Positions 1 to 64,000 of a stretch of DNA of 64,000 nucleotides are shown in pieces. The translations under genes were made by a program, and so were the position numbers. The notes beneath the pieces are model-generated. The model had not been told where the DNA came from. It searched no databases and saw nothing but the letters and a program-made list of their open reading frames with translations. How positions within the stretch are numbered: the stretch's first letter is position 1; each line of letters starts with the position of its first letter. The DNA comes from Fragilariopsis cylindrus CCMP1102 (taxonomy: Eukaryota; Bacillariophyta; Bacillariophyceae; Bacillariales; Bacillariaceae), in assembly GCA_900095095.1 (NCBI GenBank), contig FMBT01000410.1, forward strand, positions 1 to 64,000, read 5' to 3'.

Positions 1-3000
1 CCTGTAATGAATGGTACAATAAGAAGCAGTATCCTACTACAACGAATTCGCCTGTAATCGATTTAACAAACGAAAATGCTGTCACTGTCACAACTACTAC
101 TACTACTACTACCACTGAAGTTGAAGTTGAAGATTCAGATTCAAATTCAGATTCACATTCAGATTCAGATTCAAATATAGTATTACAATTACAAGTTCCT
201 TCCCATACATCAAGTTCCTGTGAATCAGCATTATTATCAAGTGTTGTAGCACCAATGGTTCCCGAAGAAACAGCGGAATGTATTCTACCATTATTATTAC
301 AGCAACAACAACCACAGGATAACAATAATAATGGAGGACAACAACAAAAGGACAACAATACAAAAATCTCTATTACTACAAGTAATAATAATATCATTCC
401 TCCTCCTCCTCCTCCTTTATCTCCTCTCAATTAGAGGGTGTATTGTTATCGATCCAACGTCATCGTCGAATCCATCATCAGCATGATGGTGGTGGTGGTA
501 GTAGTGGTAATGGTAATAGCAATGCGAATAATATCCGTGCTGGATTTTTTTTAGGGGATGGTGCAGGGATTGGTAAAGGACGACAAATTAGTGCAATTAT
601 ACGAGATGGATTATGTCGTGGACGGCAACGTCATGTATGGTTAAGTGTATCAAGAGAATTGATTAAAGATGCGGAACGTGACTTAAAAGATGTGGGTGTC
701 TACTGTACAGATGAACTGCATGATGGTACCAACTTTCTAGGTGACAATTTAAGTAATAAATATTCCAAAGGTTTAGGACGAAAAGATAAAGGTATATTAT
801 TTTTAACATATAATTTATTAGTTAGTTCCAATCGTATAAATCAAATCATTGCTTGGTGTGCAGGAACTGAACAGATTAGTATTAAGAATAGTAAGAGTAG
901 TAACAACAGTAACAATAATAACAATAACAACAATACCACCAATAACGATTCTTCTTCCATTACAACCACAAAATTAAAAATGGAACAGTCATTTGATGGT
1001 TGTATCATCTTTGATGAAGCCCATAAAGCAAAAAATTTAGCTAATAATACAAAAACAGCACAATTAGTATTAGAATTACAACGTCGATTACCGATGGCAA
1101 GAATCGTCTACTGTAGTGCCACTGGTGTGAGTGATATTGATCAATTAGGGTATGCGGAACGATTAGGTCTATGGAAGATACCAAAAAGTATTACTAGCAA
1201 TAGTAGTAATAACAACAACAACAATAACAATGCTACCATCGATGATGGTACATTTATTGATTTTGATTCATTCCGTAGGTCATTAGAAAAACGTGGACTT
1301 GGTTCATTAGAATTACTTGCATTAGAATTAAAAACTAAAGGAAGTCTTATGGCACGAACATTGTCATGGGAAGGTGCTGAATTTCAAACTGTAGAAGTTC
1401 CATTAGATCGTCATCAATGTCAGGTCTATGATCGGGGTGTTACATGGTGGACGGAGTGTAAAAATGAATTACAAGATGTAGTAAAGATTGTTAGTAATAA
1501 TGGGAGTAGTAGTAATGGTCAAATCTGGAGAACATTTTGGGCAGCACATCAACGTTTTTTTAAAGAATTAGCAATTTGTGCAAAGGTACCATTTTTAGCA
1601 AAAGATGCATACGAACTCATTCATGAAAAGGGTTGTTGTGTCGTGTTTGGATTACAAGGAACGGGGGAGGCTGGAATGCAAAGTCTTTTGGCTATTAATG
1701 AGGAAAATGATAGTAGTAAAAATAACTCCACCCATAATAATAGAAAGAATCTGCTACCAGAAGATACCAAACGATTTTCGACTCTGATGTCAACAGTTGA
1801 GGCTGGGTTAACGAATTTTATTCTACAGCACTTTCCAGTTACCTTACCCTCTCCCGAAGCTCCTACGTTGCCAAATAGACTTCCCATCAATGAAGAGGAA
1901 CGTCTACAGTACGCTATTATTCAGGCCAGTATAACTCGAATTAAATCAATGCCTCCACCGGAACCGCATCCTGTTCTTATTGCGAAGCGACAAGTTTTAT
2001 TAGATAAAATCCGTCACATGGATTTACCACCTAATCCACTTGATGATTTGATCGATCGATTGGGTGGAGTTGATCAGGTAGCTGAGATGACGGGTCGATC
2101 TGGTCGTATAGTTCGTGATAATAGCGGTAAAAACTTCGTATACTCCAAACGAGTTATCGATAAAAGCAGTCAAACCACAGCAGCGGTAAATCGGGACGAT
2201 TCTGAACGGATCAATATCATCGAACGACGTCAATTTATGGATGGTAAAAAGTCTGTGGCTATTATAAGTGATGCAGCAAGTACAGGCGTAAGTTTGCATG
2301 CGGCTCATGGTAGTGGTGGGAGTCACAAACGACGAGTCCATTATACCATCGAACTTCCCTGGTCGGCCGACAAGGCAGTTCAGCAACTCGGACGGAGTCA
2401 TCGCAGTGGACAAAGTTCCGCACCGGTGTACAAATTGGTAGTGACAAACCTGGGTGGTGAACGGCGGTTTGCAGCTGCGGTTTCGAAACGTCTTATGAGC
2501 TTAGGGGCGCTGACGAAGGGTGATCGACGTGCAGCGACAGGTGCGGACATGTCTGAATTCGATTTGGATAGCAAGTACGGTAAACGTGCTTTGAAACGCT
2601 ATTACAGCGCCCTCGACGAGAACGAATCATCCGGAGGAGGGACCACAGTTGGTCCCCTCTCCTCTACTAATACCGGAGAGATCATTGAAGAATTTATTAG
2701 GGAGATTACTGTTGCCGGTGATCCCATCTTAAATAGCTTACCGACCGATGATGAGAAACTGAAGCACGCTTGTGTCCTTTGTATCGCAACAGCTGAATTG
2801 GATCGAGTTGGATTGGATCGCGAGACGAGATCAAAAGGAGATGTAAGAATCTTTCTCAATCGTATTAGTGGCTTGATTGTTACAAGGCAGTCATTGGTAT
2901 TTTCTTTATTCATGAATACTCTGAGTCAAGTTATAAAGGAGGCCAAATCGATCGGTGAGTTCGAAGGGACCGCGGAGGACATCACGGCGACTGCCATCAA

Positions 3001-4252
3001 AATAGGAGAAGAGAGGGATCTCGCTGTCGATCCATCATCCGGTGCTCAGACCAAACTGACAACGTTGGTCCTTGATCGAGGTATCTCATTCGATTCTGTT
3101 TGTACTTTGGCAATGGAAGAAACGAAAAAGTTATCTTTAGCTGATGCCAACTTGAGGGCTGTAGGCCAGGATAGTCAAAAAGAAAGTAATTCGAACGTTA
3201 CTCGTACCGGCGAGGAAAGTGAAGATGATTTTATCGTCCTCGATGATGATGATGATGACATTAATGACTTTATCGTAGATGACGATGATGATGATGATAA
3301 TTATGACGTGTGGATGTCGAGGAGCACTAAACGAAAGCGTTTAGTTGCAGAGGCAGGATTTTATATCTCAAAGAAACAAATTGCTGGAAGACACCTGGTT
3401 CTGTTTGCTAGAAGAAAATTTGATCGTTCATCCTTCAATTCAGTCGAAGAGGATGCTGCATTTGATCCCTTAGGTCTAATGCAACTCACTCGTCCCAATA
3501 CTGGTACCATTCTGACTGACAAGAGTACACAAGAACTAAGACAAAAGTATCGACTTGCCTTCAGCTGTGAGGAACTACGTGTACAATTATCGTCGGAGGA
3601 GGCGCCGATGACGGATGAAGATCCAAAAAGGCCAATCGATATAATCAAGAAAGAAAACGCTCAAGTTTCTCGTTTGTGGGAAAAGGCTTTCGAAGAATCA
3701 GACGGTTACAAACCAGGGAAGGGACTTGCTCCACGCCGACAAAAAGTTTCACTTGTGAATGGTCCTGTGTTACACATACTACCGGCGCTCGAAAAGAGTG
3801 TTGAAATGAAAACCGGAAAAGATAAGGCTCTTAAAATTATGAGGGCCCAAGTCGGATCTCGTCGGATCGTCGGCGTGCGTTTCCCTTCCGATATTGACGC
3901 AATCGAGAAACTTCATGTCGAGCTAGATAAGATAATTAAGGTTAGAAGTAATGCTGGTAATTCATTTACTGACGAAGCCTTGGCACCGATCTGTAACAAG
4001 ACTATGAAATGGGCCACAACTAAGCGGAAAACGATGAAAAGTTTCTTCCAAGTGACATCATTTACTAACAGTACTTCAGGCAACAGCAGCAGTACCGGCA
4101 AGAACTTGAAAGGCAATATACATAATAAACCCAAAACCAAAACTTCTGCTGTTACCAAGAGCACATCAGGAGAGAAACGCAGTGCTTCGAATCACTCGTC
4201 ATCAGGAAAGAAACCTAAAACAATGATGTCATTTTTTGCCAAGAAGAAATAA
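1..4252 (+). CDS. Strawberry-notch (SBNO) family DExH helicase-like protein, 5'-partial
   Basis: Resembles metazoan SBNO1/2 and plant homologues, nuclear SF2-like helicase proteins tied to transcription and chromatin. The frame starting near 443 shows motif I GDGAGIGKGR, DEAH box FDEAHKAKN, the family stretch WRTFWAAHQRFFKELA, the block MTGRSGRIV, helicase-C signature ELPWSADKAVQQLGRSHRSGQ (2357-2414) and KRLMSLGALTKGDRRA. Long Asn runs are inserted between conserved blocks. The C-terminus is acidic, then basic, with two KTMxSFF motifs. A second frame is open from base 3 to 433 (low-complexity S/D/N/Q/P) and ends just where the conserved LSxxQLEGVL begins: LSPL is in one frame and QLEGVL in the next. 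The gene therefore starts upstream of the window and appears to lack one base near 428-432. The family identity is clear; the upstream part is low-complexity and less certain. Confidence 0.9.
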
Positions 4253-4811
4253 TTGCAGCATACTTATCATGATCTTTCAATATGGTAAACAGGTTAAAAT
4301 CTCCTTTTAATATTGAACAGTAATAATACGGGATAATTACATTTTATTGCTTTCAAAACAGTTATTTTTTAGTCCCGAATCAGGTGTTCGGAGATATGGT
4401 GTATTTGTGTTTATTTCTAAAAAGTGTATTTCTTAACGCGAGTAGACGAGTAACGTTTGACTGTATTTTTTCTTTTGAACATTCAATTTGTGCCAAGTAA
4501 CGTTACATGATGTTCCTACCGTACATGCGTTGCAGCGTTGCACATAATTGTCTCGGCGTGTCTTAATTTGAAGTAACACTACAAAGCAATCACATCGTAC
4601 TAGCATTTGTAACAGTCGACGATGCAATAAAACGGGAATATTTTATATATAACACACAGAAAGAAGCGATTATATCTGACACAAGTACTGACGATTCATT
4701 CACTGGCCGAAAAGGATCTATTATCGTATATTCCTACTACTTGTTTGTTCAAAACAAAATACACGCAGCAAGAGTAGGGAATTGTTTGTTCACGTCGTTA
4801 CAAAAAGAAAA
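4253..4811. other. Intergenic, with a possible LRR-gene relic
   Basis: No gene is visible. About 35 bases from roughly 4339 (ACATTTTATTGCTTTCAAAA and following) are nearly repeated at about 6256, just downstream of the LRR gene. This suggests a remnant of a tandem duplication that once flanked this locus. Confidence 0.5.
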
Positions 4812-6171
4812 ATGGCAGAAGTACAAGTAGAAGCAGACGCAGAACAGCGTCGGGTTGTGGCAAAAAGTATGCATCGTATTCCTGATAATATGAACATCAA
4901 AGAAGGTTATAATTTGTTAATTTTGTTGTATAAAGTAGGAATATTATTTGATTATAACACCGCTCTTAATGCTGCGGATGATGATACTTGGCATGATGAA
5001 GATGAAAATATGATAGATTTCGATGAAGATTTTAATTTAGATGATGAGAATGACATCGTGATACATTCTGAAACAGGCATGATCACATCTTTACGTCTCT
5101 GTAGGCTCAATAGTTATGATGATTCTGATTCTGATGATGATGAGAACGATGATGGGGATGACAATCTTGGACTATACCTGCCTATAGATGTACCACCAAT
5201 CATTGATCAACTTCAAAGTCTGGAAAGTATTGATCTTAGGAATTGTAGGTTACTTCCAAAGGAACTTGGTAGTCTACCTCTACTCAAAACAATTGAATTA
5301 TGGGCCTGTCCAAATAGTGTTTTTGAGAATATTCCAGATGGGCTTCAACTTGCTTCGGTCAAAAATGTTGTTATTGATTTTAATTGGTCTGACTTTGATT
5401 CTAGCTTTTCGCCTATTTTGAAGATATTTTCAAATTCGCTAGAAGAATTGTACTTTCGTCATACAACAAGGAAGCAAACAGATGAAATTCTTCGAGCTCT
5501 ACAACACTGTGATGTAAATTTTAGACAGAGTATAACAACTATCCGGATGCGTGACTGTAAATTGAATGAAGATGATTTGGTGATATTAAGAGAACGGTTT
5601 ATCAATCTCCGTGAAATTGATGTTAGTGATAACAATGTCAAAAGTCTTAGTGGTATTGAAAATAAGATAAAACAGGTCCTAACGCCGTTGTTCTAATGGG
5701 ACAGTGATCTCAATAGGAAGCAACCTACGCAAATTGCACCTATATTTAAATCCTATATTAAAAACAATATCTAATGGCTCAGAAGATAATTCTACTCAGA
5801 TATCAGCGTTACTAACTATTCTTAATAATTTTGATGGGATCTCGAATCTTGGATCAATGTTAAAAGTGAACCAGTACGAGTACGACCCAGATGTTGAGAA
5901 CGTATTACGAATCAATCATGCTGGAAGGAACCTCATAAGGAATAAAGAAATTCCATCTGACATTATTGCAACTGCTACTGCTACTGCTACTACTGCTCCC
6001 GTAATTAGTCCTGCATTGTGGCCTTTAATACTGGAGAAAGCCTACAAACAGTCTTACAAGATTTATGATAGACAAGATTGGCAAATAAAATGTAAATGCG
6101 CAACGGGACTTTTCGATTTGGTGCTTCACTATTGGCCGAGGTTACTGAAAAAACGATATAAACCGCAATAA
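4812..6171 (+). CDS. Leucine-rich-repeat-like protein, split by an apparent frameshift
   Basis: Two consecutive frames form one gene. The first (ATG at 4812, MAEVQVEADAEQRR, to a stop near 5694) has an acidic linker (about 4980-5165) and then degenerate LRR units such as LQSLESIDLRNCRLLPKELG and FINLREIDVSDNNVKSLSGI. The second, open from 5683 to 6171, begins with NLRKLHLYLNPIL and continues with a helical tail (ALWPLILEKAY...LFDLVLHYWPRLLKK). That tail resembles the C-terminal cap of many diatom LRR proteins. The frames meet at about 5683-5696 without a convincing GT-AG intron. The function is unknown; such LRR proteins usually bind other proteins. An in-frame TTG upstream (4782) is a weaker start than 4812. 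Confidence 0.65.
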
Positions 6172-6404
6172 TCAACAGTACAGGTATTCTTCTTCCTTAT
6201 ATATTTCAATTCTTCTTGGGTAGATATAAATGCGCAACGAGATTGTTCGATTTAACATTTTATTGCTTCCAAAACAGTTATTTCTTTATTTCTTAATCAA
6301 TGTTAATGGGCTATTTATTAAAACGTGAACCAAAAGAAGAAGAAGAAAAATTATCAGAAAAAGTCGTAGTCAATATTTGATGTTATCGCTTTTGACATAT
6401 ATTG
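6172..6404. repeat. LRR-gene 3' fragment and convergent intergenic spacer
   Basis: Bases of about 6223-6290 repeat a piece of the LRR coding end: AAATGCGCAACGAGATTGTT here matches AAATGCGCAACGGGACTTTT at 6094. They then continue into the element also seen near 4339. It looks like a relic of a second LRR copy. Confidence 0.45.
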
Positions 6405-9358
6405 TCAACAACGTACCTCGTGTTTCTTTCCTTTATCTAGCATAGTCTCGGCCAGAGAATCTGCTGTTAAATCGCTTCGGGTAATAGTTCCAACTACCTG
6501 ATTGTACTTGTTAACAACAGGAAGGAAGCGAAGACCCATACTTCGATACATTGTGTATGTTCTCTGTTATAGTTTGTGGTTGTGGTTTTAAAGGAAGAGG
6601 AGGGAGGGGGGTGAATGAGAAAGAAAAAAAATGTGAGTTTCATTATTTTTTCCCAGTCTAAATAATCTATGACAGAAGTACAGCAAAAATCTCATCTCAA
6701 TCCTCCTAGCTTAAAGGAAAGTATCTTGCGTACGTACCTCCACGGAAGATGTTTCTTGGATGGAAATAGCGGCATTATTGACATATGGTCGTAGATCAAC
6801 AAGACATTTACGATCCTCTTCTGTGATGCGTAAGTCCTTCGCATCTGGATATCGTGGGTAGGACTTGAACAGGACATCCCATTGGACCAAGGGATGGTAT
6901 TTCCTTTCGCCAACTTGTAAATAGTTCGACCTGATAGAATTAGGTCGCGATGGTCCAAAGTGTGAATCTTCTACGGGGTTTCCAAAAGCACGTTGTTGAA
7001 GGAGAACGCACAATGCGTTGCGACCAATCGTGCCATAAAGAACATTCCTATCTTCAGTGTCAACCACGGGGAAATTGGAGTGCTTAGCTGACATCAGAAT
7101 ATCATAGACAACGCCAACTTCTTCAACTGGACGAATAAAAATTACGTTTGGACCCATGATCTGGCCTGCCACGAGACTTCACGGTAAAGTGGAAGAAGAA
7201 GAAGAAAAAGAAACAATACATGGTGGTCAGTCGGAATCGAGCTGCAGCGTACGATGAAAAAAAGCAACAACAACCACAACAAAAGAGAAAGAGAGAACTT
7301 ACCCATGATGTCTTGTAATTGATTTCAGCTCTGCATCGAGAAATTCGACTCCCTTTTTCATATGAATGTGAATGTGATATAAATCATCATTGTAAACAGA
7401 TCCAACGATACGGGCTGTCATCAGTACGAGCATTAATGGTAGGACAAATTGCTCGTTTCCGGTACATTCCAACAAAATAATTGTAAGACTAATGGTCATT
7501 CGAGCCATTCCCCCCAATACAGCGGCAGCACCAATCAGAGCATATGTATTACTGAAGGCTACATTGGGGTTAATTTTTTGTACCATGTTTCCAAAAAGAC
7601 GTCCAAAAGCTGCACCAGAGAGTAGACTAGGCACAAATAATCCCGATGGGACTGCAATTCCGTATGTGACAACAGCAACGGATATGTAGAGGAAGAAAAA
7701 CGTCAACAAGCATATTGAACTGAATGCATGCTTGTCGAGATGAAAAAGAAGCTTAATTGCATCACCAGGCTCAGAGAAAATGAGTGAGGCTAATTCATTG
7801 TATTCGCCTTCTTCACATCGAAATTGTATCAGTTTTTCCCAAAGGTCTTCATTTTGTTCTGTTGTTTTTTCCTGATCAAGAACAGACCATATAGGTTTAC
7901 AATTTGGCCATGCTAGTGACGAAAAGAACATAACAAACGACATGAGAGTGGAAACTACACATACTTCAATAAATCGCCGTTTTTTAGAGATATTGACTTT
8001 TTCCATCCTCCAATGAGTGATGGACTCATTGACGTTATTGAAAATTGCACCGATAAGACCACCTGTAGCACCGATCGCAACGAAGATTACCAGCTCGTAG
8101 AGGGAAAAATTCGATCCACCTTCCTTAAAGTAAAGTTTCCGAATGAAAACAGCTTATCGAAGCCAACTCGTCCAAATGCTTGAGCCCCTATTTGGTTCAA
8201 GGACATTAATGTTGTCAAGGCAACCATCGAGCAGGTAAAGGTCCTCCAGGTAAGTGATGGGCCCCAGTAGCTAGCTCCTTCCTCTAATGCAAAAAGAATA
8301 CCACCGATTGGAGCAGAAAATGCTGTACATACCCCCGCAGCAGCCCCACACGTTACCAAGTCACGTAATTGACGATCATTCTTAACGTTACCCGATGCGA
8401 CTGTTTTTGCAACGATAGCACCAGAATGGATCATCGGTCCTTCCTTTCCAACGGGTAGACCGGCAGAAACAGATGCAGTAACACCGATGACCTTACAAAA
8501 TAATGTACGTATATCAAGCACATTTGGTAAATCAATTCCATTTAGATAACATTTAACTTCTGGTATACCCGACCCGCCCGCAATTGGTTCAATCCAGACA
8601 CATGCACCAGCTATCATAGCAAATGAAAGTTGTACAAAATAAAACTTTAGGAATGCTGAAATGATCGCTCCCTCTTCTAATAATTCAGCAACCATATCGA
8701 ATTTTTTCTATTGATTATTTGTTCATTTTGTTTTTGAAATAGATTTTTGATGGAACAGAGTTGATTATTTTTTCACAGTAGAAGAGAGACGATTTCTTTT
8801 TTAAGTTATTATCAAACAGGAAGAAAGAAAGTAAAGGAAATATATATAATATATATATATATATATATTGCAGTTACTTACCTCAATAAATACCTTTGAA
8901 CTCATATTCACTGCATACGCAATGCATGCTTGCATAATACCTGTCATCACAATCCAATAGTAGGCTTGGATTGTTTTAAATTTACCATGATTCCAAAATT
9001 CACCACGTAACATATAATGTTCAATCGCCCAATGGGCTCTCCAGACATCGGACTCGTCGGCAACATAGGTTAATGATTGTACATTCACATTCTTCTTGGA
9101 TGATTTTTTATGTCCATGACTACCATAACTTGCATTTCGGAAGACACTTTGTCTTGCTGTTGGTTGTTGTTGTCTATCTTTTTTATTCCTTCGCCGGAGG
9201 GGATTTGTTTTGGTCGTTTTCAGCTCGCCGTTGATGTTGTTGTTTGTTAATTTTGAAAGTCGTTTAAACGATACTTCTTTTTTTAATATACCTTGTTTCG
9301 TTGGAACCATTACAGGATTCGTCGTCGTCACCGCCGCCGCCGTCGTCGTATCCGTCAT
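6405..9358 (-). CDS. CLC-family chloride transporter, probably a Cl-/H+ exchanger, with C-terminal CBS domains
   Basis: Four exons can be traced: 9358-8882, 8707-7303, 7176-6738 and 6563-~6405, with GTAAGT/GTACGT donors and introns of 174, 126 and 174 nt. The first intron contains an (AT)n run. Exon 1 is a cytosolic Arg/Lys-rich N-terminus. Exon 2 has the CLC signatures GSGIPEVKCYLNG, GKEGPMIHSGAIVA, GVPSGLFVPSLLSGAAFGR and GILFALEEGASYW. The gating Glu (GKEGP) and the internal proton-path Glu (LEE) are both present and the selectivity residue is Ser, which fits a chloride/proton antiporter rather than a channel. Exons 3-4 carry two CBS halves (VYDILMSAKHSNFPVVDT; MYRSMGLRFLPVVNKYNQVV). The frame shifts by one base near 8124-8135 (GNF...KEGGSNFSLYEL), consistent with one missing T. 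The end is either the stop at 6405 or a short further exon. Confidence 0.9.
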
Positions 9359-10016
9359 ACTATTTTGTTTCGTTGCGTCGTGCTGACGCTCTTATTGAAT
9401 ATATATATATATATGTATATATACGTGTGTGTGTGTGTGTGTGTATGGTAGGTTTTCAATCGAAGAGATTTTTCTTTGAATTTATTATATTAGCAGATTG
9501 GCAGTGCCTGATAGGAGAGATCCGATATCCGTTTGCACAGGAGTAAGTATCGTGATATTGTACCGCAGTTGTGTCAAGAAGGCATTCTTTGGGGTATCAT
9601 ACCTGGTTACAATATAATAGATTTGATGTGACAATACTAACGTTACAGTATGTGTGATACAACACATGATTTTTGTCATGCTTTCCCCCCTTCGCCAGAA
9701 AAACTTGAACGGCATCAAGTTTGAAAGTTGTTGGCCAAAAACGTACAGGCATATATCTTTTTCGATTTTTTTTGTGATTGAAAGAAATTTCTAGCGCGGG
9801 CTCTCATTTTGTGACTTTTTAAGGTTACGTGTGGATAATAGTTCAAGTACTGTATTATATTACAGAATCAATCTCCATCGCAGTTATACAAAGCAAGTGG
9901 ATGCTAACCAATTAGCACTGTGTTCATCGTTCATCCCAAACCCAATCAACATCATCATCAAGAGGATCGTTAAATTGATTTAAATCACAAAAGGAAAACT
10001 ATTACAAAAAAACAAA
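9359..10016. other. Divergent intergenic region with AT/GT microsatellites
   Basis: Separates the minus-strand CLC gene from the plus-strand tandem pair and must hold both promoters. It contains (AT)n followed by (GT)n at about 9398-9446. No gene or clear promoter motif was recognised. Confidence 0.6.
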
Positions 10017-11039
10017 ATGAATGATTCCACTAATGACAATAGAAGTAGTCCTCCTACTACTCAACGACGTTCAAGTTTGATCCGATTTCTTGATCCACCA
10101 GATAATTACGGTTCAATCGACGCTGCTGACGACGGTATAATCGGTAACGGCGACGGGGGAAGTGAACGATGATAATAATGTACTAATGCCAATAATGGTT
10201 TCAGTAATCGGAATGGTCACGTCAGTGGTGATCTTAGTGAAATTTTGAAGAAGAAGAAATGCACGCTCCGCTACTAGATGTAAACAGTGGGGCGGATCTA
10301 CGAGACGACACCGATGATGACACCGATGATGATTCTTTATCAATTGATGATGAAGAATTAGAAATAGACTTTCTAATTTGTCAAGTGAAAGTTTTCATTT
10401 AGGTGCACACGCCGATGGAAATCGAGTTAGTATCGCAGCGAAGAACGTTATGGTACAAGAACGAAGGACGTCATCTTTTATGGAGCATGGTGATGATTAT
10501 GAATTAGTACCAACAAAAATCACAAACAATGTTAGACTGGTAGAAGATAACACTATTCATAGAGGTGGACATGGACGATTGTATATAGCAGAGTATTCAT
10601 TATATAAAAATTGTCATGATACGAAATATGCATTGACGATCAAACCAGATATATATCAGAACATATTAAGAGAAATCGATGATGCTCGTACAACACCGTG
10701 TGGATTATACTTTTGTTGTCACGGTGGAGATGGCGCACACACGTAAGTAAGCAGCGAAAAGACAGACTGACACAGATGATTTTCCTACCGCGGTCGGTAT
10801 CCACGCGACACAAAGTTATGTGATGTTAAAAAAGAATTTAAAATCTAACATTTCTATTGCACTCATATCGCATCGTCCACAACAATTTTTTTAGGGGTGT
10901 ATCACATGATGATTATGTTGATATTAGATTAGCATGGTTCGTATTAGCATTTGTTTTTGCACTATTAATAGTAGTTGAATTAACTTTCTCATGGCCAGAG
11001 AATTATGATGATGGTGTCACCGATGACATTTTCAGCTAA
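10017..11039 (+). CDS. Tandem paralogue 1: single-pass membrane protein of unknown function, intron-containing
   Basis: ATG at 10017 (MNDSTNDNRSSPPTTQRRSS). After a low-complexity acidic region the conserved part reads SSESFHLGAHADGNRVSIAA, then ERRTSSF, YELVPTKI, CGLYFCCHGGDGAHT. A GTAAGT intron (10743-10894, 152 nt) follows, and the last exon has GVSHDDYVDIRLAW, one hydrophobic segment and a short acidic tail ending at 11039. The second copy (11966-12804) has the same order of blocks, which fixes the splice sites. The frame changes between 10172 and 10262 and again at about 10366. The second change is explained by one missing A, restoring ENRLSNLSSESFHLG, which matches ENRMSDL in the copy. 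I do not recognise the family. Confidence 0.6.
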
Positions 11040-11965
11040 AAGAATCAAATCCTATTTTAAGTTATCAGTTTGAAACTTATTTGTCTCTCTGCATCGAAGG
11101 AGAAAAGATTGTCATTAAACTTTTTCGTCATACACTCATATGCATCTACACATTTGGGAAAGGGGGGGGGGGTTGCATTGCTAGTATCGTTCCATCTTCT
11201 AAAAGAATGCATTTCTTTCGGTTACACTGTAGTTAGTTTGGAAAAATATTGCATAGGATGGAATAGTGATGTGATATTTCCCTTCCGTGGACGCTGCTGC
11301 CTTGGTTGTTGATCTAACAGTTAGCACTGTGTAGACTGGGAGAATCAGCATCTGTTGGAACCAAATAGTCACTCGTAGCTACTTCTTATTGAGCGAAGGG
11401 GTGGACCTAAGATAGAACTAATCAAGATCTTATTAGGACAAGACACAGTGATTTATATTCTTATCTACATATCGAATTATTACTACAAAACATGGCATAT
11501 AAAAATCTGGTAGATTTGCCGGTGCTGACTTGGTGATCGATGCTACAGTAATGAAATATATAGTGTATAGTATATTGATAGAAATAATGTGTGTGCGTCC
11601 TGTAATCTATATCTCATGTACTAGTAGTCCTGATATAATACTACGGTAGTAATAATTAAAAAGCTACGGACGACGAACGGACGACAATTTATAAAAAATA
11701 GTCTTATGAGGGGCATAGAAAGTTGATGTGGCTGTTCTTCGCCTCGCTCGACGCCTCGACGAATTTTGAAAAAATGAAAGTTCTTAAAGTTACATATCTT
11801 CTTAAAGATGATACAAGTGTGTGCAGTACGTACAAGAGAAAGACTTGTCCCGTATTCGGCGGTAGAAAGAGTAGTCAAACATTTATATCTTTCCTATTCA
11901 ACGGGTAGTAGGTCTTCAGTTAAAGAAATATTAAACTGCTCAACTGACGAGTATTGCGGTATCTC
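11040..11965. repeat. Spacer of the tandem duplication; shared 3' flank
   Basis: No separate gene is seen. About 11230-11420 and 12940-13130 are alignable: AGTTAGTTTGGAAAAA versus AGTTAGTCTAGAAAAA, CTGTTGGAACCA, CTTCTTATTGAG and AAGGGGTG recur in the same order. The duplication therefore extends past the coding region into the 3' flank. A run of ten G lies at about 11162-11171. Confidence 0.65.
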
Positions 11966-12804
11966 ATGATGGCTGATAAGAAGAATTTGCCGGTTTCATT
12001 TACCGAGAGCACTAATTTCTTCGTGGAAGATGAGGAGGAGGAGGAAGAGGAGGAACAGGTTGACATCGAGATTATTGGTGAAGAAACGCCTTTAATTTCT
12101 AGTGAAAAAGACAATACAAACGTAAGAGACAATTCGATGGACAGGGAAGCAACCTTTTCTATTGAAGATATTGAAAATAGAATGTCAGATCTATCAGACG
12201 AGAAACCAATAAGTAGTGAAAAATGGTCATCATCGACCGATACCTCACCCCAAAAATCCGATGATGACGGGAGTCGTAATCGTATTAATAGCGATGATGA
12301 TCCGAGTCTTGGTCCTAGTTTTCATCTTGGCAATAAGCGAGTTAGTGTCAGAAATGTAATGGCAAGTCCAAGACGAACATCATCCTTTCAAGATTTTGGT
12401 AAGGTGTATGAAATGGTACCGACGCAACTCAAGGATAATGTAAAACTTGTTACGGATCCAAATCTATTCGATCACGAACAGGGCAAAATGTACTTTGCTG
12501 AGTATTCGTTTATAAAAACTCGCACATACCTAAATATGCATTAACATCCAGTCGTCTATCTATAGACAGATCTGGGATGAGGTAAATGATGCTTATAGTG
12601 CCCCGTGTGGATTATATTTTTGTTGCCACGGGGGAGATGGTGCACACACGGGTGTATCCCACGATGATCATGTTGACATCAAATTGGCTTGGTTTATAAT
12701 AATCCTTGTTTTTGGAGCACTTATATCGGTTGAGGTTGCTTTACCCTGGCCAGAAAGTTATGGTGTCAGCGATGACACGTTCAGCAATCCTGTTGAAGTT
12801 TAAG
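11966..12804 (+). CDS. Tandem paralogue 2: intronless copy, apparently frameshifted
   Basis: Start ATG ATG at 11966/11969 (MMADKKNLPVSF), then a Glu-run, LGPSFHLGNKRVSVRNVM, RRTSSFQDF, EMVPTQL, and further downstream CGLYFCCHGGDGAHTGVSHD and a hydrophobic segment with LPWPESYG, ending at 12804. It is colinear with paralogue 1. The site of the 152-nt intron of paralogue 1 is uninterrupted here (GCACACACGGGTGTATCC). Two frame changes lie between about 12520 and 12580. Each is resolved by one missing base when compared with paralogue 1 (TYPKYALT; DEVNDA). It is either a young pseudogene or an intact gene with sequencing gaps. The function is unknown. Confidence 0.55.
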
Positions 12805-13244
12805 TGTATAGTATAACGCTGTGTTGAAATCTATTAGGTTATAGGATAGACGTAAGCTGATGGTGTGTTGTGGTTTGTGTCATTTACGATGCTACAGTAT
12901 TACCGTTACATCGTAGAAAGTATATATTTATTTATTAGTTAGTCTAGAAAAAAGTTTGTATAAGATGCAATAGTGATATGATTTGTTCCGTTGTTGCTGC
13001 TGTGGCTGAGGCTGAGGCTGTTGTTGACCAGGAACAATTATTACTACAATGTGAGAGAATCGGCACCTGTTGGAACCATAGTATATATTTAGCTGCTTCT
13101 TATTGAGAGAAGGGGTGAACATAAAACTTAAAGTTCCTTCCACATATCAGTATTCCTTCTTCAAAAGTCTAGGTAATCAATTGTACATATTAGTGTGCGT
13201 CGTGGCTTAATAGTTAATAATTATCGGTTTCCATATCCTCATCA
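12805..13244. other. Convergent intergenic region
   Basis: Holds the duplicated 3' flank of the tandem pair (to about 13130). A Gln/Pro-coding microsatellite-like GCTGAGGCTGAG stretch lies at about 13000-13025. No gene seen. Confidence 0.5.
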
Positions 13245-14372
13245 TCATCGGGTTTCCTGGACGCTATCTAACTGATCTTGATTATGATCAGCTACAGTAC
13301 TATAACTATAATTATTATAATTCGTCGACATAATATCATATATCGAACCTGATGCTATTCTACTATTGTTGTTGTCGTCGTCTTCCCCTTCTTCATCTAG
13401 CCAATCTTGTAGGTCGCATAAATCCATAGAAACTTCTGAAGATCGTCTTGAGTCCTTTTGCATAGCTTTCAACCCAACCCGTCGCTTGTGAACCTTAAGA
13501 AAGGACCGTGCCAAACAAAGTAATGATCCAATTTCTGCAAAGTATACACCGGCAAGAGCAGCATCAGGATGGGGATAAAAACCACAAGAAAAACTCCCTG
13601 AACAAAAGAATGCAATTGCAAATAATTCTAGTAGTCGATCCCACTGAAGTTTCAATGGTGTTGTTACTTCTACCAGTGATCCAACGTAATCGTTATCGAT
13701 ATCGTTATCGATATGATTATCGTTGGTGGTAGTGGTAGTGGTAGTGGATCCTCCAGGTCCACACAATTTTGATGCACCTATTCTTGATCGGCAATTACCA
13801 CCTCTTGTGAAAAATAGAATGACCTGATAGAATGGTTCTATGGTAAGCGAGAATGATCCATATACAAACATATGATTGATTACTGGATAATACTTTAACC
13901 CGGTTTCCTTGTTGGAGTAACTTGCAAGAATATATATAATGCAACCAATAATAAAAAAGCTGTAACATAAAAATGATCCCAAATCTTCGATTCCCCATGG
14001 GCACCAGCTGTTATTTGAAGATCTCTTTCGAAACTTCATAAATAGAGGAACAGAGTACATAATACAACCATAACACCAAAGGAATGATCCATAACGAACA
14101 TCTAGGAGCCTGTTCTCATAATACGTAGAAGAGATAAACGCAGCCGAGCCAACCGCATAGCTTAGAGAACCATTGAAGTGAATAAAAATATCGAAGAGGG
14201 TAGGAATGGCAGCAGCATTATCATCTACCACCACCATCGCGGACGTCGTATCGATATCCTTCTCGGGGGCAAGAACAATATTCTCGATGTCAAAGTTATC
14301 GTCCATTGTCTCCGTCTTCTCCGTATTGTCGCATGTATCAACGGCTTGTTTGTTTCTACCATCGATTATCAT
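13245..14372 (-). CDS. Multi-pass membrane protein, possibly YrhK-like, 375 aa
   Basis: A single intact frame. An N-terminal acidic cytosolic region of about 60 residues is followed by about six hydrophobic segments: GSLSYAVGSAAFISSTYY, YGSFLWCYGCIMYSVPLFM, LGSFLCYSFFIIGCIIYIL, a further pair around INHMFVYGSFSLTI, then ELFAIAFFCSGSFSCGFY and FAEIGSLLCLARSFL. An Asp/Asn/Thr linker divides the protein into two halves. The C-terminal tail is Ser/Asn/Tyr-rich. Paired short helices with GS and a charged end resemble the YrhK-type membrane domain seen in several algal proteins; I infer this from the pattern only. Location and substrate are unknown. Confidence 0.75.
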   Translation of the reverse strand: MIIDGRNKQAVDTCDNTEKTETMDDNFDIENIVLAPEKDIDTTSAMVVVDDNAAAIPTLFDIFIHFNGSLSYAVGSAAFISSTYYENRLLDVRYGSFLWCYGCIMYSVPLFMKFRKRSSNNSWCPWGIEDLGSFLCYSFFIIGCIIYILASYSNKETGLKYYPVINHMFVYGSFSLTIEPFYQVILFFTRGGNCRSRIGASKLCGPGGSTTTTTTTNDNHIDNDIDNDYVGSLVEVTTPLKLQWDRLLELFAIAFFCSGSFSCGFYPHPDAALAGVYFAEIGSLLCLARSFLKVHKRRVGLKAMQKDSRRSSEVSMDLCDLQDWLDEEGEDDDNNNSRIASGSIYDIMSTNYNNYSYSTVADHNQDQLDSVQETR

Positions 14373-15550
14373 GGTTTGTATTTATTTCGTTATTCTTGTC
14401 GAGGGGGAAAAGAAGACTAGTTTACAACTTCGATTGTTTTTGTTTTTGTAGAGATGAGATGACGATAAAGTTCGATGTGGACATTTTTCCTTTCCGCTTA
14501 TCATGCATCCAGATGCCTCATCAGGGACTACGACATATAACTTATTGTTTGAAAGCTGCCGCTTTGCTCCTCTTAGTCTTAGAAAGACTGAAAGGGACTT
14601 AGTTGAAGATTTTTGTAAAATCCATACCAAGCCTATATGTAGGTCCTAATGTCTACCATTCATGCACATCTTGATCTAAGATGTTTCTCGTCGCGTCAAA
14701 AATAGAGAAAGAGAACAAACTTGAATCGTGGTATTCTGTGATACTAGTAGTATGTGACCGCGTTACAATTTACAATTAATGGTCTAAAAATCGCATTACA
14801 ATTTACAATTAATGGTCTACATAGATTTATACCCCGTAAAACGTGAAATGAATAAAATCTGCCTTAAGTAAAGATGGAAAAATTAGATATATTGATATTG
14901 ATAATAAAAATTATTAATATCATGCATACCGACCGTTGAATCGATTTTCCTTCGCGTTCCAGTTGCCTTTGCGACCACTAGTATGTTCTTTCCAAATTAT
15001 GCTACTTCTATGTTGAAGCTAAAGGCCTTACCGTACTATTTTTGATTGATTATTACGTGATACTTAACGACGACGCGACGACGACGACGAATCGTAACGG
15101 CGTACGAGATACGCGCGCGAGACAAAAGTGCAGTAATAAGAAAGTTCTCATAGTTAAGTTATTAAATAACAATGATAGAAGAATATCATTGTCAATCATT
15201 ATTATTTGAAACAACTAGCCCGGGCTAGTTGTTACTAATAGTTTAGTAACGAGGTATGTGGTATTTCAACGCAGGTATTCATTGGGAACTAGTTAAGCTC
15301 CAACACACTCTCCAGTACTGTACTTCAATCTTACAAAGTCTTCCGCAATTTTCAATCTTAATTCAATCATGCCATCGCAATATAGTTGGCATGGAGCTTC
15401 GCCCTGCGCTTCCATATGTATTTAGTAATACCCGCATGTGAATTACACGATTCCTAGTCGCGCTCTCAAAGCCTTTTTAAAATACCGAGTTAGTATTGTA
15501 GATATACAGTATATCTCAATAACCGAGAGGCAGTAGTAAAACATAGTTTT
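14373..15550. other. Intergenic region with 33-bp direct repeat and palindromes
   Basis: No gene is supported. It contains two tandem copies of a 33-bp unit (14759-14791 and 14792-14824, around ACAATTTACAATTAATGGTC). An inverted repeat CAATGATA...TATCATTG lies at about 15171-15192, and a perfect 24-bp palindrome centred on CCCGGG at 15210-15233. A (GAC)n-like run lies near 15070-15100. Confidence 0.6.
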
Positions 15551-17362
15551 TTAGATTATTTGGTTCAGCACGGGAAGCTTTCGAATAAAGAATGAAAGAG
15601 GCCAACTAATTAGCTCCGTTAGTAGAACAATGAAAATCCACCCAAACAAAATCATGCCACCACTAAGGACCGTAGAGCTGGTCAATAAAGTTTGGAAAAC
15701 AAGATCAATGCCAAAACCGTTGCGGAGGATATAAACCCACAAAGATGTTACACAAGTGACAACAATCGGGTGGATAAGATAAACTGCATATGCAGCCTGC
15801 ATCATCATAAGCATAGTCAGATTAATTGTCTTGACTTTGTTGCAAGTGTAATCCAGAATTATAACGATCAAACTCAAACTCATGATGGCCAACAGAACAT
15901 TCTCGCAAATGCATTCAACCAAAGGCCAGCCATCAATACCATCATACGTACCACCAAGGTAAACAAAGTATCCACTCGCAGGAATGACGGTTATTGGCAG
16001 TGTATAATAAGTGCAATAGATGAGACTCCGTGCATTCTTTGTGGCGGCATTTGTTCTTTCTTGATTGGTTTGTTCCTCCTCGTCGTTTTCTCTATTTCCA
16101 CTGTCAGCTGGCGTCCAAGCGATTGCCTTTTCAAAGTAATCAAACCAGCCGTTCTCGCCGGCAAAACAGCCTGCTACAAAGTACGCGTTCCACAACGGAA
16201 ATGCATTCCCAGGAGTCATTCGGGCACCAAAAATTATACGCTCATCTAAGGCCGGGTCAGCCCAATTTACAAGCCCATTGAGAACGCCAGCGGCCATAAT
16301 CCATAAGTACAGCGTTGCATCGAATCTAAAGAACTGCCCGAACCAAGAACGAATTGCCAAATCACCAGCTCTGGCAGTGGCAGCCATAACAAATGCATAT
16401 GCTAAATTGAACCAAGTCAGAATGATGATGAACCACAAAACTGTTAGGTTGAAGTCATATACATAATCAGCACCCGTCGTCAAGTATGCAATGTAGTTGT
16501 TCAAGGGTCCCAATCCAACGTATGAAATCAATGTAGGCAAAATCAATCGTTTCAATTTATGGAAAACAAATTCTTCTGTGGTTCTACTGGACTTGAATGA
16601 TCTCGGAGTAAAAATCCCACTGATAAAAAAGAACAGGTTCATCAAGGTAGCCAACGCTGGGCCAGCAACAATTGCTCCCGTTACAGAGAGCCAATTGGTA
16701 TAATCAGCAATCTTTGGAGACCAAGCGGTCACTGAAACTGAACCCGCAGTTTGCGAGCAATGTGCAAACACTACGGCAACGATCAAAATAACCTTTATAA
16801 CATCCAAATAAGGCAATCGTTTGGAGAGATACTTTCGTACAAGAGGGTGTTGATTGTTCGAACCATCGACCTGTTCGTCTTCTGAATTGACAGCATTAGC
16901 TTCATCTAGATTTGTACCAACGCCTTCGTTTCCTTCTTCGACGGGAGAATAATCTTCTTCGATGACGGCATCAATTTGTTGTTTGTCTTGTTTTAGATTG
17001 ATCGATCTCTCAACCTGTTCGTTGTCTGAATTGACAGCATTAGCTTCATCTAGATTCGTACTAACGCCTTCGTTCGCTTCTTTTACGGAAGGAGAATCTT
17101 CTTCGAGGACGATATCATTTTGTTGTTTTTCTTGTTTTGACACCAACTCTTCTTTATTTGATCGATTACGGTAATATTGGCGTACCCAAAGAATCACCGT
17201 AATTCCAGATAACCCAAAGATACAGATCCTGTCGAAGAAAAAACTAAGGTTATACTTTTCTGGTGTGAAGCATACTAATGACCACAGGCCTATCTCAAAT
17301 GCAATCACGAGGAGAGATCGGAAAAGTCTGGGACTGCTTTTTAAGATGGTTGAAAATCCCAT
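15551..17362 (-). CDS. Acyltransferase 3 (OafA/NolL-like) membrane protein, 603 aa
   Basis: An intact single-exon frame from ATG 17362. Two hydrophobic segments open the protein. Then comes a hydrophilic region with an internal duplication (NEGVSTNLDEANAVNS and NEGVGTNLDEANAVNS, about 43 residues apart). The transferase domain follows, beginning KRLPYLDVIKVILIVAVVFA then HCSQ, the family's conserved first helix with the catalytic-type His. About nine further membrane segments follow. FFISGIF, MLMMMQAAYAVYLIHPIVV and GWIFIVLLTELISWPLSFFI match the expected topology of membrane O-acyltransferases of the acyltransferase-3 family, which transfer acyl groups to sugars or lipids. The substrate here cannot be told. 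Eukaryotic, bacterial-like members are common in algae. Confidence 0.85.
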   Translation of the reverse strand: MGFSTILKSSPRLFRSLLVIAFEIGLWSLVCFTPEKYNLSFFFDRICIFGLSGITVILWVRQYYRNRSNKEELVSKQEKQQNDIVLEEDSPSVKEANEGVSTNLDEANAVNSDNEQVERSINLKQDKQQIDAVIEEDYSPVEEGNEGVGTNLDEANAVNSEDEQVDGSNNQHPLVRKYLSKRLPYLDVIKVILIVAVVFAHCSQTAGSVSVTAWSPKIADYTNWLSVTGAIVAGPALATLMNLFFFISGIFTPRSFKSSRTTEEFVFHKLKRLILPTLISYVGLGPLNNYIAYLTTGADYVYDFNLTVLWFIIILTWFNLAYAFVMAATARAGDLAIRSWFGQFFRFDATLYLWIMAAGVLNGLVNWADPALDERIIFGARMTPGNAFPLWNAYFVAGCFAGENGWFDYFEKAIAWTPADSGNRENDEEEQTNQERTNAATKNARSLIYCTYYTLPITVIPASGYFVYLGGTYDGIDGWPLVECICENVLLAIMSLSLIVIILDYTCNKVKTINLTMLMMMQAAYAVYLIHPIVVTCVTSLWVYILRNGFGIDLVFQTLLTSSTVLSGGMILFGWIFIVLLTELISWPLSFFIRKLPVLNQII

Positions 17363-17545
17363 GATGTTAGGTTGTGAACTAAAAGTCGTCTGTGTGAGTA
17401 TACTGTATAACTAAATACGTGGCAAAAATACAACTGTGAGTCTGTAACGAGTGCTTGTACGTGTACTTTTACTTGTGTATTAAGCGAGATTGATACCAGC
17501 ATGATTGAACCGCTTTTACCTTTCGCTTTAGGATGTTCACTTATA
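17363..17545. promoter_or_regulatory. Upstream region of the acyltransferase gene
   Basis: A short gap between the acyltransferase start and the MITE. No recognisable element; the MITE sits only about 185 bp upstream of the start codon. Confidence 0.3.
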
Positions 17546-17758
17546 CTTTCTCCGTGCAACGCTTGATTTGCACGCGCTATCGTTTGAAAATTAAGACGCT
17601 AAAAGCGCGTTGAAGAACCCCTTAAAATTTACCCACAAAATGCGAAATGTACGAAAAAAATAAAAATAAGCGAAGATTTTAAGGGTTCTTCAACGCCATT
17701 TTATGGTGTAATAATTCCTCAGAATAGCGCGTACGAATCAAGCGTTGCACGGAGGCAG
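17546..17758. mobile_element. Stowaway-like MITE (Tc1/mariner type), 213 bp
   Basis: Flanked by TA on both sides (17544-17545 and 17759-17760). Terminal inverted repeats begin CTTTCTCCGTGCAACGCTTG on the left and CTGCCTCCGTGCAACGCTTG when the right end is reverse-complemented, and extend about 38 bp to CGCGCTAT. The internal arms also pair (GTTGAAGAACCC...GGGTTCTTCAAC), giving a long hairpin around AAATGCGAAATGTACG. There is no coding capacity. It belongs to the same family as the elements at 47045, 48179 and 39603. The CTCCGT-containing end and TA target site are typical of Stowaway MITEs moved by mariner transposases. Confidence 0.85.
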
Positions 17759-17760
17759 TA

Positions 17761-18285
17761 TTTGTATGACTTCTCAAAGATTGAGACAGTAACTTTCAAC
17801 GATCGAGTCTGACCGCACAATAGTTGATTTTCGTTGACGGAGGAATAGAAATACGGTACTGTCAACTAAGAATACGCTCTCCAGGCGAGGGTTAATTAGT
17901 TTTAATACCGAATAGTGGTGTCATTCGATCCAAATAAGATGGTGGCGCATGGACCTATTGGTTGTATTTATTGAAAGAAGGGCTTAATCTTTTTCAATCT
18001 ACAACCCACGTGAAGTGCATGCCCCTGGTAGCGCGAAACTGGTAGCGCGAAATAGGGAAAAAGAGAAGATCTGTATAATATTATGCAAGAATTGTGCCAA
18101 CGCAAACAATGCTGCTGCTGGTACTACTACTACTACTACTAAAACTTTTACGATCGATACAAGTAAAGTCGTTGTAGTCGATGATGTTGTAGTTGATGAG
18201 GTCGTAATTGAAGTTGATGAAGTTTTAGTCAATGATGAAGTTGTAGTCAATGATGGAGTTGATGAAGAAATAATAGTAAATAAAG
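17761..18285. other. Intergenic region with a short repetitive open frame
   Basis: A 95-codon open frame (18015-18302, +) consists mainly of degenerate V/D/E repeats after a Thr run. I do not support it as a gene. GGTAGCGCGAAA occurs twice at about 18027-18051. Confidence 0.4.
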
Positions 18286-18725
18286 GAAACGGTCCCGAAT
18301 AGCGAAAACCGACCCCTGCAGAGTATTTGGATCGACGTCGAGAAAATACGTACAACCGCTGCGGTAGATTATTTTACATGCCTTATTTTTAATAAGTCTG
18401 TGGTTAAATCTACTCTAGAACTTTGTCATTAGGTTTCTCTTGTTATTGTTGTTAGATATACACCAAAGGAAGTAGCTGAAACGGTCCCAAATAGCGAAAA
18501 CCGACCCCTACAGAGTATTTGGATCGACGTCGAGCAAATACCTACAAATACGACGGTTCTTGTCGGCCCATTATTGATTCATTTTTTGGTTAAATTCACT
18601 CTAAAGAGATCGTTAGTAGGTCTCTCTTGTGTTATTAGTTACATATATACCAAAAGAAGTGGACAGATTAGCCTCGTAACATCATAAACGGACCCCTGCG
18701 GCGTATAATGATATCATTACACCCA
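18286..18725. repeat. 192-bp tandem direct repeat, two copies plus a partial third
   Basis: Unit 1 starts at 18286 (GAAACGGTCCCGAATAGCGA) and unit 2 at 18478 (GAAACGGTCCCAAATAGCGA), a period of 192. Shared blocks include CCGACCCCT(G/A)CAGAGTAT, TGGATCGACGTCGAG and GGTTAAAT(C/T)(T/C)ACTCTA, and both end in AAGAAGT/AAGTAG. A weaker third start (AAACGGACCCCTGCGGCGTA) lies near 18690. The array sits immediately downstream (3') of the minus-strand tRNA-Lys. No coding sense. Confidence 0.8.
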
Positions 18726-18788
18726 CCGATACTCGTGAACACAATGATACGTTCCTGTTCCCCCACAGTACGATGCGCGCAAAAAGAA

Positions 18789-18861
18789 CACCCGATATGG
18801 GGATTGAACCCATGACCACACGATTAAAAGTCGAGCGCTCTTCCAACTGAGCTAACCGGGT
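18789..18861 (-). tRNA. tRNA-Lys (UUU)
   Basis: Full cloverleaf read from the sequence: acceptor ACCCGGT/ATCGGGT with one G-T pair, D stem GCTC/GAGC, anticodon loop CTTTTAA with anticodon TTT, T stem ATGGG/CCCAT with loop TTCAATC, discriminator G. The anticodon stem CTCGA/TCGTG has one T-T mismatch. Intronless; CCA is not encoded. Identical to the copy at 25588 on the other strand. Confidence 0.95.
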
Positions 18862-19110
18862 AAAGTTGCTTGTTGTGAATTGTCCAAATTTTGAGTTTAT
18901 TAACCTTTTGTTTTGGTTGAGGATTGTTTGTGATGATGTGCTTTTGTGAATGATCATAACATTGTTTTTGATCAAACACTAAATTTACTTTACAGATGGA
19001 TGGAAATAATTTAGCTGTAAGCTGTTTTCTATATAATAGTGTCAAGTGATCATCCAGTCCGTAGTGTACAGTTCATGGTGGTAATGTTATTATATGTTAT
19101 TATTGTCATT
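18862..19110. other. Intergenic spacer
   Basis: Nothing recognised beyond short Asn/Ile-coding trinucleotide runs (TTATTATTGTCATTATTG) at about 19085-19115. Confidence 0.4.
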
Positions 19111-20480
19111 ATTGTACATTAGAGCGAACTTCAAATGGGAAGCACAAATGAACATAGATGCAGAATATCAAGAAGAACAAGGACAATTCCATCCAATGAT
19201 ACACTCACTACCGAGTTGCCCAGCAATGCTATCAATAAAGGAATAAATGTAAAAAGCAACTACAGGAAGCAACTCATAGGAGGAGCGTACGTAGAAAACC
19301 AAATTATATAGAATACCTACTACAATACAAATTTGGGTGGTCGAACGACACGATAACAGGAATAGCGTGGAAATGCCTGAGATTAGCAATACAAAGAATC
19401 AACAGAGACGTTCTACTAACAAAAATATGTCACCATTTACTACCAACAGCAACAACAGTATTGTGTAAGAGAAAGTACCAAAACAGCGACAAGAGATCAT
19501 ATGATGATTTGCAAGGCTCAATCAATAATAAAGTGGAGAAGTTCATGTATGACTGCAGTAGGAAAACGACTAGACAAGATGTAAACAGAATCTGGATTGA
19601 AAGGAATGCTCAGTACTGCAATAGCTGAGTGGTTAGAGACTGCAACAGTAGATAGAGCCAACTACCTAGAAAAATACCATGATGCAATATGATCACAAAC
19701 AAGAATCAGGTGGCAACATATATTTGCAGGAAAACTGGCACAGGAATGGTTGTACTTACAAGAACAAAGAACAAACACGACGACAGGAAAGAAACAAGAT
19801 AGCTATATATGGAGAGTATCAATAGTACAGATACTACTTTTTTTACAATACATTGCCTTATGGGAACTAAGAAACGAAGAAGTACACTGGAAAACTAAGG
19901 AACATCAAGAAAGAACAAGAAAAGAAAGACTAAAGATAGAAGTTAGCAGACTTCATTCATTGAAAGACAGTGCAAGACCCAGCAATATGTTCTTTTATTT
20001 CATGCAAACGAAGCAGAATACATAGAGGAATCAACATCACAAACAATAGCAAGCTGGATAAGCAGCCACAGGAAAGCAGCAACAAATAGCGTCAAGAAAT
20101 GGGCAGCAACATCACAAAATGGAGAGACAAGTATTGTAGGGTGGATGAGAGGAGAAGAAAATAATGAAGCAATAGATCAAATACATGCACAACAGAGACA
20201 GGAATTCTTACACTGGAAAGAACGCGGAGAAAAAGAAGAAAAGAAGAAAGAAGAAGAAAAAGGATTAGGAATTGAACCAACAGACAGACAACTATAGCAC
20301 AATTTTTCAGACAAATAATCCAGGGATGTCCGCTATTAGACAACCTTGTAAGACTTCTACATACAAACATAGAGAACTAGGCTAACATAGACTACTCGTG
20401 CCCCTAACAGGGTGCCAGATCTTCTTGTGCAGTGGTAGGCCGTTTACGTCCATCACTTGCCAAATGAAGTTAGATTAAAT
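19111..20480 (+). mobile_element. Decayed retroelement fragment (unclassified, LINE-like or related)
   Basis: Plus-strand frames contain fragments such as ITGIAWKCLRLAIQRINRDV, LWELRNEEVH and a Lys/Glu-rich tail, in the order seen in the region downstream of the reverse transcriptase in repetitive diatom proteins. No reverse-transcriptase core or terminal repeats are seen in the window. The element is broken, with many interruptions, and only its 3' part is recognisable. The class (LINE or LTR) cannot be settled. Moderate decay suggests an old insertion. Confidence 0.5.
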
Positions 20481-21646
20481 ATCCATATTATTATTGTTGT
20501 TATTGTGGTCAGTAGTGATGGCTGGCTAGGATCTGATGAAGTGACTTATTTTGTGGTGGCAGTCCAGTACAGAAACTAATTTTGACCATTATTTATGATC
20601 AAAATCAAAACAATTAACATCATGACATAAGTGATGATGGTGTCATGATTTGTATAAAGAAGAGGAAAAGTTGTATGTAATACACTGATGTACACATACA
20701 CAACATACAGACTTTTTCTGACAAACAACTACATCAACATTCACTAAATTGCAGATAAATTTCTGACATTTATGTCATGTTACTCTTTTTATCCATTACA
20801 CTGCACCTTCTGATATTATAAAATAATTAATTGATAATAAAGAAGAAGAAAAAGCCTCATTCATGATATACTCCTCCTCTTTAAATGTGCATATTAATAC
20901 TTATTTATTGCCACACTACTACTATTTGTGCAGTAGTATTGTGAAACACCCCCCACCAGAAAATATGATGGGGGTAATGATATGAGGCTGCTGCTGCTGC
21001 TGCTGCTGCTTGGAATTTCCAATCTCCAAATCATCTTCTATTCTTCCTGCACTGTGGCACCTTTTCTGCTGGCCTAACACAACAAGTAAGGGCATAAGAA
21101 AGCAGATAGAGCTAGCAGTGTCTCACCACGCAAAGGGTTGTGGAATAGAAAAAAGAGGTATCTCAAGAGAGAAATTACAATTTGTCCCCTTCACAAGTGC
21201 TAGAAATCCATAATGAGGACAGCTTGTAGAGTTGGATCCAAAGAGAGGTAACAATGCAAACATCTTTAACACAAGCTACTATGACTACTATGTGGCCTTT
21301 GTCAGTAATATCAAACAAGTTAGATTCAGCTTCCTCACAAAGCATCCACCTTTGGGGGATCACAACCAACACGGATAATTATCTTTAAAACAGTAAATAT
21401 GGGAGATTCAAGTATATTTTAAGCTAAAAGAAAAAGACATTCAAACACCCAAATACACATCAATCCTACTATCATTTCCTGAGATAGATGAAAGCTATAC
21501 TATTTTGACCACTGTGGCTTACTACTAAATCTAAAGGAGAATGGATCTATCACTTTTGCAGTGCAAACTATAAGATCTTGGAATAAGATGTTGATGTGTT
21601 TGCTTTCACGAACAACGTGTCATGTTTATTCTCACTCCTCTTCAGT
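20481..21646. other. Gene-poor region, probably further repeat debris
   Basis: No gene is supported. A (CTG)n tract lies at about 20988-21010. Base composition and short broken frames resemble the preceding retroelement region. No terminal repeats were found by eye. Confidence 0.4.
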
Positions 21647-24600
21647 TCAGTTTGGGGGTACACATGCCTCACAATGCCAAACTATATTCTCCGCTTTATT
21701 TCTACCAAAACCGATACATTTTTGAGCTACATCGTACCAAGACTTACAACTTTCACATTGCAACCAAAATTTCTTAAACCGATCATCATGTAACTCACCA
21801 CAGATACAACCCATACATGGATTTTGATCGCTGCTAAAACTACTATCATCGTTATTATCAAAATCATCGTCATCGTCAGGATCATTATTATTTTTATTTT
21901 CGATTGTTATCAACGATCGATGAGCTTCCCCACGTTCATCAACGTCGCTGCCAATCGCAAATTTCAAATTCTCCCGTCGATGCTCAAAAGCAGCATCTTT
22001 CTTCTTTGAGTGCACACCATTTCTACCATTCTTTACCAATTTGTTTCCATTACTACCGTCCTTCGATTTATTAGACTCTGATAGAATAGTTTGATCTAAT
22101 GTAGTGGCAGATTCCCCAATCGGCATCGTACGCAGTTGTTGTTGTTCAGACCGACGATTATATTTTGACGCGTTGTTCGTCGTGGCAGTCGTCGTGCTAT
22201 CTTCTATCATCAATGATGACGACGACAATTGACATGATGGATCCATACGTGTAGCACCATTGCCAATTTCCTGCCATCCAAGTAATCTATTATCTCGAGA
22301 TACGTTATCCATATGGTCAAACATCTGTTGCTCCATCAATGCAAACTTTTGATCAGCTTCTTCTGTATGCTTGTAGCGAGATACTACCAAGACTAGAGAG
22401 GTTGTACTCAAATCAAGTTCTAATTCAAATCCTGCTTCTGTCATGCCTGTGGACTCATCAGAGAAAGAGAGAGAGGTAAAAATTGATTGATTTTGTTGAG
22501 ATTGTGTTGATACGAAAAAGAAGAATTAAATAAAAAACTTATATAAATCACTTACCCCCAGTTTTCTTTCCATTGATCATGATTATCATATCATAGACAT
22601 TAAGACCACTACAACATGTTTGTTGTTGTTGTTGATCACTCGATGGTATACCAACAAATTTTGCCGCTGATGCAGGTGAATTCATATCAATAGTTTTAAC
22701 GAGACATGCATGATCAAATTCATGTCGTGTAACGTTAAATCCCCAGGGAATATTTCCAAGTGGATCTCTATTGAGACACACAACACTCAGTCCTTCTTGG
22801 GGTGTACAATGTGTATTATTATACATCGAATTTTTTTCAAATGGATTCGTTTTGTACCGCAATGATGGGAAATGTATTTCATAATGACCAATACCACGTT
22901 GTGGTCCAAACAATAGTACATCACCGTCCTGATATCCTTCTTCTCCCCAAGGATTATCATATAAAGGAATCCATTTTGGTTTGCTGACAATAATAGAAGA
23001 ATCATTCTTATTACTATTATTATTCTTTGCAGTCGCCTGTTGATGCAGTCGCTTCTTCCTGTCGAGATGATATCGCTGTATCTTCACGTTGTTGTTGTTT
23101 GTTTGAAGTGGGGTTTTTTTTCTTGTTGGACCTGGATAATTTCGTGGGCGGCGCAGTTTTTCTACTAGGAACAGTTGCTCCCGCTGCTGCTGCTTGATGA
23201 CCACGTCGAGTATTCTTTCCTTTTTTCGATTGCGGACGTTGTTGTAGACTGACTCGTCATTATCGTCGTCATCCACTTCAGATTCAAATTCACATTCAGA
23301 TTCACCATCTTCGCCATTATCATTATCACTCTCATTGTTTCGTCGTCGTGACGACGATAGTGTGACGGAATTACTTGTTGTACGCTTCCGTTTATTATTC
23401 GAAGTCGACGATGAATTTTTTTCGCTACTGCTGCTGCTGCTGTTTGGGATGGCCGTTTTTGGTTACCTCGGGGTCGATGTCGATGTCGTGTCGTGGCAGC
23501 AGCAGCAGCAGCAGTAGTTGTTGCTTTGTTCTTTTTTGTGGATTCATTTTGCAATGATATTGATGTGCACCAACCCCATTGGTTTAAACAATTTTCCACA
23601 ATGCATACATGGTACTTGTACTTTTGGAATTGTGACAGTAGTAGTAGTACGTGTACTTGTATTCGGTGTGACATCCTTTGCCGTCGTCATCTTTCTCTTA
23701 TTAGTAGTGATTGTTGGTGTTTTCATCGTCGCCGTCGTCCGTCGTCAACGTTGTTGGTGTTTTTCGTGCCTTATTTGTCGTTGCGCTTGTTCTTGATGTA
23801 GTAGTTCGATTCCTATTATTACTATATTATTATTACGTCGTTTTCGTAATATACGAACAGGACGATAATTACTGTTATTATTGGTACCACCACCACCACC
23901 ACCACCACTGTCATTGGAGCGTGTCCATTCTTGGATTTCATGAAATGATGCTAATTTTAATGGACCATGATTGAAATATTTTTCTATAGCAATCTTATTG
24001 TAATAGGGATGACATGATTTTGTGATTCATCATATAGGTCATCGTGATCATCATCAAAGTTGTAGTTGTTGTTGATAATGTTGTCATTGGTTGTAAGAAC
24101 CAATCATTTTCTTGTAATCCATGTTGATATCCCCAACCATTCTTCTTTACTTTTGTGACAATACAATGTGATTTTTTCTGCTCTGACGGGCGCTGCTTCA
24201 TTACTTTGTGGGTGGGTTGTTATAAAAAGAGGAAAAATATCACGAACAATTTTTACACCCAACTCTTGATCCACAGATGATGATAATGATGATGATGAGT
24301 AGTAGTAGTACTACGTATAGGGATGATCTCCCATTCTGTCTCAAAACCATCCGGAAGATTAAAATTTGGAACTGCAACATAGCTACATAGCAGCAGCAGC
24401 AGCAGCAGTAGACGTACTAGTTGTAGTAGCAAACAACAGATAATGCAGAAGACGACTTTTTCGACTTTGACGAGACAATCTTGTTATTGCTGCTACTCTT
24501 GTTGTTATCATCATCATCATCTCATCATTGTCGTCGTCGTCATCGCCGCTTCTAATACTTGTACGATAACAATTATTATTACTACTACGATAATTATTAT

Positions 24601-25110
24601 AATTATAATCGTATCCGTATAAATCATCCATATTTTGTGACAATGAATTGAGAGTTTTCGTGGTTGGTGATTCTTCTGGTAATTTTGGAGATTATTTTGT
24701 CTGTTGATGCTGATGCTGTGCTGATGCTGATGCTGCTGATGGTAGTGGGGATTTCGGTGATATTTTTTCGTTGGCCGCAAATTTCCCTGTTGCTTTTGTG
24801 GTTTGTTCTGATCTTTCTTCGAATAGCACATCATTATTCCTCGTCCGGAACTAATGTTTCATCGTCATCGTCATCGTCTTTATCGTCATCGTATCGTCAT
24901 TCGTCATTATCGTCATTATCACTATCTTCTAACAAATTTACAGAATGTTTGTCATTGTCATTGTCATTTTTCCATCAACCATTTATTGTTCCGACGATTA
25001 TTATTATTATTCGCACTACTATTACTACCTGCATCGTCCAATAAGACGAATAATTCTTTTGTTTCATCATGTGCGTTATACTGTTATGCTACTGCTATGG
25101 CAGAAATTGA
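21647..25110 (-). CDS. PDZ-like and PHD-finger protein; frames repeatedly interrupted
   Basis: The C-terminal part is firm: exon 23276-22556 continues into 22446-21647 across a 109-nt GTAAGT...CAG intron, giving a PDZ-like domain (NIPWGFNVTRHEFDHACLVK, LNVYDMIIMING, GFELELDLS, LVLVVSRY). It ends in a PHD finger with the order CMGCICG...LQCESCKSWYDVAQKC...HCEAC. The region 23300-25100 on the same strand has coding-like pieces in several frames. These are a second PDZ-like block (CIVTKVKKNGWGYQHGLQEN, 24100-24170), a zinc-finger-like CMHCGKLFKPMGL...HQYHC that shifts frame once, NLPDGFETEWEIIP, and acidic runs. I read them as one gene with many indels. PHD fingers usually read histone tails; pairing with PDZ domains is unusual. 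The start is uncertain, near 25050-25110. Confidence 0.6.
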
Positions 25111-25587
25111 GATGTCTATGATCTTCCGGATGGATTGGATTCCGTTCGTTCCAGCAATGTGACGGTTCAGCAATGCAATGCAAGCAATCAGCAACTTGGA
25201 TATTGATATAGTAATAAAACTTTCTTCGGCCTTGGCAGAATTTCAGAATAGCTAGATTTTGAAGTAATATTATTATCGGCGCTCTTTAATAAAAAACTAC
25301 TGCCGACAAATTGGGGGTACGGTGGATATATGGCGGGGAGAAAAGATATTTCTTCCCCTTTTACAAAATCACGCCGCCCTATTTTCTGATTTTCGCGCAT
25401 GAAAATAAAAATAATTTACCTCACAAATTAAGTAGAACCAAAATTCCCCGAATTATAGGACATCGCTCACAAACATTCTTTATTACATCTCTGACACATC
25501 ACAACACAAAGAAAGAAAGCAAAGAAAGAAAGAAAGGAAGCACACCTTCATATACGCCACGACATTGCTCCAAGAGTAACAAAGGTG
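25111..25587. other. Intergenic, upstream of tRNA-Lys
   Basis: No gene seen. Low-complexity AAAGAAAG repeats occur at about 25508-25540. Confidence 0.4.
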
Positions 25588-25660
25588 ACCCGGTTAGCTC
25601 AGTTGGAAGAGCGCTCGACTTTTAATCGTGTGGTCATGGGTTCAATCCCCATATCGGGTG
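25588..25660 (+). tRNA. tRNA-Lys (UUU), second copy
   Basis: Same 73-nt sequence as the minus-strand copy at 18789-18861, including the T28-T42 mismatch. The 5' flank is unrelated beyond a few bases. Internal A box TAGCTCAGTTGG and B box GGTTCAATCCC are intact. Confidence 0.95.
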
Positions 25661-27022
25661 TATTTGTTTCATTCTTTTGATATTCCATTCATTTACCTCA
25701 AGGATGACATCATTCATTCCATGGTTTTGCTCAACAGTAGTATCTTAATAGGGGGTTAAACACTGAACGATCGCATATAACACGCTAGTATGGATATGGA
25801 ACTGTACCACTCTATTGCGTTGCCTCCATCGATGCTTCTATTGAAAGATTCAGATCGGTATTCGATGCGGGGATTCGTTATTTTCCAAACAAGGAAGGAA
25901 TTAATATGCTGTTCGAGAAAAGTAATAATTATGTCAACAGCACCCTTCCAACATGCTTGTGAAAAATACGGTAAAATGACGAAGAGATGAATACAATAGA
26001 AGAAGCTCTTATTCATTCTTCTTCTTCTGGTAGTATTACGCCACTACTAAACATTGTGATGGCATTGACAATGGCAGCTATTGACGAAAATATTCATTTA
26101 GATTGTGTATAGTATTTCCTGTTACGGATAGAACGCCGGTAGCGGTAGTGGTAGTGGTGATAGATAGTTCTGCTAATAAAGCCAGACAGTTCTGCTAATA
26201 AAGCCAGTCGTCATGATTCAAAAATGCGAAAACGAAAGAGAGGAACATAAAAAAAAGAAAACGATTAAATTTCGAAAATAACGATGACTGATGGAAAAAG
26301 TATCTAAACGTGTATTCATAGCTTGTCCGGTAGTATTCTAACGTAAGTGTACTCGACTTGGTTTTTTTCCTATTCTTCGATTCGAAGTGCTACGACTGTA
26401 TCGATCAGCTGTTATATACAAATCGTAGCAACAATAGATTCAAGATGTTGCACACACTGCAATCAAACTTCTGTTCAATAGCTACGACTAGTAGGACTGC
26501 CGTACATACATATTTTTGTTGATAATGGTACTTTTGTTCTTTAAATTTAGTTTCGTTTTATATTTCATTGATAATTCTGCTACCAAGAAAGTTTGATTCG
26601 AAGATATGATATAGACTGGAATTGAAAGTATGGAAGTCGATGTCGAGGATGGTGCATACCAGCATCCTAGCCCTTTTGTATGAAAACGAGCCCAATTTCC
26701 CGACCGACCGGAACTATTTGTATTGCTGTGTAGGTAAATGCACGGCTGTTGCCATGCTATCTGCAATAACTCAATTGGTTCAAACGCAAAAGTTGTTACT
26801 GTCATTCATTTTTCTTCGCCTGTATGATCATTACAACACAACAAACAAACTTTTGATGTACCGACGCACCCGTCCGTTTCTTATGAATGACGAGTTTGTT
26901 TGTTTGTTTGTAATGAACATATAGACTGAATGGAATCCTTAGTGAACTAACCACTAATAATATACCAACTAGTAATCAGCGTCCATCCATTGATCCTGAG
27001 CTCTTGGTCTCAATCGATAAGT
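25661..27022. other. Intergenic, 1.36 kb, no gene recognised
   Basis: Short open frames on both strands lack any conserved motif. A 20-bp unit AGTTCTGCTAATAAAGCCAG occurs twice in tandem at about 26165-26208. Confidence 0.5.
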
Positions 27023-27640
27023 CTATCTTTCTATTCCGTCTCTAGCTAGAACACCCTGTTCCTTGTAATAATGTTTGATGGATTTCATCTCCGTAACAAC
27101 ATCTCCAATAGCAATAAGTTCCTCCGGTGCATCCCGTCCCGTCACTACGACTTCTATCTTTGGATTACGTTCACGTATAACACGAACAACATCGGCTATC
27201 TCTAATAACTTGTAACGCAGAGCAATAGTCAATTCGTCCAGAATAACCATGTCGTAGCCACCAGATCCTGATAATGCTAATATTCGTTCACAGTCCGCTA
27301 ATCCATCTATCGCCATATTCTTGTCGTCCGTAGTGGGGTCATTCTTATAGATGAAACATCCATTTCCGTATTGTTTGATACAAAGTTGTCCCTCCATGAG
27401 AGACTCCAATTTGGTTTCATGATACTTCATACTCTTAACAAACTGACCAATAAATACCTTTTTATCTGCCATAAGAGCCCGAACGGCTAGACCGAATGCC
27501 GCAGTTGTTTTTCCTTTCCCATTCCCTGTATAAATATGGACATAACCCTTTTCTTCTTCTTCTTCTTCTTCCTCTTTCTTGATGATAGTAGTTGCATCCA
27601 TTTTTTTAGGTTGATTGAAGTGATAACATCTCAGTAACAA
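27023..27640 (-). CDS. Corrinoid (cob(I)alamin) adenosyltransferase, BtuR/CobO type
   Basis: An intact frame. It transfers the adenosyl group of ATP to cob(I)alamin or a precursor, making coenzyme B12. The P-loop YTGNGKGKTTAAFGLAVRA, VFIGQFVKSMKYHE, a YDMVILDELTIAL Walker-B-like block, VVVTGRDAPEELI, and the family C-terminus EMKSIKHYYKEQGVLARDGI are all in order. The domain, about 170 residues, is full length. The start may be ATG 27640 or the second Met (MDATTI) at about 27601, followed by a Lys/Glu run. No clear targeting peptide is seen. Eukaryotes usually use the unrelated PduO-type (MMAB), so a bacterial BtuR/CobO type is noteworthy. Confidence 0.9.
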   Translation of the reverse strand: MLLRCYHFNQPKKMDATTIIKKEEEEEEEEKGYVHIYTGNGKGKTTAAFGLAVRALMADKKVFIGQFVKSMKYHETKLESLMEGQLCIKQYGNGCFIYKNDPTTDDKNMAIDGLADCERILALSGSGGYDMVILDELTIALRYKLLEIADVVRVIRERNPKIEVVVTGRDAPEELIAIGDVVTEMKSIKHYYKEQGVLARDGIER

Positions 27641-28576
27641 GCAACAACAATCTAATTACGATAGCAAAAATAGATTTTATTTTAAAAAATACAGAACGCT
27701 GAAGAACGTGACACGAAAGCCGCAGAGTGAGCGAAGATGAATGAAGCCGATGACGAGAAGATTTTCACAAATATAACGGGGGACAATAACTTTACCCTTT
27801 ATCCCCGAATTAGAGATTTCAAGCAGAGCCATTAAAAAATAGCAAAAAAAGAAGAACTTTTGTTCTTTTTTTTTGCATTTTTAAACTAGAATTCGAAAAT
27901 ATCATTTCAGGCGTTTATTTAGTGTACTAATATTCAATTTCAAAAGAACAAAAAAAGAACAGACTTCTTCATCCTACTTATGACACTATTCATTTTAATT
28001 ATACACAATAGCTCTATCTAATTCTCTAATCGCAACGTGTATGAGCGAATAATAATAATAAATACGGTAAATTTAAAATACCGTATATATCATAATATCC
28101 ATTCTCTACTTAGTCTACTAATACATCCTTCGCGCTATAGTTAGTAATCGTTAAAGCGAAGGCACGTGCTATTAGTCATAAATGTAGTGTAAAATTCTCT
28201 CCTGTAGGTTAAATAATTGTCGAGGTGCGTGACTATTTCACTAATATATATAGAGAATCTAATCGTCTACTGTCCGTATACGAGTAGAAGTTGAATGGTA
28301 CAAGTCAAGTTGATAGTATTGAACAAATAGATTCTTTAACACTCCGCCGAAAATTTTATCGGAATTAGGAGAGTTCAATTGAAGTTAAACATTACGCTAA
28401 GTAGCTCTTGCGTGTTTTTGCTCTAATCGTGGACCATTGCACCAAAACATACTACTTCCTCCTGTAGTACCACTAAATTCTTCTTTGTTTCTTAGGAAGT
28501 AATCAATAATTCAATTCAATTCAGTTCGCTATCATCACATCATAAGCACCTTTATCTTTTTTTGTACTAATCAATC
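27641..28576. other. Divergent promoter region with A/T hairpin
   Basis: Lies between the minus-strand adenosyltransferase and the plus-strand low-complexity gene. An inverted repeat at about 27834-27884 pairs AAAAAATAGCAAAAAAAGAA with a TTCTTTTTTTTGCATTTTT arm around ACTTTTG. No gene seen. Confidence 0.5.
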
Positions 28577-30331
28577 ATGGTAGATCAACAATTGCCACTG
28601 AAAGTACGCTTCGCCGATGAGAAGCAAGATGATAAGAATGAAGCTTCCAATGGCGCTTCCTTCTTCTTCATGGGTGGAGGTGATAATAAAGAAGAAGAAG
28701 AAGAAGAAGACGTAGACGCGATGATGACAATAGCAACAAGAACAGCAATAAACGACGACGATGACGATGATATGAAGAAAGTCTTTCCTAAGAAGCTACA
28801 AAAGGAACTGAAACACGATCAAGATTCATCAACAACAAAATTGAACGCATCTCACACATCTCTTACGTTAGAGGACGTATTTACGGTTGGGCTTTCTGCT
28901 ACTACCCTTGATAATAATAATAGTAGCAGTAGCTGTAATTATAACAGTAAAAGAAACACGTCAGCAGCATCGCAGGATTCATTTGCGTTGTCTTATTCTA
29001 CTACATGCTCATACAGCGCCATAAAAATAATGGATACCGTTGAGGTATTTGACATTGAATGTGATTACACTCCTGATGAAATATCAAATATATGGTTTAC
29101 ACAGGATGAATATAAAGGTTTTTCAAAACATTGTGATAATGAAGCACAACGAGTTGAATATTGTACCAAACAACGAAAAATCAAAAGAAAGATCCATGAT
29201 CGAAAACGTCTTCATAGACAAGCTAAACGTAATCAAAAGAAAATTCAAAAACAAAAGGAACAAGAAGATGAGGAAGATGGTGATAGCATAATTGAAAACA
29301 GCAATGATGATACAAATACAAATAACGAAGAGGACAATAGTGACGAAGACGATGACGATGATGATGATTACGACGACTATGATGATGATGATTATGAGGA
29401 TGATGATACACCACTTGGATTGGAGGCATGGACTATTGATGGGTATAAAACAAGACAACGAAATCAAAAGAATGCAATTGATAGTGTTTTAGATGAACAA
29501 TTTTCATCATGGGATCGTGGTATGTTAAGCCAACCAAGTGTTATTTCTGTATTATATTTTTCAGCAAGTAAGGCATCCAAAAAGTTTTCTCATATGAAAG
29601 CAACCAAATTAGCAACTCATGTGAAAAAATATTTACTTGAATCAACACTGAAGGAATATGCTGATGCAGTACAAGCGTTAAGTATATTACAAAAATCATT
29701 ACATTCGATTAAGAATGGCAGTCACAGCACCAACATTGACAGCAGCAACATTGACGGTAATAGTAGTCACAGCAATAATCACAGCAGTAGATGGGGTGCT
29801 GGTGACGTAAGAAAACGAAGGGCATCCACTGGTTGTATCATTAAAAAAGCTATATCTATTGCGGAGTTATCAGCATTAGCAGTACAGAATGATAAGAGCT
29901 GCAATTTTGATGATGAGTATGACGACGATGATGATAATGATAATGCTGATGATACTAATATGCGTGATGCTACTGCTGATGGAGATAACAACAACAACAA
30001 TTGTGATGATTCATGTAATAGTATTTCCAGCTTTGCAGGTCATTTATTACATGCAAAACCAACAGCATTCCGACAGCTTCCTCCTACTAAAGTTATTGGT
30101 GATAATACCAGTAGTAAGGACATTATTGATCTCTCACCACCGAAGGTTGAGAGATGTCTATCACCGTCGTCTCCTACTACTGTTATAGGTGATGATACCA
30201 GTAGTAAGGGCATTATCGGTCTCTTACCACCGAAGGTTAAGAGATTACTATCACCGTCGTCATCGTCATCGTCATCAACGTTGGTGGTAAGAAACAAGAA
30301 ATCTAAGGATCCGAATCGAAACTCATCATCA

Positions 30332-30364
<33 letters not shown>

Positions 30365-31099
30365 TCAGCTGGATCTACGGCAGGAAAAACTCCTCAATCC
30401 AGACCTAAAAAGAAGATTAGTGTTAGCAAGTCGGCTAGTAAGAAACCAGGATCTACTATGACTAAAGATAAAGATAAACATACGATAGAGAACGATTTTG
30501 CTAATGAACGATCTCCAAAACCCAAAAGGATTAAAAAACACGACTGCATACCGACTCCACCATTATCAGACAAGAAACTCACTGCCAAGTCCTTGTCGGG
30601 ACGACGAAAGCCAGAGAGCATACGACTGCTAGTAGAGGTTGATAACACTAGTCAGCACGATGACGATATAATAAAGAAACAAAAGAAGAAGAAGAAGAAG
30701 AAAGAGAAGAAATTGGCAGCAGCTCAAAAGGTTCAACAGCCACCATCAAGTCCAAAATCTCCTACTACTCCTACAACAACTACTACTACCCCCACGTCTA
30801 AACAAAAGAACAAGGTAAAGTTGGTAAAGTTTATTCCAAAGTTTTCCCTTAATTTTGATTCTGCGAGTGTGGGTTCTTCTTCTGGCTCGAAGACGAGTAA
30901 ATGCAAGAGCGCCACCGACACTCCCAAGAAATCTAAAAAGAGTAAACAACTAAAGAAAACCTCTTCTGAAAGGGGACTAGTATCCAAACTTCGTCTACCA
31001 CTTAGTGGTTCCTTACATTCCCGTCTACCACTTAGTGGTACACGAGAAGACTTTCAAGCGCAACCACCGACGCGAAAAAAATCATTTATAACCACATAA
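28577..31099 (+). CDS. Conserved stramenopile-type low-complexity protein, 840 aa
   Basis: An intact frame from ATG 28577 (MVDQQLPLKVRFADEKQ). The ordered core has DYTPDEISNIWFTQDEYKGF, then TPLGLEAWTIDGYKTRQRNQ and SVLDEQFSSWDRG. This matches the W(Y/F)T..(D/E)(Y/F) plus GLE...R..N...VL.EQ pattern that recurs in many uncharacterised diatom proteins. The core is interrupted by an Asp/Glu/Tyr run. The C-terminal half is disordered: Ser runs, Lys-rich basic stretches, a 30-odd-residue internal duplication (VIGDNTSSKDIIDL... and VIGDDTSSKGIIGL..., 30090-30250) and a short repeat RLPLSG. The basic tail suggests a nuclear place, which is inference. The function is unknown. Confidence 0.8.
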
Positions 31100-31485
31100 A
31101 GAAATAATAGTAGAACAGATTCATAAATATAATATACATGGACACATATTGCAGGAACACTTCCTTATTCTAATTGATCAGCAAAACGAATTTTCTCAGT
31201 ATATTATTATTAATGTATTGGTATGTAGCGACCTCTTAGTCAGTACTGCAGTCGAAATGGTAGGAGTAGATAACAAGCAATTATCACGGAAGTCGAGATC
31301 CCACGATCTCATCTTCGTTCAGTAAAACAAGCCAATTGGTTTCCAAGCTTCGGCGGAATACATTATACTGGATGCACGCTTGTGCAGTCTACTGTCAGAC
31401 TCGACTCGAGATAAACGTTTTAACTTTTCTTCCTCTATATCTCTTCTTTTTCGAAACTTCTTAGCCGCACTGTTATACTATACTC
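31100..31485. other. Convergent intergenic region
   Basis: No gene recognised; it contains 3' flanks of two converging genes. Confidence 0.4.
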
Positions 31486-33071
31486 TTACTCTTCTTCTAC
31501 CAGAGGCCGTGTCGTGGGACATGGATCTTGGACAATGTTTGGAATGGATCCGCATGTAAAAGCAGCTGTAGATAATAAACCTGATCGTCGTCGTGTTCGA
31601 CCGGCAAACTTGTCAAAAGTTGGAGCTGAAACCTCTTCGTTGCATGCCAAACAATCATTCAAAGCACAATCTGGTGCCGGTCCATTACTAGGCTCAGAAT
31701 TTGTTCTGTTTGTACCAGAATCTGAGAAGAATCGTTCCCTAAGTGTAACAGGTAAATCATACCATTTATTGGAGTCCGACGATGAAGTTCCCTCCGTGGC
31801 GTTTGTTGTAACATCAATATTATCACCGCTGCGTGTGGTGCTGCTAAATCCATCTCCACCGAATATGGGTAAGGTCGGATCAAGGACGCATGCACCGAAA
31901 CAATTTGATGCAGTATTCCATGCGGTATCCGAAAAAATCATTGCACAATCATTTGTCATACCCAGTCCACGATAACATGCTAGTCCATTTTCGAAGGATT
32001 TTACCGCCTGTCTTCGACAAAAGCTTCCAGGACTTGTAACACCAACGAAATCAACATTCGAGTACCTGAGATAGATAGATAGATAGATAGATTATGCATG
32101 TAAAGTCAGACTTCTGGAAAGATTGGAAGGAAAAAACATACGTACCGGATCATTGGGAGAACAATAACAACAACAATAGCAATAGCAACAACAGCAGCAA
32201 GGTAAAGAAGAACTTACGCTGCCAAATCTTGGAGAGTACTACAAACTCCACAGTGACCTATATGAGTGACGAATCCACCAGCCGTTTCAGCATCGGATCG
32301 AGATGGATATGTTTTTATGCGATAATATGCGCCACTTTCGCAGGAACCTGTGCTACTATCACTCGTTGATATTTCAGGGGTAGCGATATTTTCGGTACTA
32401 CTATCATTATTTGGTACTACTTCAATTTCAGATTGTTGCTGTTGCAGCATTCGTCGTTCTTGTGGCTTTTGCTCATAATGAACAGCACAAACTGCACTTT
32501 CACCAAGTTTCATCCATTGTGTGTCAGGATCAAGAGGTGGTTCCGTATCACAAACGACTTCTCCATCTGTATCATCGCTATCGTCGTCGTACGGGTTGCA
32601 ATTTAATACATATGGATTAAGAATTGTTTGTGATTTCCATACATTCAAATGTGATACCTCCGGATAACTTGCTGTGACGGCGGCGGTGTTATCTTCTACT
32701 GCTGCTGCTGCTGATGGACACGTAAATGATGTGGTATTATCAGGAATACAATAACATCCACCACAATCAGCTAAAGACTCATCAACGTCGGTAGCAAAGT
32801 AAATAAAGTACCAGACCAATGTTCCAGCAATAACGATAAAGCCAAGACAGTTAAAAAGAATACAAAACTTTTTTTCCACAACTAATTTTATTGTTATTAG
32901 AAAAGCGGCCCATTTTGTTGTTATTGTTGTCGTTGTCGTTGTTGTTGTTGTTGTAGTTCTTTTAAGTTTTGACGTTTTGAGCAGATCAGATCGGATTTTG
33001 AGCGTATCGATTTTTTTATATTGAGTCAATCTTCTATTCTGATTGATTCGTTGTTTGTCATGGGAATGCAC
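31486..33071 (-). CDS. Single-pass membrane protein with large Cys-rich lumenal domain, two exons
   Basis: Exons 33071-32218 and 32065-31486 are joined by a GTAAGT...CAG intron of 152 nt that contains a (GATA)n run. The product has a Thr-rich cytosolic N-terminus, one strong hydrophobic segment (LFNCLGFIVIAGTLVWYFIY), and then an outer domain with many Cys: CGGCYC, CDTEPPLD, SCESGAYYRIKTYPSRSDAE, HCGVCSTLQDLAA, and after the junction FCRRQAVKSFENGLACYRGL, MTNDCAMIFSDTAWNTASNC. The reading frame across the splice is continuous (DLAAYSNVDFVGV). It is type II by topology. I do not recognise the family by name; similar Cys-patterned membrane proteins occur in diatoms. Confidence 0.75.
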
Positions 33072-33452
33072 TGTTCCGAGTTGTGATGCTACTAGGCTAT
33101 TGTTACTCTTGCTACTACGAATGTTGTAGTATGAATATGAATTATAATGAAAAAAAATCGCGTTCTTGATGTTTTTGCTCTATTATCCATCTAGTCTTTC
33201 ATCTTAGTCGTGACGGTTATTTTACGAATTGTCGTTGTCTTTCAATCCCGCCTCACATATAAGCCCACGAGCGCACCGACTTTGACGGGTGAAGACAGAC
33301 GAGATACGTAAGGCCTCACATCTTTTACAATCAATAAAAACAATAATTTATTACGACTAAGTTAGGTTCAGCTACCTTCGCTCATCACAGATTAAAGATA
33401 GATCACAACATCAACATTAACAACAAAAAACAATCAAGTCCACGATGGCGGG
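33072..33452. promoter_or_regulatory. Divergent promoter region
   Basis: Between head-to-head genes. A minimal upstream open frame (ATG GCG GGA TGA at 33444) overlaps the methyltransferase ATG at 33453, which could reduce its translation. Confidence 0.4.
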
Positions 33453-34550
33453 ATGAAAGGTTTACTACTGCGCTTTCTTCCTTTGAGAAAATCGAGTGGA
33501 CACGCGATATCAATACAACGACCTGGCGGCGCACTATTCCGAACGTCATCATCGACATCATTAATGCCAGTGCCGCCGCCGACGCCAGATTCAGATGATG
33601 ATGCCTTCACGAAACTTGAGCATACGAATTGGCAAAGAGGTGTAGATGCATACCATGCAGGATTTGGTCCACTAACTTCTCAGGCTGTACCAACTTTACT
33701 GGATAAGGCTGGATTTCTTGTTTCCTCTTCTTTACCAGACGATCAGAAGAAGGTAATAGAGGAAGAAAGTTTGTTAGATGTTGCATGTGGTCCTGGACAA
33801 GTTATTACTGCTGCTGTATCCAAGGCAAAGAAGATGTCAGAACCAAAAAGATGTTGTTGTTCGTATACAGTTACAGGACTTGATTTTTCCTGTAACTTTA
33901 TACAACTTGCTAAAAAAAATCTCAAGTTGGATCATCCCGATACATCCTCGTCATCCAACCTAATAAACTTGGTGGAAGGAGATGCACAATATATGTCTCC
34001 ACAATTTGAGGATGAATCATTTACGGCTGTTACCAGTAATTTTGGTATATTACATTTATCAAAACCAGATCTGTTCTTAAAAGAAAGCTATCGCGTATTA
34101 AAACCTGGTGGTAAACTTGCTTTTTCAGCATGGTTGGCACCACCTGATACAGAAGGTTTTGATTTAATATTGAATGTCGTGAATGATGTTGGTAATCCTC
34201 ATGTTACGATGCCAGATGGACCACCATTCTTTCGTTTTTCTGATCCAGAAGAAATACAACATTCTTTGATGGAAGCCGGATTTATTGATATTGATATTAC
34301 TATTGTAAATTCAATGGAATGGACGAATGTACATTCCTCTGATCAATTGTACAATATATTATTAGAAGGCACTGCCAGGACAAGAGAACTATTACGTGGA
34401 CAAACAAAAGAAGAAACGAAAGCCATTAAGGATGAACTACAACGACGATACGATGAGAAGTGCAGTATTACTGTGACCGGTGGGACGGTGAGATCTCAAC
34501 GGCATTTACGTATGCCTACTGTGATATCTTCAGGACGGAAACCGTGGTAG
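33453..34550 (+). CDS. Class I SAM-dependent methyltransferase (Methyltransf_11 type)
   Basis: An intact frame of 365 residues. An N-terminal stretch rich in Arg/Ser/Leu without acids (MKGLLLRFLPLRKSSGHAIS) looks like an organelle, probably mitochondrial, presequence. The methyltransferase core has motif I LLDVACGPGQVITAA, post-I TGLDFSCNFI, motif II EGDAQYMSPQFEDESFTAV, FGILHLSKPDLFLKESYRVL and LKPGGKLAFSAWL. The C-terminal part (FFRFSDPEEIQHSLMEAGF) fits small-molecule methyltransferases of the UbiE/arsenite or sterol-like groups. The substrate is unknown. A short Cys pair (RCCCSY) sits between strands. A tiny upstream frame overlaps the start. Confidence 0.85.
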   Translation: MKGLLLRFLPLRKSSGHAISIQRPGGALFRTSSSTSLMPVPPPTPDSDDDAFTKLEHTNWQRGVDAYHAGFGPLTSQAVPTLLDKAGFLVSSSLPDDQKKVIEEESLLDVACGPGQVITAAVSKAKKMSEPKRCCCSYTVTGLDFSCNFIQLAKKNLKLDHPDTSSSSNLINLVEGDAQYMSPQFEDESFTAVTSNFGILHLSKPDLFLKESYRVLKPGGKLAFSAWLAPPDTEGFDLILNVVNDVGNPHVTMPDGPPFFRFSDPEEIQHSLMEAGFIDIDITIVNSMEWTNVHSSDQLYNILLEGTARTRELLRGQTKEETKAIKDELQRRYDEKCSITVTGGTVRSQRHLRMPTVISSGRKPW

Positions 34551-35285
34551 TAGATATTTGACACCAAACAATCAATTCAACGGCAACAATGCACAGTCGC
34601 GCCGCCGTGCTAAGTGAATTTGATAAGAAAAACTCACAGAAGGTAAGAAGCTCGTCACCACCACCAACAACAACAACAACTAAATGTATCTTGTCTAGAA
34701 ACATAACGCTTGCTCGGACTCTGGCTGTTGCCCCTCATATCCCAGGGCCTGTCGGCTAGTAGCATTAGCGAATATTATATCAGTCCTGCAAAGCGAATAT
34801 ATAGCCTCTTCGGACGCTTCGAGTTTTTCACCTTTATTTAATTTATCGCATCTCATTGTGATTAAATTTTTATGAAAAACCGTATCCATTCTTCTAATAT
34901 ATTATACCTGACTTGTACTCACATTTATTATGACTTTTTGTACCTGCTGGAATAAAATAAAAGTATTCCTCAAGTATTCATACAACGAAGAAATTGTAGT
35001 CAAAAATCGAGTTACCCTGTTGTTGAAGCAGCTACCGGGCATGCAACATTACACGATGCTAACCAAAATTCCACGCGGAGTTTCATTGAATACTTTCGAT
35101 AGGTCACCCGGCGCGAAAATTCAAAGAATGTTTTTGAGGCGGGTAACGCACTTTAAACGACGACGAACACGATTCTAATTCAATACGTCGTCGCCGACAG
35201 TAAGTGGGACGATTGAGAAGCATACAGAGAGAAGCATACAGAGAGAGAGAGAGACAGATTACATCATCGTATATGCATAGACATC
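34551..35285. other. Intergenic region
   Basis: An open frame at 34930-35178 (82 codons, +) has no recognisable motif and is not called. (ACA)n lies at 34662-34682 and (GA)n at about 35243-35256, just before the next gene. Confidence 0.4.
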
Positions 35286-35912
35286 ATGTCCGGATCAGAT
35301 TTAGCACCGTTCGTTGCAGCTGTTCTCAACGATCGTACGGTAGCAGGGATGATACAAGAAAATAATGAGTTGAAATCTAAATTGAATGACCGTGACAATG
35401 AAAGGTTATTAGTGGAAGTAACGGGACAACATGGTTCACCAATTTATTATGAAGAATCGTTCAAAAATGCTGAACGATATCGTGATGATGAAATTGTCTT
35501 ACGCTTTAATAATGGTAGTGCCAATGATCTTACTACTGATGGTTTGCCATTAAGTTCATTAGATGAAATTGAAATACGATTGGGTGGAGTCGTCGTACAA
35601 CGATTCAGTGTAGATGATCTAAATATTCAATTTTACGATGATTTTTATGATGAGGAAAATCGAATAGAATATATACATATTCATGGTCCTAATGGCAGCG
35701 GTCCAATCGCTTGTGTGCGTGGAATAATTGGACCGCTGCCATTGGGATGGGGACAGAGACATGCAGGTGGTGACATGGATTTGACAGACTTGTTAGAAGA
35801 AGTTGCAGATGAAAACAATGATCTGACACCTCAAACTTTAATAATTAATGGATTAAGTTTTCGTGAAAAAGATATAACTGGCATTATGTCTTTTATAAAA
35901 AATGAGAGATGA
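35286..35912 (+). CDS. Uncharacterised conserved-looking acidic protein, 208 aa
   Basis: An intact frame from ATG 35286. The N-terminus MSGSDLAPFVAAVLNDRTVA then IQENNELKSKL predicts a short amphipathic helix and coiled coil. A beta-rich domain follows (VEVTGQHGSPIYYEESFKNA, DEIEIRLGGVVVQRFSVDDL, IEYIHIHGPNGSGPIACVRG). It ends with a helical tail. The same N-terminal pattern (DLAPFVAAVL..K.. plus a coiled coil) is common in diatom proteins of unknown role. No signal peptide or membrane segment. Confidence 0.75.
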   Translation: MSGSDLAPFVAAVLNDRTVAGMIQENNELKSKLNDRDNERLLVEVTGQHGSPIYYEESFKNAERYRDDEIVLRFNNGSANDLTTDGLPLSSLDEIEIRLGGVVVQRFSVDDLNIQFYDDFYDEENRIEYIHIHGPNGSGPIACVRGIIGPLPLGWGQRHAGGDMDLTDLLEEVADENNDLTPQTLIINGLSFREKDITGIMSFIKNER

Positions 35913-36194
35913 GATGACATGAGATAGGTATAATCATCGAATACATACATAGTATTTGATAAAATAACGATCGTTTCGGTACAGTCAGTAGAGACTATTA
36001 TTTATTTATCTAATATGACACCACAAACTTATAATAACTACCAAGCTTACTTTAATTTCGCACTAAACATGAAGTACAGTGATCAGTAGAATACTATGAT
36101 TGTTTCTTTCTTCTTCTAACGGTAGAATATAATACTGTAAAGAATAATTGTCTAATAATATCTTGCAATTTATTTTGTGCGTTACTATCATTAT
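35913..36194. other. Convergent spacer
   Basis: AT-rich 3' flanks of converging genes; nothing else seen. Confidence 0.35.
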
Positions 36195-36731
36195 TTAATA
36201 GTAATGACCGATCACGACCACCACAAGACTAATTGCGATACCCGTCGCAGTAGAATGGAGTACGGAGGAGAAAGTGGACGACGAAGCAGCAGAAGCTGTG
36301 GAGTCGTTTCCGATGTCGTCAACGTCATCCACATCCACATCTTCGGTACTAGTAGTTGATGGTGGTGTCACATAGTTGTTCGAATTTGGAATTTGTGGCC
36401 ATCCGATCGCACCATGTCGGCAGGTGATCACGGTAGTATTCCACGCACCAATTTGATCGGCCGGACAACATCCCAAGACATTATCATACGTCTCGGTATC
36501 CAAACAATAAGATTTAGTATTCCAGGTCACACCAGTCGATTCGCAGGTGGTATAGTCACCGACAGCGGGACGGCATTTGAGTGGATCATCATACACTACT
36601 GCGACTGTTACTACCGACTCCACATCGTCTTCTTCTTGACCATATACGACTGGGTTGATAACAGTACTAACAACAACAGCAACTACGGCAAAAATAAAAG
36701 TAAGAAAAGAGGAATTGCGAAAGATCGCCAT
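36195..36731 (-). CDS. Secreted Cys-rich protein, paralogue 1 of a tandem trio, GPI-anchor-like end
   Basis: An intact frame of 178 residues. A signal peptide (SSFLTFIFAVVAVVVSTVIN) precedes a Cys domain: CRPAVGDYTTCESTG, YCLDTETYDNVLGCCPADQ, ITCRHGAIGW. Then comes a Ser/Thr/Asp linker and a C-terminal hydrophobic run ending GIAISLVVVVIGHYY. N-terminal signal, Ser/Thr stalk and terminal hydrophobic tail suggest a GPI-anchored surface protein; this is inference. The paralogues at 37714-38229 and 38880-39473 share the Cys spacing and the final (V/I)GHYY or IGYYY. No family name recognised. Confidence 0.8.
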   Translation of the reverse strand: MAIFRNSSFLTFIFAVVAVVVSTVINPVVYGQEEDDVESVVTVAVVYDDPLKCRPAVGDYTTCESTGVTWNTKSYCLDTETYDNVLGCCPADQIGAWNTTVITCRHGAIGWPQIPNSNNYVTPPSTTSTEDVDVDDVDDIGNDSTASAASSSTFSSVLHSTATGIAISLVVVVIGHYY

Positions 36732-37713
36732 CGTAGTGTTGTTTGTTTTTTGCGGGTACTGTAGCTAACTGGCGATTTTCCTTACGATAGAGACTAAAAG
36801 ATAGAAGATGAATATGAAATGTTGTCGCTGCAATGAAAACCTACTTGATGGGTTTTCACACTCGGTATAATTTTGTATGGAGTCGACATTCAACATACGG
36901 TCACATTGAGCACGTCTGGAAAATTGCATAAGATAAATGACTTTCGACGGACATCGCGCGAGGTGGTCTTGACACTGGTAGATGACACCATTCTTCGCCT
37001 CTTTGTTTTGCGAACAAGCTTATATTATGTTTACCGTATTTCAACGATTCGATTATTCACGGAAATACGGTACAGTACAGTACTACTAGTAAGTAGTACA
37101 GTAGCGCTGGGGCGAACGAAGGTTGTCGATTGAATAGAGAGAGAAAGGACCAATTCCGGTCTCCCGTACACGCGTGTACACGTCTGTAACTACGAGAGGA
37201 ATTCATTGTCGCGATACATACAGTTCATTTTCAGCATATAACATTCAGGTTGGGGTTTCTTCTGCACCTGATGATCCATTCCTACTAACTAGCCTTGTCT
37301 AGAATCTCAACCAGTGCGTGGGACCATGTAGGTATATGTAATAGGAATACTTTCTCTGTGTATTTGTCAGTGAATTTAATTTGTAGTACACAACTCTCTC
37401 AAATTTTTTATTGAATTGATTATCAGGTAGCTATGCTAGCTAGTACTTTCAATTTTAGAAGCATTACTGTACTGTAGTCACGCTAGTAACGTAATTTTAT
37501 AATTCAAAGAATAGGATAGACAAGTGTACTTAAAATGAAATGATCTATTTTTATTTAGGATCTATTATTATTTGATATAGTCGTTCAATCTATTATGTTG
37601 TTTGTTATTATACTGTCGTTCAATTTATTCATGTTGGTTGTTTGTTGTTATCATATTATTGTTACTATTATTATTATTATTGTTACCATTATTATTGTTA
37701 CTATTATTATTAT
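36732..37713. other. Spacer within the Cys-rich trio
   Basis: Holds the promoter of paralogue 1. The 3' flank of paralogue 2 has (TTA/TTG)n runs (37640-37715). A short inverted repeat GTACTACTAGTAAGTAGTAC lies at about 37079-37098. No gene seen. Confidence 0.45.
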
Positions 37714-38229
37714 TTAATAGTAGTAACCAATCATTACCACAACACTAATGACGATATTCACCGCAGACGACGAAATGGACGAATGATTAGCTGCATCCAT
37801 GAAGTCGGTCATATCTTCTCCAGCAGCAGTCATCTCCAGGAATTCTTTGATGTCTTCCACCTCTTCTTCCATTTCCTCTTCTTCGGTAAAATCTTCATTC
37901 TCGGCATTACCAGCTGTGGAGCCGCCTGTTATTATCCACCCTCCTGGAGGAGTACCGTGGACACAACCAATGATTGTCTCATCATCCCAACTTTCAAATT
38001 GGTCGTCCGGACAACATCCCAACACATTGGAAGATGTCTCGATATCCATACAGTACGATCTGGTATTCCAGATATTATCACCAGTCGATTCGCATTCTGC
38101 ATATTCATCAATAGCGGGACGGCATTGGAAACCCAGATTACCGGCGACTGGGTGGATAACAGTAACAACAGCAACAGCGACTATAGCAAAAAGAAGACGG
38201 AGGAAGGAGGAATTGTGGAAAATCATCAT
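37714..38229 (-). CDS. Secreted Cys-rich protein, paralogue 2
   Basis: An intact frame of 171 residues with the same plan as paralogue 1: signal peptide SSFLRLLFAIVAVAVVTVI, HPVAG, Cys domain FQCRPAIDEYAECESTG, YCMDIETSSNVLGCCPDDQF, IIGCVHGTP, then an acidic linker (EEEEMEEEVED) instead of Ser/Thr, and C-terminal hydrophobic VNIVISVVVMIGYYY. The promoter side has a TTTG-rich tract followed by a duplicated CCGTTTT...GGTTGGGATA block (about 38273 and 38361) that is also present upstream of paralogue 3. This suggests shared regulation. Confidence 0.8.
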   Translation of the reverse strand: MMIFHNSSFLRLLFAIVAVAVVTVIHPVAGNLGFQCRPAIDEYAECESTGDNIWNTRSYCMDIETSSNVLGCCPDDQFESWDDETIIGCVHGTPPGGWIITGGSTAGNAENEDFTEEEEMEEEVEDIKEFLEMTAAGEDMTDFMDAANHSSISSSAVNIVISVVVMIGYYY

Positions 38230-38879
38230 TTTTGTGTTTGTTTGTTTGTTTGTTTATTTATTTGTTTGTATTTCCGTTTTCAGGTTGGGATATTTCTATT
38301 TTGTGTCTGTAAAGTGTATCATTATTATTCTGACAAGGTCATCATTGTTTGTTCGTTTGTTTTCCGTTTTGAGAGGTTGGGATACTGTATTTTTGTTTGT
38401 ATGTGTCTGTGCATAATATAACAATGCCTTCACAGCCCGAATCGAGCGATGATTGTACATTATATTATAATGATCGCCATCGACGATCGCACGAATCGCA
38501 GTTCGACAAAGGATCCATAATATTAATACAAACTTCTAACTCTCAAACGGGAACAAAAAAAAACACGAGCACGACTGAATAAATTGCAGATCACGCAACT
38601 CTCGTCACAAACAAGAATGCCGATATTCACAACTGCAACTATCTGCACCTTTGTTTTGCTGCTACAGTACTTACAAAGCTTTGCCTTTTCTCTACTGTAG
38701 TACGGAGATATAGAACAAACCTATTATTGATTTATGACGAGCTGACTTAATTTCACAGATAAAAAAATTGAACAGAATAGAACACGAATTGGATTATTTA
38801 ATACTGTATCTGTCGTTCAATTTAATGTTGTGTATTATTATCATATTATTATTATTACTATTATTATTATTACTATCAT
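38230..38879. promoter_or_regulatory. Promoter region of paralogue 2 with duplicated block; spacer
   Basis: (TTTG)n at 38240-38275. Two copies of TTCCGTTTT followed by GGTTGGGATA lie about 85 bp apart. The 3' flank of paralogue 3 contains (TTA)n at about 38838-38875. An open frame at 38397-38582 is not supported. Confidence 0.45.
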
Positions 38880-39473
38880 TTAATAGTAGTGACCAATCAT
38901 AACTACAAAACTAATGACGGTACCCATCGCAGACGAAAGGAATGTGGAGGAAGATGACCAATCAGCATAAGCAGCATTAACAGCATCATCAGTAAGAGCA
39001 GCAGTCGAGTCACTTCCAGATGACGAATCAGCAGCAGCAGCATTAGCAGCAGCAGTACCAGCAGCAGTACCAGCAGCAGTACCAGCAGCAGTACCAGCAT
39101 CGATTTGTTCTTGTTCTTCATCATCAAAATCTTCTTCGTTAGCTTTTGATATTGTTGTTGTTGTTGTTGTTTCTGGAAAATCGACACTACCGTGGCTGCA
39201 TTTTTCCACTAAATCAGCATTCCATGTTGCGATTTATTGCCAGGACAACATCCCAAGACATTTTGATCATCATTCTCGCCTACGCCTTCACAGTCAGATT
39301 TGATAGTCCATGGATCACCTTCACCAAAAGAGCACGTTGAATAGTCACCGACAGCGGGACGGCATTTGCTGCTATCATATATTGGCCATATGCGACGGGG
39401 TTGATAAAAATAGCAACAACGATACGGCATAAAGAAGAGAGATGAAAGAGGAATAGCTGCTACGAAAGATCAT
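38880..39473 (-). CDS. Secreted Cys-rich protein, paralogue 3, frames interrupted
   Basis: ATG at 39473 (MIFRSSYSSF). Downstream the conserved blocks are present in order but in changing frames: INPVAYGQ, KCRPAVGDYSTC, NVLGCCPG, TWNADLVEKCSHG, then an intact tail (38880-39209) with five AAGT-type repeats and the terminal hydrophobic VISFVVMIGHYY. Against paralogues 1 and 2 about four frame changes are needed; at least one (GNxIATWN) is a single missing base. Either a degenerating copy or a site of several sequencing gaps. The Ala/Gly-Thr repeat (GTAAGTAA, coded by AGCAGTACC units) is unique to this copy. Confidence 0.55.
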
Positions 39474-39602
39474 TATTGTTTTGTTTGTTTGTTTTTCGTT
39501 TTCACGGTTGGGTTATTTGTGTTGATACGTATCTGAACGGTATAGTAAAGTATGTGCGTTTTTGAATGCTTCACAAAAGATCGCACATCTTCGGCATGCA
39601 TA
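39474..39602. promoter_or_regulatory. Upstream region of Cys-rich paralogue 3
   Basis: TTTG-rich tract and CGTTTTCACGGTTGGGTTAT at about 39497 match the upstream block of paralogue 2. Confidence 0.4.
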
Positions 39603-39720
39603 CTTCCTTCAGCTAACCCTTAATTCGCACGCGCTATTGCGAGGAATTATTACACAATAAAAGCTGTTGAACCCTAAAATCTTCGTAAGATCTTCGCTTA
39701 TATTGTTGAATTCTACATCC
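39603..39720. mobile_element. Partial Stowaway-like MITE (left half)
   Basis: Begins after TA with CTTCCTTCAGCTAACCCTTA, then ACGCGCTATTGCGAGGAATT, GTTGAACCCTAAAATCTTCG. It matches the left arm of the family at 48179 and 47045. The right inverted repeat is missing, so this is a solo or truncated end. Confidence 0.6.
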
Positions 39721-40183
39721 GTTGTACTATATTTTTGTATCTGTTGGAGTTCACCTCCGAACTTCGCCTAACGAATGAATCAATCGAATCAATCACCATA
39801 AGGAATTGGATTCACGTCCAAACCATCACGTAACGAGTATTCCTCATAGTGGAATAGCGGTGCGATTGCGGGAAGTCTACACTGAACACGACTTAATTAA
39901 CCGCGCGCTAAATTAGTCACGCGCGCTTTTGACAGAAAAAAATCTAAAATTTCCGGCTGTTGACATATGATTAGTACGGTGCTACCGTACTCCACTGTAG
40001 GACCTGACCTACCACATCATGATGGATCTGAAATCAATCAAATCATCAATACTGTACACTAAAATTGTAAACAATATATATACAATAACGACGAGTAGTA
40101 GGTCCTACAGCTCCAGCTAGATAGCACAACAGCACGATATTGGTAGAGAAGAACCAGTAACCCTCTTGCATTTTTCACTACAA
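39721..40183. other. Intergenic region
   Basis: CGCGCGCTAAATTAGTCACG lies near 39901 and may be another MITE end. No gene. Confidence 0.35.
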
Positions 40184-42102
40184 CATGATTGCTACTGCGA
40201 CTGCGACTGTCACTGTTATTGCTATAATATTAGTTAGCAGTAGTATTCGTGGGAGTATTGTTGTTGTTGATGCATTTAGCTCACAACAAATTACTATTAC
40301 GCCTACTAAAGCTACTACTCTTAGTATTCTCGCCGGTAGAAGAAATATAATGTAATAGGAGTAGCGACCAGTGATTTTTGACGATGATGGAGACGCTACT
40401 CATGGATGTACTGCATCCTCATCATCGCCCTTCTCTTCGACGTCGACAATAAGGACAAGGATGATGACAACAACGTCGCTGAATTTATCCACCGATGACG
40501 ACGACGACGAAATAGAAAACAGTAATCTCATCAGTAGTATTAATACTATATTTGGTAAATTCTTTTCATTTTCATCTTAATGGCATTATGGTTACCATTA
40601 TTTGCAATTTGGGGTATACCAGCCTTGTGGATCATGCCAGATCATTTCCACCAAATTCGCCACAACAATTCCAAGCTGTTACTATTCTTATTGTATCCAA
40701 TCGTATCTATTTGTATTCATTAGCAGTAACAATTGTTGGATTGGCAGCCATACGTGGATCAAAATTCGATCCGCCCTCATTAGGACAACGACTTACCTCA
40801 GTAACAGAAGAATTATTAGTATTCGACCGTCCTCTACAAGTAGTTTTAGATAATAACAATAAGGAAGGAGAAGAAGAAGAAGAAGTAGTAATCGAAGGTG
40901 ACGAATCCGTACAAGAAGCTTCGAAAACACTACTATCACCACCATCACTACCATCACCATCATATATACAAAAAATGGTCGATGATTCTGGTTTAGAAGA
41001 AAATCTTGATAATGTAAATACAGAAACACAAGCTATATTATTACCAGTATTAGTTTCTGGTTTGTTAGCAGCATCAGTTTTATCATTACCGATATGGGAA
41101 GATGGAATAAATTTATTTGGAAGTGCATCCAGTACCACTACTGATAATAATGAATTATTTCTTCAGTTGAAAAAAGCAATTGCGGATATTATACCCGTCG
41201 TTAGTCAAGGTTGGAATGCATTATTATTAGCATTATTTACACGAGCAGAAATACGTCGTATTGGGTATGAATTATTTGGTTTAGAAATTACTAACATCGA
41301 TGAGGCAATTGATGGTGATTTAGAAAAATCAAGAAATACTGTACAAATTATTCTTGAAATTGTGATTGCAATATCAATTACAGGATACGGGGCATATTAT
41401 TTACAGTATTGGCCGGCATGTAATTTTGTGAATATGTCAATTGCTATATTAGTTGCACGAGCTATACAACTTAATACATTCCAATCTATCGTTGGTGCAT
41501 TGACATTACTTACCATCTACGATGGTGCATCAGTCTTTTTAATTCCAGCAGCAAATGCTTTCGTTGATAGCAGTAGCTCAAGCTCAAGCATTGTGGGCGT
41601 TGATTCCTCATTATTATTATCATCAACATCATCATCCTCAAATACACTAATAGCAGATGCGTCTGCATCAGCATCTGCTATGGGTTCTGTTGCGATCCAA
41701 AAGTTAACTTCTACATCATTTCAACCAGGATTATTGGTTGCTAAATTAGACGGTGATAAAATAACAGGTGCACTTGGATTAGGCGATGCAGTATTCCCAT
41801 CAATACTTGCAACATTTTTAAAGAGATTTGATAATGAACAACAAACATTATCAACATCAAAATCAACATCAACATCATTATCATTATTTGTTGTATCTTT
41901 AGTAGGATACATAATTGGGTGTATGCTATGTGAATTTGCACCAACAATTTCAACTGGTGGTTTACCAGCTTTAGTGTTTATACTACCATCAATGTTAATT
42001 TCGGTTACGGGTGGAGCAATAGTATCCAATCAATTTGATAATTTATGGAATTATAATTCATCATCGTCAGATCCTACTACTACAGGTAGTAGCAACAAAT
42101 AA
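40184..42102 (+). CDS. GxGD (presenilin/signal-peptide-peptidase-like) membrane protein with plastid-type presequence
   Basis: ATG at 40184 opens a hydrophobic signal ending VVVDAF-SSQQ, an ASAF-like cleavage context of diatom plastid proteins. Then follow a Ser/Asp linker, and membrane segments LWLPLFAIWGIPALWIMP and RIYLYSLAVTIVGLAAIRGS next to DPPSLGQRLTSVTEELL. The large intact frame (40552-42102) has about eight hydrophobic segments. Near its end it has LLTIYDGASVF (Asp codon 41521), GLGDAVFPSILATFLKRFD (Asp codon 41785) and GGLPALVFILPSML (Pro codon 41965). These are the YD, GLGD and PAL triad of intramembrane aspartyl proteases, in order and with plausible spacing. The early part changes frame at about four points, each but possibly the first fitting one missing base. 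Protease activity and plastid location are inferred. Confidence 0.65.
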
Positions 42103-42368
42103 AAATAACAAAGACAAAGACAAATAAATGATGGCGGTACTATGACAAATATATATATATATATTATAGCAGAGCATGATCGTTACCTGAATCTATCGAC
42201 GAATATCTAAAAGAAAATTAGAAACATACATAGAAATTAGATACGTACTGTAGCTGTCGTGATTGTCACTGATGATTTTACTACTAAGGAAGTTTCTCTA
42301 AAACTAAGTATGTTTCTTATTTTATTTTGATTCTATTGATAACGTAGTTTTTTGTCTGATTGAATTTA
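42103..42368. other. Convergent spacer
   Basis: (AT)n at 42151-42165 between two converging genes; nothing else recognised. Confidence 0.35.
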
Positions 42369-43574
42369 TCATCGATGACTATTTATCCATCCTACCAATT
42401 GTTCTTTATTTGGTGCACCTTCTAAACGATCAATTTCATTCCCATTTGAGAATAAAACAAGTGTTGGTAATCCACCAACTTTTAATTCGGATGATAATGT
42501 AGGATTCTTATCACTATCCATTTTAATGATTCTTATTTTATCACCTTCATCTGATGCAATTTCTTTTAATAAAGGTGCAATCATTTGACATGGTCCACAC
42601 CATGTGGCATAGACATCCACTAACAATAATCCACTTCCTCCGACGAAATCCATTTCTTTTTTCACATCCTCTTCCATTAAATCAGATACTTCACCGGGTG
42701 TTAATAATCCTGTGGAACAATACACGGATGCTTTTTCACGTGCCTCCAATAATGCTTTCACTATATCCTCCTTTTCAAATAATCCAGCACGTGGTATCCG
42801 TCGACGACCTAATTCTTCACGTAATTCACGGACACGCATCCCTTTTAATTCTTCTAATGCCTTCGAACGATCAAATTTTAACAATTCTAATAATTCTAAT
42901 TCTAATTCATTATCACCATCTTTATTGAAAAACGTATCAGCATCTTCCTTTTTTTCGTGGGAATCCTTCTCCTCCTCGTTACTAACGCTATTATTGATGT
43001 ATTTGTTTGGGTTTTGTCGTGCATCGATTAATTTTACTATTAAAGATTCCTTATCAAAACAATCCGAAAAATCAATTTTTCTTTCTTTCAGTTCTGATTT
43101 CATTTCAGATAATCTCATAGCAGAAACTTCCACAACATCATCGGATAATAGTGATGATGATGATTGCGAATCGACATCATCTGATGATTGCGAATCGACA
43201 TTGTTACAGACATCATATGATGACGAATCAACAACGTCTGGTGATGAATCGACATCGGATGACGAATCGACGTCTGACGAGAATAACGTCGTTGTGGTAG
43301 TTGTTCTGGTTCGCTGGAATAATATATTGTAACTTTCTTGCTCGAAAGATTTCTTGATTGTTTGCTGTCGTCGTCGTGTTGTTGTTGTTGGAATGAACGA
43401 CCATCCTCTAACGACGACGATCAAACAAGACAATGCTACCATCACGAACACCATCGCGATATTATTTGTAGATGATGAACATCGTCGTCGTGTGCTATTT
43501 GAGCAATGCATGCTGATTCGTATATATTTCCGATACAGTATTGTTGTTAGTTTAGTCAAATAATACTGTACCAT
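42369..43574 (-). CDS. Plastid-type thioredoxin with N-terminal SAP-like helical motifs, 401 aa
   Basis: An intact frame. The C-terminal thioredoxin domain (about residues 295-401) has LLLVDVYATWCGPCQMIAPL with the WCGPC active site, IIKMDSDKNP and the cis-Pro loop GGLPTLVLF. Upstream are two helix-extended-helix motifs of SAP type: MRLSEMKSELKERKIDFSDC...LIVKL and MRVRELREELGRRRIPRAGL...IVKALLEA. The N-terminus has a hydrophobic signal (MVFVMVALSCLIVVVRGWSF) followed by IP, resembling an ASAF-type plastid presequence, then a Ser/Asp repeat region (DDVDSQSS, SSDVDSS). The true start may be an internal Met just before the signal (about 43455-43510) rather than 43574. It probably reduces disulfides of a plastid client; SAP-like motifs may bring it to nucleic acid. 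Confidence 0.85.
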   Translation of the reverse strand: MVQYYLTKLTTILYRKYIRISMHCSNSTRRRCSSSTNNIAMVFVMVALSCLIVVVRGWSFIPTTTTRRRQQTIKKSFEQESYNILFQRTRTTTTTTLFSSDVDSSSDVDSSPDVVDSSSYDVCNNVDSQSSDDVDSQSSSSLLSDDVVEVSAMRLSEMKSELKERKIDFSDCFDKESLIVKLIDARQNPNKYINNSVSNEEEKDSHEKKEDADTFFNKDGDNELELELLELLKFDRSKALEELKGMRVRELREELGRRRIPRAGLFEKEDIVKALLEAREKASVYCSTGLLTPGEVSDLMEEDVKKEMDFVGGSGLLLVDVYATWCGPCQMIAPLLKEIASDEGDKIRIIKMDSDKNPTLSSELKVGGLPTLVLFSNGNEIDRLEGAPNKEQLVGWINSHR

Positions 43575-43635
43575 TAGAGTGAGAGAGAGAATAATGGAAA
43601 TTGAAATCGTACTAAGATTTTTGTTGTTGTGATGT

Positions 43636-43845
43636 TTATTTGTCTTTAGCTGTGTGTTTTGATGGCTCTGCGATATCTATAATTCGGGGGAGGTGGCTTA
43701 AGTTGATAGTCTCCCCCGTTTTAACAATAACATCAATAATCACAGCAAAGGAGAAAATCTCCTCAAAAAGCAGAGCACTTTCTGGACTGTAGCTACTTAC
43801 ATCACCGTTAGCTACAACAGTGTCTACACAAGGCAGTATATCCAT
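43636..43845 (-). CDS. Hypothetical small protein, 69 aa
   Basis: An ATG-initiated frame between two minus-strand genes, with balanced composition unlike the low-complexity shadows nearby: MDILPCVDTVVANGDVSSYS, then a hydrophobic FSFAVIIDVIVKTG and INLSHLPRIIDIAEPSK. No family recognised. It could be a real short gene or an exon. Confidence 0.3.
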   Translation of the reverse strand: MDILPCVDTVVANGDVSSYSPESALLFEEIFSFAVIIDVIVKTGETINLSHLPRIIDIAEPSKHTAKDK

Positions 43846-44130
43846 AGTCTACGTGTATTCTGTTCAGTGAAAAGTAGATAATGGAATGAAATGTAAATTT
43901 TCTCTGTTTATAGTTCTTTTTTACATAAGTTTTTTTTTTGAATAATGGTATGTATGTATAATGAATGGAATGCATGTTTGGAGACTGATAATTCTATTTC
44001 TTCTAATTCGCATCCAATGCTACATAACACACCAATCTAATTCAAATCATGATAATGTATGTATATACATATATATAGAAATGTAGTAATTTTACATGCC
44101 GTTCTTTTCGTTATTCAGTACTATTTTCCT

Positions 44131-46663
44131 TTACTCAGTGGCAGTATAAGTAGTCTCTTTAGCGCATGTTGGATCATTGTTGCTATCACAGGTCGGATGT
44201 TGATTTGGTAACGACTCCCGTTCACTCTTCGGAAAGTACTTGGCATAGTATACATCATCCTCGAGGTATAATTCACATGTTTTGGGACAATTCAAACGCA
44301 TCCCCTGAACATCGGTCATACATAATGATTTATCCATTGTAGCACACTCCTTGTCATTGTCTTGAATGTTCATCGGTAGTCGACCTGTATCGTCTTTCAT
44401 ATTCTTTTTTCCATCCTTACTCCACAAACGACCCTTCTGTGCACGAAAGAAAAATTTATCACCAGATGTTGGCCAAAGTGATGTCGAATCGGATGCGATC
44501 ATATCAATATTACGTTCATTAATATCTGCTACATATACAGCAAATGACAAACGAAAGTCTTTTGCTGGCCGGTAATGACATTCACCCGTTCCATGTCTAC
44601 TTTCTCCTCCAAGGACAATTCCAACATTCGGATCAAGTCTGATCTGTCCTTGGTATTCATCTTCAATATCAGACACCTTGAAGATAGAAACATCATTTTC
44701 GGGAATATGAACAGGAACAATGATATTATAGAATGATCCTCTACTACCTGGAATATCAACATGCATATTTTGTGTTTGATCATATTCTGATAAGAAGATA
44801 GCACCAACACCCTGTACCATCAAACCATCCAAATCGAAGGCTTTACCAACCTCCTCCAACACTTTATCGAAGCCACCTCGTCGTAACACACCCAATAAAC
44901 TTTCGAAACATGATTCGTCACCAGGATCTAACCAAACCATATCAGTATCCCACGACCCTTGTACCATTGCAGTCCATTTCTCACCATCATCTAAGGTGTA
45001 TATACGCTGGTCGCCTTGTTCTAATGGTTTTTCTTTGTATAAGATCTGATGTGCAAGTTCCATCATACCACTGTTCGCAACATATTTTGTAAATTCTTCA
45101 TGCAATTCCGGTGGAAAACCGATCACAAACGATTCACCGTCTGGTCCATCAATTGGTGTTAAATCTTCTCTCCATAAAATAGGTCTCATTTCACCCACAT
45201 CCAGTTTTTTCGGTATCAAAAAATCTGGTTCGACATCGACCTTATAAAAATCATCTAATTCAATGTCATTTCCATTCCCATCATCGAATATAATTTTTTT
45301 TGGTTTTAACTTATTTGGTTTGATACGATGTGGACGTTGCTTGTTATCCCTTGGACGATTAATTCCTGGTCCTAACGGAGGTGGAAATCTATCACCATGA
45401 CCATCGACTTCGCTATTGTCCCAACCATAAGCTTCGTCTTCCTCCTCATCATCATCTTCGCCATAATTGTCATAATCGTCTTCGTCTTCGTCTTCATCTC
45501 CATATTTTTTTGTGACATCCTCACGACTATCATGGAATGCTGTTGATTTATCATATGGATTGTACATTTATCACTACCTGTTTGTATCTTTTCTTTGTTA
45601 CATCTTTTCACATAGGTTTCCATATTATTAGGATAATTGGACCATAAATTGACCCGAACGGTGTGTCTGGATAGGCCCATAATTCTGTACTAAACATTTC
45701 ACGATGACCACCTAAAATTTCATTGACACCATGCAAATGCTTACCACCTAAAAATACCAGTGCTTCATGTTTATTTGGTTTCACACTATCACGAAATTCA
45801 TCCGCATCCTCATCATATGGATCAGTTGCTAGGATAAAAAATTCACCACCTTTATATTGTTCTGGACCACTAAAGGCAAAATTCATGGTATAGACTGTAT
45901 CACCATCATGATGTTCTTTTAATCTTGGAAAATCGGAATATGTTAAATGTTCGGATGCTCTAATACCCACTTCTTCGGGTGGATACATTTTCTTTTCTCT
46001 TGGTTTGTGTACATTCGCTTGATCCTGATCCACAAATACTTTCCATCCGGTGCTTCGTAGCCACTTGTAATGTTGCTTTCATTTCTTTACCACTTCTGGT
46101 AAAAATAAACCACGAGTGGTGCTAAATGTGTGGGACAATTTCCACCCGAACCATCATCTTCATCTAAATTCATTTCCTGATACATCGCACGACTTTCATA
46201 TAAATGTGGCAGATGCGTACGAATACAGGTTGCTAATGCCTGGACACTTTTCACATGTGTGGATGCATGGCGTTTTCAATCACAATTAACATCGGGATGT
46301 TGTCTTGAAATGGATTATTAATAGTTCGTCCAGCTTTCCGTTTGGAATGTTGAGTCACCGTCTTCACTTCTGCACCTTCCTCGGGTGTTAAAATATCATG
46401 AAAATACAATTTTGTATATTATGATATTGATTCACACCCTCATGGACTAAACTTTCTTCTTTTAAATTATGTTTCCAAAATCTATCCCGGTCACCAATTT
46501 CTTCTTTGGTTAATATTCGGTTTCCTTGTGGTCGTCGTTGTTGTCGGTGTTGTTGCCCGTAACCACCACCTTGCGCGTTAACACCACCACCAACAACGAG
46601 AGCGAATAAACGAGAAAAGCGGTCGTCGTGCGTACTTATTAATAAAAGCAACGGAGGATGTCA
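44131..46663 (-). CDS. Secreted double 2OG-Fe(II) oxygenase (prolyl 4-hydroxylase-like) with C-terminal ShK-type domain; interrupted frames
   Basis: Signal-like start (MTSSVAF...RLFALVVGGGVNAQG) then QGNRILTKEEIGDRDRFW. The first oxygenase domain includes FHDILTPEEGAEV, NPFQDNIPMLIVIENAMHP, YSDFPRLKEHHDGDTVYTMN (HxD), GPEQYKGGEFFIL, ALVFLGGKHLHGVN and GHREMFSTELW (45670-46420). After an acidic linker a second oxygenase-like domain follows in an intact frame (44131-45567): MHVDIPGSRGSFYNIIVPVH (HxD), GIVLGGESRHGTGECHY and DFRLSFAVYVAD. The tail has CATMDKSLCMTDVQGMRLNC then PKTC, an ShK-like cysteine pattern. Frame changes occur at about five places between 45567 and 46640; where checked, one base is missing. 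Likely acts in the ER/Golgi or cell wall on secreted proteins. Confidence 0.7.
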
Positions 46664-47044
46664 TTTTTGTACTTTTCTTTTTCCTTTTTTAAAATCACTG
46701 ACTTGATTTGTTTCACTTCGCTTCGTCTACTCTACTCTTTCTTGTTTTGTGTGATCAACTACGCCATCGATTTCTTCCCTCTTCGGTTTTGAATGGAAAT
46801 ATAATGTATTGTTTTCTACTAAAATTGCTTGCGTTTGTCGCAATAGATACGAAAGCTCAGTGTAACACTCCAGATCAAGACTGGAATTCAAGCATCCATA
46901 GGTAGCGTGAAAATAAAAAATGTGCCTGTGTGTGTCTTGCTGTTCGGAAAGATAATTTCTTTTTTTTTTGAAAGGTGCGCCATACTTGCTCGTGCTGGAC
47001 TGGCCAAAAATATTTTACAAGACCGATAACGACGTGATACAGTA
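46664..47044. other. Intergenic region
   Basis: A short frame (46708-46905, +) has a hydrophobic start but no other support. Nothing else recognised. Confidence 0.4.
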
Positions 47045-47252
47045 CTTCCTCCGTACCACTAAGTAAGAGCGCGTTATCGCTTGGAATTATTACACAGCGT
47101 GTTTAATGCTTAAAATCTAAACACAAAATGCGAAATGTACGAAAAAAATAAAAATATGCGAAGATTTTACGAAGATTTGAAGGGTTCAAAGCGCTTTATT
47201 CTATAATAATTCAAGGCATAATGCTCTGTCACTTAGCGGTGCACGGAGGAAG
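47045..47252. mobile_element. Stowaway-like MITE, 208 bp, with TA target duplication
   Basis: TA at 47043-47044 and 47253-47254. Ends are CTTCCTCCGT and its reverse complement ACGGAGGAAG. The interior shares ACAAAATGCGAAATGTACG, GGAATTATTACAC and GCGAAGATTTTA with the 17546 element. Non-coding; the arms pair over most of the length. It looks whole. Confidence 0.88.
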
Positions 47253-48178
47253 TACAGTATCGGATTTGATGAGCCGCGCCGCATGGGCATGCATCGCCTG
47301 CAACACATAAACTATTATTATTTCATAACAGCCGAGCCACACCCAAAGCAAAAAGAAAAGAAAAGCAAAGCAGATTGTGTATTCCTTAGTAGCAATGTAG
47401 TCAGTCTACTCTAGGCTAGGCTAGCTATGAAGAAATGTTAGTATCCACAAATCATTGCACCCCATAAATAGCAGTAGCGTAGTACAATCAGTAGCTATAA
47501 TATAATATGTCCATGTTATGTATGTGTTGACTCAAATACTACTTGATCCATCAATTGATGCCCTGATAATGTATACAATGTGGAGAGTGAACAGTCAAAA
47601 ATTATTGACCATTGCAATCATTCATTGTTCAATCAAATCAAACATAAGCGGTTCACACATCTTCAACACCCTAGTTAGCATGCACAGTGATGAGATTGTT
47701 TGCTTCACAACTTTGAGTTTTGTTGTTGTACCTCTGTCAAAAATGGTTTAAAATGAAGTTTTTTAGTCTTGACTGATCTATCGGGATGGTGAAAGGCGGA
47801 ATATGCTGGAATTAATAATCTGTTGGGTGTATATCAATTGTCCTCTATATTCTTTAGAATTACATCCCTACTGGTCAGGGAAAATAGAATTCAACTGGAC
47901 AGTTTTCTGCTTCCCTGAAGATTACCGCTGATGGGGTCTACACGTTCCCAGTTGGGATCGTTGCATTTTTAGAGGACGATGGATGGATGGTAGGAGACAT
48001 CTTGAGGAAGTTGTCTTTGCTGATTTTGTTGCTATTGCTATTGCTGTTGTTAAGGTCAAAGTCAACATCTTTAATATTGATTGTGTTGTAAAGGGTTGGC
48101 AATACAAAACAAACAATCGAAATGAAAATTATGTGATTTTTATGTTCACGATTATGTTTGTACCGTACAAGTACAGTA
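47253..48178. other. Intergenic, no gene recognised
   Basis: About 0.9 kb between two MITEs. The open frame at 47518-47751 has no motif. (CTATTG)-like repeats lie near 48030-48050. Confidence 0.45.
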
Positions 48179-48327
48179 CATCCTTCAGCTAGCTTAGTTC
48201 CTGCGCGCTATAGCGAGGAATTATTAGACAATAAAAGCGTGTTGAACCCTTCAAAATCTACCCACAAAATGCGAAATTTTATCGTGTAATAATTCTTTTT
48301 AAGAGAGGGCGTATGAATTAAGCAATG
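48179..48327. mobile_element. Truncated Stowaway-like MITE
   Basis: Starts after TA with CATCCTTCAGCTAGCTTAGT, CGCGCTATAGCGAGGAATTA, GTTGAACCCTTCAAAATCTA, ACCCACAAAATGCGAAAT. The middle is deleted relative to the 47045 element and the right end (GGGCGTATGAATTAAGCAA) lacks a clean GGAGGAAG terminus. Confidence 0.65.
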
Positions 48328-48676
48328 ATTGGTTTTAGCTGTTGGTTTCATTTAACTACTTCAGTAAACACAACTAAACGAAAAACGGAAAGATGTGATC
48401 TTTTTTGTTACGATTGCTAAGATCGAAACAGACTAAAGAAACGTATATCATGTTTCTCTTTCTCTTATCATTCTCGAATAAAACCAACAGCAATGAAAAC
48501 CAATTTCCTACGTAGTACTTACTAGTATGTAGTACAATATTGGTTCCATATGGGACAGTCCTTCACTTTGTCGATGAGTACGCTAATGCAATAAGGATCA
48601 TAAAGATAAAATTATCTCGCTTGCAAAACATCAACTCAACAACTCAACAACTCGATCTCGCAAAAGACAACGAAAA
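48328..48676. promoter_or_regulatory. Upstream region of the TASR-repeat gene
   Basis: Contains an AACTCAACA repeat (CAACTCAACAACTCAACAAC) just before the start codon, at about 48632-48652. A MITE remnant lies about 350 bp upstream of the ATG. Confidence 0.35.
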
Positions 48677-49369
48677 ATGGACTCTACTAACAATAACAAT
48701 AACATCAATGACCGTGTAGCGATTGGTGTTACTTTGCAAGACAAACACTGTATTAACTGTGTCAAGAGAGGTCAATTATGTAGCCCGGTAAAACATGATT
48801 CTTTTCACTGGTCACGAAACTTTAAGAACGATAACAAAATCCTCATTGTTAATGTAAAAGATAAGCTCCCTATCAGCAAATTACATTCGGCTACAGGAAC
48901 AGCTCCTCCTGCACCAACTCAAGCACCAACTCAAGCAACATCTCAAGCGACAACTCAAGCAACGGCTCCATCAACAGCTCCACAAACTGCTTCACGAACT
49001 GCTTCACGAACTGCTTCACGAACTGCTTCACGAACTGCTTCACGAACTGCTTCACGAACTGCTCCACGAACTGCTCGATCAACTGCTACTGCTACCGCTA
49101 CAGCAACAGCAGCAGCAGCAGCAGCAGATGTGGACGTCCTCATTTCTGAATTCGCAACATTGCAAATTACTACAAGCGAGGAAACAGCAAATCGAATTGG
49201 TTGTACCTGGGACAAGGAGCAATTACGAATCGCAGAAGCAATGCAAGCCTCCTACAACAATAACTTGAGTTGGGAATTAAATCAGAATTTAGATCCGATG
49301 GTCAATACGCCAATGTATAGAGCAATTGCCACAAACATGAGTAAAAGACGTTGTACTGCTTTTGTCTAG
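48677..49369 (+). CDS. Unknown protein with CxxC motif and TASR minisatellite repeats, 230 aa
   Basis: An intact frame from ATG 48677 (MDSTNNNNNINDR). A short Cys motif (KHCINCVKRGQLCSPVKH; C-x2-C-x6-C) could bind a metal. The centre is coded by repeats: four related APTQ/ATSQ/ATTQ units, then six identical-type TASR units from a 12-bp ACTGCTTCACGA minisatellite (48987-49058), then Thr/Ala runs. The C-terminal 80 residues (DVLISEFATLQITTSEETAN, WDKEQLRIAEAMQASYNNNL) look ordered and helical. I do not recognise the family. Repeat number is likely polymorphic. Confidence 0.65.
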   Translation: MDSTNNNNNINDRVAIGVTLQDKHCINCVKRGQLCSPVKHDSFHWSRNFKNDNKILIVNVKDKLPISKLHSATGTAPPAPTQAPTQATSQATTQATAPSTAPQTASRTASRTASRTASRTASRTASRTAPRTARSTATATATATAAAAAADVDVLISEFATLQITTSEETANRIGCTWDKEQLRIAEAMQASYNNNLSWELNQNLDPMVNTPMYRAIATNMSKRRCTAFV

Positions 49370-50157
49370 GCTACAGTAGAAGAAGAAGAGAAAAACGAGG
49401 ACGATGCTGTATGTTATATTATTATACCTCTATTAATTGCATTCTTTACTTTTAGAACTTATTTAAATAATCAATCAAATATACTTATTATATATACTTA
49501 AATACATTTTCGCTAATGCTTTGATTGTTTTGCTTATGGAATCGTCAGTACTGTATTGTACTACCAATCAGTAATATTTTTATTACGTTGTGTTTTTATC
49601 GATTCTTTGGTATGTTATTACTATTTTGTGTTGCTACCACCCTTGGAGGTTGTAGGTTGGTGGTTGTTGCTTGGTCCTATCAACACCCTTGGAGATAGAT
49701 TATCTTCTTCGACTTTGTTTCGTATCGACTGGGTGCTTGAACTTGTTAGTGAAGCGGTTCGACGTCACGTGAGGTACTTGTTAGTTAACTCCTTCGCTTG
49801 TTTTGCTTGAAGTGTGGAAGGGTTCCGTACTTGTCTTGTCTTTGTTAGTGAAGCGGTTCACGACGTCACGTGAGGTGCTTGTTAGTTAAGCGGTTCACGA
49901 CGTCACGTGAGGTGCTTGTTGTTTCGCTTCGTTTGTACTTGCGAGGCTTGTTATGATTTATTCTTTGTTTGCTTATTGAATCGGCAATACTGTATTGTAC
50001 TACCGATCGTTAAGCTTGTTGCTGATAATCTTGTTATTATCTTGTTGTTGTTCTGTATTGGTTGTACTTTCGTGATACAGATTTGTTATCGACCTTGTCT
50101 TAGTTTATTGTCGTTTCGGACAGTTCACAAAATACGGGCTTCGATATCTTGTTGGTC
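49370..50157. repeat. Degenerate repeat block with GACGTCACGTG palindromic units
   Basis: No gene. Units around GTTAGTGAAGCGGTTC then GACGTCACGTGAGGT occur at about 49745-49790, 49844-49880 and 49881-49919. Flanking blocks also recur: TACTGTATTGTACTACC at about 49551 and 49987, GTGATACAGATT at about 50073 and 50222, AGTTTATTGTC at about 50102 and 50317. The whole 49.53-50.34 kb interval therefore looks like two or more diverged copies of a roughly 430-bp unit. Confidence 0.65.
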
Positions 50158-51110
50158 TTAATAGGTGATACAATTTTGTATCAGTTGTTTTCTGGTTGCA
50201 GTTCTGTATTGGTTGTTATTTCGTGATACAGATTCGTTTAGTTTCGCTTCGCTTATACTTGTACTTGCGAGGCTTGTTATTGATCGTTCGGTGCTTGTTG
50301 CGTTCCAGACCTCATAGTTTATTGTCATCTCGGACAATGAACTATCTCTAATCTCTAACATATAATATACTTGAATACGTTCAAATAATTGGTTTGCTAT
50401 AACATCATCTTTTTTAGGATCATCATATACAACATGTAATATCACTTCAATTTTTGATTTTTCTATTTCATGCAAAGATTGCAATCGACGATTTACTGTT
50501 AATGTATATCTTTCATCATATTGACGTTTAGTATTTTTTATACCACAAACAGTACCAGTATAATCATTACTACTACTACTATTACTGCTTCTTTTGTTTT
50601 TACTATTACTATCAATTTCTTCAACAATTGAATAAGTTTCATTGTCATTGTCATTATCATCCTCTTCATCTATACTGTCACTACTTGTTGCTTTATTTTG
50701 AATCAATCATTTCACTTTTGATGCACGTAAATCCCCACCCTTACTTCTATTTGTTTTAATTTCACGTTTCTTACTAGATAAACTCTTTTTTATCTTATCT
50801 AATGTACTACCACCACGTTTGTTATTTCTTTTACTATCATTATTATTGTCATCGTTGCCATCGTTGCCATCGCATCGTTGCCATCGTTGCCATCGTTGCC
50901 ATCGTTGCCATCGTTGCCATCGTTGCCATCGTTGCCATTGTCTGCTGTAAGAGTACCACTGTCCCCACTTGCATAATCATTATCACCACTCGGATTAGCA
51001 CTAGTAGTTACATTATCAATATCGGTAGTAGTAGTAGGTTTTGGGTTTGATCTTAAACCTAATTCTTCCAATGTTAAATATGTAACAGAATCAGTAAATA
51101 GTTTACCAAG
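50158..51110 (-). CDS. Low-complexity protein with NDG minisatellite, interrupted frame
   Basis: The right part (51071-50799) reads YLTLEELGLRSNPKP, a Ser/Asp/Gly linker and NDG repeats coded by a 9-bp CATCGTTGC unit. The left part (50706-50158) has NDNETYSIVEEIDSNSKN, CGIKNTKRQYDERYTL, KSKIEVILHVVYDDPKKDDV, ERIQVYYMLEIRDSSL. The frame changes inside the NDG repeat, where one unit is short, and at about 50710. The C-terminus overlaps the repeat block and may be artificial beyond about 50330. The start is unresolved. No family recognised. Confidence 0.4.
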
Positions 51111-51554
51111 ATCTTGTAGGGGCAGTACTCGATTATTCTATGATATCTAAAAGGATCTAAGTCAGTACCCTTGGAAGATCTTCCCTAGTAAATCTATGTA
51201 ACCACATCAACAATCTAGTTTTGTTGTGGCTGTATTCATCTATGCTTTTCCCCCACAATTCTTCTTTGGGGGATTTCTGGGTTTTTGGCGATACACGTCA
51301 TGCCGCGTAAACTTGCACGCGCTATCCGTTACTCGGACAATACTGATATAAGAAACAGCACATCAACGACGTTGACATGCAATCAAAATAAGGAAAAGGT
51401 GTACTACCGGTAATACAGTATCATAAGATATGCTGACATTCCATTTTTGTGTATAATAGAGTTTACAATCAAACAAGTGAAGTGCTTGCAAGATTACCAA
51501 AGAAAATCGATAGAACCGCCAAGGAATGCAAGAAGGCAAAGAATAGAAAAGAAA
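51111..51554. promoter_or_regulatory. Intergenic/promoter region of the SDR gene
   Basis: TTGCACGCGCTATCCGTTAC at about 51311 resembles the MITE subterminal motif, so a MITE fragment may be present. The frame runs open upstream of the chosen start but is not coding-like. Confidence 0.35.
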
Positions 51555-53094
51555 ATGAGACTGTGGTTAGTCTCGTGGTCGTGGTCGGTGTCAGTGACGT
51601 TGGCCTTGGTAACAATTTTCTGGTCATCCTTGTCATCGAAGAACGGTAGCGGTGTTACTACTCACGCCTTTTCAGGAATTGACCCACAATCGAGTAATAA
51701 TGCAGTAAGGGTGTTGGTAACAGGCGCGGCAGGGCAAACTGGGCGACTTATATTATCCAAACTTGAACAGGATTATCGATACGAACCAAAAGGATTGGTA
51801 CGGAATGAACGATCAGCGAGGAATATTGTAAAAAGTGATGATACTCGATGCCCATTAGAACATGTTGTTATTGCAGATATAACAAGTCCAACATTCATTG
51901 AAGACCTGACGGATATAACAAAGCATAATAACGACGACAATGACAAAAACTCGAACAAAAACAACAGCAGCAACAGCAGCAACAACAACAATAACGGTCT
52001 TGAGAACTTAGATGCTATGATCATATGCACATCTTCAGTACCACGGATAAGAAAACGATCATTGGCAGTAATGTTGTTCAAAGCTCCTTGGAGGATGATC
52101 AGAGGACACCCCGCTGTTGATTTTAAATCGATGCGATTTGCTTGGAAATATGGTGGTTATCCTGAAAAGGTCGATTATCATGGACAGAAGGCACAAATTG
52201 ATTTAGCAAAACGACTAGGTATCCCTCATGTCATCCTTGTGAGTTCAATGGGTGGTACTGATCCAAACAACTTTTTAAATTCGGTCGGTAAAAGAACAAC
52301 AAAATCGTCAAGTAAAAGTAGTAAATCAGCCAGCAGCAAAGACGAAGGACACGGGGATATTTTACTGTGGAAACGACGAGCCGAAAAATACCTAGTTGAG
52401 GTACGTAATGCAATCTTGAAAGTTTCTTTTTTACTGCTATATTATTATACGAGCCTGACCTAACTATGCAACTTTTTAATGGATTATTTATACACTATAC
52501 TTTTATTGCATTTCTCACTTTTCTTGTTTTTGCTTCTTATTTTTACTACAGAGTGGTTTGGATTACACTATTCTTCATCCTGGTGGCTTAGTTGGGGATA
52601 CGCCCGGGGGACAGGAAGAATTTGTTTTAGACGTGGATGATAATTTGTATAGAATGGATTGTCAGAATCACGATCACGAAAATCCAAATTCCAATTCCAA
52701 GAATCGGCAGTCACATCGGTCGATGACACGAATCAGTCGAGAAGATGTAGCAGAGTTATGTGTGGCAGCGCTTAGTGCTGGTAAGGGTGAAAAGATGTCC
52801 TTCGATTGTATAACGTTACCATCCTCGACTGTCTCGTCATTGAAATCAATAGTAACAGCAACGACCGACAAAATCGACAGCAGCGATGATGAGGGTGTTG
52901 GTGCTAATGCTGGTAATGGCAGAACAATCAAAAATAGTATAGACACCAGCACCTCTACCGCAACATCGACCACGATGGCTGCAACCACAACGGCATCTGC
53001 AACATCAGTGACGACAACGATAGGTCGAAAATCAGCTGAAGAAACTCTCACAGAGTTTCTAGAACTATCTATTACAACGAATTACGATGTTTAA
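51555..53094 (+). CDS. Plastid-targeted atypical SDR (NAD(P)-binding), two exons
   Basis: Exons 51555-52400 and 52552-53094, intron 151 nt (GTACGT...ACAG). ATG 51555 (MRLWLVSWSW) is preferred over 51447 because it opens directly into a signal peptide ending THAF-SGID, an ASAF-type plastid context. The nucleotide-binding fold has VRVLVTGAAGQTGRLIL and DYRYEPKGLVRNERSARNIV. Later blocks YGGYPEKVDYHGQKAQIDLA, HVILVSSMGGTDPNNFLNSV, GDILLWKRRAEKYLVE then SGLDYTILHPGGL closely follow plant atypical SDRs such as Arabidopsis At5g02240/At2g37660. The frame is continuous across the splice (YLVE-SGLDY). An Asn run is inserted after strand 4 and a Thr/Ala-rich run near the C-terminus. The substrate is unknown. 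Confidence 0.88.
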
Positions 53095-53875
53095 GATACT
53101 TATCTATCATCATACAGGAGCGTATGTATAGAACAAAAAAGGAGATTTGTTCCTCACAACTTTTTCGAGTCGAGTCGTCGGGTGGAAGAGACACGACGAA
53201 AGCTATAATCCAGATCCCGAACAAAACAAAATATCTCCTCATTTTTCACATGCTATTCTTTGCTTCGTTCCGACGCATCAGGCATACAACCAAACACGCT
53301 GGAAATCCAGCTCAAATATATACACGCACACACCTAAGCACACACCTAAGCACACCCGCTATGCTACGCACCACTAGGAGGCACAGCATCATCATCATCA
53401 TCATCATCATTCATGACCCATTGTTTACCATTAGTTTTGTTTTCCTAACAATAATGTACATATAATACACTTGAAACCAATAATTTTACTACCACGATCG
53501 AGAAAAGATCGCAAATCACAACAAACCCATCCAACGATCACACCCAAAGAAGATCACAAAAATTGAGACCAAAAATAAAAGCAACGAGACAACGAATGTC
53601 TCCGAATAAATTCAGCCAGGTGGTGTGATAATTACAAAACACGACGACAGACGATTATAGCACAAAGAATAAGTAATTAAAAACACCACTTAATTCGTCA
53701 GTACACTGGTAGTGTTTTGTTTTTGGACGTAATGTCGAGTGATCTATTATACGCTACTAGTACTCTGGTAGTAGCAAAACCGATACATATAATTTTACCA
53801 CAAAAAGACTAGTGGGACTTCATATTTATTTCTTACTGCGACTTGAGGCTCACATTTATTTATTCAGTCAGAGCT
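53095..53875. other. Convergent intergenic region
   Basis: (CAT)n at about 53387-53412 and a repeated CACACACCTAAG unit at about 53326-53352. No gene recognised. Confidence 0.45.
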
Positions 53876-54409
53876 TTAAGAGCGGATACCGGTAAACTCC
53901 AATAAATGAAGTACACAGTATCCACCATATAATGGCCAATAAAAGAATAAAATTGAATATAATTTTCCTTGTCCTTGTGGACTGTTTTTAATATCAAGTA
54001 ATGTTCCTGTTAAAAATGATTTTGCTTTGTATAAATATAAAACAAATAATGAATAACCAAAGATTGGACGTGTTTCTGGTATACGGTATAAACAAATCAA
54101 CGTACTAACTGTAAAACCTGCATATCCTTCATAGGCTACTGTAAAAATTTCCCACATGAGTTGAAATGATTTACGATCAGTATCTGATAAATCTGTAATA
54201 GTATTACTTGTTGCACCACCATCTTCCATTTTTTCTTTGGATGTCGGATCTACTGATTTTAAGAACCATTTTGGACCATTCCACATTATTAAGGGAAAAG
54301 AAACCATTGTATTTATTGCATCGACAGTGAAACAGATCAGAAGAAGCCAATCTTTGTGAATAAAAAGATATTCTAACATCTCGTTCAATAGTGTCATCGT
54401 CATCGTCAA
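53876..54409 (-). CDS. Small multi-pass membrane protein, 177 aa, unknown
   Basis: An intact frame. About four hydrophobic segments: HKDWLLLICFTVDAINTMVS, FTVAYEGYAGFTVSTLICLY, IFGYSLFVLYLYKAKSFLTG and SILFFYWPLYGGYCVLHLLE. A polar loop (MEDGGATSNTITDLSDTDRK) sits after the first. No charged active-site pattern is evident and I do not recognise the family. The N-terminus MTMTMTLLNEM offers three possible Met starts. Confidence 0.7.
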   Translation of the reverse strand: MTMTMTLLNEMLEYLFIHKDWLLLICFTVDAINTMVSFPLIMWNGPKWFLKSVDPTSKEKMEDGGATSNTITDLSDTDRKSFQLMWEIFTVAYEGYAGFTVSTLICLYRIPETRPIFGYSLFVLYLYKAKSFLTGTLLDIKNSPQGQGKLYSILFFYWPLYGGYCVLHLLEFTGIRS

Positions 54410-54681
54410 ATTGTAGCAAAGTGGTATTCGTTATTCTCTTCTTGTTGTGGCTGGTATTGTGACTCCTTCTTTTTGCTCTATCTTTGCCTGGTTCCTTCCT
54501 CACCCATCGACTTTTCTGTTATCGTCTACTTCAAGACTACTTGAAGTACAAGTAAGAAGGATGAATGAAATCAATCAATATCTTTTATTGGAAAGACCTT
54601 TTTTTGTGATCCCTCCCTACGCGCGATTGAACCACGACTCAAATATCAGTGGGAAAACTTTTTGATTCAAGAACCTCAATA
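54410..54681. other. Upstream region of the membrane-protein gene
   Basis: Nothing recognised; bordered by a MITE at 54682. Confidence 0.3.
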
Positions 54682-55068
54682 CTTCCTCCAGCGAGCGCTT
54701 ATTGACCGCGCGTTATGGCGTAAAAATTTAGCGTGTGTTATTAACACGTTCAACGGTCAATCTTGATTTTTTTAACCTGCATTTCACACATGCTAATTTA
54801 GTCTATCAGGTTGCCTATTTCAGCTAGGGTAGAACCTTATGGATGTTGATATATGAAATCTGTGTAGAATAATAGTTTAGATGGAAACTTCAAATTTTGA
54901 AAGAAATTGTTTATTGATAGAGTTGCACACAGTTGAATGATGTATAGTTTTACTAGTATTTGCTAGTTATTTTTTGGGCATTATTTAGTTTTTTGAGTGA
55001 TATTGTGTCAATTACACGCTAATTTTTTACGCGATAGCACGCGGTCAATAAGCGCTCGCTGGAGGAAG
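54682..55068. mobile_element. Long-TIR Stowaway-like MITE, 387 bp, second family
   Basis: TA at 54680-54681 and 55069-55070. Ends start CTTCCTCCAGCGAGCGCTTA and extend as imperfect inverted repeats for about 55-60 bp (TTGACCGCG, GCGTAAAAA, TTAGCGTGTG). The interior is unrelated to the shorter family, though the first eight terminal bases are shared. Non-coding and apparently whole. Confidence 0.85.
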
Positions 55069-56020
55069 TAGTTAGTTGATCATTGAACTTCTTCACAATC
55101 TTGGTCCCCTGCTTATAGTATCGGCCTCACACTTCTGACACCATTGTATAAAAGCTAACTTGATTGGTGCCGGCATAGAGGTTCTATACACAATTTGCGG
55201 TATCTCTGGTGTTGGCATTGTTGGTTTATGCTTTAAACGCACTGCTGACTAGTGGTTGGTTAGAGCACCCACTACCGTGCGGAATGGACTGAGTTTTGGG
55301 TACGAAATAATTTTTTTTCATTCCTTTTCAGTCACTACCACTCATTTTGGCCCCTCTTTTGATTCTTTTTTTTCATTCCTCTGACAAAAGTGGAATGAGA
55401 AAGCACTATCTCATTCCACTTTCGTCAGAGGAATGAAAAAGAGAATGAAGCAAAAAATGGCCAGTTAGACTATTTCTGTCCTATTATTTGACAATTTTGG
55501 CTGTATTAATAAGACACAACGAAATAAAATATTATTCATAAGACACAACAAAATAAAATATTGTAATATAGAATACAAAATAACAACAACAACAATATAA
55601 TAATATGAACTACCATGACAACAGTAGCATGAGCAGCAGTAGCATGAGCAGCAGTAGCAGCAGCAATACATGTAGCATGAGTAGTAGTAGCAGCGGAGGC
55701 GGCTTCAGTAGCAGTAGTAGCAGCGACGATGGCTGACTGATTGGCTGACAATCTATGGGGGGGGGGGCGGCTTTTTGCAGGGGGAAATCTAATTGGGCTA
55801 CTTTCTTGGGCATGGTAAATCATCAAGGAGGATTTTGAAACAAACAGTAAAGGATATATATATATTATGTCATCTTGCTAAGACAAAGGAAGATTTCAAG
55901 TGCCATAACTTTGAAGAAGAGGAGTTTGATTTTAATTTTTTTTCTTAAATCCTTTAATTTCTATCCAATTTCTTCTTCTTCATCTTCTTCGGGTTTTTAA
56001 ATCTATATATTATATACTCT
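55069..56020. other. Intergenic region with a perfect-like hairpin and Ala/Thr/Met-coding repeats
   Basis: No gene. A 29-bp inverted repeat (55372-55400 and 55409-55437) with one mismatch encloses an 8-nt loop. AGTAGCATGAGCAGC-type repeats run at 55620-55700. A tRNA-like A box (TAGTGGTTGGTTAGAGCA) lies at about 55251. A run of ten G lies at about 55758-55767. Confidence 0.55.
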
Positions 56021-57325
56021 TTAAACTATCTCGGGCGCATCGAATTCTAATCCGGTAGTAGTACATCCATGGCCGGGGTAGTCCTTATCGTCATGAGTAT
56101 GACGTGCCATTTGGATGGAGGAGCAACATCCACAACATAACATCAGACATACGTCATCGATACGATCACCACACCTCGTTGGTAAGGTGGATGGGATCTT
56201 ATATTTTTGTCGCATGTGTCCTCGAACCTTCGATCCGATACAAACGATGACGACAATATAATAGATGGAAAGAAAGAAACCACCCATGAGGGGGATCCAA
56301 AATACTGTCAACGTAAACACCAGAGCCAGGATCAGACGGTTGTAACTCAGAGATGCTTCTTCTTGTGATCCCTCTCGGCCATTCCAGGTCAATTTCAATC
56401 TAGTAATGAGTTGAGCCATCAGAATTGGTGTACAGCAGAAGCCCATCCAAAATGTAGATTGTGTCAAGACATCACAACAACTACAAAGATGAGTACGCCA
56501 TCCTCCGATGGGTGTTCCATTTTCATCGTACCAAATTTTGGGACTCTCTTCGTCATTCTCATTTTCTTCCTCTTCGGCGACGGCGACGGCGACAGCACCT
56601 TCTTTGGCATGATTACGTGGTGCCAACTGTGTCTCTTCCTCGTCGTCATCATCATCATCTCCCGAAAGACTTTGTGCGGGATATGTATGAGTCTTTTCGA
56701 GATCCTTCATCATATCCTTATTTTCATTTTCATTTTCCTTCTCATTATCCTCGGTGCATTCTGATCCATCATCATAGATTCTTGCGGACATCATCTTGTC
56801 CTTCTTCTTTGTTTCGCCTGTTTTTTGTTGCTGTTGTCGTTGTTGGTGACTACTGCTTTTTTGTTGGGAACGTTGTTGTGAGTACCCCTCACTTTCGGTT
56901 CGGTCTTCGTCTTCTTCCGTTAGTTGTTCCATCCTACGAGTGCTATTGTGATTGTGGTTGTTGTACTTGTATTCTTGTTTCGGATCGTAATCAATTTCAA
57001 ATTCTTGATTTTCTTTGACACCACCTTTTGGGACACGGACAGTGTAGGGTTCATCGTCCACTAACACATCAAACTCGTACCCCTCCTGAAGAGTGGCAGG
57101 TGCAATGACTCGAATCACCACTGGTCCATCATAATCATCACCGAAACCATCATCACGTCGTGTGGCAGTCGTCAGTTGTGAAAATGCAGATGGACTATCA
57201 GGCTGATGATGACCATTATTATAACTACCCACAACATAATTATCCCCGTTAAAAGGATCGACAGGGGAAGGTCTGCTGTCATGGGGGTGACCGCTGCGGT
57301 TACGGTTGGTATTATTGTTTGGCAT
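56021..57325 (-). CDS. PLAC8-like Cys-rich protein, 434 aa
   Basis: An intact frame from ATG 57325. An N-terminal disordered region is followed by a beta-like domain (VVIRVIAPATLQEGYEFDVL, YTVRVPKGGVKENQEFEID) seen in front of many diatom PLAC8 proteins. An acidic/Gln linker precedes the PLAC8 region: PIGGWRTHLCSCCDVLTQST, FWMGFCCTPILMAQLITRL, a hydrophobic pair (ILALVFTLTVFWIPLMGGFF, LSIYYIVVIVCIG), and IDDVCLMLCCGCCSSIQMAR with a final HGCTTTGLEF. CC motifs and hydrophobic pairs are typical of PLAC8 proteins, which sit at membranes and affect metal or size traits in plants. The specific role is unknown. Confidence 0.87.
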   Translation of the reverse strand: MPNNNTNRNRSGHPHDSRPSPVDPFNGDNYVVGSYNNGHHQPDSPSAFSQLTTATRRDDGFGDDYDGPVVIRVIAPATLQEGYEFDVLVDDEPYTVRVPKGGVKENQEFEIDYDPKQEYKYNNHNHNSTRRMEQLTEEDEDRTESEGYSQQRSQQKSSSHQQRQQQQKTGETKKKDKMMSARIYDDGSECTEDNEKENENENKDMMKDLEKTHTYPAQSLSGDDDDDDEEETQLAPRNHAKEGAVAVAVAEEEENENDEESPKIWYDENGTPIGGWRTHLCSCCDVLTQSTFWMGFCCTPILMAQLITRLKLTWNGREGSQEEASLSYNRLILALVFTLTVFWIPLMGGFFLSIYYIVVIVCIGSKVRGHMRQKYKIPSTLPTRCGDRIDDVCLMLCCGCCSSIQMARHTHDDKDYPGHGCTTTGLEFDAPEIV

Positions 57326-58017
57326 CTTGTCGTTTGGCTTTCCTTTGCAATACTAGTACAAGCAATTGTATGACTACTAATAGTGATGTTACTGTGGTTC
57401 AGTGTGTTAAGGATGATGTGTTAATGTTAATGTTGATATTGGTAGCCACAGCGACGATAGATTATTACCTACCAAGTTCAAAGTCGCAAGAAGACGTTAC
57501 AAAATCTCAAATTTAAATTATCGATCTTGGTCGTGCGCGCCGGCCCAGACATGCGAGCAAATAAAAAAAAACTGCGCTCACATCTTTTGGCATTCGTACA
57601 TATTTTTCCGAGACGAGATAAAAGCAGCGCATCTATCTACTGTATGCTTAACCTGCAGTACAGTACGTACTCGTGCTAGATGAAGGATTTTATCGATACT
57701 TATTAGTATATAGTATATTTTATTGTAATACTGGTAATGTTTATGGCGCTATTGAATCTGATATGTAATAAGTTTTAAATTTTTGTTGACGATTTTATGA
57801 ATAGACAACAAAGAACGGCGACTCTCGACGACGGTATTGATTTGACGTTCTTCGCGTGGATAAATTACATACAAATACAACTCACGTGGAAGTCCGTGGG
57901 TTATGGAAAAGTGGTATTTATTATAATTATTTGAAAAACATACTGTACTACTAGTTACGCATGTATGGTCTTTGTATTTTGTAAATTTCAATTCGTCGAT
58001 TTCTCAATAATCTCTTT
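57326..58017. other. Intergenic region between minus-strand genes
   Basis: Promoter of the PLAC8-like gene and 3' flank of the FAS1 gene. No motif recognised. Confidence 0.4.
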
Positions 58018-61000
58018 TTAGAACAGAAGGTTGCATCCACATATCTGGTTACCAATGTCGGCAAGACTGCTACAAATATCTGCATCACAATTTCCGCTTC
58101 GGCAAAAATCATCTACCGTATTACATCTAATTATAGTTTTACCAGCTTCAATAGGCAGCACGGTTACAGCGGCATCCGGGATCACATCTATCGGAATAAA
58201 ATCAAAATCAAATCTCAATTCAGTATCTAATGAAAGGCAAATACTACATGGCGTAAACTCTCCTTCTTCCGTTGGGGGGATTGTATCAGTTGGTTGGATT
58301 GTCTCTACTACGGCGGAGTCGTCATCGGAATCTGCATCCGAAACTTGTTCAATACCACTTCTGCACGTAAAAGTCAAACAGAAACAGAAAAGAAAACGAC
58401 AACACATTAGAATCGTAAACAAAAGATACAGATACAAATATTTTGAATATTTTGAAAATAAATATGAAAATAGACAGCGACATCTCGAAATCAACATAAG
58501 TAATATCATTATATTTAATATTATAGGAATAAATGCGAAAATAAACAAAGACGTCTCGAAACGAAATCGTTGCTTACTCTTCCGGGATCAAAACCCCTTT
58601 AATAACATGAACAATTCCATTATTGGCAAGAATGTTTGGGATAATGATCCTTTCATCATTGGCAAATACTCTATTCCCAATACCTCTAAATACTAATTCC
58701 TCTCCTTGTAACGTAGTCAAAGCAAGGCCATCTACTAGGGCATCTTCAGTATATATACCTTCCACAACATGGTAGGTGAGAACAGATGAAACTTGATCAG
58801 CAGATAAGGAAGTTCCATCATCAAGTAATTCTGCAAAAGCTTCATTTGTTGGGGCAAATACAGTGTAGGGACCTGCTTCTGATAAAGTGTCTACCAATTC
58901 AGCTTGAACAACTAAATCAACCAAAGTTGATAGATCAGAGGTAGCCTTGGCAAGATCCACAATGCTGTTGCTAACCCAAGATGGAAGAAGAACATTGTCA
59001 ATAACATGGATGACACCATTTTTAGCATCAACATCAGCAGCAACAACTTCTGCACCATCATTAACAAATATGCCACCCCATTTCCAGTGGTAACAGTGAA
59101 GTCAATGTCTTCTGTATTAAGAGTAGTGGCACTAAGGCCATTGGTGACAGCTGAGGAAGGAACTTCCACTGGAAGCACGTGGTACAACAATAAATTTACA
59201 AGATGATCTTGCCATTCTTCAGTCTGCAAGTTGGATACAACATCAGGTGCAGCTTCAGAAAGAGCTGCAAATGCATCATTGGTGGGGGCAAATAGAGTAA
59301 TATCATTGGTAGTACTGAGTGTATCAACTAGATCTGCTTGGGTAACAAAATCAACAAGAGACGAGAAGGTATCAGGATCACCAACGGCAATATCAACCAC
59401 TGTTTCTGAAGTCCCGGATTCCACGGAGCTATCTAAACTAGTAGATGAATCCGAGGGGGGAACGGTTTCAGTTCTGTAGAAGAGAATAAACATAACAGAA
59501 GGAATGAATATACTTGTTAGCTGTATTGACGCATGAAAAAAAGGTAGTGCAACACATTGATTCAAAATTTCTTACATTTCTTCTGGGATCAAAACTCCCT
59601 TAATAACATGAACAATTCCATTATTGGCAAGAATGTTTGGGATAATGATTTCTTCATCATTCACAAATGTTCCCTTGAACCGGCTTTTAAATATTAATTC
59701 CTCTCCTTGTAACGTAGTCAAAGCAAGGCCATCTACTAGGGCATCTTCAGTATATATACCTTCCACAACATGGTAGGTGAGAACAGATGAAACTTGATCA
59801 GTAGATAAGGGAGTTCCATCATCAAGTAATTCCGCAAAAGCTTCATTTGTTGGGGCAAATACAGTGTAGGGACCAGCTTCTGATAAAGTGTCTACCAACT
59901 CAGCTTGAACAACTAAATCAACCAAAGTTGATAGATCAGAGGTAGCCTTGGCAAGATCCACAATGCTGTTGCTAACCCAAGATGGAAGAAGAACATTGTC
60001 AATAACATGGATGACACCATTTTTAGCATCAACATCAGCAGCAACAACTTCTGCACCATCATTAACAAATATGCCACCCCCATTTCTAGTGGTAACAGTG
60101 AAGTCAATATCTTCTGTATTAAGAGTAGTGGCACTAAGGCCATTGGTGACAGCTGAGGAAGGAACTTCCACTGGAAGCACGTGGTACAACAATAAATTTA
60201 CAAGATGATCTTGCCATTCTTCAGTCTGCAAGTTGGATACAACATCAGGTGCAGCTTCAGAAAGAGCTGCAAATGCATCATTGGTGGGGGCAAATAGAGT
60301 AATATCATTGGTAGTACTGAGTGTATCAACTAGATCTGCTTGGGTAACAAAATCAACAAGAGACGAGAATGTATCAGGATCGCCAACGGCAATATCAACC
60401 ACTGTTTCTGTTGTTGCTTCATTAACACCATCTCTGTAGATAAGACCAATAATTTGAAAAAAGGTAGCGAACGACAACAAAATTAGTAGGAGATCGAAAG
60501 AAAAAATCATACTACATCGCTGCATAGTTTCTTACCCCTCTGGAGTCAAAACTGCCCCAATAACATGAACAATCCCATTATTGGCAAGAATGTTTGGGAT
60601 AATGATTTTTCATCATTGACAAATTCATTTTTCCCTTGACTTTAAATATAATTTATCTCCTTGTAAGTAGTCAAAGCAAGGCCATTACTAGGGCATCTTC
60701 AGTATATATACCTTCCACAACATGGTAGGTGAGAACAGATAAAACTTGATCAGCAGATAAGGAGTTCCATCATCAAGTAATTCCGCAAAAGCTTCATTTG
60801 TTGGGGCAAATACAGTGTAGGGACCAGCTTCTGATAAAGTGTCTACCATTCAGCTTGAACAACTAAATCAACCAAAGTTGATAGATCAGAGGTAGCCTTG
60901 GCAAGATCCACAATACTGTTGCTAACCCAAGATGGAAGAAGAACATTGTCAATAACATGGATGACACCATTTTTAGCATCAACATCAGCAGCAACAACTT

Positions 61001-64000
61001 CTGCACCATCATTAACAAATATGCCACCACCATTCCCAGTGGTAACAGTGAAGTCAATGTCTTCTGTATTAAGAGTAGTGGCACTAAGACCATTGGTGAT
61101 AGCTGAGGAACGAATCACATCAGGAAGGACATGGTAAAACAACAGATCTTCCAAGTGATCTTGCCATTCTTCAGTCTGCAAGTTGGATACAACATCAGGT
61201 GCAGCTTTAGCAAGAGCTGCAAATGCATCATTTGTAGGGGCAAACAGAGTAATATCATTGGTAGTACTGAGTGTATCAACTAGATCTGCTAGAGTAGCAA
61301 AATTTACAAGAGACGAGAATGTATCAGGATCGCCAACGGCAATATCAACCACTGTTTCAGTACTATCAGAAACAAACCCATCGTCACCACTCGATGATCC
61401 TGAAGGAACACTTGTAGACAAATCTTCTTCCAGATTTCTGCATAAGAATGAAAGAACGATATAAGGAAACAGAAAGCAAAAGTCAGAATCTGCATGATTA
61501 ACATGCGAGCGGCATCAAACATTGTCGGTGGAAAAATTTCTTACTCTGACAGAATTACTTGGTTCACGATGTGGACAACACCCGTGCAGGTCGGAATATC
61601 TACTTTAACAACTTTTGGTCGTGATTCAGTATTCCCAGATCCTACTACAAATATATTGTCACCAGTGTTCGTACTAGTGCATTGGATCGTGACATCTTCG
61701 TTATTGGCCATAACCAATCCATTATCACAAAATGGTATGAGATCTTCTAAAAATAACTCTGTTTCCGGTACTGCATGGTACAAAAGGACGTCTATAAGCG
61801 TATCAATATCAGAAAGATCAACATTCGAAGGGATTTTTCGAACGCATTATTATTCGGAGCAAATACAGTGAACGTATCGCTGTTCAAGGATTCGATCAAT
61901 GCGGCACCATCAAATGAAGCGACAAAGCCAATATACCGACAAAGCTCCTCGAGTCCAGGTGTAGCACAAACGACAGTACCTGCAAATTATGTTAGAAGGG
62001 TATTTACGCATGTAGGTAGGAAAGAAAAAAAACATATATGGTAAGCACATTAAAATACGGCAACAAACATTTTTTGAATTATGTGCCGCAAAAGCTAGAC
62101 GACTATGCAATACCACACTCTGACAAATCGCATTATTGCCGTACCGAATGTTTCACAATTATCATCGCCGTCACTGTCTAACGGAAGAATGACTTCATTA
62201 ACAACATGTATGATACCATTGCAAGCACGAATATCCGTAGTAGTAATCTGAGGTAATGCATCAGGAAGATTCCCATTTCCCACCTGAAATAGATCATCCC
62301 CATCACACTGGGTGGTTGTGGCTTTGCCATTCCCCATAGTTAGTGGTTCATCGCAAACAATATCATCTGCCGATATTATACGTGCCGGTACCGTATGATA
62401 TAGCAAAAGATCCTTGACGAAGGCTTGATCAGATGCATCCACATTATCGAGTATATTAGCAAAGGCATCATCTGTGGGAGCAAAAACTGTAAATATTTGA
62501 TCACTTAATGCTTGATCCAGTTCCACATTCTCAATCAAACTACAAAGTGTCGAAAAATCATCAGAAGAGCAAGCGATGTCATCTGAATAAACAAACACAG
62601 GAAAAAGAAAAGAAGAAAATACTTGCTGTAAGAAAAGGCGCGCGCATCGATATTCAATATCCAGCACTATCATAATATTGAATACTGTAGCATACTCAAA
62701 TACACATTTTGTTACTGTGGCCGATGCTTACAAATTGATTCACATTCAATCCTGTAGTAGAATAATGAGTAGAATAATAGAGGAACAAAATTTACGAAGG
62801 ATGTTAGTAATCAATATTTGATGCAAACAACCACAAGAATAAAAAATATAATGAATTTGTTACCAACTTACTCCGGTAGAAGTACTTCATTAACGACATG
62901 GATAACCCCGTTACAAGCTACAATGTCTGCGTCAACAATCTTGGGCAGTGACTCGGGTTGATTTCCTCCTCCAAATTGGAAGAAATTGTTATCATCATCG
63001 CATGCGGTTGTAGTACTTTCAAGATTGGTCATAGTTACTTGTCCATCGCAGACCAGGTCTTCAGCAAAAATTTCTTCATCTGCTACTGTATGGAATAGTA
63101 AGAGATTCTTGAGAACATCGGTATTACTTAGCTCATTAGCAAGAATAGGAGGAATTCTTGTAAATGCATTATTTTTTGGGGCAAAAACTGTAAAAGTTCC
63201 AGTATCCAAGGCTTCGGCCAGACCGGCTTCTACCACCAATTCGCACAGTGTTGTAAATGCAGGTGCAGAGCACGCAATCTCAGCTATAATTGACACAAAA
63301 GCGAGAGAGAGAGAGAGAGAGCATAAAATCATTGAATTCAGGAAAGAAAAGTTAGAATTGATACAAACAAAAAAGAAAGAGTCCAAAAAGGATGGAACTA
63401 TCTACAGTAATTCCTAAGATACATACCGATAGTTTGGCACTCTTCCTCATTATTGTCATCATCATCATCATCGTCGTCGTCAATGTTATCAGCAATATCC
63501 TGTACCGTTCCTTTTCCTTCGATAACTAGAGTGGGTGGACTTTTCGTTTCATCGTTACTCGTGTAGAAACGATCACCAGGTTCATCTGACTCTACCAAGT
63601 TATCAATCATCATAATGAGACTCTTCTCTTCCTGTAATGATCTACGAATAGTCCTATCGTTCGATCCAAAGAGTAGGGGTGTAACATCCACGCAAATCGT
63701 TGTATCGAACGGCCTAACATCAAAATCAACGACCTTGTTACCGACACAGTCATCAGGCATTACGTAGCTGGATGTTGCACCTGTCATTGCGTCGACACTT
63801 CCATCACTTAGCGGGATTAACAAGCATGTTGAATAAGTGATGACACGATCGGCAGGTTTGTCGTTAATAACATGATCCAAACAAAACTCTGCATTTGCAT
63901 TCTTCAAGTTTTCAATTTCATTTGCATTAAAGGATAACTCAACCAAGGAGTATGCCGAAGCAAGTTCTAGATCACCAGGTGGCCCATTCTGAATTAGCAT
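58018..64000 (-). CDS. Large multi-FAS1 (fasciclin) extracellular protein, 5'-partial, eight exons in window
   Basis: Exons: 64000-63427, 63283-62872, 62582-62145, 61979-61545, 61437-60536, 60433-59576, 59473-58578, 58360-58018; all junctions have GT-AG ends and keep frame. Exon 1 is a secreted-type domain with an Asp run. Exons 2-4 hold one FAS1 domain each ([15 protein letters not shown]...[49 protein letters not shown]). Exons 5-7 each hold two FAS1 domains and are near-copies of one another ([94 protein letters not shown]). Exon 8 is a Cys-rich tail. This gives nine FAS1 domains, an adhesion or cell-wall type protein. Frame gaps occur in exon 4 (one missing A at about 61838), in exon 5 (60540-60850, several) and probably exon 7 (about 59075). 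Confidence 0.9.

Follow-up and report, generated by a model that had tools for sequence, protein, structure and literature searches.

The window analyzed here, a stretch of 64,000 nucleotides, belongs to contig C778 in an assembly of 67.9 Mb and 818 contigs. It carries what we judge, at slightly better than an even chance, to be a nuclear gene whose product, an SPP-type (A22B) GxGD intramembrane aspartyl protease, is targeted to the complex plastid. On the best reading, its product would be one of two plastid-targeted A22B enzymes of this genome, and a much diverged one. Placement on the A22B (SPP) side of the family, and not with the presenilins, is firmly indicated by profile matches. Plastid targeting is likely for the second enzyme, encoded on contig C265, and somewhat more probable than its absence for the window protein, whose location, substrate, and activity are given below as predictions.

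The protease was encoded in a single open reading frame (ORF; 40552-42102, + strand, 516 codons from a TTG at 40552), in which the first ATG lies at 40588 and gives a protein of 504 aa. A Pfam scan matched this ORF to PF04258 (Peptidase_A22B) with E = 1.8e-20 (74.2 bits against a cut-off of 23.3), and protein residues 219-504 were aligned to profile positions 50-285 of 286. No other Pfam family was listed for the ORF at a maximum E of 10, in a scan whose filters remove most matches with E above about 0.1. The order YD, GLGD, PAL, with the first two in consecutive hydrophobic segments and PAL in the last, defines the family. The YD aspartate (TIYDGASVF, codon 41521-41523, +) was aligned with the YD of loci L003 and L005, and the GLGD aspartate (GALGLGDAVFPSILATFLKRFD, codon 41785-41787, +) was aligned in all rows of a three-row alignment. 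Both catalytic-type residues were kept in six of six rows when the five A22B genes of the genome were aligned with a bacterial relative (L016); the PAL motif (GGLPALVF, 41965-41973, +) was found in five of those rows, the bacterial row having PAT. The sequence-only reading had described YD, GLGD, and PAL in this order within hydrophobic segments, and the single open frame with its profile match above cut-off places that description far beyond chance. A chance occurrence of YD and GxGD was itself ruled out by the PF04258 E value.

The same reading had left the choice among the SPP, archaeal, and presenilin profiles to a search, of which the first part came out positive and the other two negative. 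Membership in the A22B family rather than among the presenilins is indicated because neither PF01080 (presenilin) nor PF06550 (archaeal PSH-type) gave a match in the Pfam scan at a maximum E of 10. NCBIfam returned sub-threshold matches only, the top one being the archaeal PSH protease NF041679 at 16.5 bits against a cut-off of 125; PSH-type membership was thus rejected along with presenilin membership. One relative was found in the PDB at E ≤ 1 (9k92, Signal peptide peptidase-like 2A, E = 3.6e-05). AlphaFold2, run on the window protein with a single sequence as input, gave a pLDDT of 37.5 and a pTM of 0.24.

Hydropathy was calculated as 19-residue means with a threshold of 1.3 that we chose, and nine peaks were obtained in the 504 aa from ATG 40588, with YD in peak 6, GLGD in peak 7, and PAL in peak 9. 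Together, profile, motifs, and hydropathy strongly support the GxGD/SPP identity that had been proposed. YD also falls in peak 6 of 9 in the gene on contig C451 and, counted after the signal core, in peak 6 of 9 in C265, an agreement in peak number that is in part luck. The peak of the window protein directly before YD (residues 277-295) is without an above-threshold counterpart in C451 and C265, so one N-terminal segment may be missing from the protein in its present reading; frame class 2 at 40555-40640 could provide it.

A PF04258 search of the whole genome returned 11 matches, which were grouped by contig and sequence identity into five genes: one SPP, two SPPL2-like genes (called by eye), C265, and the window gene (C778). 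The gene nearest to the SPP profile, C451 (400 aa), has no evident presequence. Of the two genes that we assign by eye to the SPPL2-like type, C62 has a copy (C393) that is identical over the 2,496 bases compared, and it combines a signal core and a PA domain, found among the A22B genes in C62 only, with a junction that lacks an aromatic residue (VDA↓VLPTA; the arrow marks the cut site). The other, C635, is 99.86% identical to its copy C145. By eye, C635 seems to have lost one base between GGKS and VMLDVATG, which breaks its frame, and in both C145 and C635 a TGA lies within the PF04258 match; these may be real mutations or assembly errors. Presenilin-family frames were also observed, two neighboring ones on G000:C526:83139-87090 and two on C159:18650-22566 (best PF01080 E = 1.2e-97), so this alga has both SPP-type and presenilin GxGD proteases.

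The second candidate enzyme, C265 (locus L005 1387-3204; G000:C265, about 454023-455840; - strand), is an uninterrupted ORF of 605 aa that matches PF04258 with E = 1.5e-46 (159.8 bits). Its N-terminus has a strongly hydrophobic core followed by PVFADA↓FSIINAPPLHAHSTRRTSITTKIGSKSQ, in frame with the protease. The signal core and ADAFSIINAPPLHAHSTRRTS lie in one frame, the junction reads ADA↓FSIINAPP, and the stretch after ADA↓FS is basic and poor in acidic residues; by its sequence this N-terminus would be a typical plastid-type presequence. When the window protein was searched against the genome, C265 was also its sole other hit (E = 6.2e-5, 40% over 63 residues), and BLASTP between the two gave 29% identity over 151 columns, mainly in the GLGD-PAL part. 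For bench tests, C265 is a better candidate than the window gene.

Upstream of the protease ORF, a putative bipartite plastid presequence (40185-40352, +) was found, with a hydrophobic core, a VDA↓FSS junction, and an acid-free stretch containing K and R. It begins at the ATG at 40185 as MIATATATVTVIAIILVSSSIRGSIVVVDAFSSQQ (MIATATA...VVVDAFSS), and the frame from this ATG reads MIATATATVTVIAIILVSSSIRGSIVVVDAFSSQQITITPTKATTLSILAGRRNIM and then a stop. There are no basic residues before the hydrophobic core. The putative signal core and the A↓F junction (IVVVDA↓FSS) were judged from the sequence itself. Codon scores were trained on 51 ORFs (27,317 codons), and the 40185 frame scored 0.289 per codon, a value reached by 155 of 462 true-frame windows and by none of 38 open wrong-frame windows, all of the same length and drawn from the training ORFs themselves. 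On these counts, the stretch 40185-40352 is very probably coding. A plastid-type presequence on the protease had been proposed from the letters alone, and that proposal fared in two ways: a coding-like stretch with a core and DA↓FSS does exist, but in another frame than the protease. The range 40184-42102 had been given for the whole protein, and it is not one ORF, with the ATG at 40185 rather than 40184.

Light-harvesting proteins provided the genome's own plastid presequences for comparison. The PF00504 family gave 104 matches in the genome (exon pieces and duplicate contigs included), from which it follows that the organism is a photosynthetic alga. Twenty of the 104 loci, chosen among the higher-scoring ones without internal stops, were examined by eye, and the junction was readable in 18 (not in L025 and L029), with the signal core cut off in one of these (L034). 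The junction was A/G↓F in 16 and A↓L in 2 (for example ASAAAFAPV, VSAFAPA, and VNALAPV). An A/G↓F junction after a signal core is the targeting style of diatoms and their relatives. As a control, 264 kb yielded 81 ORFs that do not overlap and are 200 aa or longer, of which 19 had a hydrophobic N-terminal core, and A[FW] occurred within 21 residues of the core in 3 of those 19. One of the three (window 51555-52460, +) has a signal-peptide core and THAFSG and is a possible plastid preprotein. The gene next to the protease (window 42369-43574, - strand), encoding a thioredoxin with an SAP domain, likewise has an N-terminus of plastid-type look (VVVRGWSFIPTTTTRRR).

Taken alone, the A↓F sign would be modest evidence. 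The plastid case is made because two of the five A22B genes share A↓F, and in one of the two the presequence is clean and in frame. Targeting of the window gene is supported indirectly, by the in-frame plastid-type presequence of C265 and by those of the light-harvesting proteins in this genome. The same control count bears on an unlikely alternative, in which the window gene's product is a divergent A22B protease that works in the ordinary endomembrane system. Its N-terminus would then be no more than an ER signal, or would belong to another frame lying upstream, and A↓F would be there by chance. To our knowledge, eukaryotic SPP and SPPL proteins are ER or endosomal, and Plasmodium SPP is reportedly ER-resident, as the title of one study has it. 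This setting, the broken frames between presequence and protease, and the three A[FW] cases among the 19 control ORFs would all suit the endomembrane alternative, whereas the paralogue C265 with its in-frame plastid-type presequence speaks for the plastid, and the one SPP and two SPPL2-like genes already present may fill the ER and endosome slots.

Plastid targeting of the window gene would depend on the 5' gene model at 40353-40640. Three clustered in-frame stops (40353-40364, +), caused by an intron or an assembly indel, break the presequence frame, which is then open again to about 40555, where a second stop follows. The reopened part (40365-40554, +, class 0) is a putative transit peptide or linker, with codon scores of 0.238 per codon at 40365-40453 and 0.176 at 40454-40554; around 40434, frame class 2 was best in a scan with a smaller training set. 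The stretch 40555-40640 (+) is frame-uncertain, with a donor-like GTAAAT at 40555 and no frame that scores clearly, and its class 2 reading would add a hydrophobic segment. From about 40626 the protease frame is coding-like (0.200 at 40626-40722 and 0.348 from 40722).

Presequence and protease lie in different frames, and joining them requires introns or small assembly indels within 40353-40640. Splice models with intron lengths of 40-400 bases (one intron) or 40-250 bases each (two introns) gave 31 one-intron and 494 two-intron solutions, and none stood out, the two-intron models being inspected for the best 25 of the 494. The likeliest first-intron donors, GTAGAA or GTAATA, are weaker than the GTAAGT and GTACGT that were read by eye in two sister genes. 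A two-intron gene with the GTAAAT donor at 40555 would fit, as would many other combinations. Single-base assembly errors are a possible alternative cause of the frame breaks. No second allele or copy of the window gene was found in the genome search, where it was single copy.

A gene in decay is a very improbable explanation of these breaks. The protease frame would then be intact while true frameshifts interrupt the 5' part and no precursor is made. This would account for a frame that changes several times in a span of 300 bases. The base apparently lost in C635 also points this way, since frame breaks then do occur among the A22B genes of this genome and are not confined to the window locus. 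Against decay, the 504-codon frame is open, both aspartates and PAL are retained, and the codon bias of the protease frame is no weaker than that of genes elsewhere: it scores 0.337 per codon at 41000-42099, where true frames average 0.235.

For a plastid-targeted protease, the following course is proposed. The 40185 stretch and the protease ORF would be joined in one transcript, through introns or by correction of assembly indels in 40353-40640. The precursor would enter the ER and be cleaved at DA↓F, pass through the periplastid space into the plastid, and settle in the inner envelope or the thylakoid membrane. There, the two aspartates would cleave transmembrane helices, the likeliest substrates being the thylakoid signal peptides that lumenal processing leaves behind, or membrane proteins that are short-lived or unstable. 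A second such enzyme, nearer to ordinary SPP, would be the C265 protein. The broader proposal, that complex-plastid algae have a plastid GxGD system with at least two nuclear A22B enzymes, of which C265 is SPP-like and C778 far diverged, stands a little short of an even chance.

Import could instead halt in the periplastid space, with the protein assisting the ERAD-like import machinery (SELMA) there, in the way that SPP assists ERAD at the ER, an alternative that we consider quite improbable. A diatom-like plastid is expected to possess an ERAD-derived import system. Elsewhere, SPP-type proteases are linked to ERAD, and the portion of PMC13328587 consulted ties them to it in rice and mammals. 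The cut sites speak against a periplastid halt: F follows the cut site in both C778 and C265, whereas periplastid proteins are usually without an aromatic residue there.

Relatives outside this genome were few. Among 89 candidate stretches in genome_contigs, one A22B relative was found, a distant Candidatus Vogelbacteria protein (L016), and three scans of viral_contigs confirmed none; the scans of both sets used a few short peptide patterns, which distant relatives can escape. PF04258 had no match in 14 control prokaryotes. A cyanobacterial origin is not suggested, because these controls, presumably including Synechococcus elongatus, were without the family. A tree of six rows (the five A22B genes and L016) had no supported fork, C778 and C265 were not grouped with support, and the longest branches were those of C778 and L016. 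A separate lineage for the window protein, which the sequence-only reading had raised, would be compatible with its long branch in this tree without supported forks.

We know of no presenilin/SPP family member that works in plastids; the class is known to us from the endomembrane system. No plastid A22 protease was found in the open-access papers and passages searched, and none of these papers combined 'periplastid' with 'signal peptide peptidase'. Within this coverage, the negative is weak evidence of absence. In a moss chloroplast-proteome study (PMC5095126), a legend that names TOC/TIC parts also spells out 'SPP' as signal peptide peptidase but does not say which enzyme is meant; we take this SPP, without proof, for the stromal processing peptidase. 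The passages of PMC4067076 on Chlamydomonas SPP1A state no location. If plastid targeting is true, these enzymes would be the third catalytic class of intramembrane protease in plastids, and an enzyme of the eukaryotic endomembranes would have been transferred to an organelle that descends from bacteria, with a role perhaps in the removal of thylakoid signal peptides or membrane proteins. The idea of a plastid A22B protease is directly testable in transformable diatoms using existing SPP inhibitors.

Among known systems, the window protein is most like SPP/SPPL (PF04258, MEROPS A22B), with which it shares the profile match and YD, GLGD...RFD, and PAL in order. Unlike SPP/SPPL, it has a plastid-type N-terminus, a Ser-rich insert between YD and GLGD, and an N-terminal half that lies outside the PF04258 profile, and its alignment identity to the SPP of its own genome is only 24%. 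C265 resembles it in combining A22B with a signal core and an A↓F plastid-type presequence and differs in being much nearer to canonical SPP and in having a Gln-rich loop. Rhomboid and site-2 proteases are known chloroplast intramembrane proteases and belong to other catalytic classes than the window protein. SPPA1 is a serine and not a GxGD aspartyl protease, with a fold and chemistry unrelated to A22B and only the name in common, and plant papers on a chloroplast 'signal peptide peptidase' can refer to it. This S49 enzyme, whose family has 14 matches in the present genome, is named 'signal peptide peptidase' and is chloroplast-located in plants, according to the part of PMC12729535 consulted.
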